A DNA stretch of 44,002 nt from a virus: IMG/VR virus record IMGVR_UViG_3300025466_000069, positions 1-44,002 of that record, one strand, 5' to 3'. This document shows positions 1 through 44,002 of the stretch, one piece after another. The notes below the pieces were generated by a model, which did not search any database, was not told the DNA's origin, and saw only the letters and a program-made list of their open reading frames with translations. Position numbers and translations under genes: made by a program. Numbering within the stretch: position 1 is the first letter of the stretch; every line of letters begins with the position of its first letter.

Positions 1-505
1 CAGATGGGCTTTGCCTCTATTCAACCCTCTCAAACCAGAAGCCTGCCAACAGCCAGCCAACCTGCTACCAGCAGGTCGTCTAACTGTTGCGCCTGCCGCG
101 GGCTATGGGGAGAGCCCCAAACCCCCTAGCGTTGGGAGAGCCCAAACCCCCTAACTGGGACTAATCCCAGACCCAAGCCCTCGGGCCGGGCGGCAATGCA
201 GATACTCCCGGGGCTTTGCCCCGAACCCCCAGTCCTCGGGCCGGACGGCCATGGCTCCGCGAATCGAGCAATAGGTTTGCCTCAATTGTTGCCAGTAACC
301 TCTCCGCGAATAGTGCTCTCGACGGGTGCCCTGAGACTGCCACTGGCAGTCTCTGCCCCGGCCGAAGCCGGATATTCGCTACCCAAGACTACGTTCCCAC
401 CTTAGCACGCCAAAATGTGGTTCGACTATGGAACACGGGAATTGCATAAAGAACGGGGAACCCTGCAGCCTGCTGTTGCAGCCTGCTTCCCCATTAATTA
501 TAATT
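1..505 (+). ncRNA. Candidate structured RNA, copy 1 (5' end cut by window)
   Basis: This stretch has no convincing gene but holds a series of perfect stem-loops: 60-66/70-76 (loop ACC), 106-110/115-119 and 132-136/141-145 (both with loop AGAG), 155-160/165-170, 209-214/218-223 (loop TTT), 333-341/345-353 (9 bp, loop ACT) and 358-362/367-371. It ends in the nested hairpin element at 445-503. Bases 1-65 equal 41885-41949, and 48-196 are about 92 percent identical to 43732-43880. By comparison with copy 3, the 5' arm of a long hairpin should lie left of base 1. The strand is inferred from the genes that follow. The RNA nature is an inference from hairpin density and the repeated copies. Confidence 0.5.
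445..503 (+). repeat. Nested-hairpin element, copy A
   Basis: This is the first of three copies of an element placed upstream of a plus-strand gene cluster. It opens with ATAAAGAACGGGGAACCCTGC and closes with CCCCATTAATTATAA. The outer stem pairs 455-460 with 487-492, and an inner stem pairs 463-467 with 477-481. Copies B (2083-2140) and C (42600-42655) keep the flanks and the outer stem while the inner stem changes sequence. It could be the 3' end of the structured RNA, a leader control element or a processing site. Confidence 0.6.
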
Positions 506-636
506 TCCCGCCCACCAGCAATTTATAAGAAAAAGCCTGCCGCTGCAGCCTTTTTCTAACAAATTGTGTCTAGAACCAATTTTGACGCACTGGCGGGCAC
601 GTTTGTTAGTGCAAGTCGCACTAGAGAAAGGAAATG

Positions 637-927
637 ATGACTGACCAGCCATCACACGAACAGAACGAGTTCGCTCGTTTGGTAAAATTGTTTTTCCCAA
701 CCGCAGTTGAGGTTGGCACTTGGACTCCTGAGCCCAAGCCTGCTTACGCTTGCCAAGACTGCGGTTACTTCGAAGACGAGGGAGCATTCTTCCCCAACTT
801 CGACGACACCGAGGACCTCTGGTGGTGCACTTGGTGCATTGAGCACGGCAAGTCACCACTTGGCGACGCGTGGGACCAGTTCGAGGAAGACCCTTGGGAA
901 GTCCTGTACAACGAGGTGTGGCGATGA
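637..927 (+). CDS. Zinc-ribbon microprotein with FFPTA motif
   Basis: This 96-residue acidic protein (from the second ATG) carries CxxC pairs around residues 39-42 and 68-71, the pattern of a single zinc ribbon. It has a conserved core LFFPTA about 20 residues before the first pair. The gene at 42741 is a clear paralog with FFPTA, CTIC, WFPGEDD and CGFC in the same order. An ATG at 634 exists, but AAAGG at 627-631 is only 2 bases from it and 5 from the ATG at 637, so the second is preferred. The gene follows element A and overlaps the next gene by ATGA. Its function is unknown. A zinc-binding adaptor or anti-host peptide is a guess. Confidence 0.75.
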   Translation: MTDQPSHEQNEFARLVKLFFPTAVEVGTWTPEPKPAYACQDCGYFEDEGAFFPNFDDTEDLWWCTWCIEHGKSPLGDAWDQFEEDPWEVLYNEVWR

Positions 928-1058
928 ATCGCCGTCACCGTCGCCGTTACAGGCCGAGGGTAACCCCTGACTGGTACGCACCAGTTATGGGAACCCTCGG
1001 TGCAGTAATCATTTGTGAAGTAGCAATGTTGTTTGGAAAACTAGTAGAAGGAAATTAA
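924..1058 (+). CDS. Small basic single-span membrane protein
   Basis: This 44-residue ORF begins with an Arg/His-rich patch (MNRRHRRRYRPR) followed by a hydrophobic segment at about residues 20-38 (MGTLGAVIICEVAMLFG). Together these suggest a one-pass membrane protein with a cytosolic basic tail. Its ATG overlaps the stop of the previous gene (ATGA), which implies translational coupling, and the next gene starts 2 bases after it. A longer reading from 870 has no ribosome site and is not favoured. No family is recognised. The basic microprotein at 43189 occupies the equivalent place in the second cassette. Confidence 0.6.
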   Translation: MNRRHRRRYRPRVTPDWYAPVMGTLGAVIICEVAMLFGKLVEGN

Positions 1059-1059
1059 A

Positions 1060-1359
1060 ATGAATTTGAACGACTTCATCATCGCTGGTGGCCACGCACG
1101 CAAGTGCGTTGGCTGCCAGCACCCAACCGCAGGTCAAACCGCAGTTTTTGGAATAACCTTTGAGTTTTACCTCTGCTCGCGTTGCCTCGTGTTTGTAATG
1201 GAAATTGAGGCCTTGCGCCTCAAAGACCCAGAAATCTGCCTGTTTGACCCAGAAGTCATTCACCGTTGTGAGCGGTGCGCTGCAGACCCAGTACCAGCAT
1301 TCCTCACGGACTACGAAGGTAGTTATATGTGCATCGCTTGTTTCGAGTTTGGAGCATAG
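1060..1359 (+). CDS. Double zinc-ribbon protein
   Basis: This 99-residue protein has four CxxC pairs: CVGC near residue 16, CSRC near 39, CERC near 70 and CIAC near 92. This spacing would build two treble-clef or ribbon zinc sites. AGAAGG lies 7 bases before the ATG, a good ribosome site. It is the third gene of a four-gene run in which three products are zinc ribbons. No catalytic motif is present, so a binding or adaptor role is likely. The exact function is unknown. Confidence 0.75.
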   Translation: MNLNDFIIAGGHARKCVGCQHPTAGQTAVFGITFEFYLCSRCLVFVMEIEALRLKDPEICLFDPEVIHRCERCAADPVPAFLTDYEGSYMCIACFEFGA

Positions 1360-1360
1360 A

Positions 1361-1597
1361 ATGAAAGAACACGTTTTATTCGACCCAAGCATATACCGGC
1401 TCACACCGTACCAATCTGACCGGGCTATCGTCCAATGGCAAGCGTTTTACATAGGTGGCGAATGCCACCTATGTAATGACGACCAAATCGACTTTCGCAT
1501 TCGATACGAAAACAAAGTCTATTGGGTATGCTACAACTGTCTAGATATGCTATACGCAAATCCCTACAGATACAAACTCGTTGAAATAGAGTGGTAA
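1361..1597 (+). CDS. Zinc-ribbon microprotein
   Basis: This 78-residue protein starts at the ATG at 1361, directly after the preceding stop. One knuckle CHLC and one CYNC, about 25 residues apart, form a single zinc ribbon, and the rest is rich in Tyr and charged residues. An in-frame ATG at 1205 lies inside the upstream gene and is not favoured. This is the last gene of the first cluster, and a structured non-coding stretch follows. Function is unknown. Confidence 0.7.
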   Translation: MKEHVLFDPSIYRLTPYQSDRAIVQWQAFYIGGECHLCNDDQIDFRIRYENKVYWVCYNCLDMLYANPYRYKLVEIEW

Positions 1598-1637
1598 TGA
1601 ACTTACCACTATATATCGTATTTGTATACAAAATTTT

Positions 1638-2140
1638 TCCCGGGGACCCTGTCCCCGGACCCCTGCCAAAGGACTCCGTCCTCTGGACTTCTGCCTAAGA
1701 CCCTAGGTTCTTAGGTATCTCCTAGTACGGGCGCACGCGCCCACCACATCTTTAGCAGATGTTATTGAAACGCCCGCGCCCAAATTCTTTGGACACGGTC
1801 AATTTTTTTATGCTTCGACATTTACCGGCATCGAACCGCTAAATGTCGCCAGCAACTCACCTCTGTGGTTGCTCAAGTAAATCAAGACCGCTCCAGCGCC
1901 ACACTGCTATTTAACGCATTTGCAAGCAAATGCGCTCGCAGTGGGGACAAAAATCTTCAAATCATCCACCGGATAATTCTCAGATTTTTGGGCCTATTCC
2001 GCTATCCCCGCCCTAAACTCAAGCGATTGCAAGCCATTGTACAGGGAGTCGCAACGCTATACCAAGCGAAGATAAAAAACACATAAAGAACAGGGAACCC
2101 TGCGACCCTTGTTAGGGTCGCTCCCTATTAATTATTCTTT
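1638..2140 (+). ncRNA. Candidate structured RNA, copy 2
   Basis: The 683-base gap between 1597 and 2281 is packed with perfect stem-loops in series: 1640-1647/1651-1658 (8 bp), 1670-1674/1678-1682 with outer 1666-1668/1684-1686, 1694-1700/1709-1715 (7 bp), 1729-1733/1738-1742, 1746-1751/1757-1762 (6 bp) and 1816-1824/1840-1848 (9 bp). Next comes a nested domain: 1902-1907/1938-1943 around 1915-1922/1927-1934. After it, 1949-1956/1982-1989 encloses 1964-1967/1971-1974. The stretch ends in element B. Bases 1870-1968 recur exactly at 43904-44002. An ORF read through 1865-2086 is treated as chance. Function is unknown. Confidence 0.55.
2083..2140 (+). repeat. Nested-hairpin element, copy B
   Basis: This copy has the same flanks as copy A (ATAAAGAACAGGGAACCCTGC and CCCTATTAATTATT), but the inner stem is a different perfect 8-bp helix, GCGACCCT with AGGGTCGC (2102-2109/2114-2121). 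An outer AGGGA/TCCCT stem pairs 2092-2096 with 2122-2126. A run of seven T follows shortly downstream, so it could serve as a weak terminator. The amidoligase cluster starts 140 bases later. Confidence 0.6.
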
Positions 2141-2280
2141 TTTCTATCCGTCCGAACAGGTGGGGCATTTTCCTTTCTACGGAAAATACCCCTCTGTCGG
2201 GGTATAGCATTGCTTTGTCCCTGTTGTTTGGGAATTGTTATTCAAAGTGGATAACAAGGTAACGACTTTAAGGAGTCAAG

Positions 2281-3375
2281 ATGGCAGACCAGCCGAACCT
2301 ACCTGAAGAGGAACTTCAGGACCAGCAAGAGGTTATAACTTGCGACCGTTGTCACGTGGAAGTAGGGTCGGACACCGACCTCTACAGCGTGTGGGACAGC
2401 ACCTGCCAAGAGTGGTGCGAACACTGCGCAGACTACTACAGTTTCACTTGTGAAGACTGTGGTGAAGTTATGTCACAGCGTTCATACAACTACTACAGTA
2501 TGGACCACGGCAGCGTGTGTGAAAACTGTCACGACAACTACGACTGGTGCAGCGAATGTTCCGAGTTGGAAAACAACTGCGTTTGTTCGTCAAGCGTGAT
2601 TCACTCCTACTCGTACAAGCCAAACCCAGTGTTCCACTGGGGCTCGTCCGAGGAGCACAACGTCCGTGGAACGTTGTTCTTCGGAATCGAGTTGGAAACT
2701 GAGTGCCGTGGTGGTGCAGACCGCAATGACATTGCAGACTTCCTGTACTACAAGAGCAACCTTGAGGAAGATTACTACCTCAAGGAAGACGGTTCGCTCG
2801 ACTACGGAATCGAGATTGTGAGTCACCCTCGCACCTTGGCTTCGTGGACCGAATTCAAAGAATTCGGGGAGTTGCTAACACAACTCCGTGAGCGTGACGT
2901 ACGTGCGTGGAACACCAGCAGTTGTGGTCTTCACGTTCACATGAGCCGCTCTGCGTTCACCGACTCGCACCTTATGCGATTTGCGATGTTCTTCACCCGT
3001 AACGAGGCTGACGTTGTCACCTTCGCGTCACGCGTGAGTGCCTTCGCACAGTTCAACCCGCTAAGGGAAAAGTTGGCACAAAAAATCAAGGGTACAGGCA
3101 ACAGTCACTTCGATGCGCTAAACCTCGGGCACCCGGGTACACCTACCGTGGAATGCCGCATTTTCAAGCCTTCGTTGCGCATAGAGCGCGTCCTTGGCTC
3201 CATCCAGTTCTTGGCTGCGCTTTACGACTACACCGAGAACCTCACTACCCACGACATCAACGCTGGCGCGTTGGAGTGGTGGCGCTTCGTCAGGTTCTTG
3301 GACCAAGACAAGTACAGCCTTGCGTACAAAATGTCGCAGGGTGTTCGATTCAACACAGAGAAAGAAGTTAACTGA
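2281..3375 (+). CDS. Amidoligase with N-terminal zinc-ribbon array
   Basis: This 364-residue protein has two parts. Residues 21-102 carry five CxxC pairs (21/24, 46/49, 57/60, 80/83, 90/93), an array of zinc ribbons. Residues from about 130 match the phage and bacterial amidoligase_2 (COOH-NH2 ligase) family: FFGIELETE near 133, KEDGSLDYGIEIVSHP near 168, GLHVHMS near 216 and VECRIF near 290. Enzymes of this fold join a carboxylate to an amine using ATP. The gene follows an AAGGAG site and overlaps the next gene, a glutamine amidotransferase, by one base (TGATG). Together they suggest a peptide or protein amidation module. The substrate cannot be told from sequence. Confidence 0.85.
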   Translation: MADQPNLPEEELQDQQEVITCDRCHVEVGSDTDLYSVWDSTCQEWCEHCADYYSFTCEDCGEVMSQRSYNYYSMDHGSVCENCHDNYDWCSECSELENNCVCSSSVIHSYSYKPNPVFHWGSSEEHNVRGTLFFGIELETECRGGADRNDIADFLYYKSNLEEDYYLKEDGSLDYGIEIVSHPRTLASWTEFKEFGELLTQLRERDVRAWNTSSCGLHVHMSRSAFTDSHLMRFAMFFTRNEADVVTFASRVSAFAQFNPLREKLAQKIKGTGNSHFDALNLGHPGTPTVECRIFKPSLRIERVLGSIQFLAALYDYTENLTTHDINAGALEWWRFVRFLDQDKYSLAYKMSQGVRFNTEKEVN

Positions 3376-4169
3376 TGTGTATCATCATCTGCGGTTTCGG
3401 GTCTGCATTACCCACCCGAGCGCAACTGGAATACAGTTGCATTAACAACCAAGACGGTTTCGGTTGGGGCGTTGTCCTTACCGACTCGTCCATACTCGTC
3501 GGCAAATCGATGACCGCCAAAACGGCCATCGATGAGTATCTGACCTGCGTTGCCTCTAACCAAGACAACGTTGCTGCTAGTGGCTTCTGGGCTCGCATCG
3601 CGACCCACGGAGCCATGGACCTCACTAACTGCCAGCCGTTCACCGTTGGTGACGGCTCGGGCAGCGTGATGTTCCACAACGGCATCCTGCCGTTGTACGC
3701 AGACAAGTCAGAGACTCGGTCAGACAGTCGTTGCTTTGCCGAGGAAATACTACCCCAGTTGGGTGGAGTTGCCGCTCTAGGTTCTCAGGGTGTGTGGGAC
3801 GTAGTCTCTGCATTCGCCGAAGGCTCAAAGTTGGTATTCCTCAACCCCGACCCTGAGAACCCGTTGACTATCGTCAACGAGAAGTTGGGTCACTGGGTTG
3901 GCGACGTTTGGTACTCCAACCACTCGTACCAGCAGTACACGTCGGTGTACACGTCAGCAGTGACGTACAAGACCGAGGCTGACCTCGACGACGTTGACAT
4001 AGCGTTGGAGACAAACTCCTGCTTCTACTGCTACCGGCAGTTGGTCTTGGGTGTTTGCAACGCCTGCGGTTGGTGTTGGGATTGCGATGAAGCAAGCAAT
4101 GCTTGCCTCTGCTGGAGCGACACAATCAGCGTAGACATCAACGAGGCTGCAGGATGGGAAGCATTTTGA
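3375..4169 (+). CDS. Class-II glutamine amidotransferase-like protein with C-terminal zinc ribbon
   Basis: This 264-residue protein begins Met-Cys, the arrangement expected of an N-terminal-nucleophile (Ntn) glutamine amidotransferase once Met is removed. Further family signs are NNQDGFGWG near residue 25, ARIATHGAMDLTNCQPF near 75 and VMFHNGILP near 99. In known enzymes this domain releases ammonia from glutamine for a partner. The C-terminus (about 215-255) carries five or more Cys in CxxC knuckles, echoing the zinc ribbons of its neighbour. It is translationally coupled to the amidoligase, which fits ammonia supply to that ligase. Pairing of amidoligase and GAT-II domains is known from other phages and bacteria. 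Confidence 0.85.
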   Translation: MCIIICGFGSALPTRAQLEYSCINNQDGFGWGVVLTDSSILVGKSMTAKTAIDEYLTCVASNQDNVAASGFWARIATHGAMDLTNCQPFTVGDGSGSVMFHNGILPLYADKSETRSDSRCFAEEILPQLGGVAALGSQGVWDVVSAFAEGSKLVFLNPDPENPLTIVNEKLGHWVGDVWYSNHSYQQYTSVYTSAVTYKTEADLDDVDIALETNSCFYCYRQLVLGVCNACGWCWDCDEASNACLCWSDTISVDINEAAGWEAF

Positions 4170-4330
4170 AAACCATCCTGATTGGTCTGATTGGAACGGT
4201 AGTGGCTTACGCTGCTGCCGTTGCAATCAAGTCACTAGAACACCCACCCGTCGTGGGTTTCGACTTCCACTCAACAGGAGTGGCAGTCATAGCCTTATTT
4301 TTCACTTGGCTTATCATCCAAGCAAAATAA
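4154..4330 (+). CDS. Small two-span membrane protein
   Basis: This 58-residue ORF starts inside the end of the amidotransferase gene. Two hydrophobic stretches (about residues 4-24 and 42-56) are separated by a short hydrophilic loop containing HPPVVGFDFHS. A longer reading from 4103 would add basic residues but no better start. It closes the plus-strand operon before a strong terminator. It may anchor the amidoligase module at the membrane or act in lysis. No family is recognised. Confidence 0.6.
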   Translation: MGSILKTILIGLIGTVVAYAAAVAIKSLEHPPVVGFDFHSTGVAVIALFFTWLIIQAK

Positions 4331-4339
4331 GTCTAAGTC

Positions 4340-4382
4340 GGGGACAGGGCTTCGGCCCTGTCCCCTCCTAAAAATTTTTTTT
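4340..4382 (+). terminator. Intrinsic terminator with UUCG loop
   Basis: A perfect 11-bp stem (4340-4350 with 4355-4365) closes a TTCG tetraloop, one of the most stable RNA hairpins. A T-rich run follows at 4375-4382. It lies 9 bases after the last gene of the amidoligase operon and faces the end of the minus-strand early operon. Confidence 0.85.
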
Positions 4383-4628
4383 CTCTTAAGGCGTGCCTTC
4401 GGCACCAGCCTCAAAAAATTTTTGCTCGCTACCGCTCGCCATCAAACGGCAAGCTACGCTTACCGCTTTCATTACTACCCTCGCCGCCTGCGGCAGCTCG
4501 GCAAGGCGCGCCGCAGATGTTGTCGTAATGACCGCGCCAATGTTGTCGTAATGCCCCCCACGCACAGGCGACCAGCCAATTCCGTGCGTGGGGGAGCAAA
4601 AGATTTTTGTGCTTTTACAAGCGAACGC
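4383..4628. other. Convergent intergenic region with strong hairpin
   Basis: This gap lies between converging transcripts. It holds a GTGCC-TTC-GGCAC hairpin at 4391-4403 and a 14-bp direct repeat ATGTTGTCGTAATG at 4517-4530 and 4540-4553. It also holds a perfect 11-bp stem pairing 4555-4565 with 4584-4594. The long stem lacks an adjacent T run on either strand but may stop the minus-strand early transcript. No convincing gene is seen. Confidence 0.5.
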
Positions 4629-4835
4629 TCAAACCATTTCCTCATCTAAGCCTAGCATTCGCTCGTCGTAAGCGACCAGCGCATCTGCTACGGCTGACTC
4701 GGATGTTTGTCCAAAGCCTACAACTTGGAAGTATCCGCAATCTATTGTAGCGGAATAATACTCGGCGTTGCGCTTGACGAACAGGGTGCCTAGGCACTGC
4801 TCTTCGCCTACTGCGTAGTTGCGTGTGCGGTTCAT
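4629..4835 (-). CDS. Small acidic protein, unknown function
   Basis: This 68-residue protein is the last gene of the minus-strand early operon. It begins MNRTRNYAVGEEQC, contains a possible beta-hairpin core (YYSATIDCGYFQVVGFG) and ends in an acidic helix. The core loosely resembles phage proteins that process periodic repeats of small beta elements, but no family can be named. A GGAGGG site precedes the start and the ATG overlaps the upstream stop (TGATG). Confidence 0.6.
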   Translation of the reverse strand: MNRTRNYAVGEEQCLGTLFVKRNAEYYSATIDCGYFQVVGFGQTSESAVADALVAYDERMLGLDEEMV

Positions 4836-5020
4836 CAGCCCTCCACCATCGTGCCCGAAACCTTGACCGTGTTCTTCTCAAACTTGACGTAATACTCGGT
4901 ATAAACCTCCGAATACAACTCGTTGAGAAATGCTCGGTGCTGATTATCGGCGCCTATCTCGGCATCTTCCATTTCGTTTTCTAGCATTGCTAGTAAGTAT
5001 TCCAGCTGCTTTCTATTCAT
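4835..5020 (-). CDS. Small acidic helical protein
   Basis: This protein has 61 residues from the ATG at 5020, which has GGAG seven bases upstream. A longer reading to 5038 lacks a site. The N-terminal half is a predicted amphipathic helix rich in Leu, Met and Glu (LEYLLAMLENEMEDAEIG), and the C-terminal half is beta-like. It overlaps both neighbours by a few bases. Function is unknown. Confidence 0.6.
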   Translation of the reverse strand: MNRKQLEYLLAMLENEMEDAEIGADNQHRAFLNELYSEVYTEYYVKFEKNTVKVSGTMVEG

Positions 5021-5205
5021 TGTGCATCTCCAACCCATAGGTCAAGCAGGCTGTCGTCAGCCCACTCGTCGCTTCCCTCCGCTATTTCAGAGTTGAGCCA
5101 CATCTTATTGTCTCGTGCTATACGGTTGGCTTCTTCGGCATTTTCTGCCTGAATGATAATTTCATACCAAACGGTCGCTTGTCGCTGAACCTTAAACTTT
5201 GCCAT
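5017..5205 (-). CDS. Small phage protein with beta-alpha-beta pattern
   Basis: This 62-residue protein begins MAKFKVQRQATVWYEIIIQA followed by ENAEEANRIARDN. A strand followed by a helix with repeated Ala and Glu is typical of small phage ferredoxin-like domains. The 54-residue product at 5866 has a similar layout (VFTIEVDVIADTVEDAIYHAR). Its upstream leader is duplicated in front of the gene at 5398-5547. Function is unknown. Confidence 0.65.
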   Translation of the reverse strand: MAKFKVQRQATVWYEIIIQAENAEEANRIARDNKMWLNSEIAEGSDEWADDSLLDLWVGDAQ

Positions 5206-5265
5206 TTTTAATCACTTTCTATACATTTGTCTCGCCGATTAACGACGATAATTCATTATAAAGGC
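5202..5265. repeat. 64-bp direct repeat, copy 1 (copy 2 at 5544-5607)
   Basis: The 64 bases at 5202-5265 are identical to 5544-5607, and weaker similarity continues for about 40 bases. The unit covers the start region of one gene and the last codons of the gene upstream of it. It is a recent tandem-type duplication inside the operon. Confidence 0.9.
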
Positions 5266-5398
5266 TGGTGTAGTTGTTGTCAAGTTCTAAAAACTCAGCA
5301 TTCTCAGGATTAAAAATGCCTGTCTCTAGTGGGTCTTCCAGCCTCCATTGACCAGCCTTGCTGTCAAAATATACAGTGTATCTGTAATGTAAAGTCAT
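5219..5398 (-). CDS. Small protein, paralog of 5654-5869
   Basis: This protein has 59 residues from the ATG at 5398, which overlaps the upstream stop (TGATG). A longer reading to 5425 is not favoured. The N-terminal half resembles the product of 5654-5869: a hydrophobic strand, then FDS/FDT, a Gln, and an ED pair. Its C-terminal 30 residues, ending LSSLIGETNV, also appear as a fragment at 5561-5653. Function is unknown. Confidence 0.65.
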   Translation of the reverse strand: MTLHYRYTVYFDSKAGQWRLEDPLETGIFNPENAEFLELDNNYTSLYNELSSLIGETNV

Positions 5399-5547
5399 CA
5401 CCACTCCAGTTCGTAGTTGGCGCAAGCATACATCACGCTGTCAGCAATTTCGTCTATCAACCGTGCCGTTTCAGAGACGGTCAGTTTTCTGACATCGCTT
5501 TGGCGAATTTCAAAAGAGTAAAGAACTGCATCTTCTTTTTTGTCCAT
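5398..5547 (-). CDS. 49-residue microprotein
   Basis: The ATG at 5547 opens a 49-residue frame (MDKKEDAVLYSFEIRQ, ending YACANYELEW). The product is helical, acidic and has one Cys. It is coupled to the next gene by TGATG. Its upstream leader (5548-5607) is an identical copy of the one before the 5017 gene, so the same start signal is used twice. No function is recognised. Confidence 0.6.
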   Translation of the reverse strand: MDKKEDAVLYSFEIRQSDVRKLTVSETARLIDEIADSVMYACANYELEW

Positions 5548-5560
5548 TTTTAATCACTTT

Positions 5561-5653
5561 CTATACATTTGTCTCGCCGATTAACGACGATAATTCATTA
5601 TAAAGGCCAGCGTTGCTGTTGTCAAATCCTAAAAACTTATTTTTCTCAGGATT
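5561..5653 (-). pseudogene. Duplicated C-terminal fragment behind an in-frame TAG
   Basis: This 93-base frame encodes a variant of the last 30 residues of the 5219 gene (NPEKNKF, then LYNELSSLIGETNV, then stop). It starts directly after the TAG of the 5654 gene and in the same frame, and has no start codon of its own. It is most simply a remnant of the duplication that created the 64-bp repeat. Read-through of the TAG would instead join it to the upstream protein. Confidence 0.7.
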
Positions 5654-5869
5654 CTAAACACGACTAAATCTAATTTTATTATCTAATAACTCACGAGTGC
5701 TTTTGAACAATTCCAGCGCCTCGTCGTCGTCCTCCCAAATCTCAAGGGCTGGGTTCCACACTCGACCCTCGGGGAACAGAACCAAGTTGAGAGTGAGCGC
5801 ATCGTCTTCAACCCAAAACTGTTTTGTCTCGGTGTCGAAGACGACCACAAAATGAACCTGCCTGTTCAT
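5654..5869 (-). CDS. Small acidic protein, paralog of 5219-5398
   Basis: This 71-residue protein begins MNRQVHFVVVFDTETKQFW and then carries VEDD. It shares the strand-FD-Q-ED pattern with the 59-residue product at 5219-5398, so the two are probably paralogs. It ends in TAG, and the next 31 codons stay open and match the C-terminus of the paralog. It overlaps the gene upstream by 4 bases. Function is unknown. Confidence 0.65.
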   Translation of the reverse strand: MNRQVHFVVVFDTETKQFWVEDDALTLNLVLFPEGRVWNPALEIWEDDDEALELFKSTRELLDNKIRFSRV

Positions 5870-6030
5870 TGTTTTACTCCCTGCACCTCGGCGTTGTAAT
5901 TGCCGAAGTCGTAGTCCTGTAGCCGAAGTCGAGCGTGGTAAATCGCATCTTCAACGGTGTCCGCAATAACGTCCACTTCGATAGTGAAAACCACAGTCAT
6001 CCAGTTGGTGCCATCGGTGTCCTTAGGCAT
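5866..6030 (-). CDS. Small protein with strand-helix layout
   Basis: This protein has 54 residues from the ATG at 6030, which overlaps the end of the upstream gene by 8 bases. An upstream start at 6081 would lie well inside that gene. The sequence VVFTIEVDVIADTVEDAIYHAR gives a strand followed by an Ala-rich helix, as in the product of 5017. Function is unknown. Confidence 0.55.
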   Translation of the reverse strand: MPKDTDGTNWMTVVFTIEVDVIADTVEDAIYHARLRLQDYDFGNYNAEVQGVKQ

Positions 6031-6610
6031 CTTGCTTACCTGCTTCGGGGCAGTCAAAGAAACGGTATTCGGGGTCGCCACTCCACTCGCACCGGCAGTC
6101 CTTGCCTCGTGCTTTGTGGTCAGCGTGGCTCACAGGAATGTCCCACTCTGCAACAATGTGCAATTCGTTGCCGTCGAAGTCATACTCAACGCCCCAGCCC
6201 TGCTCTTCCTCGGCGTTCCAAGTGAAGGTCATACCGGTGCCACGCAACTTGTTGGCTAGTGCCTGAACGATGCCCTCGGGCACGCTCCAAGCGGTGTTGA
6301 AATAATACATAATTTCGTTGGGGTAAGTCTCTTCGTGACCATCGCAAGCATTCCACTTGGTGCCCCAGCAACGGTTGTTCCAGTTATACCAGTTGAACTC
6401 GGTGTCACCGATTTGTTTGCCGTCCGCAAAACCGTGAGAGACGTGATACTCATCGAGTTTGTCCTCGGGGATGGAAATCAGGTTGGCAAAGTTAAATGGA
6501 ATTTCATCATCACCACTCATAAAATGCTTCTTGCCGAGGAATTCTTTGATGTCAGCAATTTGCTCTTCGGTGCCTGTGATGAACACCGAATTGTCTACCC
6601 AGTTTGGCAT
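6023..6610 (-). CDS. Api92-like (YubB ferredoxin-like) protein
   Basis: This 195-residue protein begins MPNWVDNSVFITG, the hallmark start of the Api92/DUF1281 family found in many phages and plasmids. It also contains the family motif CWGTKWNA (around residue 81) and a C-terminal ferredoxin-like stretch. The family has no proven biochemical role. The gene follows a strong promoter at 6663-6691 and heads the terminal block of small early genes. Confidence 0.8.
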   Translation of the reverse strand: MPNWVDNSVFITGTEEQIADIKEFLGKKHFMSGDDEIPFNFANLISIPEDKLDEYHVSHGFADGKQIGDTEFNWYNWNNRCWGTKWNACDGHEETYPNEIMYYFNTAWSVPEGIVQALANKLRGTGMTFTWNAEEEQGWGVEYDFDGNELHIVAEWDIPVSHADHKARGKDCRCEWSGDPEYRFFDCPEAGKQDA

Positions 6611-6662
6611 TTCTATACTCTTTTCTTCTATTTAACACGCACCCCCTAGGTGCGATGTATCC

Positions 6663-6691
6663 AGTATGGCATACTTGCTGGGGCTTGTCAA
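6663..6691 (-). promoter_or_regulatory. Sigma70-type promoter
   Basis: Minus-strand -35 TTGACA (6686-6691) and -10 CATACT (6663-6668) are separated by 17 bp, close to consensus. The start would fall near 6656. An inverted repeat GCACC-TAGG-GGTGC lies in the leader and may be an operator or mRNA stabiliser. It drives the Api92-like gene and those after it. Confidence 0.75.
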
Positions 6692-7041
6692 GTCACACTA
6701 CGAACACTTGCCATAAGTGTCCGTAGTGCATCTATGCGTGACTGGCAGATACGCAACTCTTCACGCTGTGCCATCAGCACGCCATCGGCGGTCAGGAACT
6801 TGAGGCGCTCTGCTTCGGTCTCAACTACGGCGGTGTCGTCGGCGAACGCTTCGGTCACACGACCCTCGCCTGCTCGGGCTAACAACCTAGCCTTGGCGAA
6901 CGCTACCTTAAACGCTGTCTCGGATTCAGCCTTGGCTTGGGCTGACTCTCGGATAGCACCCACAAGTCTGCGAAGGCTACGACCCTCTTCGACAAGGGCT
7001 TTCTCTATGTCGGTCTGATTGAGGATGTTGTCGTTAGTCAT
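6688..7041 (-). CDS. Helical coiled-coil early protein
   Basis: This 117-residue, almost entirely helical protein is rich in Ala, Arg and Glu, with heptad-like spacing (for example LRRLVGAIRESAQAKAESET and ELRICQSRIDALRTL). Similar short helical proteins accompany recombination genes in many actinophages, but a specific family cannot be named. It overlaps the WhiB gene by 4 bases and its end overlaps the promoter at 6663. Confidence 0.65.
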   Translation of the reverse strand: MTNDNILNQTDIEKALVEEGRSLRRLVGAIRESAQAKAESETAFKVAFAKARLLARAGEGRVTEAFADDTAVVETEAERLKFLTADGVLMAQREELRICQSRIDALRTLMASVRSVT

Positions 7042-7424
7042 TTTTTTGCCTGTCTCTCCCTGTATCGTGCTACTCGTATCTTAGCACTTTCGTTGTATGC
7101 GTCAACGCAAGGCTGACAAGTGATGTGTGCTGGGTCTTTACGGCGCTGTCGTCGATGCCACGCCCAGCCTCGTTCGGTTCCGTGTTCGGGTTCTTTGCGA
7201 GCAGGTGGCTCGTATCCAAGTGATACTGCAACAATACGGAGCTCCTGATAATCCAGTCCAGCCCATACACCCCACGCTTCTCGGTGTTCGAGAGCCCACT
7301 GTAAACAATCCTGCTTAATGGGGCAGGTTAAGCAGGATTGTTTTGCTTTTGCTACTGCGGAAATGCGGTCGTCGAAGAAGTCATCTGTCTTCCCCTTACA
7401 ATTCGCAAGTTCCCAATCGGTCAT
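7038..7424 (-). CDS. WhiB-family iron-sulfur transcription regulator
   Basis: This 128-residue protein has the four WhiB cysteines at residues 9, 31, 34 and 40 (CxxC then C five residues later) and the turn GVWAG at 52-56. WhiB/Wbl proteins bind a 4Fe-4S cluster, are found in actinobacteria and their phages, and usually act on the host sigma factor. Residues 75-120 form an extension with an HGTERG stretch and a CQPC knuckle. The gene is embedded between the HNH and coiled-coil genes with 4-base overlaps. It is the best evidence for an actinobacterial host. Confidence 0.93.
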   Translation of the reverse strand: MTDWELANCKGKTDDFFDDRISAVAKAKQSCLTCPIKQDCLQWALEHREAWGVWAGLDYQELRIVAVSLGYEPPARKEPEHGTERGWAWHRRQRRKDPAHITCQPCVDAYNESAKIRVARYRERQAKK

Positions 7425-7720
7425 TTATCCCAAGCGTGTTTAGCAAACCCCAGTTTGAATGCTTCTTTGGGGTGGTCGGTAATCCAAGTGTGACACGGAC
7501 GGCATAAAATCATAAAGTTGCTGTAGTCCGTATCGACTATCGCACCCCCCTGCGACCTGCGTAGTTTCTCGTGAACGTCAACGGCAAAGTGCGAACATCC
7601 GTTGAGCCTTGCTTCGCAACGGTGGTCACGAAGTTCCATAAGTTCGGCGATTAACTTACGGCGTTGAACCATAAGTGCTTGTCGCTTTTTACTACGAGGT
7701 CGCAGAGGCGAACGCTTCAT
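7421..7720 (-). CDS. HNH endonuclease
   Basis: This 99-residue protein has a basic N-terminus (MKRSPLRPRSKKR) and an HNH core. A first Cys pair (CEARLNGC) is followed by DVHEKLRRSQGG with the leading His, then N in SNFMILC and the final RPCHTWITDHP. All HNH positions appear intact. Small HNH proteins of this type in phages can nick DNA during replication, packaging or recombination. Here the gene sits between ssb and whiB rather than next to terminase, so a recombination or replication role is more likely. Its start follows the ssb stop directly. Confidence 0.88.
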   Translation of the reverse strand: MKRSPLRPRSKKRQALMVQRRKLIAELMELRDHRCEARLNGCSHFAVDVHEKLRRSQGGAIVDTDYSNFMILCRPCHTWITDHPKEAFKLGFAKHAWDK

Positions 7721-8083
7721 TTAGAAGTCTTCTTCAACCTTGCGGCTTCCGCCCTCGGCCTTTGAGACACGAGCAGTAGCCCAACGAAGGTCAGGTCCAA
7801 CGCTTTCGGCAACGATGACCACTGCCGAACGCTTCTGTCCTTCCTTCTCAAATCGGTCTTGGGTAATGTTGCCAATGACGTTTACTCGGTCGCCCTTAGC
7901 GAGTGACTCTGAAACGTTCTGAGCAAGTGTGCCCCAAGCGGTGATGTCGAAGTAGTGGACGATTTCCTCGTCGCCACGCTTCTTGTTTACAGCCACTGAA
8001 AAGTTCGAAACGGCGGTGCCGTTGTTGGTGAACTTAATCGATGGCGTGTCGGTTAGATTTCCTGTGATGGAAACTGCTGACAT
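7721..8083 (-). CDS. ssb: Single-stranded DNA-binding protein
   Basis: This 120-residue OB-fold protein is recognisable by ITGNLTDTPSIKFTNNG, SNFSVAVNKK, YFDITAWGTLAQN and KGDRVNVIGNI, the usual SSB strands in order. The tail ends VEEDF, a short acidic tip like the one bacterial SSBs use to dock partners. It is the first gene after the promoter at 8121-8149, which suggests strong early expression. It would coat single strands for the ERF annealing protein and the replication protein encoded upstream. Confidence 0.93.
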   Translation of the reverse strand: MSAVSITGNLTDTPSIKFTNNGTAVSNFSVAVNKKRGDEEIVHYFDITAWGTLAQNVSESLAKGDRVNVIGNITQDRFEKEGQKRSAVVIVAESVGPDLRWATARVSKAEGGSRKVEEDF

Positions 8084-8120
8084 TGTATTGCCTTTCTATG
8101 TTTGCCTTATGGCAATACTT

Positions 8121-8149
8121 AGTATAGCGTGTCTAGGAAAACCTGTCAA
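8121..8149 (-). promoter_or_regulatory. Near-consensus sigma70 promoter for ssb
   Basis: TTGACA (8144-8149) and TATACT (8121-8126) are separated by 17 bp on the minus strand. A TTGCC-ATAA-GGCAA inverted repeat at 8102-8115 covers the likely start site (about 8114) and could be an operator. The promoter overlaps the end of the resolvase-like gene. Confidence 0.85.
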
Positions 8150-8468
8150 GCATTGAAATCCACTGCTCCAAGGTCATCACCACATAGGCTTCCTTGGCGG
8201 ACTTTTGGCGTCGCTTGATGACGCTCACCCCGAAAGGCTTCTTGGCGTTGCGAGCCTCGACCAGCGCCTCTTCAACGATGGAACTCAGAGTAATCTTGCC
8301 TACGTTCTTACACTCAAGAGCGAACTCGGGCAAGCCGTTGATGTCGCCTTTGTCTTCGGTGGCACCTGCCCCATAACGTCGCTCTACCTGTGGGTAGCCA
8401 CGCTCGTTGAAATACTTAGCAACGTCTCGCTCCCATTGGGAACCCTTGGCTTTCTGTGGTGTAGTCAT
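8133..8468 (-). CDS. PD-(D/E)XK nuclease, resolvase-like
   Basis: This protein has 111 residues from the ATG at 8468. An earlier ATG at 8486 lies inside a tandem repeat and looks incidental. The order KGSQWERDVAKYFNERG, then GDINGLPEFALECKNV, gives the conserved Glu, Asp and ExK of the PD-(D/E)XK fold used by Holliday-junction resolvases and phage VRR-like nucleases. A role in resolving recombination or replication junctions fits its place beside ssb. The exact substrate is not shown by sequence. Confidence 0.82.
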   Translation of the reverse strand: MTTPQKAKGSQWERDVAKYFNERGYPQVERRYGAGATEDKGDINGLPEFALECKNVGKITLSSIVEEALVEARNAKKPFGVSVIKRRQKSAKEAYVVMTLEQWISMLDRFS

Positions 8469-8551
8469 ACACCAAGCATACACCAAGCATACACCAAGGC
8501 TACACTTTGGGGATGTTTTAGGCTACACTTTGGGGATGTTTTAGGCTACAC
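8466..8551. repeat. Two tandem direct repeats upstream of the resolvase-like gene
   Basis: Three exact copies of an 11-mer (CATACACCAAG, 8466-8498) abut two exact copies of a 23-mer (GCTACACTTTGGGGATGTTT plus TAG, 8499-8544), with 7 bases of a third copy. The array lies before the coding start at 8468. It could be a cluster of protein-binding sites such as operators or origin iterons. Confidence 0.9.
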
Positions 8552-8560
8552 AAAGCAGAA

Positions 8561-8590
8561 AGCCGGAGCATCTCCGCAGACACTCCGGCT
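8561..8590 (-). terminator. Intrinsic terminator candidate
   Basis: A perfect 8-bp stem AGCCGGAG/CTCCGGCT (8561-8568/8583-8590) is followed on the minus strand by TTCTGCTTTGTG, an interrupted T run. It lies after the microprotein gene 8636-8734 and would end the transcript before the tandem repeats. Confidence 0.6.
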
Positions 8591-8635
8591 CTCGACTTTC
8601 CTAGAATTGCTCCACTTTGGAGCTTTTACCCAAGG

Positions 8636-8734
8636 TTAGTCTAGCACATCTTCTGACTCAAGTAATACACCCACCGTGAAATAGGCAACGCCTACGATAG
8701 CGAGTAGGGGGATAAATGCTAAGAGTCCAATCAT
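8636..8734 (-). CDS. 32-residue membrane microprotein
   Basis: The frame reads MIGLLAFIPLLAIVGVAYF and continues to an acidic tail, giving one clear membrane span followed by ESEDVLD. Its ATG overlaps the stop of the upstream microprotein (ATGA). Overlapping starts and stops in a chain of tiny frames support translation. Function is unknown. Confidence 0.55.
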   Translation of the reverse strand: MIGLLAFIPLLAIVGVAYFTVGVLLESEDVLD

Positions 8735-8829
8735 TGGCACGCCTCACAGTATTCGGGATTTTCTAGGGAACACGCAAGCACTTCCTCGGGGGTAAGTGTC
8801 ACGCCATTGGTGTAGTCGGTTTCATTCAT
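8731..8829 (-). CDS. 32-residue Cys-containing microprotein
   Basis: The frame reads MNETDYTNGVTLTPEEVLAC and ends with two more Cys (CEAC). It is acidic and coupled to the next frame by ATGA. A short form of actinophage proteins with an LTPEEVL helix is possible, but no family is assigned. Confidence 0.5.
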   Translation of the reverse strand: MNETDYTNGVTLTPEEVLACSLENPEYCEACQ

Positions 8830-8856
8830 AGGGATACCATTGTAGCACACCGTAAA

Positions 8857-8925
8857 TTACGGCATTTTCCTAATCGCCATAAGAGCCAGTGCCCAAATGC
8901 AGAGGATGATGATTATCGGGTTCAT
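8857..8925 (-). CDS. 22-residue membrane microprotein
   Basis: This frame reads MNPIIIILCIWALALMAIRK followed by two residues. It is one hydrophobic span with a basic end. The ATG overlaps the stop of 8925-9113 (TGATG). The size alone would be weak evidence, but the coupling and the strongly hydrophobic composition make translation plausible. Confidence 0.45.
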   Translation of the reverse strand: MNPIIIILCIWALALMAIRKMP

Positions 8926-9113
8926 CAGTCGCAACTGTTCCAACGCCTGACATCAACTCTCCAAAAGTCTCCCTCAAGTTTGCGGATAGAGCAACCGGTG
9001 TTGTAGCCCATTGAGGGGTAGTCACTCATAACACGCTTGACCCAATACTCTGCTTCATACAGGGTCGGGAACGTCGCCTCTCGTGCGCTTGTCCTTACGT
9101 CAACATAATCCAT
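8925..9113 (-). CDS. Small protein of unknown function
   Basis: This protein has 62 residues. Three ATG codons in a row (9119, 9116, 9113) follow AGGAG. The last has the best spacing (7 bases) and gives MDYVDVRTSAREATFPTLYE. The sequence has a strand-helix-strand pattern with EAEYWVKRVM and ends WRVDVRRWNSCD. It overlaps the gene upstream. No family is recognised. Confidence 0.6.
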   Translation of the reverse strand: MDYVDVRTSAREATFPTLYEAEYWVKRVMSDYPSMGYNTGCSIRKLEGDFWRVDVRRWNSCD

Positions 9114-9115
9114 CA

Positions 9116-9406
9116 TCATTCTCCTTTTACTTTTTTGATTTGAAACAAGCCGCCCCATTGGGGGTGGTTCAGCATAAGCATACGAGCATAGTATGCCTTG
9201 TAGTTATTGTTCAACTTGAACTCGCTAGATGGGTCGTGCGTGCTTAGGTAATAGTCCCAGCGCAACACTTCAAAAAGCATAGCGATGCTAATTCGCCTAC
9301 GTCCCCTATCCCACATCTGCGTGGCTAACTTTTCCAAAGCAAAGTAAACCGCAGGGTTAGCTTTGTGGAACTCCACGAACGCTTCTTTGAATGATTTCTT
9401 GCTCAT
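9116..9406 (-). CDS. Conserved phage protein with FKLNNNYxxYYAR motif
   Basis: This 96-residue helical protein contains EFKLNNNYKAYYARMLMLNH and then GGLFQIKK. That signature belongs to a family widespread in phages and prophages, often next to recombination or replication genes. The helical layout and basic patch RGRRRIS suggest DNA binding, but no activity is proven for the family. It overlaps the replication gene by 4 bases. Confidence 0.75.
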   Translation of the reverse strand: MSKKSFKEAFVEFHKANPAVYFALEKLATQMWDRGRRRISIAMLFEVLRWDYYLSTHDPSSEFKLNNNYKAYYARMLMLNHPQWGGLFQIKKVKGE

Positions 9407-9939
9407 TTCTTTCCTTTCAATGCTGCTTTCAGGTCGATGGTCTTGGGCTTAGCCACAGACTCGGCACGACGTTGTTGATACTCTTCCTCATCGAATTCGG
9501 TGAGGACGTAGCCATAGGGAACCGATACCGGTGTGGTATCAGCCTGTTTCTTCTCGTCACGCTCACGCTGGGCAAGCATTGTGTCGAAGTGCTTGCGTAG
9601 TTTTTCGGGTGAAAGGATGACCGAGTGCCAAAAGTCGTGCGACTGTGACCATTCAATCATACTTAGCACCTCGTCATAACTACGCTTATCGAGGCGAAGC
9701 AACTTCTCGATGCACCCGATAGAGGTCAGGTTCACCCGAGACGGCTTGCGCTTGTTCTCGGAGATGCGCTTGTTCATTTCTTCAAGCAAAGTCCGAGCAT
9801 CTTTCCAAGACTGAGTGTTGTATTTGTCCTCAGTGGTTGTGAGCTTTACCTTGTCGACGGCTTGCTTAGCCTGTTCGTAGGTAATAACCCCATCTTCAAT
9901 TAGTAAGCAGAGTGCTTTCCTAAAATCAACTACTTCCAT
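9403..9939 (-). CDS. Phage replication protein, helicase-loader or DnaD-like
   Basis: This 178-residue protein has a helical middle region ending LLRLDKRSYDEVLSMIEWSQ followed by DFWHSVILSPEKLRKHFD. That run is typical of the C-terminal part of phage replisome organisers and DnaD-like proteins, which bind the origin or recruit a helicase. No ATPase motif is present. The N-terminal domain of longer family members seems absent or diverged. It is the only replication-initiation candidate found, and it lies with ssb and nuclease genes. Confidence 0.65.
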   Translation of the reverse strand: MEVVDFRKALCLLIEDGVITYEQAKQAVDKVKLTTTEDKYNTQSWKDARTLLEEMNKRISENKRKPSRVNLTSIGCIEKLLRLDKRSYDEVLSMIEWSQSHDFWHSVILSPEKLRKHFDTMLAQRERDEKKQADTTPVSVPYGYVLTEFDEEEYQQRRAESVAKPKTIDLKAALKGKK

Positions 9940-10219
9940 TTTCTTTCTCCCTAATCAAGTCAAGTGCGATGATAGCATAAACGGCGAGGTCAATGAGAGA
10001 GTCCTCCACAGACTCATTAACCATCGTCGAGCCGTGACACCACGCTGACAGCCTAAACATTTTATCATTCATTCTCATCAAGCAACCGACAACGTCGGGC
10101 ACACCGATGAACTGACTCCCTGCACGAATGTTTGCGTAGGGGTCGTGGTCTTGTCCGTAGTCCTTGCGCTTCTTGTTGTGCAAGGCAACCATCTCATTAA
10201 TAATGTCTTCGAACGCCAC
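9926..10219 (-). CDS. DUF1599-like phage protein
   Basis: This 97-residue protein carries KKRKDYGQDHDPYANIRAGS, then GVPDVVGCLMRMNDKMFRLS and NESVEDSLIDLAVYAIIALD. This arrangement is typical of the DUF1599 (nucleotide-modification-associated) family, which is related to all-alpha NTP pyrophosphohydrolases. The acidic EDSLxD run could bind metal. A role in nucleotide metabolism is known only by association. It overlaps the replication gene. Confidence 0.8.
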   Translation of the reverse strand: MAFEDIINEMVALHNKKRKDYGQDHDPYANIRAGSQFIGVPDVVGCLMRMNDKMFRLSAWCHGSTMVNESVEDSLIDLAVYAIIALDLIREKENGSS

Positions 10220-10220
10220 G

Positions 10221-10436
10221 CTACTCCTGACCTACGGCTAGCCAAGCCTTAGCATCTTTTTCCCAATCCTCTGCGGAACCGAGGCGCACAACGTGGAGAC
10301 AAGGGTCACCACCGTCATCCCAAATTATTGCTTCGGTCATCGAAAACGTCGGAACTTCGTGAGTGTTGCAGTATTGCTCGGAACAGAAGCCGTTGTCAAT
10401 TCCGTATTGAATCCATTCGTCAAAATTCATTTCCAT
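10221..10436 (-). CDS. Conserved actinophage protein with CSEQYCNTH motif
   Basis: This 71-residue acidic protein has FDEWIQYGIDNGFCSEQYC near the start and DPCLHVVRLG near residue 45. This layout recurs in actinobacteriophage and actinobacterial hypothetical proteins. Three Cys and one His could bind a metal. AGGAG precedes the start with 6-base spacing. Function is unknown. Confidence 0.7.
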   Translation of the reverse strand: MEMNFDEWIQYGIDNGFCSEQYCNTHEVPTFSMTEAIIWDDGGDPCLHVVRLGSAEDWEKDAKAWLAVGQE

Positions 10437-10445
10437 AATTTTCTC

Positions 10446-10829
10446 CTACCAATTTGAACAGCCGTGCTGGTCAGGTGTTGGCAACCCGTGTTGGATTTTC
10501 AATGCTACTACAACCTGTTGCTCAGGCGTTGCCTGCCACGCGTGCGGTGCAAAGACTAACCCACCAAAGTGTTGCCAGTTCCACGCTAGTATTCCTAGCC
10601 CGCCTTCGTAGCGAAATCCCTGATGAGACCAGTTGCTGTCAGTCTCACAGTGAGCTACCTTTTGCCACTCAGCCATCACGGCTGGGTCGACAAGGTGCTT
10701 AGGCGTCGGCGCTAGTGCCGGTGATTGCGTCCAAGTTTTCGCCGATGCTTGATGCGTTGGCAAGAGTGTCACGCATGTCAGCAACGAGATAACCGAGACC
10801 GACCGAAACCAAGTATTCACAAACTTCAT
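10446..10829 (-). CDS. Secreted Rpf/lysozyme-like wall hydrolase
   Basis: This protein has 127 residues from the ATG at 10829. The N-terminus is a good signal peptide: a basic start, hydrophobic VSVISLLTCVTLL, then ASA before Lys. The mature part matches resuscitation-promoting-factor/transglycosylase domains: EWQKVAHCETDSNW, then YEGGLGILAWNWQHFGG and ATPEQQVVVALKI, with Glu in CET as the likely catalytic acid. It would cut peptidoglycan in an actinobacterial wall, for lysis or release. Its first 131 bases overlap another gene in a different frame. Confidence 0.83.
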   Translation of the reverse strand: MKFVNTWFRSVSVISLLTCVTLLPTHQASAKTWTQSPALAPTPKHLVDPAVMAEWQKVAHCETDSNWSHQGFRYEGGLGILAWNWQHFGGLVFAPHAWQATPEQQVVVALKIQHGLPTPDQHGCSNW

Positions 10830-10884
10830 CGAATTCCCTTTCTGTAAACGCCGCATCTAATTCAAATTCAAACTCATTCATCAT
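10699..10884 (-). CDS. Small acidic protein overlapping the wall-hydrolase gene
   Basis: This 61-residue protein is very acidic (MMNEFEFELDAAFTEREFDE) with a helical middle and no low-complexity bias. AGGAG lies 5 bases before its start, a better site than that of the overlapping wall-hydrolase gene. The last 131 bases are read in another frame by the signal peptide and linker of that gene. Both look translated, but only one may be constrained. Function is unknown. Confidence 0.55.
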   Translation of the reverse strand: MMNEFEFELDAAFTEREFDEVCEYLVSVGLGYLVADMRDTLANASSIGENLDAITGTSADA

Positions 10885-11035
10885 CTCTCCTGTCTTTCAT
10901 TGATGGGTGCTGAAACACCGACCGTCTAAAAGCGTTGAATTCCTTGTTCAACTTTTCCAACTCTAGCACAAGTTTTTCGTTCTGACTTCTCAGAAACTTA
11001 TTTTCCGTTTGGAGTGCTTCGATTTTGTATTTCAC
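10874..11035 (-). CDS. Coiled-coil microprotein, GTG start
   Basis: This 53-residue frame begins at a GTG with AAGGG six bases upstream and reads MKYKIEALQTENKFLRSQNE, then KLVLELEKLNKEFNAF. It shows regular heptads of a coiled coil with a basic tail. It overlaps the end of the Ntn hydrolase gene by 38 bases and the next start by 11. Function is unknown; a dimerising adaptor is a guess. Confidence 0.6.
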   Translation of the reverse strand: MKYKIEALQTENKFLRSQNEKLVLELEKLNKEFNAFRRSVFQHPSMKDRRDDE

Positions 11036-11516
11036 TGGTTCCCTTAATAGTTAGTAAGGGTGCCATAACCAAGTTAGAATGCGCTAACGTCGCCTTGAGA
11101 GCAAGCTTCACAGCCTTCTCAGGTTCAGTGTGCGCACCGGCAAGAATTGCCAGCGCCCCTATTGCAATTTGATTAGCGGCTCCAACCGCCGAGTATTTAT
11201 CTTTAAGTTGCGCTACGCCCATGTGCTCATCTATCTCAAACATTCCATTCTTGCTAACAACAAGAACGCTCCACTCGGCTTCGCCGGGGATGTTTTGTTC
11301 TGATAAGTGGTCGCGCAATGCGTAGGGTTCACCAAGTTTGAACTTGCGAGCAAGGTTCAGAACTCGAATGCTTCCGGCAACACCCACAAGGTAGTCACCG
11401 GCTCGCCAACACTTAGGCTCCGAGAGGGTCTGTCGCAGACCCGAGTCTTCAAAAGCACCCGAGTCTGCGCCAATTACCCATTGTTTCCCGTCACTATAAC
11501 CGACGATAACGGTCAT
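10998..11516 (-). CDS. Proteasome-beta/HslV-like Ntn hydrolase
   Basis: This protein has 172 residues from the ATG at 11516, which is coupled to the upstream stop. The start MTVIVGYSDGKQWVIGADSG and the later KYSAVGAANQIAIGALAILA are the family landmarks of proteasome-type Ntn folds (strand S1-S2 and helix H2). Met1-Thr2 could expose a threonine nucleophile after Met removal. Phage members are common but poorly studied. They could act as small proteases or amidases. It lies among recombination genes with no ATPase partner. Confidence 0.72.
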   Translation of the reverse strand: MTVIVGYSDGKQWVIGADSGAFEDSGLRQTLSEPKCWRAGDYLVGVAGSIRVLNLARKFKLGEPYALRDHLSEQNIPGEAEWSVLVVSKNGMFEIDEHMGVAQLKDKYSAVGAANQIAIGALAILAGAHTEPEKAVKLALKATLAHSNLVMAPLLTIKGTSEIQNRSTPNGK

Positions 11517-11653
11517 TTGAACCTTTGCGGTACAACGCCCCAATAAGGAACCTGCTGATTATCAGGCTTGAACTGAACGTAGCACCTGCTACAAAAAACC
11601 TGTGGCGTGGTGCTAATGCTTAGTATCCATTGGTGGTCGCACTTTGGGTTCAT
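11513..11653 (-). CDS. 46-residue zinc-ribbon microprotein
   Basis: The frame reads MNPKCDHQWILSISTTPQVF and then CSRC, giving Cys-His and CxxC ligands for one zinc. It fits between the ERF gene and the Ntn hydrolase gene with 4-base overlaps on both sides, which supports it as a gene. Function is unknown. Confidence 0.65.
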   Translation of the reverse strand: MNPKCDHQWILSISTTPQVFCSRCYVQFKPDNQQVPYWGVVPQRFK

Positions 11654-12210
11654 GATAGTTCTAGTATAATCCCTGCTACTTCGACCTCTTCAAGGTCATC
11701 GAGACTGGCAAGTTCACGTCCTACACGCTTCTCTAGGTATTCCTTGCGAGCCTTGGCATCAGGGTATTTCTCCTGCAAAATCTTACGCAGGTTGTCCGTT
11801 GGCTTAGGCTTGCTGACTACCTTTACAGAGGGACGAGTGCCAGCGTTGCCGTCGTCGTCCTCGTCAGCCACGAGCCCCAGCACAGCCATGTAGGCGTAGC
11901 GTCGAGCGTAGGTCACTGCCGAGCCCTGAGCCTGTGGGTCACTCTTGACTAAGTGCATGGTCATTGTGTGAGCAATGAACTGACCTGACGAGTGGAGCAG
12001 GTAAGTGGTCATAGTGTCCTCGGAGTCGATAAACTGACTGACCGCCAAGCCGTGCTTGGTCAGGATAGGGGTGGCGTGCTGAACAACGTCAGGCAGAGCC
12101 GCATATTTGCTCTTGAAGAATGGGTTGACTGACCCCTTGGGGACAGCTCCAAACTCGGCTTGCGCCTTAACAAGGGCAGAGGCTAGTTCGTTAATTGACT
12201 CGCTTAGCAT
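11650..12210 (-). CDS. ERF-family single-strand annealing recombinase
   Basis: This 186-residue protein carries the ERF signature NPFFKSKYAALPDVV near residue 29, LLHSSGQFIAHTMTMHL, then GSAVTYARRYAYMAVLGL and the acidic DEDDDGN. ERF proteins anneal complementary single strands and pair with an exonuclease, here the Cas4-like nuclease at 12714 in the same operon. Recombination could circularise or concatenate the genome after injection. The C-terminal third is charged and probably flexible. Confidence 0.9.
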   Translation of the reverse strand: MLSESINELASALVKAQAEFGAVPKGSVNPFFKSKYAALPDVVQHATPILTKHGLAVSQFIDSEDTMTTYLLHSSGQFIAHTMTMHLVKSDPQAQGSAVTYARRYAYMAVLGLVADEDDDGNAGTRPSVKVVSKPKPTDNLRKILQEKYPDAKARKEYLEKRVGRELASLDDLEEVEVAGIILELS

Positions 12211-12476
12211 TCGTGTGTCTCCTTAATCTCTTCCAACTTGGCAAGAACTGACATAACCTTCATACCGGCAAGGCCGAGGTGGTGAAGTGCGCTTTCTCGG
12301 GCACTCATCGCTTCCTCAAGGCTTACGCCATTTTCGAGGACGATTTCGGCAACGGTTTTGTCGCTGTGCTCTCGTGCTAGGTGGTCGAATGAGCGGTAAG
12401 CGTGGAGAAGAGCGTTTAACTCCTGCTCCGTAAACTTTACGCTACACACAAAATTGCTGTTTCTAACATTGGTCAT
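12204..12476 (-). CDS. Helical protein of unknown function
   Basis: This 90-residue helical protein contains FTEQELNALLHAYRSFDHLA, an acidic centre and a C-terminal helix ending EEIKETHEC. It lies between the ERF gene and a small gene of the recombination operon with short overlaps on both sides. No family is recognised. A recombination accessory role is inferred only from position. Confidence 0.6.
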   Translation of the reverse strand: MTNVRNSNFVCSVKFTEQELNALLHAYRSFDHLAREHSDKTVAEIVLENGVSLEEAMSARESALHHLGLAGMKVMSVLAKLEEIKETHEC

Positions 12477-12721
12477 ACTTCTATCTCCGTTTCATATCCC
12501 ACAATGGTGTATGCCATTGTGATGATGTTCATAAACTCTAGCACTTCTTCGTACGTCTCGACGATGTCAAGGACAACATTGACCTTGTCATTACCAAGTA
12601 ATACTTCATACTGTCCATCTTTTACTTCGCTGTCTCTGCTCATGAGACACAATACATTTGAGCCCTTTTTAAGAATGACCGTTGGAAATGCGTCATTCGT
12701 GTTCTTAATGTCATCAGCCAT
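12473..12721 (-). CDS. Small acidic protein of unknown function
   Basis: This protein has 82 residues from the ATG at 12721, which has AGGAAGGA upstream. The longer frame to 12985 lies within the nuclease gene and is rejected. The sequence has beta-strand segments (VILKKGSNVLCLMSR, YEVLLGNDKVNVVLDIV) and then an acidic helix. It overlaps the nuclease gene by 8 bases. Function is unknown. Confidence 0.6.
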   Translation of the reverse strand: MADDIKNTNDAFPTVILKKGSNVLCLMSRDSEVKDGQYEVLLGNDKVNVVLDIVETYEEVLEFMNIITMAYTIVGYETEIEV

Positions 12722-13601
12722 TGTTGTGTTTCCTTCCTGCGCTGAAATCAAAATCAATAATACCGTCGCCATCTGCTGAGCAGGTGGATTTGAATGGGCA
12801 ATACTCGCACTGCCACGCCCGACCAGTCTCGGGGTTGAGACGAATAACGTTGCCGTCATCATCGAGAGCAATCCGTTCAGGCAACTGCGCCTCGTACAAC
12901 AAGTTGTAGATGCTCTGCATACGGTTAATCTCGACCTGTGCAATTGGTTCCCACTCTGAGCGTGGGATTTCAAACTCGGCAACAAAGCGGTTCAGACCCT
13001 CGACACCCATGTTGGTTGCCTTTTGCTTGGACAATGCCTCAAATGAGAGCGAGCCCATAACAATTGTTTGAATGTTAATGTCGGGGTTCTCACGCATAAT
13101 TCCGAGTGCGTTCATGCCAGCCTGAGCCACAGCCTTAACAGCCGGACCCTGCGGACCGTTGTCCTTGAATGCGCCACGCATGCGGTTCCAGCCCACCTGC
13201 ATGTCGAATGAATAGGTGCCCATTGTCTTGAGCTCCCATAGGACGTGGGTGCCACCGTAGTGTGAGCCGAGGTCATCAACGCTGATAAGAGCATCACAGG
13301 AGCCGGAGACTTCTCCGTTCTGCGAGGACACCTCAAACTGTGCTGATGGAAAACGACGACTGATGGCGTCTTGAGCCGCTTCGTGGACAATGGTGCCAAG
13401 TCCGGTGACCCAAGCACCAGCCTCGTCCATTGGCTCAGTTTGGTCTGCGCCTAGAGCCGCATAGCCCTGTTGGCGAGCACATGAAAATGCTGATGAGTAT
13501 CGCAACATCGTTCCACGAGCGGTGGGTTTCCCCTCCGCAGACTTCTCGTGAAGTTCCTGTGCTAATACCCCTGTAATAATTGGTGTAGTTAGGTAATTCA
13601 T
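12714..13601 (-). CDS. Cas4/RecB-like PD-(D/E)XK exonuclease
   Basis: This protein has 295 residues from the ATG at 13601 (AAAGGAG five bases upstream). Motifs in order are GTIVHEAAQDAI (the His-containing motif), SGSCDALISVD (Asp), LWELKTMGTYSF (the ExK motif) and a downstream helix with Gln. One N-terminal Cys and the C-terminal CEYCPFKSTC give four Cys, the iron-sulfur staple of Cas4/AddB-type nucleases. It probably resects DNA ends for the ERF protein. No CRISPR array is nearby, so a CRISPR role is not indicated. Confidence 0.85.
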   Translation of the reverse strand: MNYLTTPIITGVLAQELHEKSAEGKPTARGTMLRYSSAFSCARQQGYAALGADQTEPMDEAGAWVTGLGTIVHEAAQDAISRRFPSAQFEVSSQNGEVSGSCDALISVDDLGSHYGGTHVLWELKTMGTYSFDMQVGWNRMRGAFKDNGPQGPAVKAVAQAGMNALGIMRENPDINIQTIVMGSLSFEALSKQKATNMGVEGLNRFVAEFEIPRSEWEPIAQVEINRMQSIYNLLYEAQLPERIALDDDGNVIRLNPETGRAWQCEYCPFKSTCSADGDGIIDFDFSAGRKHNNG

Positions 13602-13628
13602 CACAACTCCTTTCGTAGAGTTGCATCT

Positions 13629-13657
13629 ATATTAGCGAGTGGTTGTCACTCTGTCAA
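13629..13657 (-). promoter_or_regulatory. Near-consensus sigma70 promoter of the early operon
   Basis: TTGACA (13652-13657) and TAATAT (13629-13634) are 17 bp apart on the minus strand, followed by the nuclease gene. The spacer contains an inverted repeat GAGTG-ACAAC-CACTC (about 13636-13650), a plausible operator between the two promoter boxes. Confidence 0.85.
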
Positions 13658-14484
13658 ATCAATGCAGGATATTTTTTTGCCATGAACTTAGATAGTTCCA
13701 TACCCTCATAGCGGAGGCATAGATAATTTAGAGAAACAAACATCGGGTCGTAGGAACCGTCAGCCACTTCGTGGCAAACTACTATTCCTCGCCAGTGTGC
13801 GTTTCCTTGCGGGCCTTTGTAGTCTTCGTCGTGTAGATAACATGCGCCAGCAACAAGGCCGTGCTGCGACTTTCCCGCAACAAAGCGGAGCCCGTAGCCG
13901 AGCGTCTGCTGGTGACCCATCGTAAACGAGTGACCAATCGACTTAAGGCGCGCCTCGACGTTGCCACCTAGCGGTTTCCCTGACATAGGGTTGTAAAAGT
14001 AATGCGAATACGCCACGCCATCGAGCCACAAGACTTCCAAAAACGGAATAACTTTCCAGCCGGTTCGTGCGTAGTCGAGTTGGTCCGTAGAGAGTACGAA
14101 CTCAAGTTGTGCATCCATCGAGACAGCTCGGTTAATTCTGTCCTCGTGGTTCCCGAGTAGGATGTACCGTTCCGGAGTCCATGGCTTATGTTTCGTTCGT
14201 CTCCGGTTGTTATTAAACTTGAGTAGTGCTTCATTAAGAACTCCCCATGCGGCATTTGCGGCTTCGATGTCTTGCACATAACGTCGTCCTTCCATTGCTT
14301 TCTTGCCCTTGTCGTACATGCTCAAACTTGGCATGTCGGCGTGGTCACCTAGGTGAATAATCTTGATGGGTTCGTCGTGGAATTCATCGACGATGTATTG
14401 CCCAATCCACCGGAGGTGGTCGGTCGGGACACCAGACTTCGCCTGAGTGTCAGGAATTACTACATGGACTTGAGGTTTCCGCAT
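13654..14484 (-). CDS. Calcineurin-like metallophosphatase
   Basis: This protein has 276 residues from the ATG at 14484, which follows AAGGAG by 6 bases. Metal-binding motifs of the family appear in order: HVVIPDTQ near the start, HLGDHADM, LLGNHEDR, a lone His in AYSHYF and the final MGHQQTLGYG. Phage enzymes of this family act on phosphoesters of DNA ends, nucleotides or RNA. It is separated from the early operon promoter and is probably expressed with lysis genes. The substrate is unknown. Confidence 0.88.
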   Translation of the reverse strand: MRKPQVHVVIPDTQAKSGVPTDHLRWIGQYIVDEFHDEPIKIIHLGDHADMPSLSMYDKGKKAMEGRRYVQDIEAANAAWGVLNEALLKFNNNRRRTKHKPWTPERYILLGNHEDRINRAVSMDAQLEFVLSTDQLDYARTGWKVIPFLEVLWLDGVAYSHYFYNPMSGKPLGGNVEARLKSIGHSFTMGHQQTLGYGLRFVAGKSQHGLVAGACYLHDEDYKGPQGNAHWRGIVVCHEVADGSYDPMFVSLNYLCLRYEGMELSKFMAKKYPALI

Positions 14485-14528
14485 GCTATCTCCTTGGCTG
14501 TCCGCCAACAAGATACTAGCACAAATAT

Positions 14529-15026
14529 CTACAGGGCTCTACAAATTCGAGCAATTTGTGCAGGGGTTCGGGTGTATAAATCGGGCCATGATTTAGCCGG
14601 TTCAAAGCCAGCAAACCATAGGGAACCAGCCGCTAAACCGCTGCAAATCCAAGAGTTTGCCTTGCGAAGGCAGATGCTATTGGGGAGCAGGATGTCGATG
14701 GCACATGAGAAAATCGTAATGAAACCGTAAGAAAACCCAACCTGAAAGCGGGCAAACTCTAGGAACTTTGACCTGTCACACCCTTGTGGTAGGGGGACGA
14801 TTTCGTAGTTCCCACCGGGGGCAACGTCGTCCAAGTACTTGTCGTCAGTGACACCCTTGGGCTCGGCTTGTATTACGAACCACTTACCGTCGCTGTCCTG
14901 ACGGTCCAAAATTGCCACATGGTTCCACTTTGAGAACTTGCCGTCGCCGTCGAAGTATTGAGCGACTCGGATGGCTCGTCCGATAAGTCCTGTGGTGTGA
15001 CAAAAAACCAAGTCACCTGTTTGCAT
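14529..15026 (-). CDS. Permuted papain-fold (NlpC/P60-like) hydrolase
   Basis: This protein has 165 residues from the ATG at 15026, which has AAGGAG just upstream. MQTGDLVFCHTTGLIGRAIR, then KWNHVAILDR with the catalytic His and, near the end, NSWICSGLAAGSLW with the Cys, follow the permuted order of YiiX/LRAT-type papain folds. In phages such proteins can cut peptides, amides or lipids. A possible span at GFITIFSCAIDILL may lie in the fold core. It sits next to membrane proteins and an endolysin, suggesting lysis or envelope work. Confidence 0.7.
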   Translation of the reverse strand: MQTGDLVFCHTTGLIGRAIRVAQYFDGDGKFSKWNHVAILDRQDSDGKWFVIQAEPKGVTDDKYLDDVAPGGNYEIVPLPQGCDRSKFLEFARFQVGFSYGFITIFSCAIDILLPNSICLRKANSWICSGLAAGSLWFAGFEPAKSWPDLYTRTPAQIARICRAL

Positions 15027-15405
15027 CCTTCTCCTTAAGCATCGTGTGTATCTCTTTGATGAGGGATAGTGCCTCAACGTCGATTTTGTAATCGAGGACT
15101 GAGTGTTCGCTGTCGTGTGCGCCAATCTTTTTAATCTCACGAAGAATGACGGCGTCACGCATTGACTGGCTGGCTACGCCAATACCAATAATGGACTCGA
15201 CCAAAACGGCGATGTATGACAAGTAGTAGTTAAGCCACAGACGAGCAGGGTCGTGGAACCACACTGGCACAGCAAGCCAAGTGAAAGTAATAGTGGTGAA
15301 GATAACAACGAACCACCAACTACGGAAAATACCCTGAGCCTTCCAGCTCATGTATTCAGAGAACTTTAGGTGGTCCCCAGTAATGTGATTCTTATACTTG
15401 CTCAA
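15013..15405 (-). CDS. Membrane protein, possible lysis or holin component
   Basis: This protein has up to 130 residues if the TTG at 15405 is used. An ATG at 15351 would give 112. Two spans are clear: WWFVVIFTTITFTWLAVPVW and LWLNYYLSYIAVLVESIIGI. A charged helical tail follows (RDAVILREIKKIG). It resembles bacterial DUF1003-like membrane proteins only loosely. It lies between a single-span protein and a hydrolase in the lysis area. The start is uncertain because neither candidate has a good ribosome site. Confidence 0.55.
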   Translation of the reverse strand: MSKYKNHITGDHLKFSEYMSWKAQGIFRSWWFVVIFTTITFTWLAVPVWFHDPARLWLNYYLSYIAVLVESIIGIGVASQSMRDAVILREIKKIGAHDSEHSVLDYKIDVEALSLIKEIHTMLKEKDANR

Positions 15406-15667
15406 CGTATTCCAGTTCGGTAAGGTGCCTTTCAAGGTCCTTACGAACTCGCTTGATGGCTTTTGCGTTTTTCTTTTCTGCTGCAGCAATGGCGTGCACT
15501 GCTGCTTCAATGCGGTCAACGGCATCTCTCATGCTTGACCCGTGGTTTGGTGACATCTCCGCCTTAAAGTGTTTCCAGACAATACGACCTACAAAGAAGA
15601 GTACGGGGTAGATAAAGACTGAGATTACGTTTGCCCAGTTTGCTATGTCCCCGATGCTGGCAAACAT
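15392..15667 (-). CDS. Single-span membrane protein with coiled-coil tail, holin candidate
   Basis: This 91-residue protein has a span at about residues 8-28 (IANWANVISVFIYPVLFFVG), then NHGSSMRDAVDRIEAAVHAI and a basic coiled coil to the end. This layout (one span, HGSS-type turn, helix) recurs in small actinophage proteins near endolysins. It starts where the endolysin gene ends and overlaps the next gene. A holin or antiholin role is likely but unproven. Confidence 0.6.
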   Translation of the reverse strand: MFASIGDIANWANVISVFIYPVLFFVGRIVWKHFKAEMSPNHGSSMRDAVDRIEAAVHAIAAAEKKNAKAIKRVRKDLERHLTELEYVEQV

Positions 15668-16185
15668 TATGTAGCCGGTACTGGTTTGGCGGGACGAACC
15701 CGGGCTTGGTTAAGACGCAAGAAAGTCTGCGGGGTGCGACCATCGACTGGCACGCCCTTGTCAGGAACCAACTGAGGTGCGTTGACCCAGCAGTAGATAG
15801 CGCCGTTGTTGTCTCCGTAAGAGACGGTCATAATGTCGTGACCGTGAACCTCGATGACAATGGCAGTGTGCTCGCCAACTCCGCCACCGTAAACGACAAG
15901 GTCGCCGGGCTGGACTTGGTCAATGGTGACGTGGCGGTTGTTAGCAAGCAAAGTTCCGGTGTAGCCCGTGTGGTTAAACCCACAGTGGTTGGGGTCGCCG
16001 ATACCAGCGAGCCACGCCAACAAGGTCACGAAACCAGAGCAGTCAGAGTTAATAGGGAATACGAGAGGCCAGCGACCAATCTCGTCCATACGCTTTGCGC
16101 CCTCGGTGTATACCTCTTGGGCTGACTTGTCGTGGTTCACAAACCAGTGAGCCCAGTTTACTAAGTCTTGTGCAGGTGTGGTCAT
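15667..16185 (-). CDS. NlpC/P60-type endolysin peptidase
   Basis: This 172-residue protein has INSDCSGFVTLLAWLAGIGD with the likely nucleophile Cys49. It also has QPGDLVVYGGGVGEHTAIVI with His106, and a following strand, the order of NlpC/P60 cysteine peptidases. Single-domain versions with DPN and YTGTLL after the Cys are common endolysins in actinophages. It has no signal peptide, so export would need a holin. No separate wall-binding domain is visible. Confidence 0.85.
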   Translation of the reverse strand: MTTPAQDLVNWAHWFVNHDKSAQEVYTEGAKRMDEIGRWPLVFPINSDCSGFVTLLAWLAGIGDPNHCGFNHTGYTGTLLANNRHVTIDQVQPGDLVVYGGGVGEHTAIVIEVHGHDIMTVSYGDNNGAIYCWVNAPQLVPDKGVPVDGRTPQTFLRLNQARVRPAKPVPAT

Positions 16186-16193
16186 GTTATTCC

Positions 16194-17273
16194 TTAAGCG
16201 AGGCCGACAATTGAAAGGGTTGCGGCGTTGAGGGTTGCGCTACCACCTGAACCGACATAGAGCATGCCGTTGATGGTGGGGGTGGCACTAGCGGTGGTTG
16301 TGTAGATAAAGGTGCTTGTCAATATGGACGATGACGATGCCTGAATTGTCTGAGTCATGGCTGTTGAGGTTGAGGTTCCGTTAATACCAATTGAAGCCAC
16401 GACACCCTTAGCGGTTGAACCCATAGCCACGCTGGCGTTAAAGGTAATCAAGTAGGTGGTAAAGCCAGTGACGCCCGTCTGCGAAATGTACGAAGCAGAC
16501 GAGTTGGTAAGCGTGCCAGAGGTGACTGGCGTTGGGTACCAAGTGTTAGCAGCGTTAGCCAATTGGGCAGATGTGAACAACCCAGTTACTTGCGTCGCAG
16601 CAATGGTGGTGTTGGCAGGCAGTGCAGTGTTGGCAGCGACTGCGGTCAACTGAGAAGCATCAAGGGTGACCGAGCCAGCAAGAGCACCGGACACGGTGGA
16701 GCCGGGGATGGTTGAGCCTGCAAGTGCAGCGTTGAAACTTGAAGTGCTAAGGACGTGAGTGTGGTCAGAGTGAGCAGCGGTTGTGGCTGTACCAGCAGAG
16801 CCGGAGCCACTGCTGATGGAGATGGCGCCCGGTGAAGAGATGGTGCCAAGGCTTCCACCAGTGATGACGTGAACCAAAGACTGAACTGCAGCGTTGTGCT
16901 CGGCTGCTTCGGTTGCGCTGAACACAGGAATGACTGTTGCAGCGTTTACGCCAGTGGGGTCACCAATGTGAGCAAGACCACCAGAGGGTGGAGTTTGCTG
17001 GTCGTAGTATCGTTGCTGAATAGTGAACGTACCACTTGAGTAGGTGCAGAGCATTTTCTCAGCGTTGGTGGTTCCGTAGTCAAAAGCAAGGACGATGTTG
17101 ACTCCCGATGCTGGAGCAGCGCCGTAAGCAACGTCGAGGAAGTTGGTTAGAGTTCCCGAGTTGACACTGAAGCCCGTTCCCGTGGTCGCCGTCTTGGAGA
17201 TGGTGGTGTTCAAAAGCCCAACAGTCGCCGAGCCGACGTTGGCTCTAATTGGGAAAGTGAGTGTGGAAGTCAT
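16194..17273 (-). CDS. Tail-fibre-like or appendage protein, low complexity
   Basis: This 359-residue protein is dominated by Thr, Ser, Ala and Gly with repeated beta-like segments. It includes the motif TTAAHSDHTHVL near residue 167, a metal-binding DHTH turn seen in trimeric phage fibres. It lies at the distal end of the virion operon, before the lysis genes, as expected of a receptor-binding appendage. The start follows a TATAAT-like sequence by only 6 bases and lacks a strong ribosome site. Confidence 0.6.
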   Translation of the reverse strand: MTSTLTFPIRANVGSATVGLLNTTISKTATTGTGFSVNSGTLTNFLDVAYGAAPASGVNIVLAFDYGTTNAEKMLCTYSSGTFTIQQRYYDQQTPPSGGLAHIGDPTGVNAATVIPVFSATEAAEHNAAVQSLVHVITGGSLGTISSPGAISISSGSGSAGTATTAAHSDHTHVLSTSSFNAALAGSTIPGSTVSGALAGSVTLDASQLTAVAANTALPANTTIAATQVTGLFTSAQLANAANTWYPTPVTSGTLTNSSASYISQTGVTGFTTYLITFNASVAMGSTAKGVVASIGINGTSTSTAMTQTIQASSSSILTSTFIYTTTASATPTINGMLYVGSGGSATLNAATLSIVGLA

Positions 17274-17290
17274 GTATAAATTATACCTTT

Positions 17291-19903
17291 TTAAATAGTT
17301 GGAATTTCGTTATAGACGTAACGGCCCACGGTCTTCAAGTAAACAACGCAATCTCCCTCGAAGCCGTTTTCGTAGTTGTCCCTGCGCTTGTGGGGCAACC
17401 AGTCCAACGCGTCGACAATTACTGGAACGGTGATGTTTCCCTCTTGGTAGGTCGTAATGGTTTGGTTTCGGCGCAGGTTGTCAAGGAACGTGAGCTCGAA
17501 GTATGGGTCGGTGAACATCTCTTCGCCGTCAATTCGGTTGACCGAGTACAACTGGATAACCGGGCTGATGGTGATTTCGCTTGCCACCGCTGGCCAGACT
17601 TTGGTCGTCCAGCGATAGACAATTGGGGTCTTGTTGTAAGCACCTGTGTCACCAGTGTAGGTGGGTGAGTTGCTGTAAACGGTAAGCGTGGTCGAAAGGT
17701 TCTCTCCGCTGTAACCCGATGGAATCGACAACTCCGATGAAGAGTTTTGCGACACCTTGGGCAACACAATTGAACCTTGGAAGTCAGGGTCGTGCTCGTC
17801 AATGTTAAGCGCCGCTTGCACGTCAGTTCCCGATGGAACAACACAGTTGTAATCAAAGAACACAGGGTTCTTGGGGTCGGGAATACCGTAGGTGTAGATA
17901 CCCGAGTTAAGAGTACCAACAGGAACGTACGTTGACGCTTGGGTGTAGATACCGCTACCCGCAACAGCGAACATTGGGTTCTGCGTAATTGGGTTCCAGT
18001 CAAGGCTGGTGACAACGCCTTGAATAGGTGCGGTGGTTGTTCCAGCCATTAAATCAGAAGCATACGCTGGCGCAAGTGGGTCTCCGTTAATAAACGTAGA
18101 AAGGTCGAGCTTGCCAAGACCGGTGCTAATTGAATCGTAGTTTGACCAAGTAAACCAAATGAAGCGACCGTCACCAACAATACCTGTCACGCCCTTTGGC
18201 TGATGAGCCGGAGTAAACGGTTGAAGAATGTTAGGGATTAGTGGTCCTGATTTAAGGTCACCAGTAGCCGTTGCACTTGGGTCGTAGATGCTGAGTGTTT
18301 GGCACATGCGGATACCCTTGTTGGTTCCTACGAAGACAAAGTTAAGGTAACTCTGCAAGCAGGTTGGGTATTCGTCAGGTGACATTGGCAAAGCCTGAAC
18401 CGGGGTGTTAAGGACAAACGGTTGAATAACCGAACTGTTGGTAATCGAGGTCACGCCGCTGGTCGTGGTAGTGGTGCTACCCTGCAGACCGGAGCGATAG
18501 ATGCAGCCTGAGTATCCACTGGTCCCGCTCTTGGTGTAGCCCGCAAAATAAACTTGCGTGGCTCCGCCAACGGCGTCAGACCAAATCCAGCTAGGGTTGC
18601 TGTGGGTGTAAAGAGTTTCGGCTAAGGTCGGGGCTGCGCCAAAGGCGTTATTACGTCCTGCCATTGCGTACAAGTTATTGTACCGAGATGCAATAATCTG
18701 GTCATTGCACGAACGGACTAGGTCAAAACCACCAGTGAAACCGGTAGCGACATCGGGAGCAGCGTACAAGCTGAACGCCGTTCCGCTTCCCGGGCCATAC
18801 CAGATACCCGTGTTGGTCGCCAGAAAGACGTACGTCTCGTTAGTGTCAATGGCGCTAATTGTCGATGGGGTGCCAAAGGTTGTGGTGCAAGCGACGCTTC
18901 CGTTGGATGCAAATACCGGCAAGTAAGTACCAAGGACAGTACCAGCACCGGGGTTGCCGCCCTGTGTGACCGTGAACTGGCTCGACGAAGCGGTGGCTAC
19001 GGTCCAAGTTCCGTTATAGGTAATTGGGGTACAGCCAGCAATGGCAACCGTTTCTCCAACCACGACGGCATTCGATGGTGCGGTGAATGTCCAAGTAGTT
19101 GACGTTGAAGAAATCGCCGTGATGTTCGTGGCAATTGTGGCGTTGATTGTAAACGTCGTTGAGTTGGGCACCGTGGCAATTGAACCCGAGCGATTAAAGA
19201 TAGTTGGGCTTACGCCAGAGACGGTGATGTTGTAGCCGACCGAGTAATTGTGTGGTGTATTGGTGGTGTATGTAAAGACACCGTTTAGATAAGAGGCACC
19301 AACAATCAAGTTTGACGGTGGAGTAAATGTACTAAATGTACAAGTTGTTGGCGTTGAGTTCCAGTCAGGAGTTGACTTGACTACGTTGCCATCTACAAAG
19401 AAACTGTAGGGTCCACAGCGTGAAAGAAGTATGTTCGAATTTGTGCTAGAATATGCCTTTTTAACATCCGGCAGGAGCGTGAATTGGTAAGGTGCCGAAA
19501 ATACATCAAGTCCCTTGGACTGATAGAAGCGTGTATCGGCTGAGTCCCCCTTGCGGTCAAGAAATTGTTGACCCGCCCCCATAGACCAGTCAACTTGCTC
19601 TCGGCGCCACAAGCCTTCCGAGTTGACCGTTCCCTCTCCTGCGATGTTCGTTAAGTTAATCGATTGGCGCTGGGCAGGGATGGTGCGGTGACGGAAAGCT
19701 TCGCGACGGTAAGGTTCGAACGAAGTGTCGACAGCGTACTTACGTCCAGCAATTGCGACGGCGTAGGGCCCAAGTGGTGGGGCAGACGTGACAGGGCTTG
19801 TCGTTACAGTTAAATTAGAGTTAAACGCATCAGCGGAGCCCGGCAGGGTTTGAGACCAGCCGAATAGCGTTGACCTTACATCTGGGCCGAGTGTTACCGC
19901 CAT
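17291..19903 (-). CDS. Large minor tail protein, possible tail nozzle
   Basis: This 870-residue protein is rich in Ser, Thr, Tyr and beta-strand repeats. Early landmarks are YAVAIAGRKYAVDTSF and RRREQ-like basic runs, and the middle has repeated propeller-like segments (for example NLYAMAGRNNAF, IWFTWSNYDSI). Its position after the smaller connector-like gene resembles the tail-tube A and B order of podoviruses, but no family signature is decisive. The ATG at 19903 overlaps the upstream stop (TAATG). Thymine-rich codon use matches the other virion genes. Confidence 0.6.
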   Translation of the reverse strand: MAVTLGPDVRSTLFGWSQTLPGSADAFNSNLTVTTSPVTSAPPLGPYAVAIAGRKYAVDTSFEPYRREAFRHRTIPAQRQSINLTNIAGEGTVNSEGLWRREQVDWSMGAGQQFLDRKGDSADTRFYQSKGLDVFSAPYQFTLLPDVKKAYSSTNSNILLSRCGPYSFFVDGNVVKSTPDWNSTPTTCTFSTFTPPSNLIVGASYLNGVFTYTTNTPHNYSVGYNITVSGVSPTIFNRSGSIATVPNSTTFTINATIATNITAISSTSTTWTFTAPSNAVVVGETVAIAGCTPITYNGTWTVATASSSQFTVTQGGNPGAGTVLGTYLPVFASNGSVACTTTFGTPSTISAIDTNETYVFLATNTGIWYGPGSGTAFSLYAAPDVATGFTGGFDLVRSCNDQIIASRYNNLYAMAGRNNAFGAAPTLAETLYTHSNPSWIWSDAVGGATQVYFAGYTKSGTSGYSGCIYRSGLQGSTTTTTSGVTSITNSSVIQPFVLNTPVQALPMSPDEYPTCLQSYLNFVFVGTNKGIRMCQTLSIYDPSATATGDLKSGPLIPNILQPFTPAHQPKGVTGIVGDGRFIWFTWSNYDSISTGLGKLDLSTFINGDPLAPAYASDLMAGTTTAPIQGVVTSLDWNPITQNPMFAVAGSGIYTQASTYVPVGTLNSGIYTYGIPDPKNPVFFDYNCVVPSGTDVQAALNIDEHDPDFQGSIVLPKVSQNSSSELSIPSGYSGENLSTTLTVYSNSPTYTGDTGAYNKTPIVYRWTTKVWPAVASEITISPVIQLYSVNRIDGEEMFTDPYFELTFLDNLRRNQTITTYQEGNITVPVIVDALDWLPHKRRDNYENGFEGDCVVYLKTVGRYVYNEIPTI

Positions 19904-20922
19904 TACCAAGCACGCACCTTGGTGTACTGACGCTGGAGACGGTCTGCCTCTTCGCTAATTCTCTGCTCTCGACGGAGAATCAAAGCGTTGACCGAAGCCG
20001 CAATGGCATTAGCAGGAACTTCTTGAGCCTTGCGTGGGTCAGGCTGTGACTCCATAAAGTTACGAGAAATCTCTCGTGGCTGGGTCAGGTCAATTTCTGC
20101 ACCTAGGGCTGGGATGTCAATCATCGTTGCAGTCAAATTACCCACGGTTGCCGTAGCGTATCCATTGTTGGGCGGCGAGTCATCGTTAGTTGCGTTGGTA
20201 TTTAACAGGTTGTCTGCCGTGTCGACAAAGCGAATAAACGGAGCCGAGTAGGTAATGAACATTGGTAGCCCGGGCCAACCAGCCTCGTAGATAATGAGGC
20301 CACGTCCCGAGGGGAAGACGGCGTCAGTTGAGTTCTTGTCCCAGCGCACAATTTTCCACCGCTTAATTGGTGGAAAACGGCGGTAGGGTGGTGCTTCCTT
20401 GTAGCGAATTTCAAGAATGTCAATAAAGTTGTCGGGTAGTGCGCCTAGGTCGTAGCCTTGAAAGACTGGGTTGTAAGTAATTTCTGCGGTGCCTACGCGG
20501 AACAAACCGTTGGCTGGTGAGGACAGCGAGCGCAGGTCGTCGTTAATTGCCACACCAATGTCGTAGCGTGAATAGCGAGGGTTGATGTAGCAGAAAGTGC
20601 CCGTAGTGTGATACCCCGGCACTGAGCCAAAGTACCCGCGAGACACAACGGCTACACCCGAAACATTGTCCGAGTTTGGAGTCCAGCTTTCGACGTAAAG
20701 AATTTCAAGGTCGATTGCCAAAAGAACACCCGGGAACAACGAAGATACTTGAGAGCCCGAAAGTTGAATTGACGTGCTTTCTGCTGTGATGTTTGTAGTA
20801 AGATTTACTACTCGCTCACGAACGCCACCCATTACACGGCGGTACACTTTTTCAATTAAGTCGCCAAAGGTGTAACCATTTCCGGTACTTGACGAACCAC
20901 CGACTGTAATAAGAGTTGACAT
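19903..20922 (-). CDS. Connector or tail-tube A-like virion protein
   Basis: This 339-residue protein begins with a flexible stretch (MSTLITVGGSSSTGNGYTFG), then DLIEKVYRRVMGGVRERVV, a helix followed by a beta domain with ILYVESW and VVSRGYFGS. A long helical tail (VNALILRREQRISEEADRLQ) ends it. This beta domain plus terminal helices is consistent with an adaptor between portal and tail. The assignment is from layout and order, not a clear family match. Confidence 0.55.
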   Translation of the reverse strand: MSTLITVGGSSSTGNGYTFGDLIEKVYRRVMGGVRERVVNLTTNITAESTSIQLSGSQVSSLFPGVLLAIDLEILYVESWTPNSDNVSGVAVVSRGYFGSVPGYHTTGTFCYINPRYSRYDIGVAINDDLRSLSSPANGLFRVGTAEITYNPVFQGYDLGALPDNFIDILEIRYKEAPPYRRFPPIKRWKIVRWDKNSTDAVFPSGRGLIIYEAGWPGLPMFITYSAPFIRFVDTADNLLNTNATNDDSPPNNGYATATVGNLTATMIDIPALGAEIDLTQPREISRNFMESQPDPRKAQEVPANAIAASVNALILRREQRISEEADRLQRQYTKVRAW

Positions 20923-20930
20923 ATTATTCC

Positions 20931-23900
20931 TTAGTTGAGTGTGGCGAAAAAGTTGCTCTGATTAAACGCAGGGGTGTTTGCTCCAACCGCAGCCGGAGTG
21001 GTGTTCAGACTTGTTCCCCAAAACGAACAACGCCCGTTTAATGCCCCCGCGGCGTTTGTGGTATTGAAGTTCATTAACGCCCCTGTGTTTGGGGGTCCAC
21101 CACCGCTAGAGTCACCTGCCACAACCAAGGCTGGTGCAGTTGTAGTACTTGTACCAATTTGAAAAACAATGTAGTAATCGGTGTCGTTAGCAAGTGCCAG
21201 CGAACCAACAGCCGTAAGGGTAAAAGTGTTGTACCCAGTGTTAAGCAAGGCAGAACCCAACGAAGCGTATCCAAGAACGGCTCCTGCTGCTGAATACAAA
21301 CTGACGTAGGAGTTTACCATAGAGGCTCCCGAACCAGCATTAGTAAAGAATCCAACTGTTGAAACAGTTGCAGCCGTAGTCATGTGGATTCGTGTTGCGT
21401 AAGCAACGCCCTTAGTAGGAATAATAGTACTGCTGCTTGCAATAGTGGCTGGGTCAAATGTCCAAGCCTTGACACCGTGAGCAGTAGGCCAGACTGAACC
21501 CGGGGCAATACCTAGGTTTCCACGAGCACCGGCAACCGTATTTGCCCCAGTTCCGCCACTATTAGTGGGCACAGTACCAACTATGTCTGAGGCAAATGCT
21601 GAACTAATTTCAGTCCATACGCCAGTGTTATAGACAAACCTTTTTACGCCTAGGATTGTCGTGCTAATTGAAGTAGCGCCAGTTGTTGCATTACCGCTCG
21701 CAACATAAGTAATCGTGTCAGTTCCACCCCTAGCAATACTTAAACCAGCGGAACTGTTTGCGGAGCCAATTGTGTTAACGGTTCCATTTGGCGGTGCAGT
21801 GGGAAGCGTAATTGTTATGCCTGAAGTATTTGTAGAAAGCGAGGTTTCGTTAGGTAAAGCCGTTCCATTTGCGGAGTAAAGCACGACTGGCCCTGCGCCG
21901 GTGTTGGCGTATTGCAGACCAGTTGCGCCGGAGTTCACTACGAGAGACTGACCAGCGGTTCCTAAGCCCAGACGTGAAACCGTGCTAGAGCCAGTTCCAA
22001 CAATAAGGTCACCAGCAGTGGTAACTGTCGAAAGGGGAATCTTGGTTGTGTCGCTAGGTGCGGTGGTAGTAACGGAAGTAACTCGGCCCTTGGAGTCGGT
22101 GGTTACAATAGGTACTGCCGTGGCGGAACCGTAAGTGCCAGCGGTACCAGCAGCAGCCAAAGTGGGGTTGGGGTAACTACCCGTGAGGTCACCACCGGCT
22201 GAACCGTTCGGTGGCAACGCAGTAGGAATTTGACCAAAAGCGGCGGCATCCGTTGAAGCAGTGCCGTTAGCAAGACCGGTAATTTTGTTAGCGCCCATTG
22301 CAACGTTGGCAGCAGCAGCTCCCCACTTGTCAAGGCTGACCTGTGAAGTGTCTACTAAGTGGTCTGCACCGTTGGCCGTTACCATGTACCACTGGCCACC
22401 AGCATTGTTAATAAATGTGTAAGCACCATTAACTGATACCGTGTAGGTGGTTACTCCTGTACTGCTACCAAGTGGCACCATTGAGTTTGACGAAAAACCT
22501 AATGTCACCGGGACGGTAGAGTGGTTAATAAATGTCCAAGATGCACCGTCTTGCGGGCTGCTTGGAGCGGAAATTGTTTGCCCTGAGGTTGAACCCGTAA
22601 ACAATGTTACTTCGTTGACTTTTGCGGTAGCGGTTGCTGAACGAGAAACAATGTGGTTCGATATGGTAGACCACCACGTTCCCGGCGAACCGGCGGCCGT
22701 GCAAACCCAAATGGTTGCTGTTTGGTCAACAACAAAGTCACCCACAGCAAAGGTGCCTGTAGTGGGTGCGCCGTTTGTAGTGCCGCCTACATAACGAGTA
22801 GCGGTGGTAGCGCCAGTCAGCCCAGATATTTTAACGTCGGGTACAATTAGTTCGCCGGTCATAGTGCTACCGGCTTTTTGAACTGCACCCGCAACAGTGG
22901 TGTTGGCAGAAATGATGCTGTTTACGTTTGTGGTCGAAGCAAGGGTTGGTGCAGTAGCAGTTGTGCCTGTACCACCAAGGTCACCGGCAAGCTGAACGCT
23001 ACCTACAGCAGAGGTCGTGGCGTTAGAAGCACCAGCACCGGCAGGACCCTGTGGGCCCGTAGGACCAGTAGGGCCGGTTGCTCCGGTGGGTCCGGCTGGG
23101 CCAGTTGCACCAGTTGCTCCGGTGGCACCAGTAGCACCTTGAGGAACAGTGAAGTTAAATACAGCGGCTGAGCTTGTGCCAGAGTTAGTAACCGAAGCAG
23201 AAGTACCGGCGGCGCCAGTAGTTGTGGTTCCTACAGCAACGGTTGCAGCAGAACCAGCGGGTCCGGTTGCTCCGGTGGCCCCAGTTGAACCAGCGGGGCC
23301 GGTAGGTCCAGTGGGTCCGGCAGGTCCGGTCGGACCAGCAGGGCCAGTAGCCCCTGTGGAACCAGTAGCGCCGGTAGCACCAGTAGCACCTTGAGGAACA
23401 GTGAAGTTAAATACAGCGGCGGAAGAAGTCCCCGAGTTAGTAACGCTTGCTGATGTGCCAGCCGCGCCAGTCGTAGTTGTACCAACTGATACCGAAGCCG
23501 CTGAACCAGCGGCACCGGTAGCACCGGTAGCACCAGTCGCGCCGGTTGCACCAGTTGCTCCGGTAGGTCCGGCAGGGCCGGTAGGTCCAGCGGGCCCTTG
23601 GGGGCCAGTGGCTCCAGTGGCACCCTTGGTAAGAATTAGTGAGTCGTTGTAGGACCAGTAGGACTGTGCGTTAGCAGAGCCAACCGGGTAGGTAACACGA
23701 ACGTAGTAGTCGATAGCGGCTGGTACTTCAAGCTGCCATTGACCGGGACCACCAAACTCGGTACCGGTGATTACTGGACCAGCTGCGGCGGTGTATCCAG
23801 CAGGAGGGGTGCTACCAGCGGCAGGTGGGGTGACGAATAGATTGTCGCCTGTGCTGGGGTCGGTTGCAAACCAAGCATCAACTTGGGCTCCGTTAAGGAA

Positions 23901-23942
23901 CCCAGATGGACCTGCAACAACTCCTGAAAGAATAAAGGCCAT
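20931..23942 (-). CDS. Collagen-like tail fibre or decoration protein
   Basis: This 1003-residue protein has collagen-like Gly-x-y runs ([16 protein letters not shown] and similar) at about residues 107-150, 190-235 and 270-305. They are separated by two copies of a module ending [14 protein letters not shown]. The rest is Ala/Thr/Ser-rich beta sequence with a C-terminal domain of ordinary composition, probably the receptor- or surface-binding end. The GETI gene stop overlaps its ATG. The underlying DNA contains exact internal repeats, so copy number may vary between strains. Confidence 0.85.
23127..23168. repeat. 42-bp exact repeat inside fibre gene (second copy 23379-23420)
   Basis: Two identical 42-base blocks encode the end of the FNFTVPQG module in the collagen-like fibre. 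Such repeats can recombine and change fibre length. Confidence 0.9.
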
Positions 23943-24274
23943 TAGATTGTTTCGCCCTTGCTGACAGCGGCCTGTGCCTTGTCAAATCGTTCTCCAAGTT
24001 TGGCGTTGCCACCTAAACGCTGGCCAGTCTCAATTTCCCACTTGGAAGTGGCACGAGCCTCAAGTTCCGCCGAGCCCTTAACAGACTTAGGCTGAACACC
24101 ATCTTTGCGAAGACGCTTGTAAGCGGCAACGTCGGCGTGGCTCTTCTTGGTTTCAAAATTAATTACACCCGCATTGGAGCGGGTAGGCGTTGCGGATGGG
24201 GCAAGAGAAACAGATTGAATCTTGCATCCAAAGCAATCAGGTGCGCAGTTCTCAGAAGGTATGTGCCTAGGCAT
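23942..24274 (-). CDS. Conserved actinophage virion-region protein
   Basis: This 110-residue protein begins with [19 protein letters not shown], then has [20 protein letters not shown] and a basic C-terminal half. The CxxC-like start and the DxxAYKRLR run are familiar from hypothetical proteins in actinophage structural operons. It lies between two virion genes with overlaps. Function is unknown. Confidence 0.65.
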
Positions 24275-24662
24275 TTGTAATCAAAGCTCCGTATCCAGCA
24301 GCGGTCAAAGCCGTTGCTTCCGCGTCCGTAACGTACGACTTCTCGAAGTACGTTTTGGTAATGTATGGGTTTTGTGCAACCGTGCTTACAGTTGGTTGCG
24401 GTGGGTTCTGAGAAAAGTCGATGTAGTAAGTAGTCGAGTAGGGTGAGGCTGGGTCGTAAGGGTTGTATGGGTATGGAATGTTGGTGTTGTTGTTTTCCGC
24501 AGTAGCGGTGTCTTGCACAAACGTCCCATCACTCAGCGCATACACGCCGACGTGACGAGGACGATTGTTGAAGTACCTGAACAAACGACGGGCTACGCCG
24601 GTCGTGTCGGGAAGGATAGGGGGGTTGTCAAAGACAACCGGTGGCGTGAAATACTTAGCCAC
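24267..24662 (-). CDS. Virion-region protein of unknown function
   Basis: This 131-residue protein is rich in Asn, Pro, Thr and Tyr (for example NIPYPYNPYDPASPYS) and ends with a helix TDAEATALTAAGYG. This composition suggests a minor structural protein. It overlaps the next gene by 8 bases. No family is recognised. Confidence 0.65.
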   Translation of the reverse strand: MAKYFTPPVVFDNPPILPDTTGVARRLFRYFNNRPRHVGVYALSDGTFVQDTATAENNNTNIPYPYNPYDPASPYSTTYYIDFSQNPPQPTVSTVAQNPYITKTYFEKSYVTDAEATALTAAGYGALITNA

Positions 24663-24672
24663 GGTTATCCCT

Positions 24673-24903
24673 CTACTTCTTGTTAATTACAGGTAACCCT
24701 AGTTTTGCCGCAGCAACGGCATCGGTCGTTCCACGGCTACCGCTACCGGAGACGTTGTCTCCAACAGGTGCAGCCTGTCCAACAGGACGGGTGGTGCGCT
24801 CAAAGCCATTCATCATGTTCTGCTCAAGAAGCGTGGTAGGAGACATGTCCACTACAAAGGACACATCCTTAGCACGCATAGTGTCGGTTTGGTTATCCCG
24901 CAT
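24673..24903 (-). CDS. Small virion-region protein
   Basis: This 76-residue protein begins MRDNQTDTMRAKDVSFVVD and has a flexible Gly/Ser/Thr stretch near residue 50 (VSGSGSRGTTDA). It fits tightly between neighbours in the virion operon. Function is unknown. Confidence 0.6.
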   Translation of the reverse strand: MRDNQTDTMRAKDVSFVVDMSPTTLLEQNMMNGFERTTRPVGQAAPVGDNVSGSGSRGTTDAVAAAKLGLPVINKK

Positions 24904-25163
24904 TAGTTGCTCCCGTGTACTTTGAAGCCTTCAACAATTGGAGCGTCGGCGTTTGAACCGTACTCAATCGTTGTAACTCCCATGATTTCTGGACGCATGT
25001 TCTTAGAACCACGTCCGGTGTTTTCTTCCATGCCACGGTTGGCAGGAGCATTTGACTCTTTAGCTGAAGAAGGGGTAGGGATGGTTCCGGTCTCAACGCT
25101 GTTGGTTGCCCGATTGCGGAGAAACTCGTCTCCAATTTGTTTGAATGATGCGCGTGATTCCAT
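24903..25163 (-). CDS. Small flexible virion-region protein
   Basis: This protein has 86 residues from the ATG at 25163, which overlaps the upstream stop (TAATG). A GTG at 25172 is possible but not preferred. The N-terminus is helical and basic (MESRASFKQIGDEFLRNRAT). The middle is a Pro/Ser/Asn-rich linker and the end has VTTIEYGSNADAP. Function is unknown. Confidence 0.6.
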   Translation of the reverse strand: MESRASFKQIGDEFLRNRATNSVETGTIPTPSSAKESNAPANRGMEENTGRGSKNMRPEIMGVTTIEYGSNADAPIVEGFKVHGSN

Positions 25164-25342
25164 TATTTCCACCTAGGGTCGGTCATGTCACAGCAACCAC
25201 AGTAACAAGGGTCTGATACTTCGCCCTTTACGGCCTTGGCATCATTAGCCGCGGCGCGAGATACTCGGTTACCAATTGGAGAACCCGGGTGGTTTGCGGC
25301 TTCAATGCCACGAACCTGTCCGAGTCCGGTAGGGATTGTCAT
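25163..25342 (-). CDS. 59-residue Cys-rich microprotein
   Basis: The frame reads MTIPTGLGQVRGIEAANHPG and ends with CYCGCCDMTDPRWK, a cluster of four Cys in six residues that could bind zinc or another metal. It is coupled to neighbours on both sides by TAATG and ATGA overlaps within the virion operon. Function is unknown. Confidence 0.65.
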   Translation of the reverse strand: MTIPTGLGQVRGIEAANHPGSPIGNRVSRAAANDAKAVKGEVSDPCYCGCCDMTDPRWK

Positions 25343-25488
25343 TTCGATTCCTTATCGTATTGAATCTCAAGGGGTACAGGTACGCCATTGGCGTCCGTCA
25401 GGCGCCCACAGATGAGGCAGAACAACTCATCAAGAGTGAACTGCACATCAAAGCTGTGGCATACTGCGCACTGACGGGGCCAAGGCAT
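25339..25488 (-). CDS. 49-residue zinc-ribbon microprotein
   Basis: The frame reads MPWPRQCAVCHSFDVQFTLD, then ELFCLICGRL. Two CxxC pairs 17 residues apart form a zinc ribbon. It lies directly after the major capsid gene and overlaps the next by ATGA. It may be a capsid accessory or regulator. No family is named. Confidence 0.65.
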   Translation of the reverse strand: MPWPRQCAVCHSFDVQFTLDELFCLICGRLTDANGVPVPLEIQYDKESK

Positions 25489-25503
25489 ACTTGTTACTAG
25501 CTA

Positions 25504-26580
25504 TTAAGCCAGTGGGCTTCCGGTTTCACCGAGGTCAACTGCAGGGTTCACGCTGATAGCAGGTGAACCGTAGGTTGCGGTGATGTCTGAGCCAAGCAAC
25601 GAAGCGGTCTCAAGGCGAGCAACTGACTGCTGACGGAAGATTCCGTAAGCACCAAGCCAGTACCAACCCAGAGGTACGAGACGACGCAGGCGGTCGGTGA
25701 TTGGACCGGGGACCAAGTGCGGGTAAGCACCGTTTCCGTCAATCATCGAGTGAGTCTTAGCAAGCGACTGGCGACCAACAATGATGGTACCGTAGACGTT
25801 TGTTGAAGACGCACCAGCGCCAGCGAATACAGGAGCACGAGGGGTTTCAATCCAACGTACGCCTTCGAATGCGCCGAGCTCACCGGTCCAGATTTCACCC
25901 GGCTGAGCGTAGACGTGTGGTGCACGCCATCCCTGAATGTTGGAACCAGAGACAGTTTCGCCCTGAAGGTCCGCAACGAGGTCGGGGTGGATGTAACCAA
26001 CGTAGTACCCACCGAAGGTAGGAACGTTCTGAGCACGCAGACGAGCACGGATGGCACGGATGTCCAAAGCGGAAATCGTGTTGGTTCCGGCTACAGCCGA
26101 ACGAGTGGTAACGGAGCTGTTGAGTGACGTTGCGCCAAGACCCGAACCGTAGTAAACCTGTGAACCTGAGTCCAAAGCCTTACGGGCAATCGTGTCAAGT
26201 GAAACACCAGCGTTGTAACCAACGACGTTAGCAACAACAGGGTCAACGTCGATGAACGAGGTTCCACGCAGCTTGGCGGTGGTACCTACTGAAGCACCGT
26301 ATTCCTGAAGGGTCAGGACTACCTGTGAATCAGTCATCGACTGAAGAGCCACGTCGGTTGTTTCGTCGGTTAGAGCCGTTGAAGCAATTGGCAAGTCGTT
26401 AACAATGGTAAAGGTTACAGAAGAACCCGGCATCGCCTGAGCGGTGGCCTGAACGTCTGCAGCTTGGTCGAAGTACAACTCAGGACGCAAGGCAAAGTAA
26501 GCCATGCGGTCATAAGCAGCCTGCGAGGTGTTGAAGTTGGTACTGAGGCCGGTGCCGGTACCTACATATGAGTCAGTCAT
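25504..26580 (-). CDS. Major capsid protein (N4-gp56-like)
   Basis: This 358-residue protein lies directly after the scaffold gene. It contains MPGSSVTFTIVNDLP, then LTDETTDVALQSMTDSQVVL and TLQEYGASVGTTAKLRG, the order of strands seen in N4-gp56-type HK97-fold capsid proteins. Later segments include a helix with RARLRAQNVPTFGGYYVGYI. No N-terminal delta domain is obvious, consistent with a separate scaffold. The ribosome site (AAGGAG) sits inside a 12-bp hairpin upstream of the start. Confidence 0.8.
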   Translation of the reverse strand: MTDSYVGTGTGLSTNFNTSQAAYDRMAYFALRPELYFDQAADVQATAQAMPGSSVTFTIVNDLPIASTALTDETTDVALQSMTDSQVVLTLQEYGASVGTTAKLRGTSFIDVDPVVANVVGYNAGVSLDTIARKALDSGSQVYYGSGLGATSLNSSVTTRSAVAGTNTISALDIRAIRARLRAQNVPTFGGYYVGYIHPDLVADLQGETVSGSNIQGWRAPHVYAQPGEIWTGELGAFEGVRWIETPRAPVFAGAGASSTNVYGTIIVGRQSLAKTHSMIDGNGAYPHLVPGPITDRLRRLVPLGWYWLGAYGIFRQQSVARLETASLLGSDITATYGSPAISVNPAVDLGETGSPLA

Positions 26581-26584
26581 TTTG

Positions 26585-26620
26585 ACTGAGCTCCTTTCTT
26601 TTTAGTTGGAAAGGCTCAGT
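26585..26620 (-). promoter_or_regulatory. Hairpin covering the capsid-gene ribosome site
   Basis: The 41-base gap before the capsid gene can fold into a stem of 7 plus 5 bp (26585-26591/26614-26620 and 26594-26598/26609-26613) with a 2-base bulge. The AAGGAG site (26591-26596) lies in the 3' arm of the minus-strand RNA. It could be an RNase III site, a stability element or translational control for the most abundant virion protein. Confidence 0.7.
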
Positions 26621-26621
26621 G

Positions 26622-27110
26622 CTAAATCTGCGAAGATTGGACGCCAACTCGTTGGCCGAGTTCGCCCTTTACGACCCTCATGACTTCTTCGACACTGGTG
26701 GCTGCGGAAATAGCAGCCATGTACTCCTGCTCTGCGTCTGGCATTGCGCCTACAGAACCGACAGTAGCACCTTGGGCCCGACGTTGGGCTTCAAGTTCAG
26801 CATCAAACGACGGCTCTTGAGCGACGGGAGTGGGTGCCTGAGTCTGACCAAGGATACCGTACTTCTCAGCTTCCGCTTGGATTGCTTCCAAAGAAGACTC
26901 TCCATCGTAAGCTTTGCGAAGCAAAGCGCCTGCGCCAGTGTCAGGAATACCAGCCTTTGAGAACAGAACCTCGCGGCGCTCCAACTCAAGTTGGGCTCGC
27001 ACTGCTTCTAATTCCTTCTTGGCTTTTTCAGCCTCGCGCAGTTGACGCCGAATGTTCGGGTCTAAGCGGTCAGTCTGTTCCATCTCGTCATCAAATTCGT
27101 CGTATGCCAT
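26622..27110 (-). CDS. Capsid scaffold protein
   Basis: This 162-residue acidic, helical protein begins MAYDEFDDEMEQTDRLDPNI, then has a long coiled coil (RRQLREAEKAKKELEAVRAQ). It also has a Pro/Gln-rich linker and a charged end. Size, charge, coiled coil and position just before the capsid gene fit a phage scaffold that is removed or cleaved during assembly. The 177-base gap upstream holds a weak AGTAAGT/ACTTACT inverted repeat but no clear promoter. Confidence 0.78.
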   Translation of the reverse strand: MAYDEFDDEMEQTDRLDPNIRRQLREAEKAKKELEAVRAQLELERREVLFSKAGIPDTGAGALLRKAYDGESSLEAIQAEAEKYGILGQTQAPTPVAQEPSFDAELEAQRRAQGATVGSVGAMPDAEQEYMAAISAATSVEEVMRVVKGELGQRVGVQSSQI

Positions 27111-27287
27111 GTCTGGGTCTCTCCTGTAGATTACGCACTTTACCAGAGGTTAATAAAGCGGATATTTAATGAACTCTGTACACGCCTTGGGTCGTTCCCT
27201 CCCAAAGTGGAGTAAGTAGGTAGCTCGCCTATTCCGGTACATAGGGCCAAGTACTTACTTCAAAGATACCATTCCGTACCCTAAATG

Positions 27288-28712
27288 TTACGTCCTTGCA
27301 CTACCAAGGCCAATAACTCCCTTGCTAGTTTCAAGGTATCCACCACCCTTTTCGAATGGGGCTACCTTGGCTTGCTCGGCTCTCATGACCCGGGTCTGGG
27401 CTTCGACTTGGTTGGTGCCTTGGAATCCGGCTACCTGTGCGCCAATAATGGTGTTGGCGTCGACGGTTGACTTGTTGGCACCCGGTGTAGTGCTGTTAAG
27501 GGCGCTGTCCTTAGAAGCGGCAAGTAGAGCGTTCTGAATGGAAGCCATGCTTTGGGTGCCCATACCTGATTGGCCCGAAGCGGCGCCAAGGTTGGCTCGG
27601 TCAGCCAGCTCAATCGTTCCCTCTCTGCTGAGACCCTGCAATCCAATTTCCCTAGAGTATCCAGCAAGGGTGGCCGCGGCTGTCTGCTGTTCCAACTTGG
27701 TAATGGAATTCTTGGGGTCGAGGTAGTAGTGGGCAAGGTCGTGGGTGTTGATACCGTAGTTGGCCAACTGTGCTTTAACCGCTGGGTCAGCATTTGCTGC
27801 AGCGGCGTAGCCTTGAATAACACGCTGGTTAAACTCAGCCGCAGATACGTTGCCTTTAACTAATGATGTAATTTCTGCAGTAGTTAAATTTGGCAAACCA
27901 TATTGTTGAGCCGTTCCTTGAACAGATGCCATCCAAGTCATGTATTGCTGTTCGGTCATGTGTTCGGCACCCGGGATGTTTGGGTTGTTGTTTCGCTCAG
28001 TCAAGCCCGGGAAGGCTTGCTTGTACGCATCTGATTCACGAATTTGATTCAAAACCGCATCAGCATTTACAAGGCTGGGCGTGTTGGCATTTGTGATAAT
28101 CATGCCCTTGACACGGTTGATAAGGTCCGTGTTGGTGTCAAGTCCCCATTGCTGGAGCGTGTTCATAACATTGTCGTACGCAGATACTTGCTGGTTAGCC
28201 GTTGCACCACTTAAAGCAGCAGCCGATGGACTGTTTGTTCCTCCACCGAAAAGCACTGCTTCTTTTGCTGGGTTATAAAGCGTGTCTGTAGAAAGAGAAA
28301 CTTTTGTCCAGTCGCCGCCGACAGTTGAGTAGGTACGCAATGCATCAACATAGGCATTAACTGGAGCGTTACCGGTTGGAATCTTAAGAGCGGTTAAAAA
28401 CGCGTTATAACCAGCTTTAAGTTGTGCGTCGGTTACGCCCGCCCGTTTAGCAACTTCGCTTCCGAGCAACATGTTTCTAATAGCCAGCAAACCAGATTCA
28501 AATCCCGAACCTGTGCTAATTGGCTTAACCATTCCACCCGAGGAATAAGTAATTGGCCTGTTTGCAAATAGCTTGGCTACGTTTGCTGGAACCCCATAAA
28601 CACTTGTCAATACCTCTGCCGAAGGCATCTTCATATTGCCAATGCTTACTCCGGCATTGTCATTTTGACCAAGACCATACTTGGCCATTAATTGTTGTAA
28701 AGTCAATCCCAT
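27288..28712 (-). CDS. Internal virion protein candidate, 474 residues
   Basis: This long alpha-helical protein is rich in Ala, Asn and Gly. A central region (YKQAFPGLTERN, then LTTAEITSLVKGNVSAAEFN) resembles a domain repeated in virion proteins of actinophages with short or siphovirus tails. The C-terminal half has YYLDPKNSITKLEQQTAAAT and ends with a flexible Gly-rich tail. It is the last of three consecutive genes for likely ejection or inner-capsid proteins. No enzymatic motif is seen. Confidence 0.6.
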   Translation of the reverse strand: MGLTLQQLMAKYGLGQNDNAGVSIGNMKMPSAEVLTSVYGVPANVAKLFANRPITYSSGGMVKPISTGSGFESGLLAIRNMLLGSEVAKRAGVTDAQLKAGYNAFLTALKIPTGNAPVNAYVDALRTYSTVGGDWTKVSLSTDTLYNPAKEAVLFGGGTNSPSAAALSGATANQQVSAYDNVMNTLQQWGLDTNTDLINRVKGMIITNANTPSLVNADAVLNQIRESDAYKQAFPGLTERNNNPNIPGAEHMTEQQYMTWMASVQGTAQQYGLPNLTTAEITSLVKGNVSAAEFNQRVIQGYAAAANADPAVKAQLANYGINTHDLAHYYLDPKNSITKLEQQTAAATLAGYSREIGLQGLSREGTIELADRANLGAASGQSGMGTQSMASIQNALLAASKDSALNSTTPGANKSTVDANTIIGAQVAGFQGTNQVEAQTRVMRAEQAKVAPFEKGGGYLETSKGVIGLGSART

Positions 28713-29236
28713 TATTTAGCTCCCTGTGGTGGGTTGGTAAACCCTTCCATAATGTGTTGAATGATTTGTTGTGCTGATTCTTTGGCAGCAGGTGTCTGGT
28801 CCCAGCCAAAACCGGGGTGCGTCTGCAGGTGTTGCTTCCATTGGTCAAGGCTCATAGGAGCAGGACGCATGGTTTCAGGGTCCATTGCTCCGGTAAGTGC
28901 GGCACTTGATTTGGGGTCGCCTACAAAATTTGGTTCAAATTGTTCGCCAAGAACTTGCTTGCCAACTTGACGATAAGGCTCCATAAGATGCGCGGTAGGG
29001 ATACCGGACGCAATTTGTTTAGCCATAGTTGGGTACAAGCCTTCTGCGGTTTTCTTAACGTAATCTTGAAAAGCCGCAAACGATTTCTCGTCCATGTTTT
29101 CCGTTGCCTTTTTAAGCGAGCCCTCGCTCATTGGCACCATGTAATCTTGTACAAGTTGCTTGGCTTCTTTTGCAAAATCAACTTTTTCGGCTGGGGTTTT
29201 TTCTTCAGTTGGTTTTTCTGTTGGTTTAGTAGCCAT
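28712..29236 (-). CDS. Internal virion protein candidate, 174 residues
   Basis: This 174-residue protein begins with a Lys/Glu/Pro-rich flexible end (MATKPTEKPTEEKTPAEKVD), followed by helices and a segment RPAPMSLDQWKQHLQTHPGF. It fits between the giant and the 474-residue proteins, with a one-base overlap of the next start. Such grouping is typical of ejection proteins in podoviruses. Function is not shown. Confidence 0.6.
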   Translation of the reverse strand: MATKPTEKPTEEKTPAEKVDFAKEAKQLVQDYMVPMSEGSLKKATENMDEKSFAAFQDYVKKTAEGLYPTMAKQIASGIPTAHLMEPYRQVGKQVLGEQFEPNFVGDPKSSAALTGAMDPETMRPAPMSLDQWKQHLQTHPGFGWDQTPAAKESAQQIIQHIMEGFTNPPQGAK

Positions 29237-29244
29237 AAATATCC

Positions 29245-32200
29245 TTAGAGTGTTGGGAATTTCATTAGAACTGACGTAATAAAGTATTGTTGATTAGCAA
29301 ATTGAGGCATTGCGGCAATTGCCGTGCATTCGTTGTACCAAGCATCACGAGCCGCATAGTAATCCGAGTTGTCGCCACCGGCTTTGTACGCAGCCATTGC
29401 TTTAGCACGCTCTTCGTACAGCCCCATAAGCAGGATAAACTTTTCCTTATCCGCTTCAGAGATGATTCCCTTTGATGCTGGGCTGGACAACATTTCAGGC
29501 ATTTGATTATAGACTTGGTAAGCGGTTGACTGCTTGCCAATGCTATTAAACGGACCGTCAGTTTGGAACCAGATTGGGTTGTCCATTTTGCCGTACATGT
29601 GTGCCAAATCTTGCAAGCGCCTTAAACCAGCACTGGTCAATTTTTGCGTCATTTTTCCGTCTGCGCCAGTCATGTCGTAAGCGTATTCTGGATTTGACAT
29701 AACCATTGGCTTAATGAAGTTATAGTAAACGTCGTTACCCAAAGCAACACGAAGCGTGTTCAAATATTCTTTTGGAGCTTCGCGCTGACGCAATCTAAGC
29801 ATCATCTCAAGTTGGTAGGCTTGTGGCGAATACTTTGATTGACGGCTAATTAACATTGCTGATGCATAGCCAAATTGTTTTACAAAATCTGGGTGGTTTT
29901 CTAACAACCCTACAGCTTGAACTACTTCTGGGAAGTTGCCCTGCGTTGACTGCGTGTGAGAACTTAAGTCAAGAATGTGAGTAGGATATCTGTTGGCGAA
30001 TTCAGTCATTGCCTCCATGTAAGTAGGGTATTTAAGGTTGCCCTTGCTGTCCCGTTCCGTGGTAATTGCGTCATACCCTGATTGCTTTGAAAACTCGGCG
30101 TTCAAACTTAGAGCAAGAGGCGAGAAGAAGTTAAATACGGTTTTAACTAGCAACATCTGTTCGGCAACGGCTTTGGAAGTTTCCAAAAGATTTGTGTACC
30201 ATTCAGGGTCCATACTCATTTTCTGACTAATAGCCATTGCGGTTATACCGTTAAGGTACATCGCCTTGTCTTTTTCGCTAACGCCAGTCCAGTCAACTTC
30301 TTTTTCGAGTTCAGCTCGTTGAATTGCCATAGCGTTGTCAAGAGCGTTGTTCATTACCTCGTTTGTAATTGAAGCAACGGTTCCGTTTTCAAGACCCATG
30401 TGACCAGCCAAAACTTGGTACATACCAGTAACGAAACTGTTAGGCATAACGTCGGTTGCAATAGAAGAGTTGTAGGCAACTTTGCCAAGAAACTCTGTCA
30501 TTGCTTTGTTGTACAAAGCAGACTGCCCAAGACCAAAGTAGTCTCGAAGCACCTTGACTGGGATAGAAACAAGTGGCCCCCAAGCAGGTCGAGTCATTTC
30601 ACCCAATACACCCGCTACGCCAGCCTCAGAGCCGGTAGGAACCATGGAACTAACTGAACCTGTACTACCCGTCAAACCAAACAACAGGTTAGAGAATCCC
30701 ATAGCCGTTGGTGCACCAGTAAAAGGGGTGTTACCAATTTTTCCAATAAACTCACTACCCGGTATAAGAATACCGGGAATTGCGCCACTGTTTTGCTGAG
30801 TTCCAATGTAGTCAGTTACGGCCAAGCAAAGTTTCATGTACTTTTCAAACGCCGCTGGGTCATCGCCGAGCAGACGGAATGCACGGCGCCACGCTTGGTT
30901 CTTGGCAAAGTAGAACGGTGCGAGTACACGCATGTTCTCTTCAAAAACCGTCTTGTCTTTTGGATTGTGAACGAACTTCATCATGTTGACAGCGGCTCGT
31001 GATTCAGCAATTACTTCAGCTTGGAAGTCGTGAATAACTTTGTTGTCTACAAGGTGACGCAGAATCTCCATTTGCTTGTGATACTCAAGAACAAACAACG
31101 GGTCACGGACCATGTAGTTAATAATTGGTCCAAGAACTTTGTCGTGTCCGTAGTCGGATACTCGCTGGATTAATTGCTTCCATGAGCCCTTGCCTAGCCA
31201 GTCAGCATCACGAAAGCCTTGACCCGGCAAGTTACCCGGGGCTGAGTTACCCATTCTGCGTACAACTTCGGCTTGGTCAAAACCTGATTTAATGTCACCG
31301 CTAACCGCTTGGTCAATCAAATCATCGTGAAGAACCCATTGGCCCTTTGCACGTCCTGCAAATGTGTGAAATACGGCAAGTGCGGCTCGTTTGGCGTTGT
31401 CTTCTAATGCAGCATCTTTAAACCGTTCGGAGTTAGTTTTAGTTTCGCCGGGCTTCATAAAGAATGGGCCTTCGGTTCGCATGTTGTCACGGTCTGCTTG
31501 TGTCCATGCAGAAAGAGATACTTCTTCAAACACGCCATCAAGAGTCTTCAAACGAGACAATTCTTCTTTTGGAAGACTTTGGTAAGCTTTTTTGGCAGTG
31601 GGTATTAATTCTTCAATAATGGAATTTTTCCATTCGTTTGAACCATATACGCCTTCAAATTCATGGTCTGCGCTTAACAGGTCGTGTAAACGTTGTGCAA
31701 TTGGCAAGTAAACGGGACCGTGATTAATACGAGTTAAGTTTTCACTTAGTACGTTTCCGTAACCACCTAAACCGTCGGCGCGGTTGTGACGACCAAAAAA
31801 TTCAGTACGAAATACTTTTTGTTTAATTTCTTTTCCGCTGGGAGAAATAACGGTGGTTTGCTCTGGAACTCCGCCTGTGTGATTGTAGGGGTCAAATACC
31901 AAATCGTCACCACTGTGAACAGAACCGGGATGGGTGCTTTCAGGGTGGCGCAAAAGCAACGACGTTGTGTTTTCTACAAGGCGTTCGCGTTCTCCCGAAG
32001 GCATTGCATCAAGAATGCTCTTTTCAATACCCATAATGGCACCAGCGGTAATGTCGCGGGTAATTTGCCATGAGTGGCGAAGAAGGTTAGTCGTGCCCAA
32101 TTTCCATGTAGAAGAATTGAACATTTGTTTTGTGTCTTTGGTAAGCGTTTTAAGGATTGTCTGTGTTAAATCAGCGGAGTCTTTAACAACGTTCTTGCTT

Positions 32201-35200
32201 GTTCGCGTAGCGCCTTCGACCAAGAAACTACCACCATGAACAAACTCGTGCTTAACCAACGAACGGGCTACGGCCGAATCAAAGAAATTAAATCCACCGG
32301 TGCGGAATGTGTTAAGAGCCGTTTCTGACACTCCAACGTGAAATGCCCACTTACCCGACAGCAGCGCAAGTGGCACAAAAACAAGGCTTAAAGTTTTGTT
32401 TAAATTATCTACCGTGTATTGAAAACCACTGCGCAAACCAGTTCGACTGTTGCGAGCATCGTTTAAAAGGTTCATGTAACGTTGACGTTGTGCTTCAGTG
32501 CTAACATCGCCGGGGCGAGCAGAGTTAGCTTTACGCTCTGCCCATTCACGCACTTGTGCATTTTTCATTGCTTCGGTGCTGTCAAAACCCATGTGCATAC
32601 TTGCAAGGTAATCATGCAAAACGTACAAACGAGCAAGGTTGTTTACATGCCATTCCAAATCTGGAGCAGGCTGTAATGGACGATTAAGCAAACTTACTGC
32701 ATCGGGGTTTGCTTCAATTAAAGCGTGTTCGTCAAGAATTGATTTTTCTTCGTCTACTTTTTTAAGAATAGTTTCATATTCTCTTTGTAAATAATCGTAA
32801 GCGGCTACTGCAGCGTCTTCTTTGTTCATTGTAAGATGAAAGCTTTTTAAAGTCATGTCAACAAGGTTTTGTTCGTAAACATACTTGCTACCAAACATGT
32901 TTCCGCTTTTTTTACCATAACCTAATTCGGTTACAATTGCGGATTTGGCGTCAACGTTGCGACGAATAGCGCCGATAATTCGAGAGTGTCGTCGAACGGT
33001 TAAAAGGCTTAGGTCCCGTGCGCCTGCAAGATTGCGAACTTGTTCTTCAGTAAGGCGTTCCCCAAAGTAATCGTGTGAAAATGGGGTTATTTCAATCATG
33101 ATGTCACGGATGGCGTCAGCAATGTTATTTAGGTCGCGCGCGCGAGGAAGGTTTAATACGTTTAAATGCGTTGGGTCTGCACCCGCATTAAACGTTTTTC
33201 CCGCAATGTCGGACATTGTTTCAAAGTTTGTGCTACCGCTTGATGGGCTGCTTGGGAGATAGGAGGTGTTTTTGCTTCCACCGTCAAAACCACTAATGCG
33301 GTTTACTTCGTCCCAAATGTGGTCTTCAATTTGTTTTGAAATAGAACCAAGTTCTGCTTCTTTTAAACCCGATACTGTTCGACGCATAATAATGTGGTGC
33401 AAGCATTGACGGTAAGCATTGGTAAATGCTTCTGCATCTGGAGCGTTCATCAAGAAATCGCCCATTGCGCTTACAACAGCCTCAGGCATCATCGCATTGC
33501 GAGCCATGTCCATAATGGCTGGGATAGAACCAATGTCACCCGGAATAATTTTGTCTGTTTCCATTTGCTTAGAAAGCTCGCTCCAGTACATAGGGTTACG
33601 AGTTAACTGCCTGTAGCACCAGTTACGGAAAGTAGAGCGAATTCGTAATGATGGGTCGTTTTCGGCTTGGTAAATAGACGAGTCGTTTTTAATCTTGTAA
33701 TCCGATGCCATTGCGTCGGCAACACTGTCAATCCATTTGTAGTCAGATGCAAGCACATCGCTAATATTTTTGGCAGGGTTTCCACCATCTTCCAAAATAC
33801 GAATTGCCCTATCGCGAATAGCTGCTTTGGCCCACGAGTACATTCCCAACGTAGGGGCTTTGGCATTTAGCAACCCAAAACCATCAGCCAAATCTTTGTG
33901 AATTTGAACAACTTCTTCACGCGTTGTCGCTGCACCTAGTTTACGCAACGTGTCAACGCCGTAAGTATTGCGAAACCTGTCGGCAATTTCTGCAGCATTG
34001 TGCAGGGCCATAAATTCGTATGAGTTCGAAACACCCAATGCATATTGCGTTAATTCAATGTCATCTGCGGAATGAACGCCAAGGCCGCGGAAAAAAATCT
34101 CTAAATTTCCAATAACACGCCCGGGCTTTGAAAAAATACGAATAGCAGCAGAACTAATTTTTCGATTTTCGTTGCTAAGCATGATAGCTCGGCTAGCGCG
34201 ACTATCGAGATTTTCGTTAAGTGAGCGAAGAGCGCCAGCCAAACGAGGCGAAAGTCCCTCTGCGCTGTGAGCAAGCTTCCAAACCTTACCAACGGCCCCT
34301 AGCGGGTCGGTGCCAAGGTATTTGGTGTATAGGTCCATAATGCCTGAACCCATGTCGTAGAACAAAGAACCCTTGTTAAGACCAAGCCATTCCATGGTTT
34401 GCTGACCAAGGTCGGTAGCATGTCCGTTGGCGTCGTAAACCGTTCCGCCACGGGTTTTTTCCCACAAGTCAGGGTTTTCTATTTTGGCTGCTTCTTGATT
34501 AAGAATGTACATTGCGTTAAGGCGAACGTTTGAAACGCTTGACCCAAGCCCGCGAGCAATTCGATACATTGGGCCTATTGGATTAACGCGTTCAAATACG
34601 GCAGACGCGGTATTACGAAGAAGACTCTTGTCAGCAAATTCTTTTGCCATTGCTACGGTTTCATTTGGAACTTCTTCACTAGCAAATTTTGCGCGTGCAG
34701 CAATACGGTCTACAGCTTGTGTAATTTTTTCTAATTCAGCAGGGCTAACATTTCCGCCCGCTTCTTTGTATCCTTGAACAATTGCTTGGTCTGCTGCTTC
34801 AGCTTCTGCAGAAATATCTGCTCCGGCGCTTCCCAAATCTGCTGGTACAGTTACGTCAAGAGCCGCGCCTTCAGTAGCAATAAGAGCCAAAATGGTTGGA
34901 GTTAAATGGCCCATTGCGTAAGCTACGCCTTTTTGTTTTGCCAACGATTCGTAATAAGCAATAACGTGCGCCATAAGCATAAACCCATTGTCTTTGCTGA
35001 ATGGGTTAACTAAATTGGTTGTTGAGTTGGCCATGTTATTAATAGTGTTGTACAAATCTTTGTACCCATTTACACCTTTTAAACCCACAAGTTCTTCGCT
35101 GGATAATGCCGTGCGGTTAGTAACATTGTTTAAATATTCATTAATTGAAACTGTGCCATCCCAAGCGCCTTTATAAAGGCCCGTAAACATTTGGTCCGTT

Positions 35201-35640
35201 TTGTTTGGGTCAGCCCAAGCATTCCAATAATTGCTGGCAAGGTGACCTATGGTATGACCAACAGAATCAATGCTTGATGGTAAGCCTGTTACTTGGTTTG
35301 CTGTGTAACTCCACGCTTTGTGAAGACCGTTAACAATGCCGCCCCAAAATGAACCGGCAACTCCACCGCTATTCATCTTGGCATAAATACCTTTGGTTGC
35401 GTTGTCGTAAAGGCTTAAATATTTAAGTGCTTGTGTTGCGTTTTGAGGGTTAATGCGATTATTAGTAGCAAAAGCGTGAACAAGTGAAGGGTCTTTAAAA
35501 GCAGCGGGGTTGTCTTTGTACAAAACGTGCAGGTTCTTTTGTACCTGTGATGGCTCGTTAACAAATGCGTTTGCAGCTTCAACTTGAGGAATATTAACGC
35601 CAGCACGGCCTACTGGTTGAAACGTAGTGTTATCAGCCAT
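29245..35640 (-). CDS. Giant internal or ejection virion protein, 2131 residues
   Basis: This is the largest gene in the window, 6.4 kb without interruption. The product is mainly helical with few Cys. Hydrophobic segments lie near residues 245-265 (PTILALIATEGAALDV) and about 1085-1105 (LSLVFVPLALLSGKWAFHVG). A region near 1560-1600 has ENMRVLAPFYFAKNQAWRRA, like stretches in large podovirus inner-core proteins. It does not carry polymerase motifs that could be recognised, so an N4-type virion RNA polymerase is not supported. The likely role is in genome delivery through the cell envelope. Confidence 0.7.
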   Translation of the reverse strand: MADNTTFQPVGRAGVNIPQVEAANAFVNEPSQVQKNLHVLYKDNPAAFKDPSLVHAFATNNRINPQNATQALKYLSLYDNATKGIYAKMNSGGVAGSFWGGIVNGLHKAWSYTANQVTGLPSSIDSVGHTIGHLASNYWNAWADPNKTDQMFTGLYKGAWDGTVSINEYLNNVTNRTALSSEELVGLKGVNGYKDLYNTINNMANSTTNLVNPFSKDNGFMLMAHVIAYYESLAKQKGVAYAMGHLTPTILALIATEGAALDVTVPADLGSAGADISAEAEAADQAIVQGYKEAGGNVSPAELEKITQAVDRIAARAKFASEEVPNETVAMAKEFADKSLLRNTASAVFERVNPIGPMYRIARGLGSSVSNVRLNAMYILNQEAAKIENPDLWEKTRGGTVYDANGHATDLGQQTMEWLGLNKGSLFYDMGSGIMDLYTKYLGTDPLGAVGKVWKLAHSAEGLSPRLAGALRSLNENLDSRASRAIMLSNENRKISSAAIRIFSKPGRVIGNLEIFFRGLGVHSADDIELTQYALGVSNSYEFMALHNAAEIADRFRNTYGVDTLRKLGAATTREEVVQIHKDLADGFGLLNAKAPTLGMYSWAKAAIRDRAIRILEDGGNPAKNISDVLASDYKWIDSVADAMASDYKIKNDSSIYQAENDPSLRIRSTFRNWCYRQLTRNPMYWSELSKQMETDKIIPGDIGSIPAIMDMARNAMMPEAVVSAMGDFLMNAPDAEAFTNAYRQCLHHIIMRRTVSGLKEAELGSISKQIEDHIWDEVNRISGFDGGSKNTSYLPSSPSSGSTNFETMSDIAGKTFNAGADPTHLNVLNLPRARDLNNIADAIRDIMIEITPFSHDYFGERLTEEQVRNLAGARDLSLLTVRRHSRIIGAIRRNVDAKSAIVTELGYGKKSGNMFGSKYVYEQNLVDMTLKSFHLTMNKEDAAVAAYDYLQREYETILKKVDEEKSILDEHALIEANPDAVSLLNRPLQPAPDLEWHVNNLARLYVLHDYLASMHMGFDSTEAMKNAQVREWAERKANSARPGDVSTEAQRQRYMNLLNDARNSRTGLRSGFQYTVDNLNKTLSLVFVPLALLSGKWAFHVGVSETALNTFRTGGFNFFDSAVARSLVKHEFVHGGSFLVEGATRTSKNVVKDSADLTQTILKTLTKDTKQMFNSSTWKLGTTNLLRHSWQITRDITAGAIMGIEKSILDAMPSGERERLVENTTSLLLRHPESTHPGSVHSGDDLVFDPYNHTGGVPEQTTVISPSGKEIKQKVFRTEFFGRHNRADGLGGYGNVLSENLTRINHGPVYLPIAQRLHDLLSADHEFEGVYGSNEWKNSIIEELIPTAKKAYQSLPKEELSRLKTLDGVFEEVSLSAWTQADRDNMRTEGPFFMKPGETKTNSERFKDAALEDNAKRAALAVFHTFAGRAKGQWVLHDDLIDQAVSGDIKSGFDQAEVVRRMGNSAPGNLPGQGFRDADWLGKGSWKQLIQRVSDYGHDKVLGPIINYMVRDPLFVLEYHKQMEILRHLVDNKVIHDFQAEVIAESRAAVNMMKFVHNPKDKTVFEENMRVLAPFYFAKNQAWRRAFRLLGDDPAAFEKYMKLCLAVTDYIGTQQNSGAIPGILIPGSEFIGKIGNTPFTGAPTAMGFSNLLFGLTGSTGSVSSMVPTGSEAGVAGVLGEMTRPAWGPLVSIPVKVLRDYFGLGQSALYNKAMTEFLGKVAYNSSIATDVMPNSFVTGMYQVLAGHMGLENGTVASITNEVMNNALDNAMAIQRAELEKEVDWTGVSEKDKAMYLNGITAMAISQKMSMDPEWYTNLLETSKAVAEQMLLVKTVFNFFSPLALSLNAEFSKQSGYDAITTERDSKGNLKYPTYMEAMTEFANRYPTHILDLSSHTQSTQGNFPEVVQAVGLLENHPDFVKQFGYASAMLISRQSKYSPQAYQLEMMLRLRQREAPKEYLNTLRVALGNDVYYNFIKPMVMSNPEYAYDMTGADGKMTQKLTSAGLRRLQDLAHMYGKMDNPIWFQTDGPFNSIGKQSTAYQVYNQMPEMLSSPASKGIISEADKEKFILLMGLYEERAKAMAAYKAGGDNSDYYAARDAWYNECTAIAAMPQFANQQYFITSVLMKFPTL

Positions 35641-36062
35641 TAAAGTCCAAAGGCTCGGGCGGTAGCAGCAATGTCATACGTTGCCGACGTTGCGTGAGGG
35701 TCACGAGATAAGTTTTTAAATACACCAGTAAGCATGCTAGTAGGCGGTCCGCTCATAATTTCAGAACCGGGACCGGGTCCAATGTCAATACCCGCAGTAA
35801 TGGGTTCGTTAGGACGTTCAGTTGCACCGGTGTAAGGTAGCGAACCGGGGGTAATGGATGGACGTGTAGGGGCAGGTTGTGCCATTTGAGGTACGACGTT
35901 AGGTGCTTGAGCCATTGGTACGGTTTGCTGTGCACGCTCTTGCGCTGCAGCCTTGCCATACTCTTGATTAGGGACGGTGCTAATGGGTTGATTTAAATCA
36001 GTACGGTTTCCGTACGCAGTACCCGGTGTCCCTTGGCGTGCTCCGCCTCTACCTCGTGGCAT
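35640..36062 (-). CDS. Pro/Thr-rich virion-region protein, MPRGRGGARQG type
   Basis: This 140-residue protein begins MPRGRGGARQGTPGTAYGNR, a start common to small actinophage proteins next to portal genes, and is rich in Pro, Gln, Thr and Ala. The end is more ordered (DPHATSATYDIAATARAFGL). It is probably a disordered assembly or internal protein. It overlaps the giant gene by one base. Confidence 0.7.
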   Translation of the reverse strand: MPRGRGGARQGTPGTAYGNRTDLNQPISTVPNQEYGKAAAQERAQQTVPMAQAPNVVPQMAQPAPTRPSITPGSLPYTGATERPNEPITAGIDIGPGPGSEIMSGPPTSMLTGVFKNLSRDPHATSATYDIAATARAFGL

Positions 36063-36065
36063 TTA

Positions 36066-38000
36066 TTATGCTCCCATTCCCGCTGGCATACTTGCAGGCA
36101 TTCCTTGTGGCATTCCCTGTGGCATTCCACCGGGTGCGCCGCCTTGGCCGCCTAGTTGACTTAAGATTGATTGTAAATCTGGTTGACCTTGTGGTGCAAG
36201 TTGCTGTCCACCCATCATTGGGTTCTCAGGACCAACGCCCATACCGGGTTGCATTTCGGGTGATGGCGCCATTGGCTCTTGACCCGGCTGTGCAGGTTGC
36301 TGCATCTGTTGTGCTTGCTGAGCCTTGGCTGCTTGTTCCTGTTGCATCTCTTCGTGAATCTTAGCAACTGCTTCTTCAAGAGTTACATGTCGTTCAGCCT
36401 TAGCCTTAGCAATGCGAGCAATTGTTGATGGGTCAAGTGAACCCTGTGATGCTTGCTGCTCAAGTCCGGTTAGAAGTGCTTTGCGCAATCCTTCTATTTC
36501 GACAAGGTCAGCTTCGCGAGCCGGGTCTTCAATCGTTGGGTCCATGACTCGCGCCGTTTCGTTGGACATAAGGCCCATTCCAACACGCTGACCAATAGAT
36601 ACCACCATAGAGTCGATATCACTGCCCGGCATAGGGTATTTAACATACGAAAAGGACGTGTCAAAAGTTTCATTGGGGACGTAGTCTCCCTTGTCGGTTA
36701 CAGTACCCTCGCCACTCATGACGAACATACTTGGCTTACTACCGTAGTATGCCTTCATAATCTTAACAGCTCGCATGTTTTCAAGTTCCATTGAGTTTTC
36801 AAAAATCTCTTGGTACTCTTGAAGCGGCATGTCAACGGCAGAAGACAGAACACTGGCACCACGACGAGCGGTGCGAATGTTGCTACCCGACTCCCCACCA
36901 AACTCAGCGGGAATACCAGCGGTCAGACGCTGGCTACGCTCAAGACGGTCAAGGGCCATAGCGGCATCCTGAGTCTGCTGTGGGTGGATAATCTGAATCT
37001 GTCCGTGGTCCAATACACCTCGAATACCCATCTTACCATCGGCCTCTTGGATAACACGGGGTGACGATGGGGAGTTACCGGCTGGTACAACCCACTCGTC
37101 GGGGAACACACCACGGAACACGGCAATGGTGTTCAACGCATCGAGCTTAGCCTCACGCAGGTACATACCCAGCATCTGGTCAAACTGACCCTGCAAGCGG
37201 TCAAGGGTAATACGTCCGGCAATAATAACTGGGCATACCTCGGCACGGTTTGGAATACGCTCAAGGATGACGTGAGCAGCAAGGCCACGTCCGCTCTCGG
37301 TTCCAAATGGGTTTGACTTGGGACGCTCTGCACCAACAGCAACAAGAACAGTCTCGGCGCCGTCAATGTATTCGAGAATTTCAAACATGTCCATTGGGCC
37401 TTTGTCGCCACGATACAACACGTTCATCTGTGCTGGGTAGTGGTCACGCAGCCATCCAAGAGGACGACGGTCGGAGAAGATACAGTCGATTGGCTCCATG
37501 TTGTCAGGGTCAATCATTGGCGATGGGAATGTCGACAATGGGTTGCGTACACGCCAGTGTGGGATGCGACGCTTGTCGTTAGGGTCAAGTGATACAGGAG
37601 AAAGAGATACGGCGCTCATACCATACGCAGTAAGGTGACGGGCACGGCGACGAATCTTTGTCTTCATCTTGTTCATCTCCCACCAACCCTTGTTGGCAAG
37701 GCGACGGTCGTGTGCACGGTTGTCGTGGAGTTGAATACCCGGGCGTAGTGATGGGTATTGAATGTCGGGCATAGTTGACGCAACACGCATAGCGAATTGG
37801 TCAATACCTTGTGCCAGCAGGTTAGGGATTGCGGGCTTCTCTAGTTCGTCAAGCTCAGGCAATGGAATAAGAACATCGCCGTTGTAGTGGTTACGGATTT
37901 CCTGCATACGCTGGAACATACCGCTACGCTGCATGCGACGGTCTTGGTACATTGAAACGATTTGGCCAGAAGCCTTGTCGTTATCTGGGGAGAGTGACAT
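36066..38000 (-). CDS. Portal protein
   Basis: This 644-residue protein directly follows the terminase gene. Landmarks are an N-terminal helix, the SLSPVSLDPND and FPSPMIDPDNM segments, a long helix with QAGD-like composition near VAKIHEEMQQEQ and a Gln/Pro/Met/Gly-rich C-terminus (about 540-644). The layout and length fit podovirus and siphovirus portals. It forms the dodecameric ring through which DNA is packaged and expelled. The low-complexity C-terminus has many MPQGMP-type repeats. Confidence 0.85.
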   Translation of the reverse strand: MSLSPDNDKASGQIVSMYQDRRMQRSGMFQRMQEIRNHYNGDVLIPLPELDELEKPAIPNLLAQGIDQFAMRVASTMPDIQYPSLRPGIQLHDNRAHDRRLANKGWWEMNKMKTKIRRRARHLTAYGMSAVSLSPVSLDPNDKRRIPHWRVRNPLSTFPSPMIDPDNMEPIDCIFSDRRPLGWLRDHYPAQMNVLYRGDKGPMDMFEILEYIDGAETVLVAVGAERPKSNPFGTESGRGLAAHVILERIPNRAEVCPVIIAGRITLDRLQGQFDQMLGMYLREAKLDALNTIAVFRGVFPDEWVVPAGNSPSSPRVIQEADGKMGIRGVLDHGQIQIIHPQQTQDAAMALDRLERSQRLTAGIPAEFGGESGSNIRTARRGASVLSSAVDMPLQEYQEIFENSMELENMRAVKIMKAYYGSKPSMFVMSGEGTVTDKGDYVPNETFDTSFSYVKYPMPGSDIDSMVVSIGQRVGMGLMSNETARVMDPTIEDPAREADLVEIEGLRKALLTGLEQQASQGSLDPSTIARIAKAKAERHVTLEEAVAKIHEEMQQEQAAKAQQAQQMQQPAQPGQEPMAPSPEMQPGMGVGPENPMMGGQQLAPQGQPDLQSILSQLGGQGGAPGGMPQGMPQGMPASMPAGMGA

Positions 38001-38003
38001 TCA

Positions 38004-39914
38004 TTACCTCAAGGGGTTTAAGTTTGCTTGCTTGACCCAGTTGGGGCGCCAAGAGCGAACAGCGATAGATTTAGGTATGTGGATATTAGGGATGTTCCAT
38101 TCAAAAAACCATTCGGCCATTACGCAGTCATCCGTACGTCCGTGCGGGTAGCGGGTAACCTCGTCGATGAGTTTCATCGCTCGAACCTTACCCTCACCTT
38201 TACCCATCAATCTTACCCTACCAAATCGCCAATGTTGAGAAATGGTCGTAACACCGTAATTGGGGTCTGCTTTATTGGTGTTGGTTGAGTGAGGGATTAC
38301 TTCCACTCCGCGAAGCTGTCGCCAGCGTTTAAAGTGTTCATATTGCAACATAAACCGCTGAGCGGCGTTTTGCTCAATAATCCAAGTCTGGATTGGAAAA
38401 CCTACACTTTCAGACAAGTGTTGCCAGTCTTCCATAATTCCGGTGTAGCGCCCTTCGTTGTAATTGTATTCAAGGAACTCTGGCGCTTCCATCTTCTGAC
38501 GGATGTGGTCAACTAAGAATCGTTGCTCCGACTCTGGGTGGTAGACCCAGCACTGAATTGACCAATACTGCGTCGGTGAAGGGTCGGCGGTAGCCACCAC
38601 AAGACAATCGCTGGGGTTGAGTCCAGCTGGAAGTTGCCAGCGGTCTCGGTCGTGGTCGATGCACCCGGGGGAGTCACCGTGACCGTACACCCACTCATTA
38701 CGCACAAGAACCTCGTCAAGCGCCAAGTCTTGCTGCTGATAAACAACGGCAAACCTTTCTCCGCGGTTGGACATGAGATTAGATACTTCTCGCCAAGGAA
38801 GCCTGCGAGGGTCAAGGAGGCACCCTTCCGGATAAGCAGGTGCAGATTTTTTATGCGTATGGTCGGGTTCACATTTTTCCTCGTAGTGTGCTTTGTACAA
38901 CAAGTGTTTGTACTTTTTGTTTTTGCGAAGGCTCTCTATTTCTTCTTCGGAAAGTTCGTCTTCCTCATCATCAAACGGCTGAATCATGTCCAGCGCAAAT
39001 CGATACAGGTCATCCGGCGCAAGCCTCTGACCAATCAACGCAAGCATGCCTGCAGGTTCTAGGCGGGTCTCCGCGACATCTTGGTACCAGTCTTCCATCG
39101 CCTCGCGCTGCTCCGCCGAACGAACCTTGCGAGGGTCAACAAGGTCGTCCCAAAAGCAGCCATCAAAACGGCCACCAATAAAACCAGAGTCCATACCATA
39201 AGCCGATAAGGTTGGCTCTTTTTCAGAGATTGCCCCAGCTTCTTCAGGCTGTTGTACAATGAATGCTTCTTTGGTCCAGAGTTCTTTTTCAAGTGGTTTA
39301 AATCTTCCAAAATCTAGGGCTAGGGTTGATTCAGCATCAACCGCTTGGCCACGGGCTTTAAGCATGTCATCCGCTACTTCGGGGATAACACGTTCGAGTG
39401 AACGACGCACACGCATTAAGTTGCGTTGCGCTAGGGACATAGTCGCCGAACCGGTCAACAAACGGACCGAACGGTTGCGACAAATAATCCAACAAGTAAT
39501 GTCGTGGAGCAGGGTGGTCTTACCGGAACCCGGTGGCATGTTCATAACCACATATTCTTTGTCCGGGGACTCTAGGAGCTCGACCAGCGCCTCTCCTGCT
39601 TCTTCCTGCCACGGGGTTGAGATGCGACCAAAATACCGGCGCCGGAAATAAGCAAAATCTTCTAGGGCCAACTTAGCCTCATCCGAAAGGTCGTCGTACT
39701 TCTTCGGACCTTCCAATTTGTTTTGTGCTTTAGCCTCGCGATAATCACGGGCAGAACTGTCTAAGCCCTCATCAGCGGTCAAAGCCTTAGCTGCCTTCTC
39801 TATACGATAAGCAGTCGCCTCCGAGATACGGGCCTTTTGTGCGCTCTGGGCAATAGAGAAACCTGCGCCTCTAGCCTCAAAATATTTCTTTCGTTGAGAT
39901 TGGTTAATCGCCAT
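38004..39914 (-). CDS. Terminase large subunit
   Basis: This 636-residue protein carries an N-terminal helix-turn-helix-like segment (SIAQSAQKARISEATAYRIE), then Walker A MPPGSGKTT near residues 127-134 and Walker B-like CFWDD at 253-257. The C-terminal nuclease region has the first acidic residue in VVATADPSPTQYWS and a late HGRTDD run. The HTH suggests that small-subunit DNA recognition is fused here, and no separate small terminase was found. The ATG overlaps the upstream stop. Confidence 0.92.
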   Translation of the reverse strand: MAINQSQRKKYFEARGAGFSIAQSAQKARISEATAYRIEKAAKALTADEGLDSSARDYREAKAQNKLEGPKKYDDLSDEAKLALEDFAYFRRRYFGRISTPWQEEAGEALVELLESPDKEYVVMNMPPGSGKTTLLHDITCWIICRNRSVRLLTGSATMSLAQRNLMRVRRSLERVIPEVADDMLKARGQAVDAESTLALDFGRFKPLEKELWTKEAFIVQQPEEAGAISEKEPTLSAYGMDSGFIGGRFDGCFWDDLVDPRKVRSAEQREAMEDWYQDVAETRLEPAGMLALIGQRLAPDDLYRFALDMIQPFDDEEDELSEEEIESLRKNKKYKHLLYKAHYEEKCEPDHTHKKSAPAYPEGCLLDPRRLPWREVSNLMSNRGERFAVVYQQQDLALDEVLVRNEWVYGHGDSPGCIDHDRDRWQLPAGLNPSDCLVVATADPSPTQYWSIQCWVYHPESEQRFLVDHIRQKMEAPEFLEYNYNEGRYTGIMEDWQHLSESVGFPIQTWIIEQNAAQRFMLQYEHFKRWRQLRGVEVIPHSTNTNKADPNYGVTTISQHWRFGRVRLMGKGEGKVRAMKLIDEVTRYPHGRTDDCVMAEWFFEWNIPNIHIPKSIAVRSWRPNWVKQANLNPLR

Positions 39915-40165
39915 TAACTGTTAAGTGCTTCGCTTAGCAAGCCCCTAATTCTGTAAGCAGATACTTCTCTATCACCAATAGTAAAGATGCCACCGAGGCC
40001 GTCCTTGTAGTCACGAACTGCAACTACAAGGACGTAATCCTCAACGGCGGGCATTTCCCAAGGAGCGTCTGAACCGAGCTCCCGATTAATTCTTTCGAGA
40101 AACAGAGGAATGTTTTTTTCAATCCACATTCCGAGCGATTGCTCAATCTGTTCCCCGTGTTGCAT
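39914..40165 (-). CDS. Small protein upstream of terminase
   Basis: This 83-residue protein has a helical N-terminus (EQSLGMWIEKNIPLFLERIN) and then strands (EDYVLVVAVRDYKDG). It lies between the holin-like gene and terminase and is coupled on both sides by one-base overlaps. A small-terminase function is possible by position, but no sequence sign of DNA binding is clear. Confidence 0.6.
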   Translation of the reverse strand: MQHGEQIEQSLGMWIEKNIPLFLERINRELGSDAPWEMPAVEDYVLVVAVRDYKDGLGGIFTIGDREVSAYRIRGLLSEALNS

Positions 40166-40434
40166 TATGCTGCTGGAGTGGTTGGCGCAGCTGGTGCGGC
40201 TGGCGTTGCTGCAGCGACTACTGAGGCAGCGTGTGCGGCCATAGCAATGTTTGCCTCAATGGACTGCTTACCGGCAAGGTGTACAACCTGAATGCCTGCG
40301 GCCACGAGAACGCATAGTGACGTTACAAGACCCTGCACGAATGGAGGGATAGTAAAGCCGGGGTGGATAAGTGCGAGGGCAGCGCCAGCACCCGAGAGTA
40401 CTGAGGCTACATGTGCAGCAATGTTTTTTGTCAT
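40165..40434 (-). CDS. Holin-like two-span membrane protein
   Basis: This 89-residue protein begins MTKNIAAHVASVLSGAGAAL and has spans at about residues 8-24 and 32-52 (VQGLVTSLCVLVAAGIQVV). A short hydrophilic segment and an Ala/Pro/Thr-rich tail follow. This layout suits a class-II phage holin. It is the first gene of the virion operon, unusual for a holin, but short membrane proteins with this tail occur near lysis genes in actinophages. It follows the promoter and hairpin at 40445-40555. Confidence 0.6.
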   Translation of the reverse strand: MTKNIAAHVASVLSGAGAALALIHPGFTIPPFVQGLVTSLCVLVAAGIQVVHLAGKQSIEANIAMAAHAASVVAAATPAAPAAPTTPAA

Positions 40435-40444
40435 ACGTTCAGTA

Positions 40445-40486
40445 TAACAAAAGACCCCCCGGAGTTATGTCCGAGGGGCTCTTTTG
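40445..40486 (-). terminator. Terminator-like hairpin in the virion-operon leader
   Basis: On the minus strand, GAGCCCCTCGGA-CATAAC-TCCGGGGGGTCTTTTG folds into a GC-rich stem followed by a T run. It lies downstream of the promoter at 40528-40555 and upstream of the first virion gene. It therefore looks like an attenuator that must be passed by read-through or antitermination. The stem also has T on the plus-strand side, so it may work both ways. Confidence 0.75.
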
Positions 40487-40527
40487 CTGGAGGTGATGAA
40501 TGAACAGGTAGGGGACTGTCCGATTCC

Positions 40528-40555
40528 AGTATACACGATAAATGGCGGAAGTCAA
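40528..40555 (-). promoter_or_regulatory. Strong sigma70-type promoter for the virion operon
   Basis: TTGACT (40550-40555) and TATACT (40528-40533) are separated by 16 bp on the minus strand. The start would fall near 40521, so the transcript has an 85-base leader with a terminator-like hairpin before the first gene. Confidence 0.8.
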
Positions 40556-40590
40556 AAAAATTTCAAAAAATTCGCACCAAGGTGCAAACT
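40556..40590 (-). terminator. Terminator before the virion promoter
   Basis: GCACC-TT-GGTGC (40574-40585) is followed on the minus strand by two long T runs and then the virion promoter. It would end transcripts of the three small genes 40589-41225. Confidence 0.55.
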
Positions 40591-40777
40591 AGTCAGAATA
40601 CTTCTTGCCGGAAATTTCTTGAAGGTCTTTCAGTTGGGCAGCCAAAGTTGTGTAGCTCACCCACAGAGGGTCTCTAAGGCTTTGTAGGTGGAGTGTTTGT
40701 CGCTCTAGTTCTTTAAGTTCGAGCCAGATTCGGTCAAGTTCGTTTATGAGCTTTTTGGCAATGGCGTCGTAGTTCAT
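40589..40777 (-). CDS. Small coiled-coil protein
   Basis: This protein has 62 residues from the ATG at 40777, which has AGGA six bases upstream. An ATG at 40783 is too close to the site. The sequence MNYDAIAKKLINELDRIWLE and the following LKELERQTLHLQSLRD show coiled-coil heptads. It is coupled to the upstream gene by ATGA. It may regulate the virion operon that follows, but that is only a positional inference. Confidence 0.6.
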   Translation of the reverse strand: MNYDAIAKKLINELDRIWLELKELERQTLHLQSLRDPLWVSYTTLAAQLKDLQEISGKKYSD

Positions 40778-40947
40778 TCCCATTCCTCGGCGTCAAATAG
40801 GAATTCCTCAATGTCGGCAATTTTTTCCCATGGGATAGTGACGCTTAAGGGTGCGGTGTTGAAGTTTTGGCCGAGGGAGGTGATAACCAGCCCGTCGGTA
40901 TTTGCCGTGACTTTAAGCCGCGGGTTTTCGAGGATGTCAATGTCCAT
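40774..40947 (-). CDS. Small acidic protein, 57 residues
   Basis: The frame begins MDIDILENPRLKVTANTDGL, has strands (LVITSL, APLSVTIPW) and ends in an acidic helix (EKIADIEEFLFDAEEWE). The mix suggests a small beta-alpha domain. It is translated from the promoter at 41072-41100 through an attenuator-like hairpin. Function is unknown. Confidence 0.6.
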   Translation of the reverse strand: MDIDILENPRLKVTANTDGLVITSLGQNFNTAPLSVTIPWEKIADIEEFLFDAEEWE

Positions 40948-40966
40948 GCCTTAAGCATAGCACAAA

Positions 40967-40991
40967 GCCCCTTGGCAGGGAACCAAGGGGC
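40967..40991 (-). terminator. Attenuator-like hairpin, 9 bp
   Basis: GCCCCTTGG (40967-40975) pairs with CCAAGGGGC (40983-40991) around a 7-base loop. On the minus strand TTTGTGCTATGC follows. It lies in the leader between the promoter at 41072 and the gene at 40947, the same arrangement as before the virion operon. Confidence 0.7.
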
Positions 40992-41050
40992 CAATGCTCT
41001 AAGTTTCAAGCGGTTGAGGCACACAGATGTGTTTTCGGGTTTTGTCCCTA

Positions 41051-41100
41051 GTACCAACTTGGTACACACACACTATACACGCTATGAAATATCAAGTCAA
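41051..41100 (-). promoter_or_regulatory. Sigma70-type promoter with palindromic operator candidate
   Basis: TTGACT (41095-41100) and TATAGT (41072-41077) are 17 bp apart on the minus strand. Just downstream, covering the expected start, is the perfect 15-base palindrome GTACCAACTTGGTAC (41051-41065). A repressor or activator site is likely. The promoter overlaps the end of the 42-residue Cys-rich gene. Confidence 0.85.
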
Positions 41101-41225
41101 GCTTTTTTGGACTTTTTCTTTTTGATTTCGACTATGCGTTTAATGGCGTATTTTTGATTAGCGTCAGCAACGGTCTTTTCGCCGTGCTTGTTTTTGGGTT
41201 GGCCGCAGCCACAGGTTGAGCACAT
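41097..41225 (-). CDS. MCSTCGCG-type actinophage microprotein
   Basis: This 42-residue frame begins MCSTCGCGQPKNKHGEKTVA and ends in a Lys-rich tail. The CxxCxC start followed by PKxxHG is a recurrent actinobacterial and actinophage microprotein pattern and may bind zinc. It is the first minus-strand gene next to the divergent plus-strand promoter at 41288. Function is unknown. Confidence 0.65.
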   Translation of the reverse strand: MCSTCGCGQPKNKHGEKTVADANQKYAIKRIVEIKKKKSKKA

Positions 41226-41287
41226 GTCCCCATGATACCACACCCTTTATTCGTGAATTAATTCACATAGTGGTTACGATGCATGGG

Positions 41288-41315
41288 TTGATTTTAGGCA
41301 TCAATGGTGTATAGT
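41288..41315 (+). promoter_or_regulatory. Sigma70-type promoter facing the structured region
   Basis: TTGATT (41288-41293) and TATAGT (41310-41315) are 16 bp apart on the plus strand. The start would be near 41322, exactly at the first hairpin of the gene-free 1.4 kb. This supports transcription of a long RNA. Confidence 0.7.
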
Positions 41316-41829
41316 GGGTACAGCACCGTTGGCAGTGCTCGTGCGTGAAAGTCGCCCCGGAGTGTGAGTCATGTAAATACTCGCCGGAGTTCCCCGGTTA
41401 GAGCGGGATTGGGTCGGCCACGCGCCTACAACTTAGCTTTGTGGGTGAATCGTTCAATGAATCAACTTCAGCATCGGACAAGCCTCGTGGCCATAACGGG
41501 TGGATTGTTACTTACGTTTTTTGTAGGGTTGGTGAAGTGGGGGATGTTGTAACTAAGTCGTTGTGGTTGACAGGTCGTGATAGTGCTTTTGAGAGGAAAA
41601 CACACGAGTACGGTTAGCCACTCCTAACTTCAGTTTTTACGCCGTCCTAGCTCACTCTGGAGAGAATGACAGTTTTCTGTAACTGGGATACACATTACTA
41701 TTTGAGGCACCCGCCTCGGCACACTCCCAGTCAGAGACTGGAGGATGCCGGTCGTTCGCCTCAACGCGGCCCACACCCCCGCACCCCACCCAAGATAACT
41801 GACATACCATTCGGTATGCCCACTTATCA

Positions 41830-41930
41830 GCAGGCTTCGACCTGTTTTGAGAGGGAATGAGAGCAAAGCAACAGGGGAACCTGACAGATGGGCTTTGCCT
41901 CTATTCAACCCTCTCAAACCAGAAGCCTGC
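41830..41930 (+). ncRNA. Long multi-helix hairpin with GGAA loop
   Basis: Nested helices are 41830-41838/41922-41930 (9 bp), 41846-41855/41909-41918 (10 bp), a helix of AGAGCAAAGC with GCTTTGCCTCT (one bulge) and the tip CAGG-GGAA-CCTG. GGAA is a GNRA-type loop. Bases 1-46 of the window repeat the 3' half, so a second copy continues outside the window. Confidence 0.75.
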
Positions 41931-42599
41931 CAACAGCCAGCCAACCTGCCACCGGCAGGTCGCTACCTGTTGCGCTTGCAGCGTGCTTCTCAATCGCCGT
42001 ACGGCTAGGTGGCTTACGTCTCCTGTTCACTCGCCCCAAGTCCCACGGCTGTCCAGCCCACCTTTGGTGGTCAGTGCCGCACCCCAGTCCCTACGCCCAG
42101 CGTGTGTCCGCACAAATCTCTCGATACCAATCCGTAGACTGCTCATTATTTTTTCCTTTCCGTGTGCCACCTGAGAGGTTGTAGACGCAGTCAGCAAGCG
42201 ATTGCGGTCACCGTGTGACCCCCCACAGGGCGTGCGTGAAATCGCGTAGTCGCGAATTTCGGTTCCAATGGGCAATGGCGGCGTTTGAATTAAACAAAGA
42301 AACCACACTGTTCATCGGTCAGATTTTAGAAGCACAAACCACACCCAAAGCCCGTTGGCGCCTCGCTCGAACCACCCTCCGTTTGGTAAGTTCACCCATA
42401 CGCTCATTGGCAAATGTGGGATTGGCCAACCACTCGTAGCGGTTCAGAACTGCGAGTTCTTAACCATTTGGCTCGTGGAGTTTTGGGCACCCAAGGCCGT
42501 CAGGCGCTGGCCCTAATCTCTCCGTCAATTCCGCCGTGCGCCTGCTATTCAGCACACTAGTCGAAACACCGCTCCGCTTTGGTTGAGGTAGCAGGGCTG

Positions 42600-42655
42600 A
42601 TTAAGAACAGGGGCCCCTGCAGCTTGCTGATGCAAGCCGCCACCCCATTACAAAC
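42600..42655 (+). repeat. Nested-hairpin element, copy C
   Basis: TTAAGAACAGGGGCCCCTGC starts the element and CACCCCATTA ends it. The outer GGGG/CCCC stem pairs 42610-42613 with 42643-42646, and the inner GCTTGC-TGAT-GCAAGC helix is at 42622-42637. Same layout as copies A and B, with a third inner-stem sequence. The zinc-ribbon gene at 42741 follows. Confidence 0.6.
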
Positions 42656-42740
42656 ACAGCCGGGAACCTGCTACCACACCAATATTCCGACTGGCCGTGT
42701 GCTGGCAGTCACACAACGTGAATTGCCTTAAGGAGAGATT

Positions 42741-43001
42741 ATGACCAGCTTTGAACCTGACGACCTCGCGCGCGACTCAAAACTCACGCCGAGCCAAATG
42801 ATTGAAGAACTCATCATGCAGTTCTTCCCTACAGCCACGGTGGTTGAGACCCAATCCGGCACATTGTGCACAATTTGCGAATGGGAGGAACTTACAATCA
42901 ACGGAGAATGGTTCCCCGGCGAGGACGACTCAACGGACTATTTTGTGTGCGGCTTCTGCTTCGCTAAAATCTGCCCCGAAGATGAACAGGTGGATTTCTA
43001 A
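42741..43001 (+). CDS. Zinc-ribbon microprotein with FFPTA motif, paralog of 637-927
   Basis: This 86-residue protein has QFFPTATVVE near residue 27, then CTIC, WFPGEDD and CGFC, in the same order as the protein at 637-927. The two genes are paralogs placed after copies of the same nested-hairpin element. AAGGAG precedes the start with 6-base spacing. The product is acidic and would bind one zinc. Function is unknown. Confidence 0.8.
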   Translation: MTSFEPDDLARDSKLTPSQMIEELIMQFFPTATVVETQSGTLCTICEWEELTINGEWFPGEDDSTDYFVCGFCFAKICPEDEQVDF

Positions 43002-43171
43002 TGTTTGAATTCAAAAACGCCTCCATTAAGCCTCATTGGAACTACGAAATATTCTGCGACTACTGCGACGATTTCTACGCACCCCAAATGTGGGAAGTCT
43101 ACTACGTTGACGGGGAATGCGCAATCGCTTGCCCAGACTGCGTCTACAACCTCATCACAACAGCACACTAA
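43001..43171 (+). CDS. 56-residue zinc-ribbon microprotein
   Basis: The frame begins MFEFKNASIKPHWNYEIF, then has CDYC and, 24 residues later, CPDC. This is one zinc ribbon. The ATG overlaps the upstream stop (TAATG). It occupies the same operon place as other CxxC microproteins in the first cluster. Function is unknown. Confidence 0.7.
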   Translation: MFEFKNASIKPHWNYEIFCDYCDDFYAPQMWEVYYVDGECAIACPDCVYNLITTAH

Positions 43172-43188
43172 TTAGAAAGGAGAAAATA

Positions 43189-43287
43189 ATGAGCAGATAT
43201 TACTACGGATTTACTCGTCGAGAGATTCGCGCTATGCGCCGCACACGCATTGGTCGTTTGTGGTTCTGGATTTGGTACGGCAACTAG
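43189..43287 (+). CDS. 32-residue basic aromatic microprotein
   Basis: The frame reads MSRYYYGFTRREIRAMRRTR followed by IGRLWFWIWYGN. The product is very basic with an aromatic end, and could contact membranes or nucleic acid. AAAGGAG precedes it with 7-base spacing, a strong ribosome site, and a terminator follows 16 bases after the stop. This makes translation likely despite the size. Confidence 0.6.
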   Translation: MSRYYYGFTRREIRAMRRTRIGRLWFWIWYGN

Positions 43288-43303
43288 CCCTACCGACCCT
43301 AAA

Positions 43304-43335
43304 GGGTCACAGTCTCCAGCCGTGGCCCTTTTTTG
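43304..43335 (+). terminator. Intrinsic terminator
   Basis: GGGTCAC (43304-43310) pairs with GTGGCCC (43322-43328, one G-U), followed by a run of T at 43329-43334. It ends the short plus-strand operon 42741-43287. Confidence 0.75.
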
Positions 43336-43590
43336 TTGCTCGTTCACCTCCAACACGCATAAACGACTCGCCTTCGGCTCACCTAACTGCATACGCTCAC
43401 TATCGTTCGCTATGTACGTTCGTTAACACTCACTTGCTACGCTCACATTCGTTCGCTACCTCGCTTCGCTCAAACAAACGCTCGTGCTACGCACTCGCTG
43501 GCACCGCTCGCATTCGCTCGCTCACACCCTCAAACGCCGGGCGGCTTATACAAGCTCGCTTCGCTCGCACACGCTCGTTAACACTCGCTG

Positions 43591-43615
43591 GTCCTCAGGC
43601 CGGACAGGCCGCAAA
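43591..43615. repeat. 25-bp direct repeat (second copy 43688-43712)
   Basis: The block GTCCTCAGGCCGGACAGGCC plus GCAAA occurs twice, 97 bases apart. It contains a GTCC/GGAC inverted repeat and resembles 232-251 near the left end. Confidence 0.85.
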
Positions 43616-43903
43616 CTCACTTCGTTCGTACTCTCGCCTTCGGCTCGCATAACCTCGCTTCGCTCGATACGCTCACTTCGCTCGCTAGTCCTCAGGCCGG
43701 ACAGGCCGCAAATTCGCCTTCGGCTCATACAAACAGCCAGCCAACCTGCTACCAGCAGGTCGTCTAACTGTTACGCCTGCAGCGAGCTATGGGGAGAGCC
43801 CCAAACCCCCTTATGTTGGGAGAGCCCAAACCCCCTAACTGGGACTTTGTCCCAGACCCTAGCCCTCGGGCCGGGCGGCCATACGTTCACTCACCTCTCC
43901 CGG

Positions 43904-44002
43904 TGCTCAAGTAAATCAAGACCGCTCCAGCGCCACACTGCTATTTAACGCATTTGCAAGCAAATGCGCTCGCAGTGGGGACAAAAATCTTCAAATCATC
44001 CA
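43904..44002. repeat. 99-bp exact repeat of 1870-1968 at the window end
   Basis: All 99 last bases are identical to 1870-1968, including two nested hairpins. The match runs to the final base, which is what a contig that stops inside a repeat looks like. Confidence 0.95.

Follow-up and report, generated by a model that had tools for sequence, protein, structure and literature searches.

A probable structured RNA gene upstream of the terminase gene in uncultured lake phages

What fills the gene-poor stretch upstream of the terminase gene in a phage known from metagenomic sequence? The DNA analyzed here (the window) is an entire IMG/VR virus record of 44,002 bases (IMGVR_UViG_3300025466_000069). 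Its gene content is that of a tailed phage, with minus-strand genes for the large terminase (TerL; 38004–39914), the portal (36066–38000), and the major capsid protein (25504–26580), as well as a gene for an 83-aa protein (39914–40165). An earlier, sequence-only reading had proposed that positions 41321–42655 encode one promoter-driven, structured non-coding RNA of about 1.3 kb. The promoter and the structured RNA survive our analysis, but the length does not, as the conserved RNA covers about 0.43–0.64 kb. Positions 41322–41733, probably to ~41960, very probably form an independent, untranslated RNA gene with its own promoter and at least eight conserved helices, and not a leader.

The phage, its relatives and the limits of the RNA

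Against phage records, the terminase finds its best matches at ~28% identity over part of its length, mostly in Streptomyces phages, and on present records no close isolate of this phage is known. The host is likely an actinobacterium; a WhiB-like regulator gene (7038–7424) bears out the earlier suggestion of an actinophage. The proteins scanned include a recognizable ERF recombinase, SSB, and DnaD-like helicase loader (9403–9939), and no recognizable polymerase, primase, or replicative helicase. Elsewhere in the window, a single 2131-aa open reading frame (29245–35640, minus strand) occupies the structural region, and 43340–43730 consists of low-complexity, cgctcg/cttcgttcgc-like repeats. Two small cysteine-rich proteins (634–927 and 42741–43001) show a distant likeness to each other; no relatives of the second were found in IMG/VR or in the loci fetched for this work.

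A search with the terminase yielded 80 IMG/VR loci, in dozens of which 41301–41427 is conserved (about 75–93% at the nucleotide level) at the matching place. Nucleotide comparison also revealed conserved islands at 41445–41505 and 41658–41741. Two conserved DNA patterns were found in 51 and 48 IMG/VR stretches, mostly on shared contigs, and in all the core (41322–41733) is kept in about 45 distinct IMG/VR sequences, all from related phages. The carriers come from lake-type metagenomes, and their hosts are probably actinobacterial. Searched against 84,980 bacterial and archaeal genomes, the first pattern gave one match, apparently fortuitous, within a long open reading frame. No match came from DNA searches of annotated phage records.

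The downstream part of the 1.3-kb interval has a different origin. Positions 42061–42599 (plus strand) lie outside the RNA and are a degraded reverse-complement copy of 42657–43305, with 63 deletions, 12 insertions, and 43 mismatches, and an alignment score of 524, where shuffles reach no more than 143. For comparison, true relatives of the RNA gave balanced gaps (21:34 and 24:20) with the same aligner. The source segment holds genes at 42741–43001 and beyond, and its inverted copy explains why many stems and no gene had been seen in 42061–42599. A single RNA spanning all of 41321–42655 was rejected on these grounds. No comparable inverted copy was present in 20 relatives tested or in the window’s other version of the locus (1–1700). 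The copy is probably a fold-back long-read artefact, or alternatively a decayed inverted duplication. Fold-back reads are a documented artefact of long-read sequencing, and we did not find a deletion bias in such reads described in that source (PMC12870357). The abundance of deletions would fit an unpolished fold-back long read, a bias that we infer from the present copy.

Beyond the copy, a short hairpin element (42600–42650, plus strand), also outside the RNA, recurs at 445–501 and partly at 2082–2135; it reads AARGAACRGGG.CCCTGC... and stands ahead of variable-region genes. The ends of the contig repeat internal sequence as well: 1–104 is 93% identical to 41885–41987, 48–197 is 93% identical to 43732–43882, and 43889–44002 is 96% identical to 1855–1968. 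On the simplest reading of these repeats, the map is probably circular; the contig would have passed around it once and finished in another version of the variable region that follows the RNA.

Helices, promoter and 3′ block

We aligned the 5′ domain (41320–41430) from 39 distinct sequences (alignment A1), in which five helices are found. P1 (41322–41326/41335–41339), at the probable 5′ end of the RNA, has three double-changed pairs and 96% of its cells paired. P2 (41341–41356) closes a 7-nt loop, UGNAAGU, and its central pair is 100% paired, as C-G (20 distinct sequences) or G-C (19). P3 (41357–41360/41384–41387) is 100% paired with three covarying pairs, and its pair variants include G-U (25), C-G (12), and G-C (2). 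Its apical extension, P3a (41366–41371/41375–41382), is 91% paired with four covarying pairs; the terminal loop of this arm (41357–41387) varies in length. P4 (41393–41407) carries a second 7-nt loop, GUUAGAG, which is invariant in A1, and the outermost pair of its stem is 100% paired as C-G (21), G-U (16), or A-U (2). Thus one of the two loops is nearly and the other fully invariant. In the middle domain (41408–41500; alignment A3, 15 sequences), P5 (41416–41422/41486–41492) encloses P6 (41423–41427/41443–41447) and P7 (41452–41454/41477–41479). All of these helices lie on the plus strand.

Overall, 97.0% of the helix cells in A1 are paired, compared with 83.4% in shuffled alignments and 35–55% when the helices are slid along the alignment. 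Double-changed cells number 113, whereas shuffles give 38 and not one out of 500 reached 113; related sequences can show an excess over shuffles without any structure, but the slid controls preserve relatedness and score far lower. In A3, 95.1% of cells are paired, with 26 double-changed cells versus 5.4 in shuffles. Compensatory changes beyond both shuffled and slid controls are the general mark of a structured non-coding RNA. Judged from this comparative evidence, the covariation and the near-invariant loops, a function at the RNA level is close to certain for 41322–41492. The stem-loops noticed earlier are therefore genuine within this segment, where eight helices covary. Folding energy was dropped as a test, since it was uninformative: the z score is –0.75 for the core (41318–41745), –3.58 for 41318–41965, and –1.19 for 41966–42655.

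The promoter proposed upstream of the RNA (41288–41315, plus strand) consists of a –35 box, TTGATT (41288–41293), a 16-nt spacer, and a –10 box, TATAGT (41310–41315). In the window alone, such sites occur no more often than by chance (2 found versus 1.7 expected), but the –10 box is positionally conserved, which argues that the promoter is real. A TAnnnT box stands at a constant distance from P1 in nearly all of 45 relatives, usually or often with GTG before it, and TTGACA occupies the –35 position in loci L005, L025, and L075. This fixed distance places the start of the RNA at ~41320–41322. From the conserved promoter and the covariation together, the RNA is presumably transcribed from 41322. 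The view that no convincing gene lies here also held up, as the open reading frames within 41321–42655 are short and homologous segments vary from 109 to 152 nt in length, not by multiples of 3.

Downstream of P5, a variable middle (41501–41655, plus strand) contains pieces conserved across the aligned relatives, namely GGGTGGATTG and GTTGGTGA.GYGGGG, followed by GAYAGTGNTTTTGA. The 3′ block (41664–41733, plus strand) reads GAATGACAGTT ... GATAC ... CTCGGCACACTCCCAGTCA, with the last motif at 41715–41733. It is the most widely conserved piece of the locus and shows almost no covariation; its alignment (A2, 39 sequences) has a mean column identity of 70% and little support for pairing. A possible 3′ part follows on the same strand (41842–41960), also without covariation. 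It includes a stem (41842–41855/41909–41922), the motif AGGGG...AGATGGGCTT at about 41872–41894, and a GC-rich hairpin, ACCTGCC-ACC-GGCAGGT (41944–41960), that is a candidate transcription end. About half of the relatives have an AGGGA..GATGGGCTTA motif ~50–200 nt after the core, behind a spacer of variable length. We found no consensus pairing for this element among the relatives, and an extension of the RNA past 41733 on the strength of covariation was rejected. The core stops at 41733, and the 3′ end of the RNA probably lies between 41733 and 41960, which with the start at ~41322 gives the length of about 0.43–0.64 kb.

Genomic position and divergent lineages

In all 87 loci that have both features, the RNA lies upstream of the terminase gene and on the opposite strand, 886–3694 nt from its start (median 1146); these loci include some overlapping pieces of single contigs. 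Downstream, an amidoligase-like gene shares the strand of the RNA in 17 loci and runs against it in another 17. As the downstream genes point either way, the RNA appears to be a transcription unit of its own. No tRNA was found in the window or in 14 relatives. One contig (IMGVR_UViG_3300025400_000015, 64,966 bases; loci L021 and L022) contains both a second terminase gene and a second copy of the RNA, and is possibly a joined or concatemeric assembly. The idea that contig ends mark physical genome ends at the 3′ block was not supported by the locus coordinates, in which distances to the ends are spread out.

Models of the 5′ domain (R1) and of the 3′ block (R2) were then run on loci that had so far gone unmatched. 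R1 matched clearly in L059, L065, L067, and L076 and marginally in L061. R2 reached further, to L077–L084 (terminases 57–60% identical), L133 (~52%), and L141 (42%), so that the 3′ block persists upstream of terminases just 42–60% identical. In L141 it lies ~130 nt upstream of the terminase gene, and R1 has no match anywhere in that 47-kb record. Matches to the 3′ motif in L134, L138, and L140 were rejected because they fall inside open reading frames, with no R1 match or TerL relative in the fetched stretch. Upstream of the terminase in L084, L083, and L078 is a differently folded, gene-free stretch of ~550 nt that ends in the same 3′ block and is probably a divergent branch of the RNA.

The lineages with terminases 42–59% identical also have perfect DnaA boxes (TT[ATG]TCCACA) in the gap upstream of the terminase, 11 in 10.4 kb compared with 1 in 85 kb elsewhere, a density about 90 times higher. 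The boxes adjoin the promoter or come just after the 3′ block, and clusters of them flank the RNA locus in L079, L082, L084, and L133. No such enrichment is seen in the window’s own lineage, where the gap has 1 box in 22 kb and the sequence outside the gap has 10 in 251 kb.

More distantly, the Streptomyces phages of the Beephvirinae (L144–L150) are linked to these phages by a related capsid protein and, weakly, by the terminase. Direct terminal repeats and about 1.5 kb of gene-free sequence occupy the corresponding place; in phage Kumquat, the repeat is ~265 bp and the ~1.5-kb gap lies beside the terminase. The motif CGGCAGATTCCCGGTCA is present in three of the four Beephvirinae genomes examined, at one place in each and in the opposite orientation relative to the terminase. 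R2 reports no match at this motif, and an Rfam scan of the Streptomyces phages gave no relevant match. We take the motif as no more than a hint.

Comparison with known RNAs, possible roles and meaning

No Rfam 15 model matched the window or 16 relatives at the gathering score, and nothing of interest appeared at E ≤ 10 in 40900–42760 or in seven relatives; the models without a match include GOLLD, ROOL, OLE, HEARO, pRNA, group II, and RNase P. Membership in GOLLD, ROOL, or HEARO is thus not supported by the models themselves, and the likeness to GOLLD and ROOL noted earlier is one of style. GOLLD RNAs often lie near tRNA genes and form a closed 14-mer cage, and ROOL RNAs are often found near tRNA islands in phages or prophages. 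Many GOLLD RNAs exceed 800 nt, whereas the present RNA is shorter, has no tRNAs nearby, and keeps its fixed place beside the terminase. Like GOLLD, it is large, elaborately folded, phage-encoded, and known from lakes (GOLLD from other settings too), and its 5′ part varies more than its conserved 3′ part (PMC12286853). ROOL is similar in size, with one of 659 nt described (PMC12286853), and is likewise encoded by phages or prophages with no partner protein known; the present RNA differs in matching no ROOL model and lying in no tRNA island. The GGGUGNAAGUCCC hairpin and the GUUAGAG loop are, we assume, look-alikes of group II intron domain I and RNase P RNA. Either identity was rejected, given no Rfam match at E ≤ 10, no domain V by eye, and a setting that is not intron-like. 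We found no earlier description of the RNA in the PMC literature, from which most preprints and subscription papers are absent. Judged by Rfam 15 and that literature, the sequence family appears new, and the RNA probably represents a new class in phages that matches no known family, although its kind, the large structured phage RNA, is already known.

Our best explanation is that the product works as a folded RNA. The covarying helices would hold the invariant 7-nt loops and the conserved 3′ block, which shows no clear pairing, in place. This arrangement suggests a scaffold that associates with itself or with proteins in the lytic cycle, the mode of action proposed for GOLLD and ROOL RNAs. The fixed position of the RNA next to the terminase gene points to a possible role in the genome-end, packaging, or replication zone. 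We put the probability of this whole explanation, an independent structured RNA gene with a scaffold-type role near the packaging or replication zone, at about 55%. The scaffold-type mechanism, taken by itself against its rivals, is tentative, at a little under even odds. The 3′ block may act as a DNA element that is transcribed within the RNA, because it shows near-zero covariation and occurs without the 5′ domain in L141.

The DnaA-box clusters of the divergent lineages speak against this explanation and favor a replication origin, where the RNA would be a structured pre-primer or regulator like ColE1 RNA II. The 5′ domain would then control folding, and the 3′ block would be the point where RNA meets DNA and synthesis starts. 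Transcripts of the RNA II type prime DNA synthesis from their 3′ end, and the present RNA resembles RNA II in being promoter-driven, structured, and ~0.5 kb long with a functional 3′ end, and in having DnaA boxes nearby in some lineages. We found no sequence relation to RNA II, and the origin role is putative. It would suit a phage with a recognized SSB, recombinase, and loader but no recognized replication enzymes, and an RNA that is independent of the orientation of its flanking genes. However, the DnaA-box loci are few and related, the window’s own lineage lacks the enrichment, and the loader gene is far from the RNA, and helicase loader genes often carry the origin; we regard an origin RNA as rather unlikely. 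The constant opposite orientation and nearness to the terminase, retained by the 3′ block down to 42% TerL identity, would suit an RNA, or a DNA site in the 3′ block, that helps terminase start or end packaging, comparable to phi29 pRNA or to a transcribed concatemer junction. The phi29 pRNA, an essential, motor-binding component of packaging, is also a structured phage RNA encoded near packaging genes, and the terminal repeats, gap, and CGGCAGATTCCCGGTCA of the Beephvirinae point the same way. Yet that motif is reversed relative to the terminase and goes unreported by R2, the present RNA is far longer than pRNA and has no Rfam pRNA match, and its location is at best suggestive of a link to the motor. 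Several contigs of 40–45 kb also continue straight through the locus, which gives no sign of a fixed genome end at this place. A packaging role of this kind is quite unlikely.

Two further readings carry much less weight. The next genes of the window (from 42741, and from 634 in the other version) are on the strand of the RNA, as they would be behind a 5′ leader or riboregulator. A leader or riboswitch always lies upstream of, and co-directional with, the gene it regulates, but the even split in downstream orientation largely refutes this, and the window’s small downstream genes are not found in relatives; a leader is very improbable. That the region is a product of assembly or read errors with no biological meaning is probably true for 42061–42599, but does not hold for 41322–41733, where many independent assemblies show conservation together with compensatory changes.

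To our knowledge, just a handful of classes of large structured RNA have been described in bacteria and phages, and we know of no settled function for GOLLD or ROOL. It is possible, though we would not yet favor it, that the RNA described here represents a new class of large phage RNA, unrelated to GOLLD, ROOL, OLE, and pRNA, and plays a core part in the life cycle of a group of uncultured freshwater actinophages. If so, it might, for example, act next to the terminase gene to set up packaging or replication. An additional class, unrelated to the known ones, that combines strong covariation with a conserved promoter and a fixed position would offer a new handle on such RNAs, and its tie to the terminase region leads to predictions on packaging or replication that are specific and can be tested. 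Undescribed RNA machines would then still be present in lake phages that have no cultured relatives.
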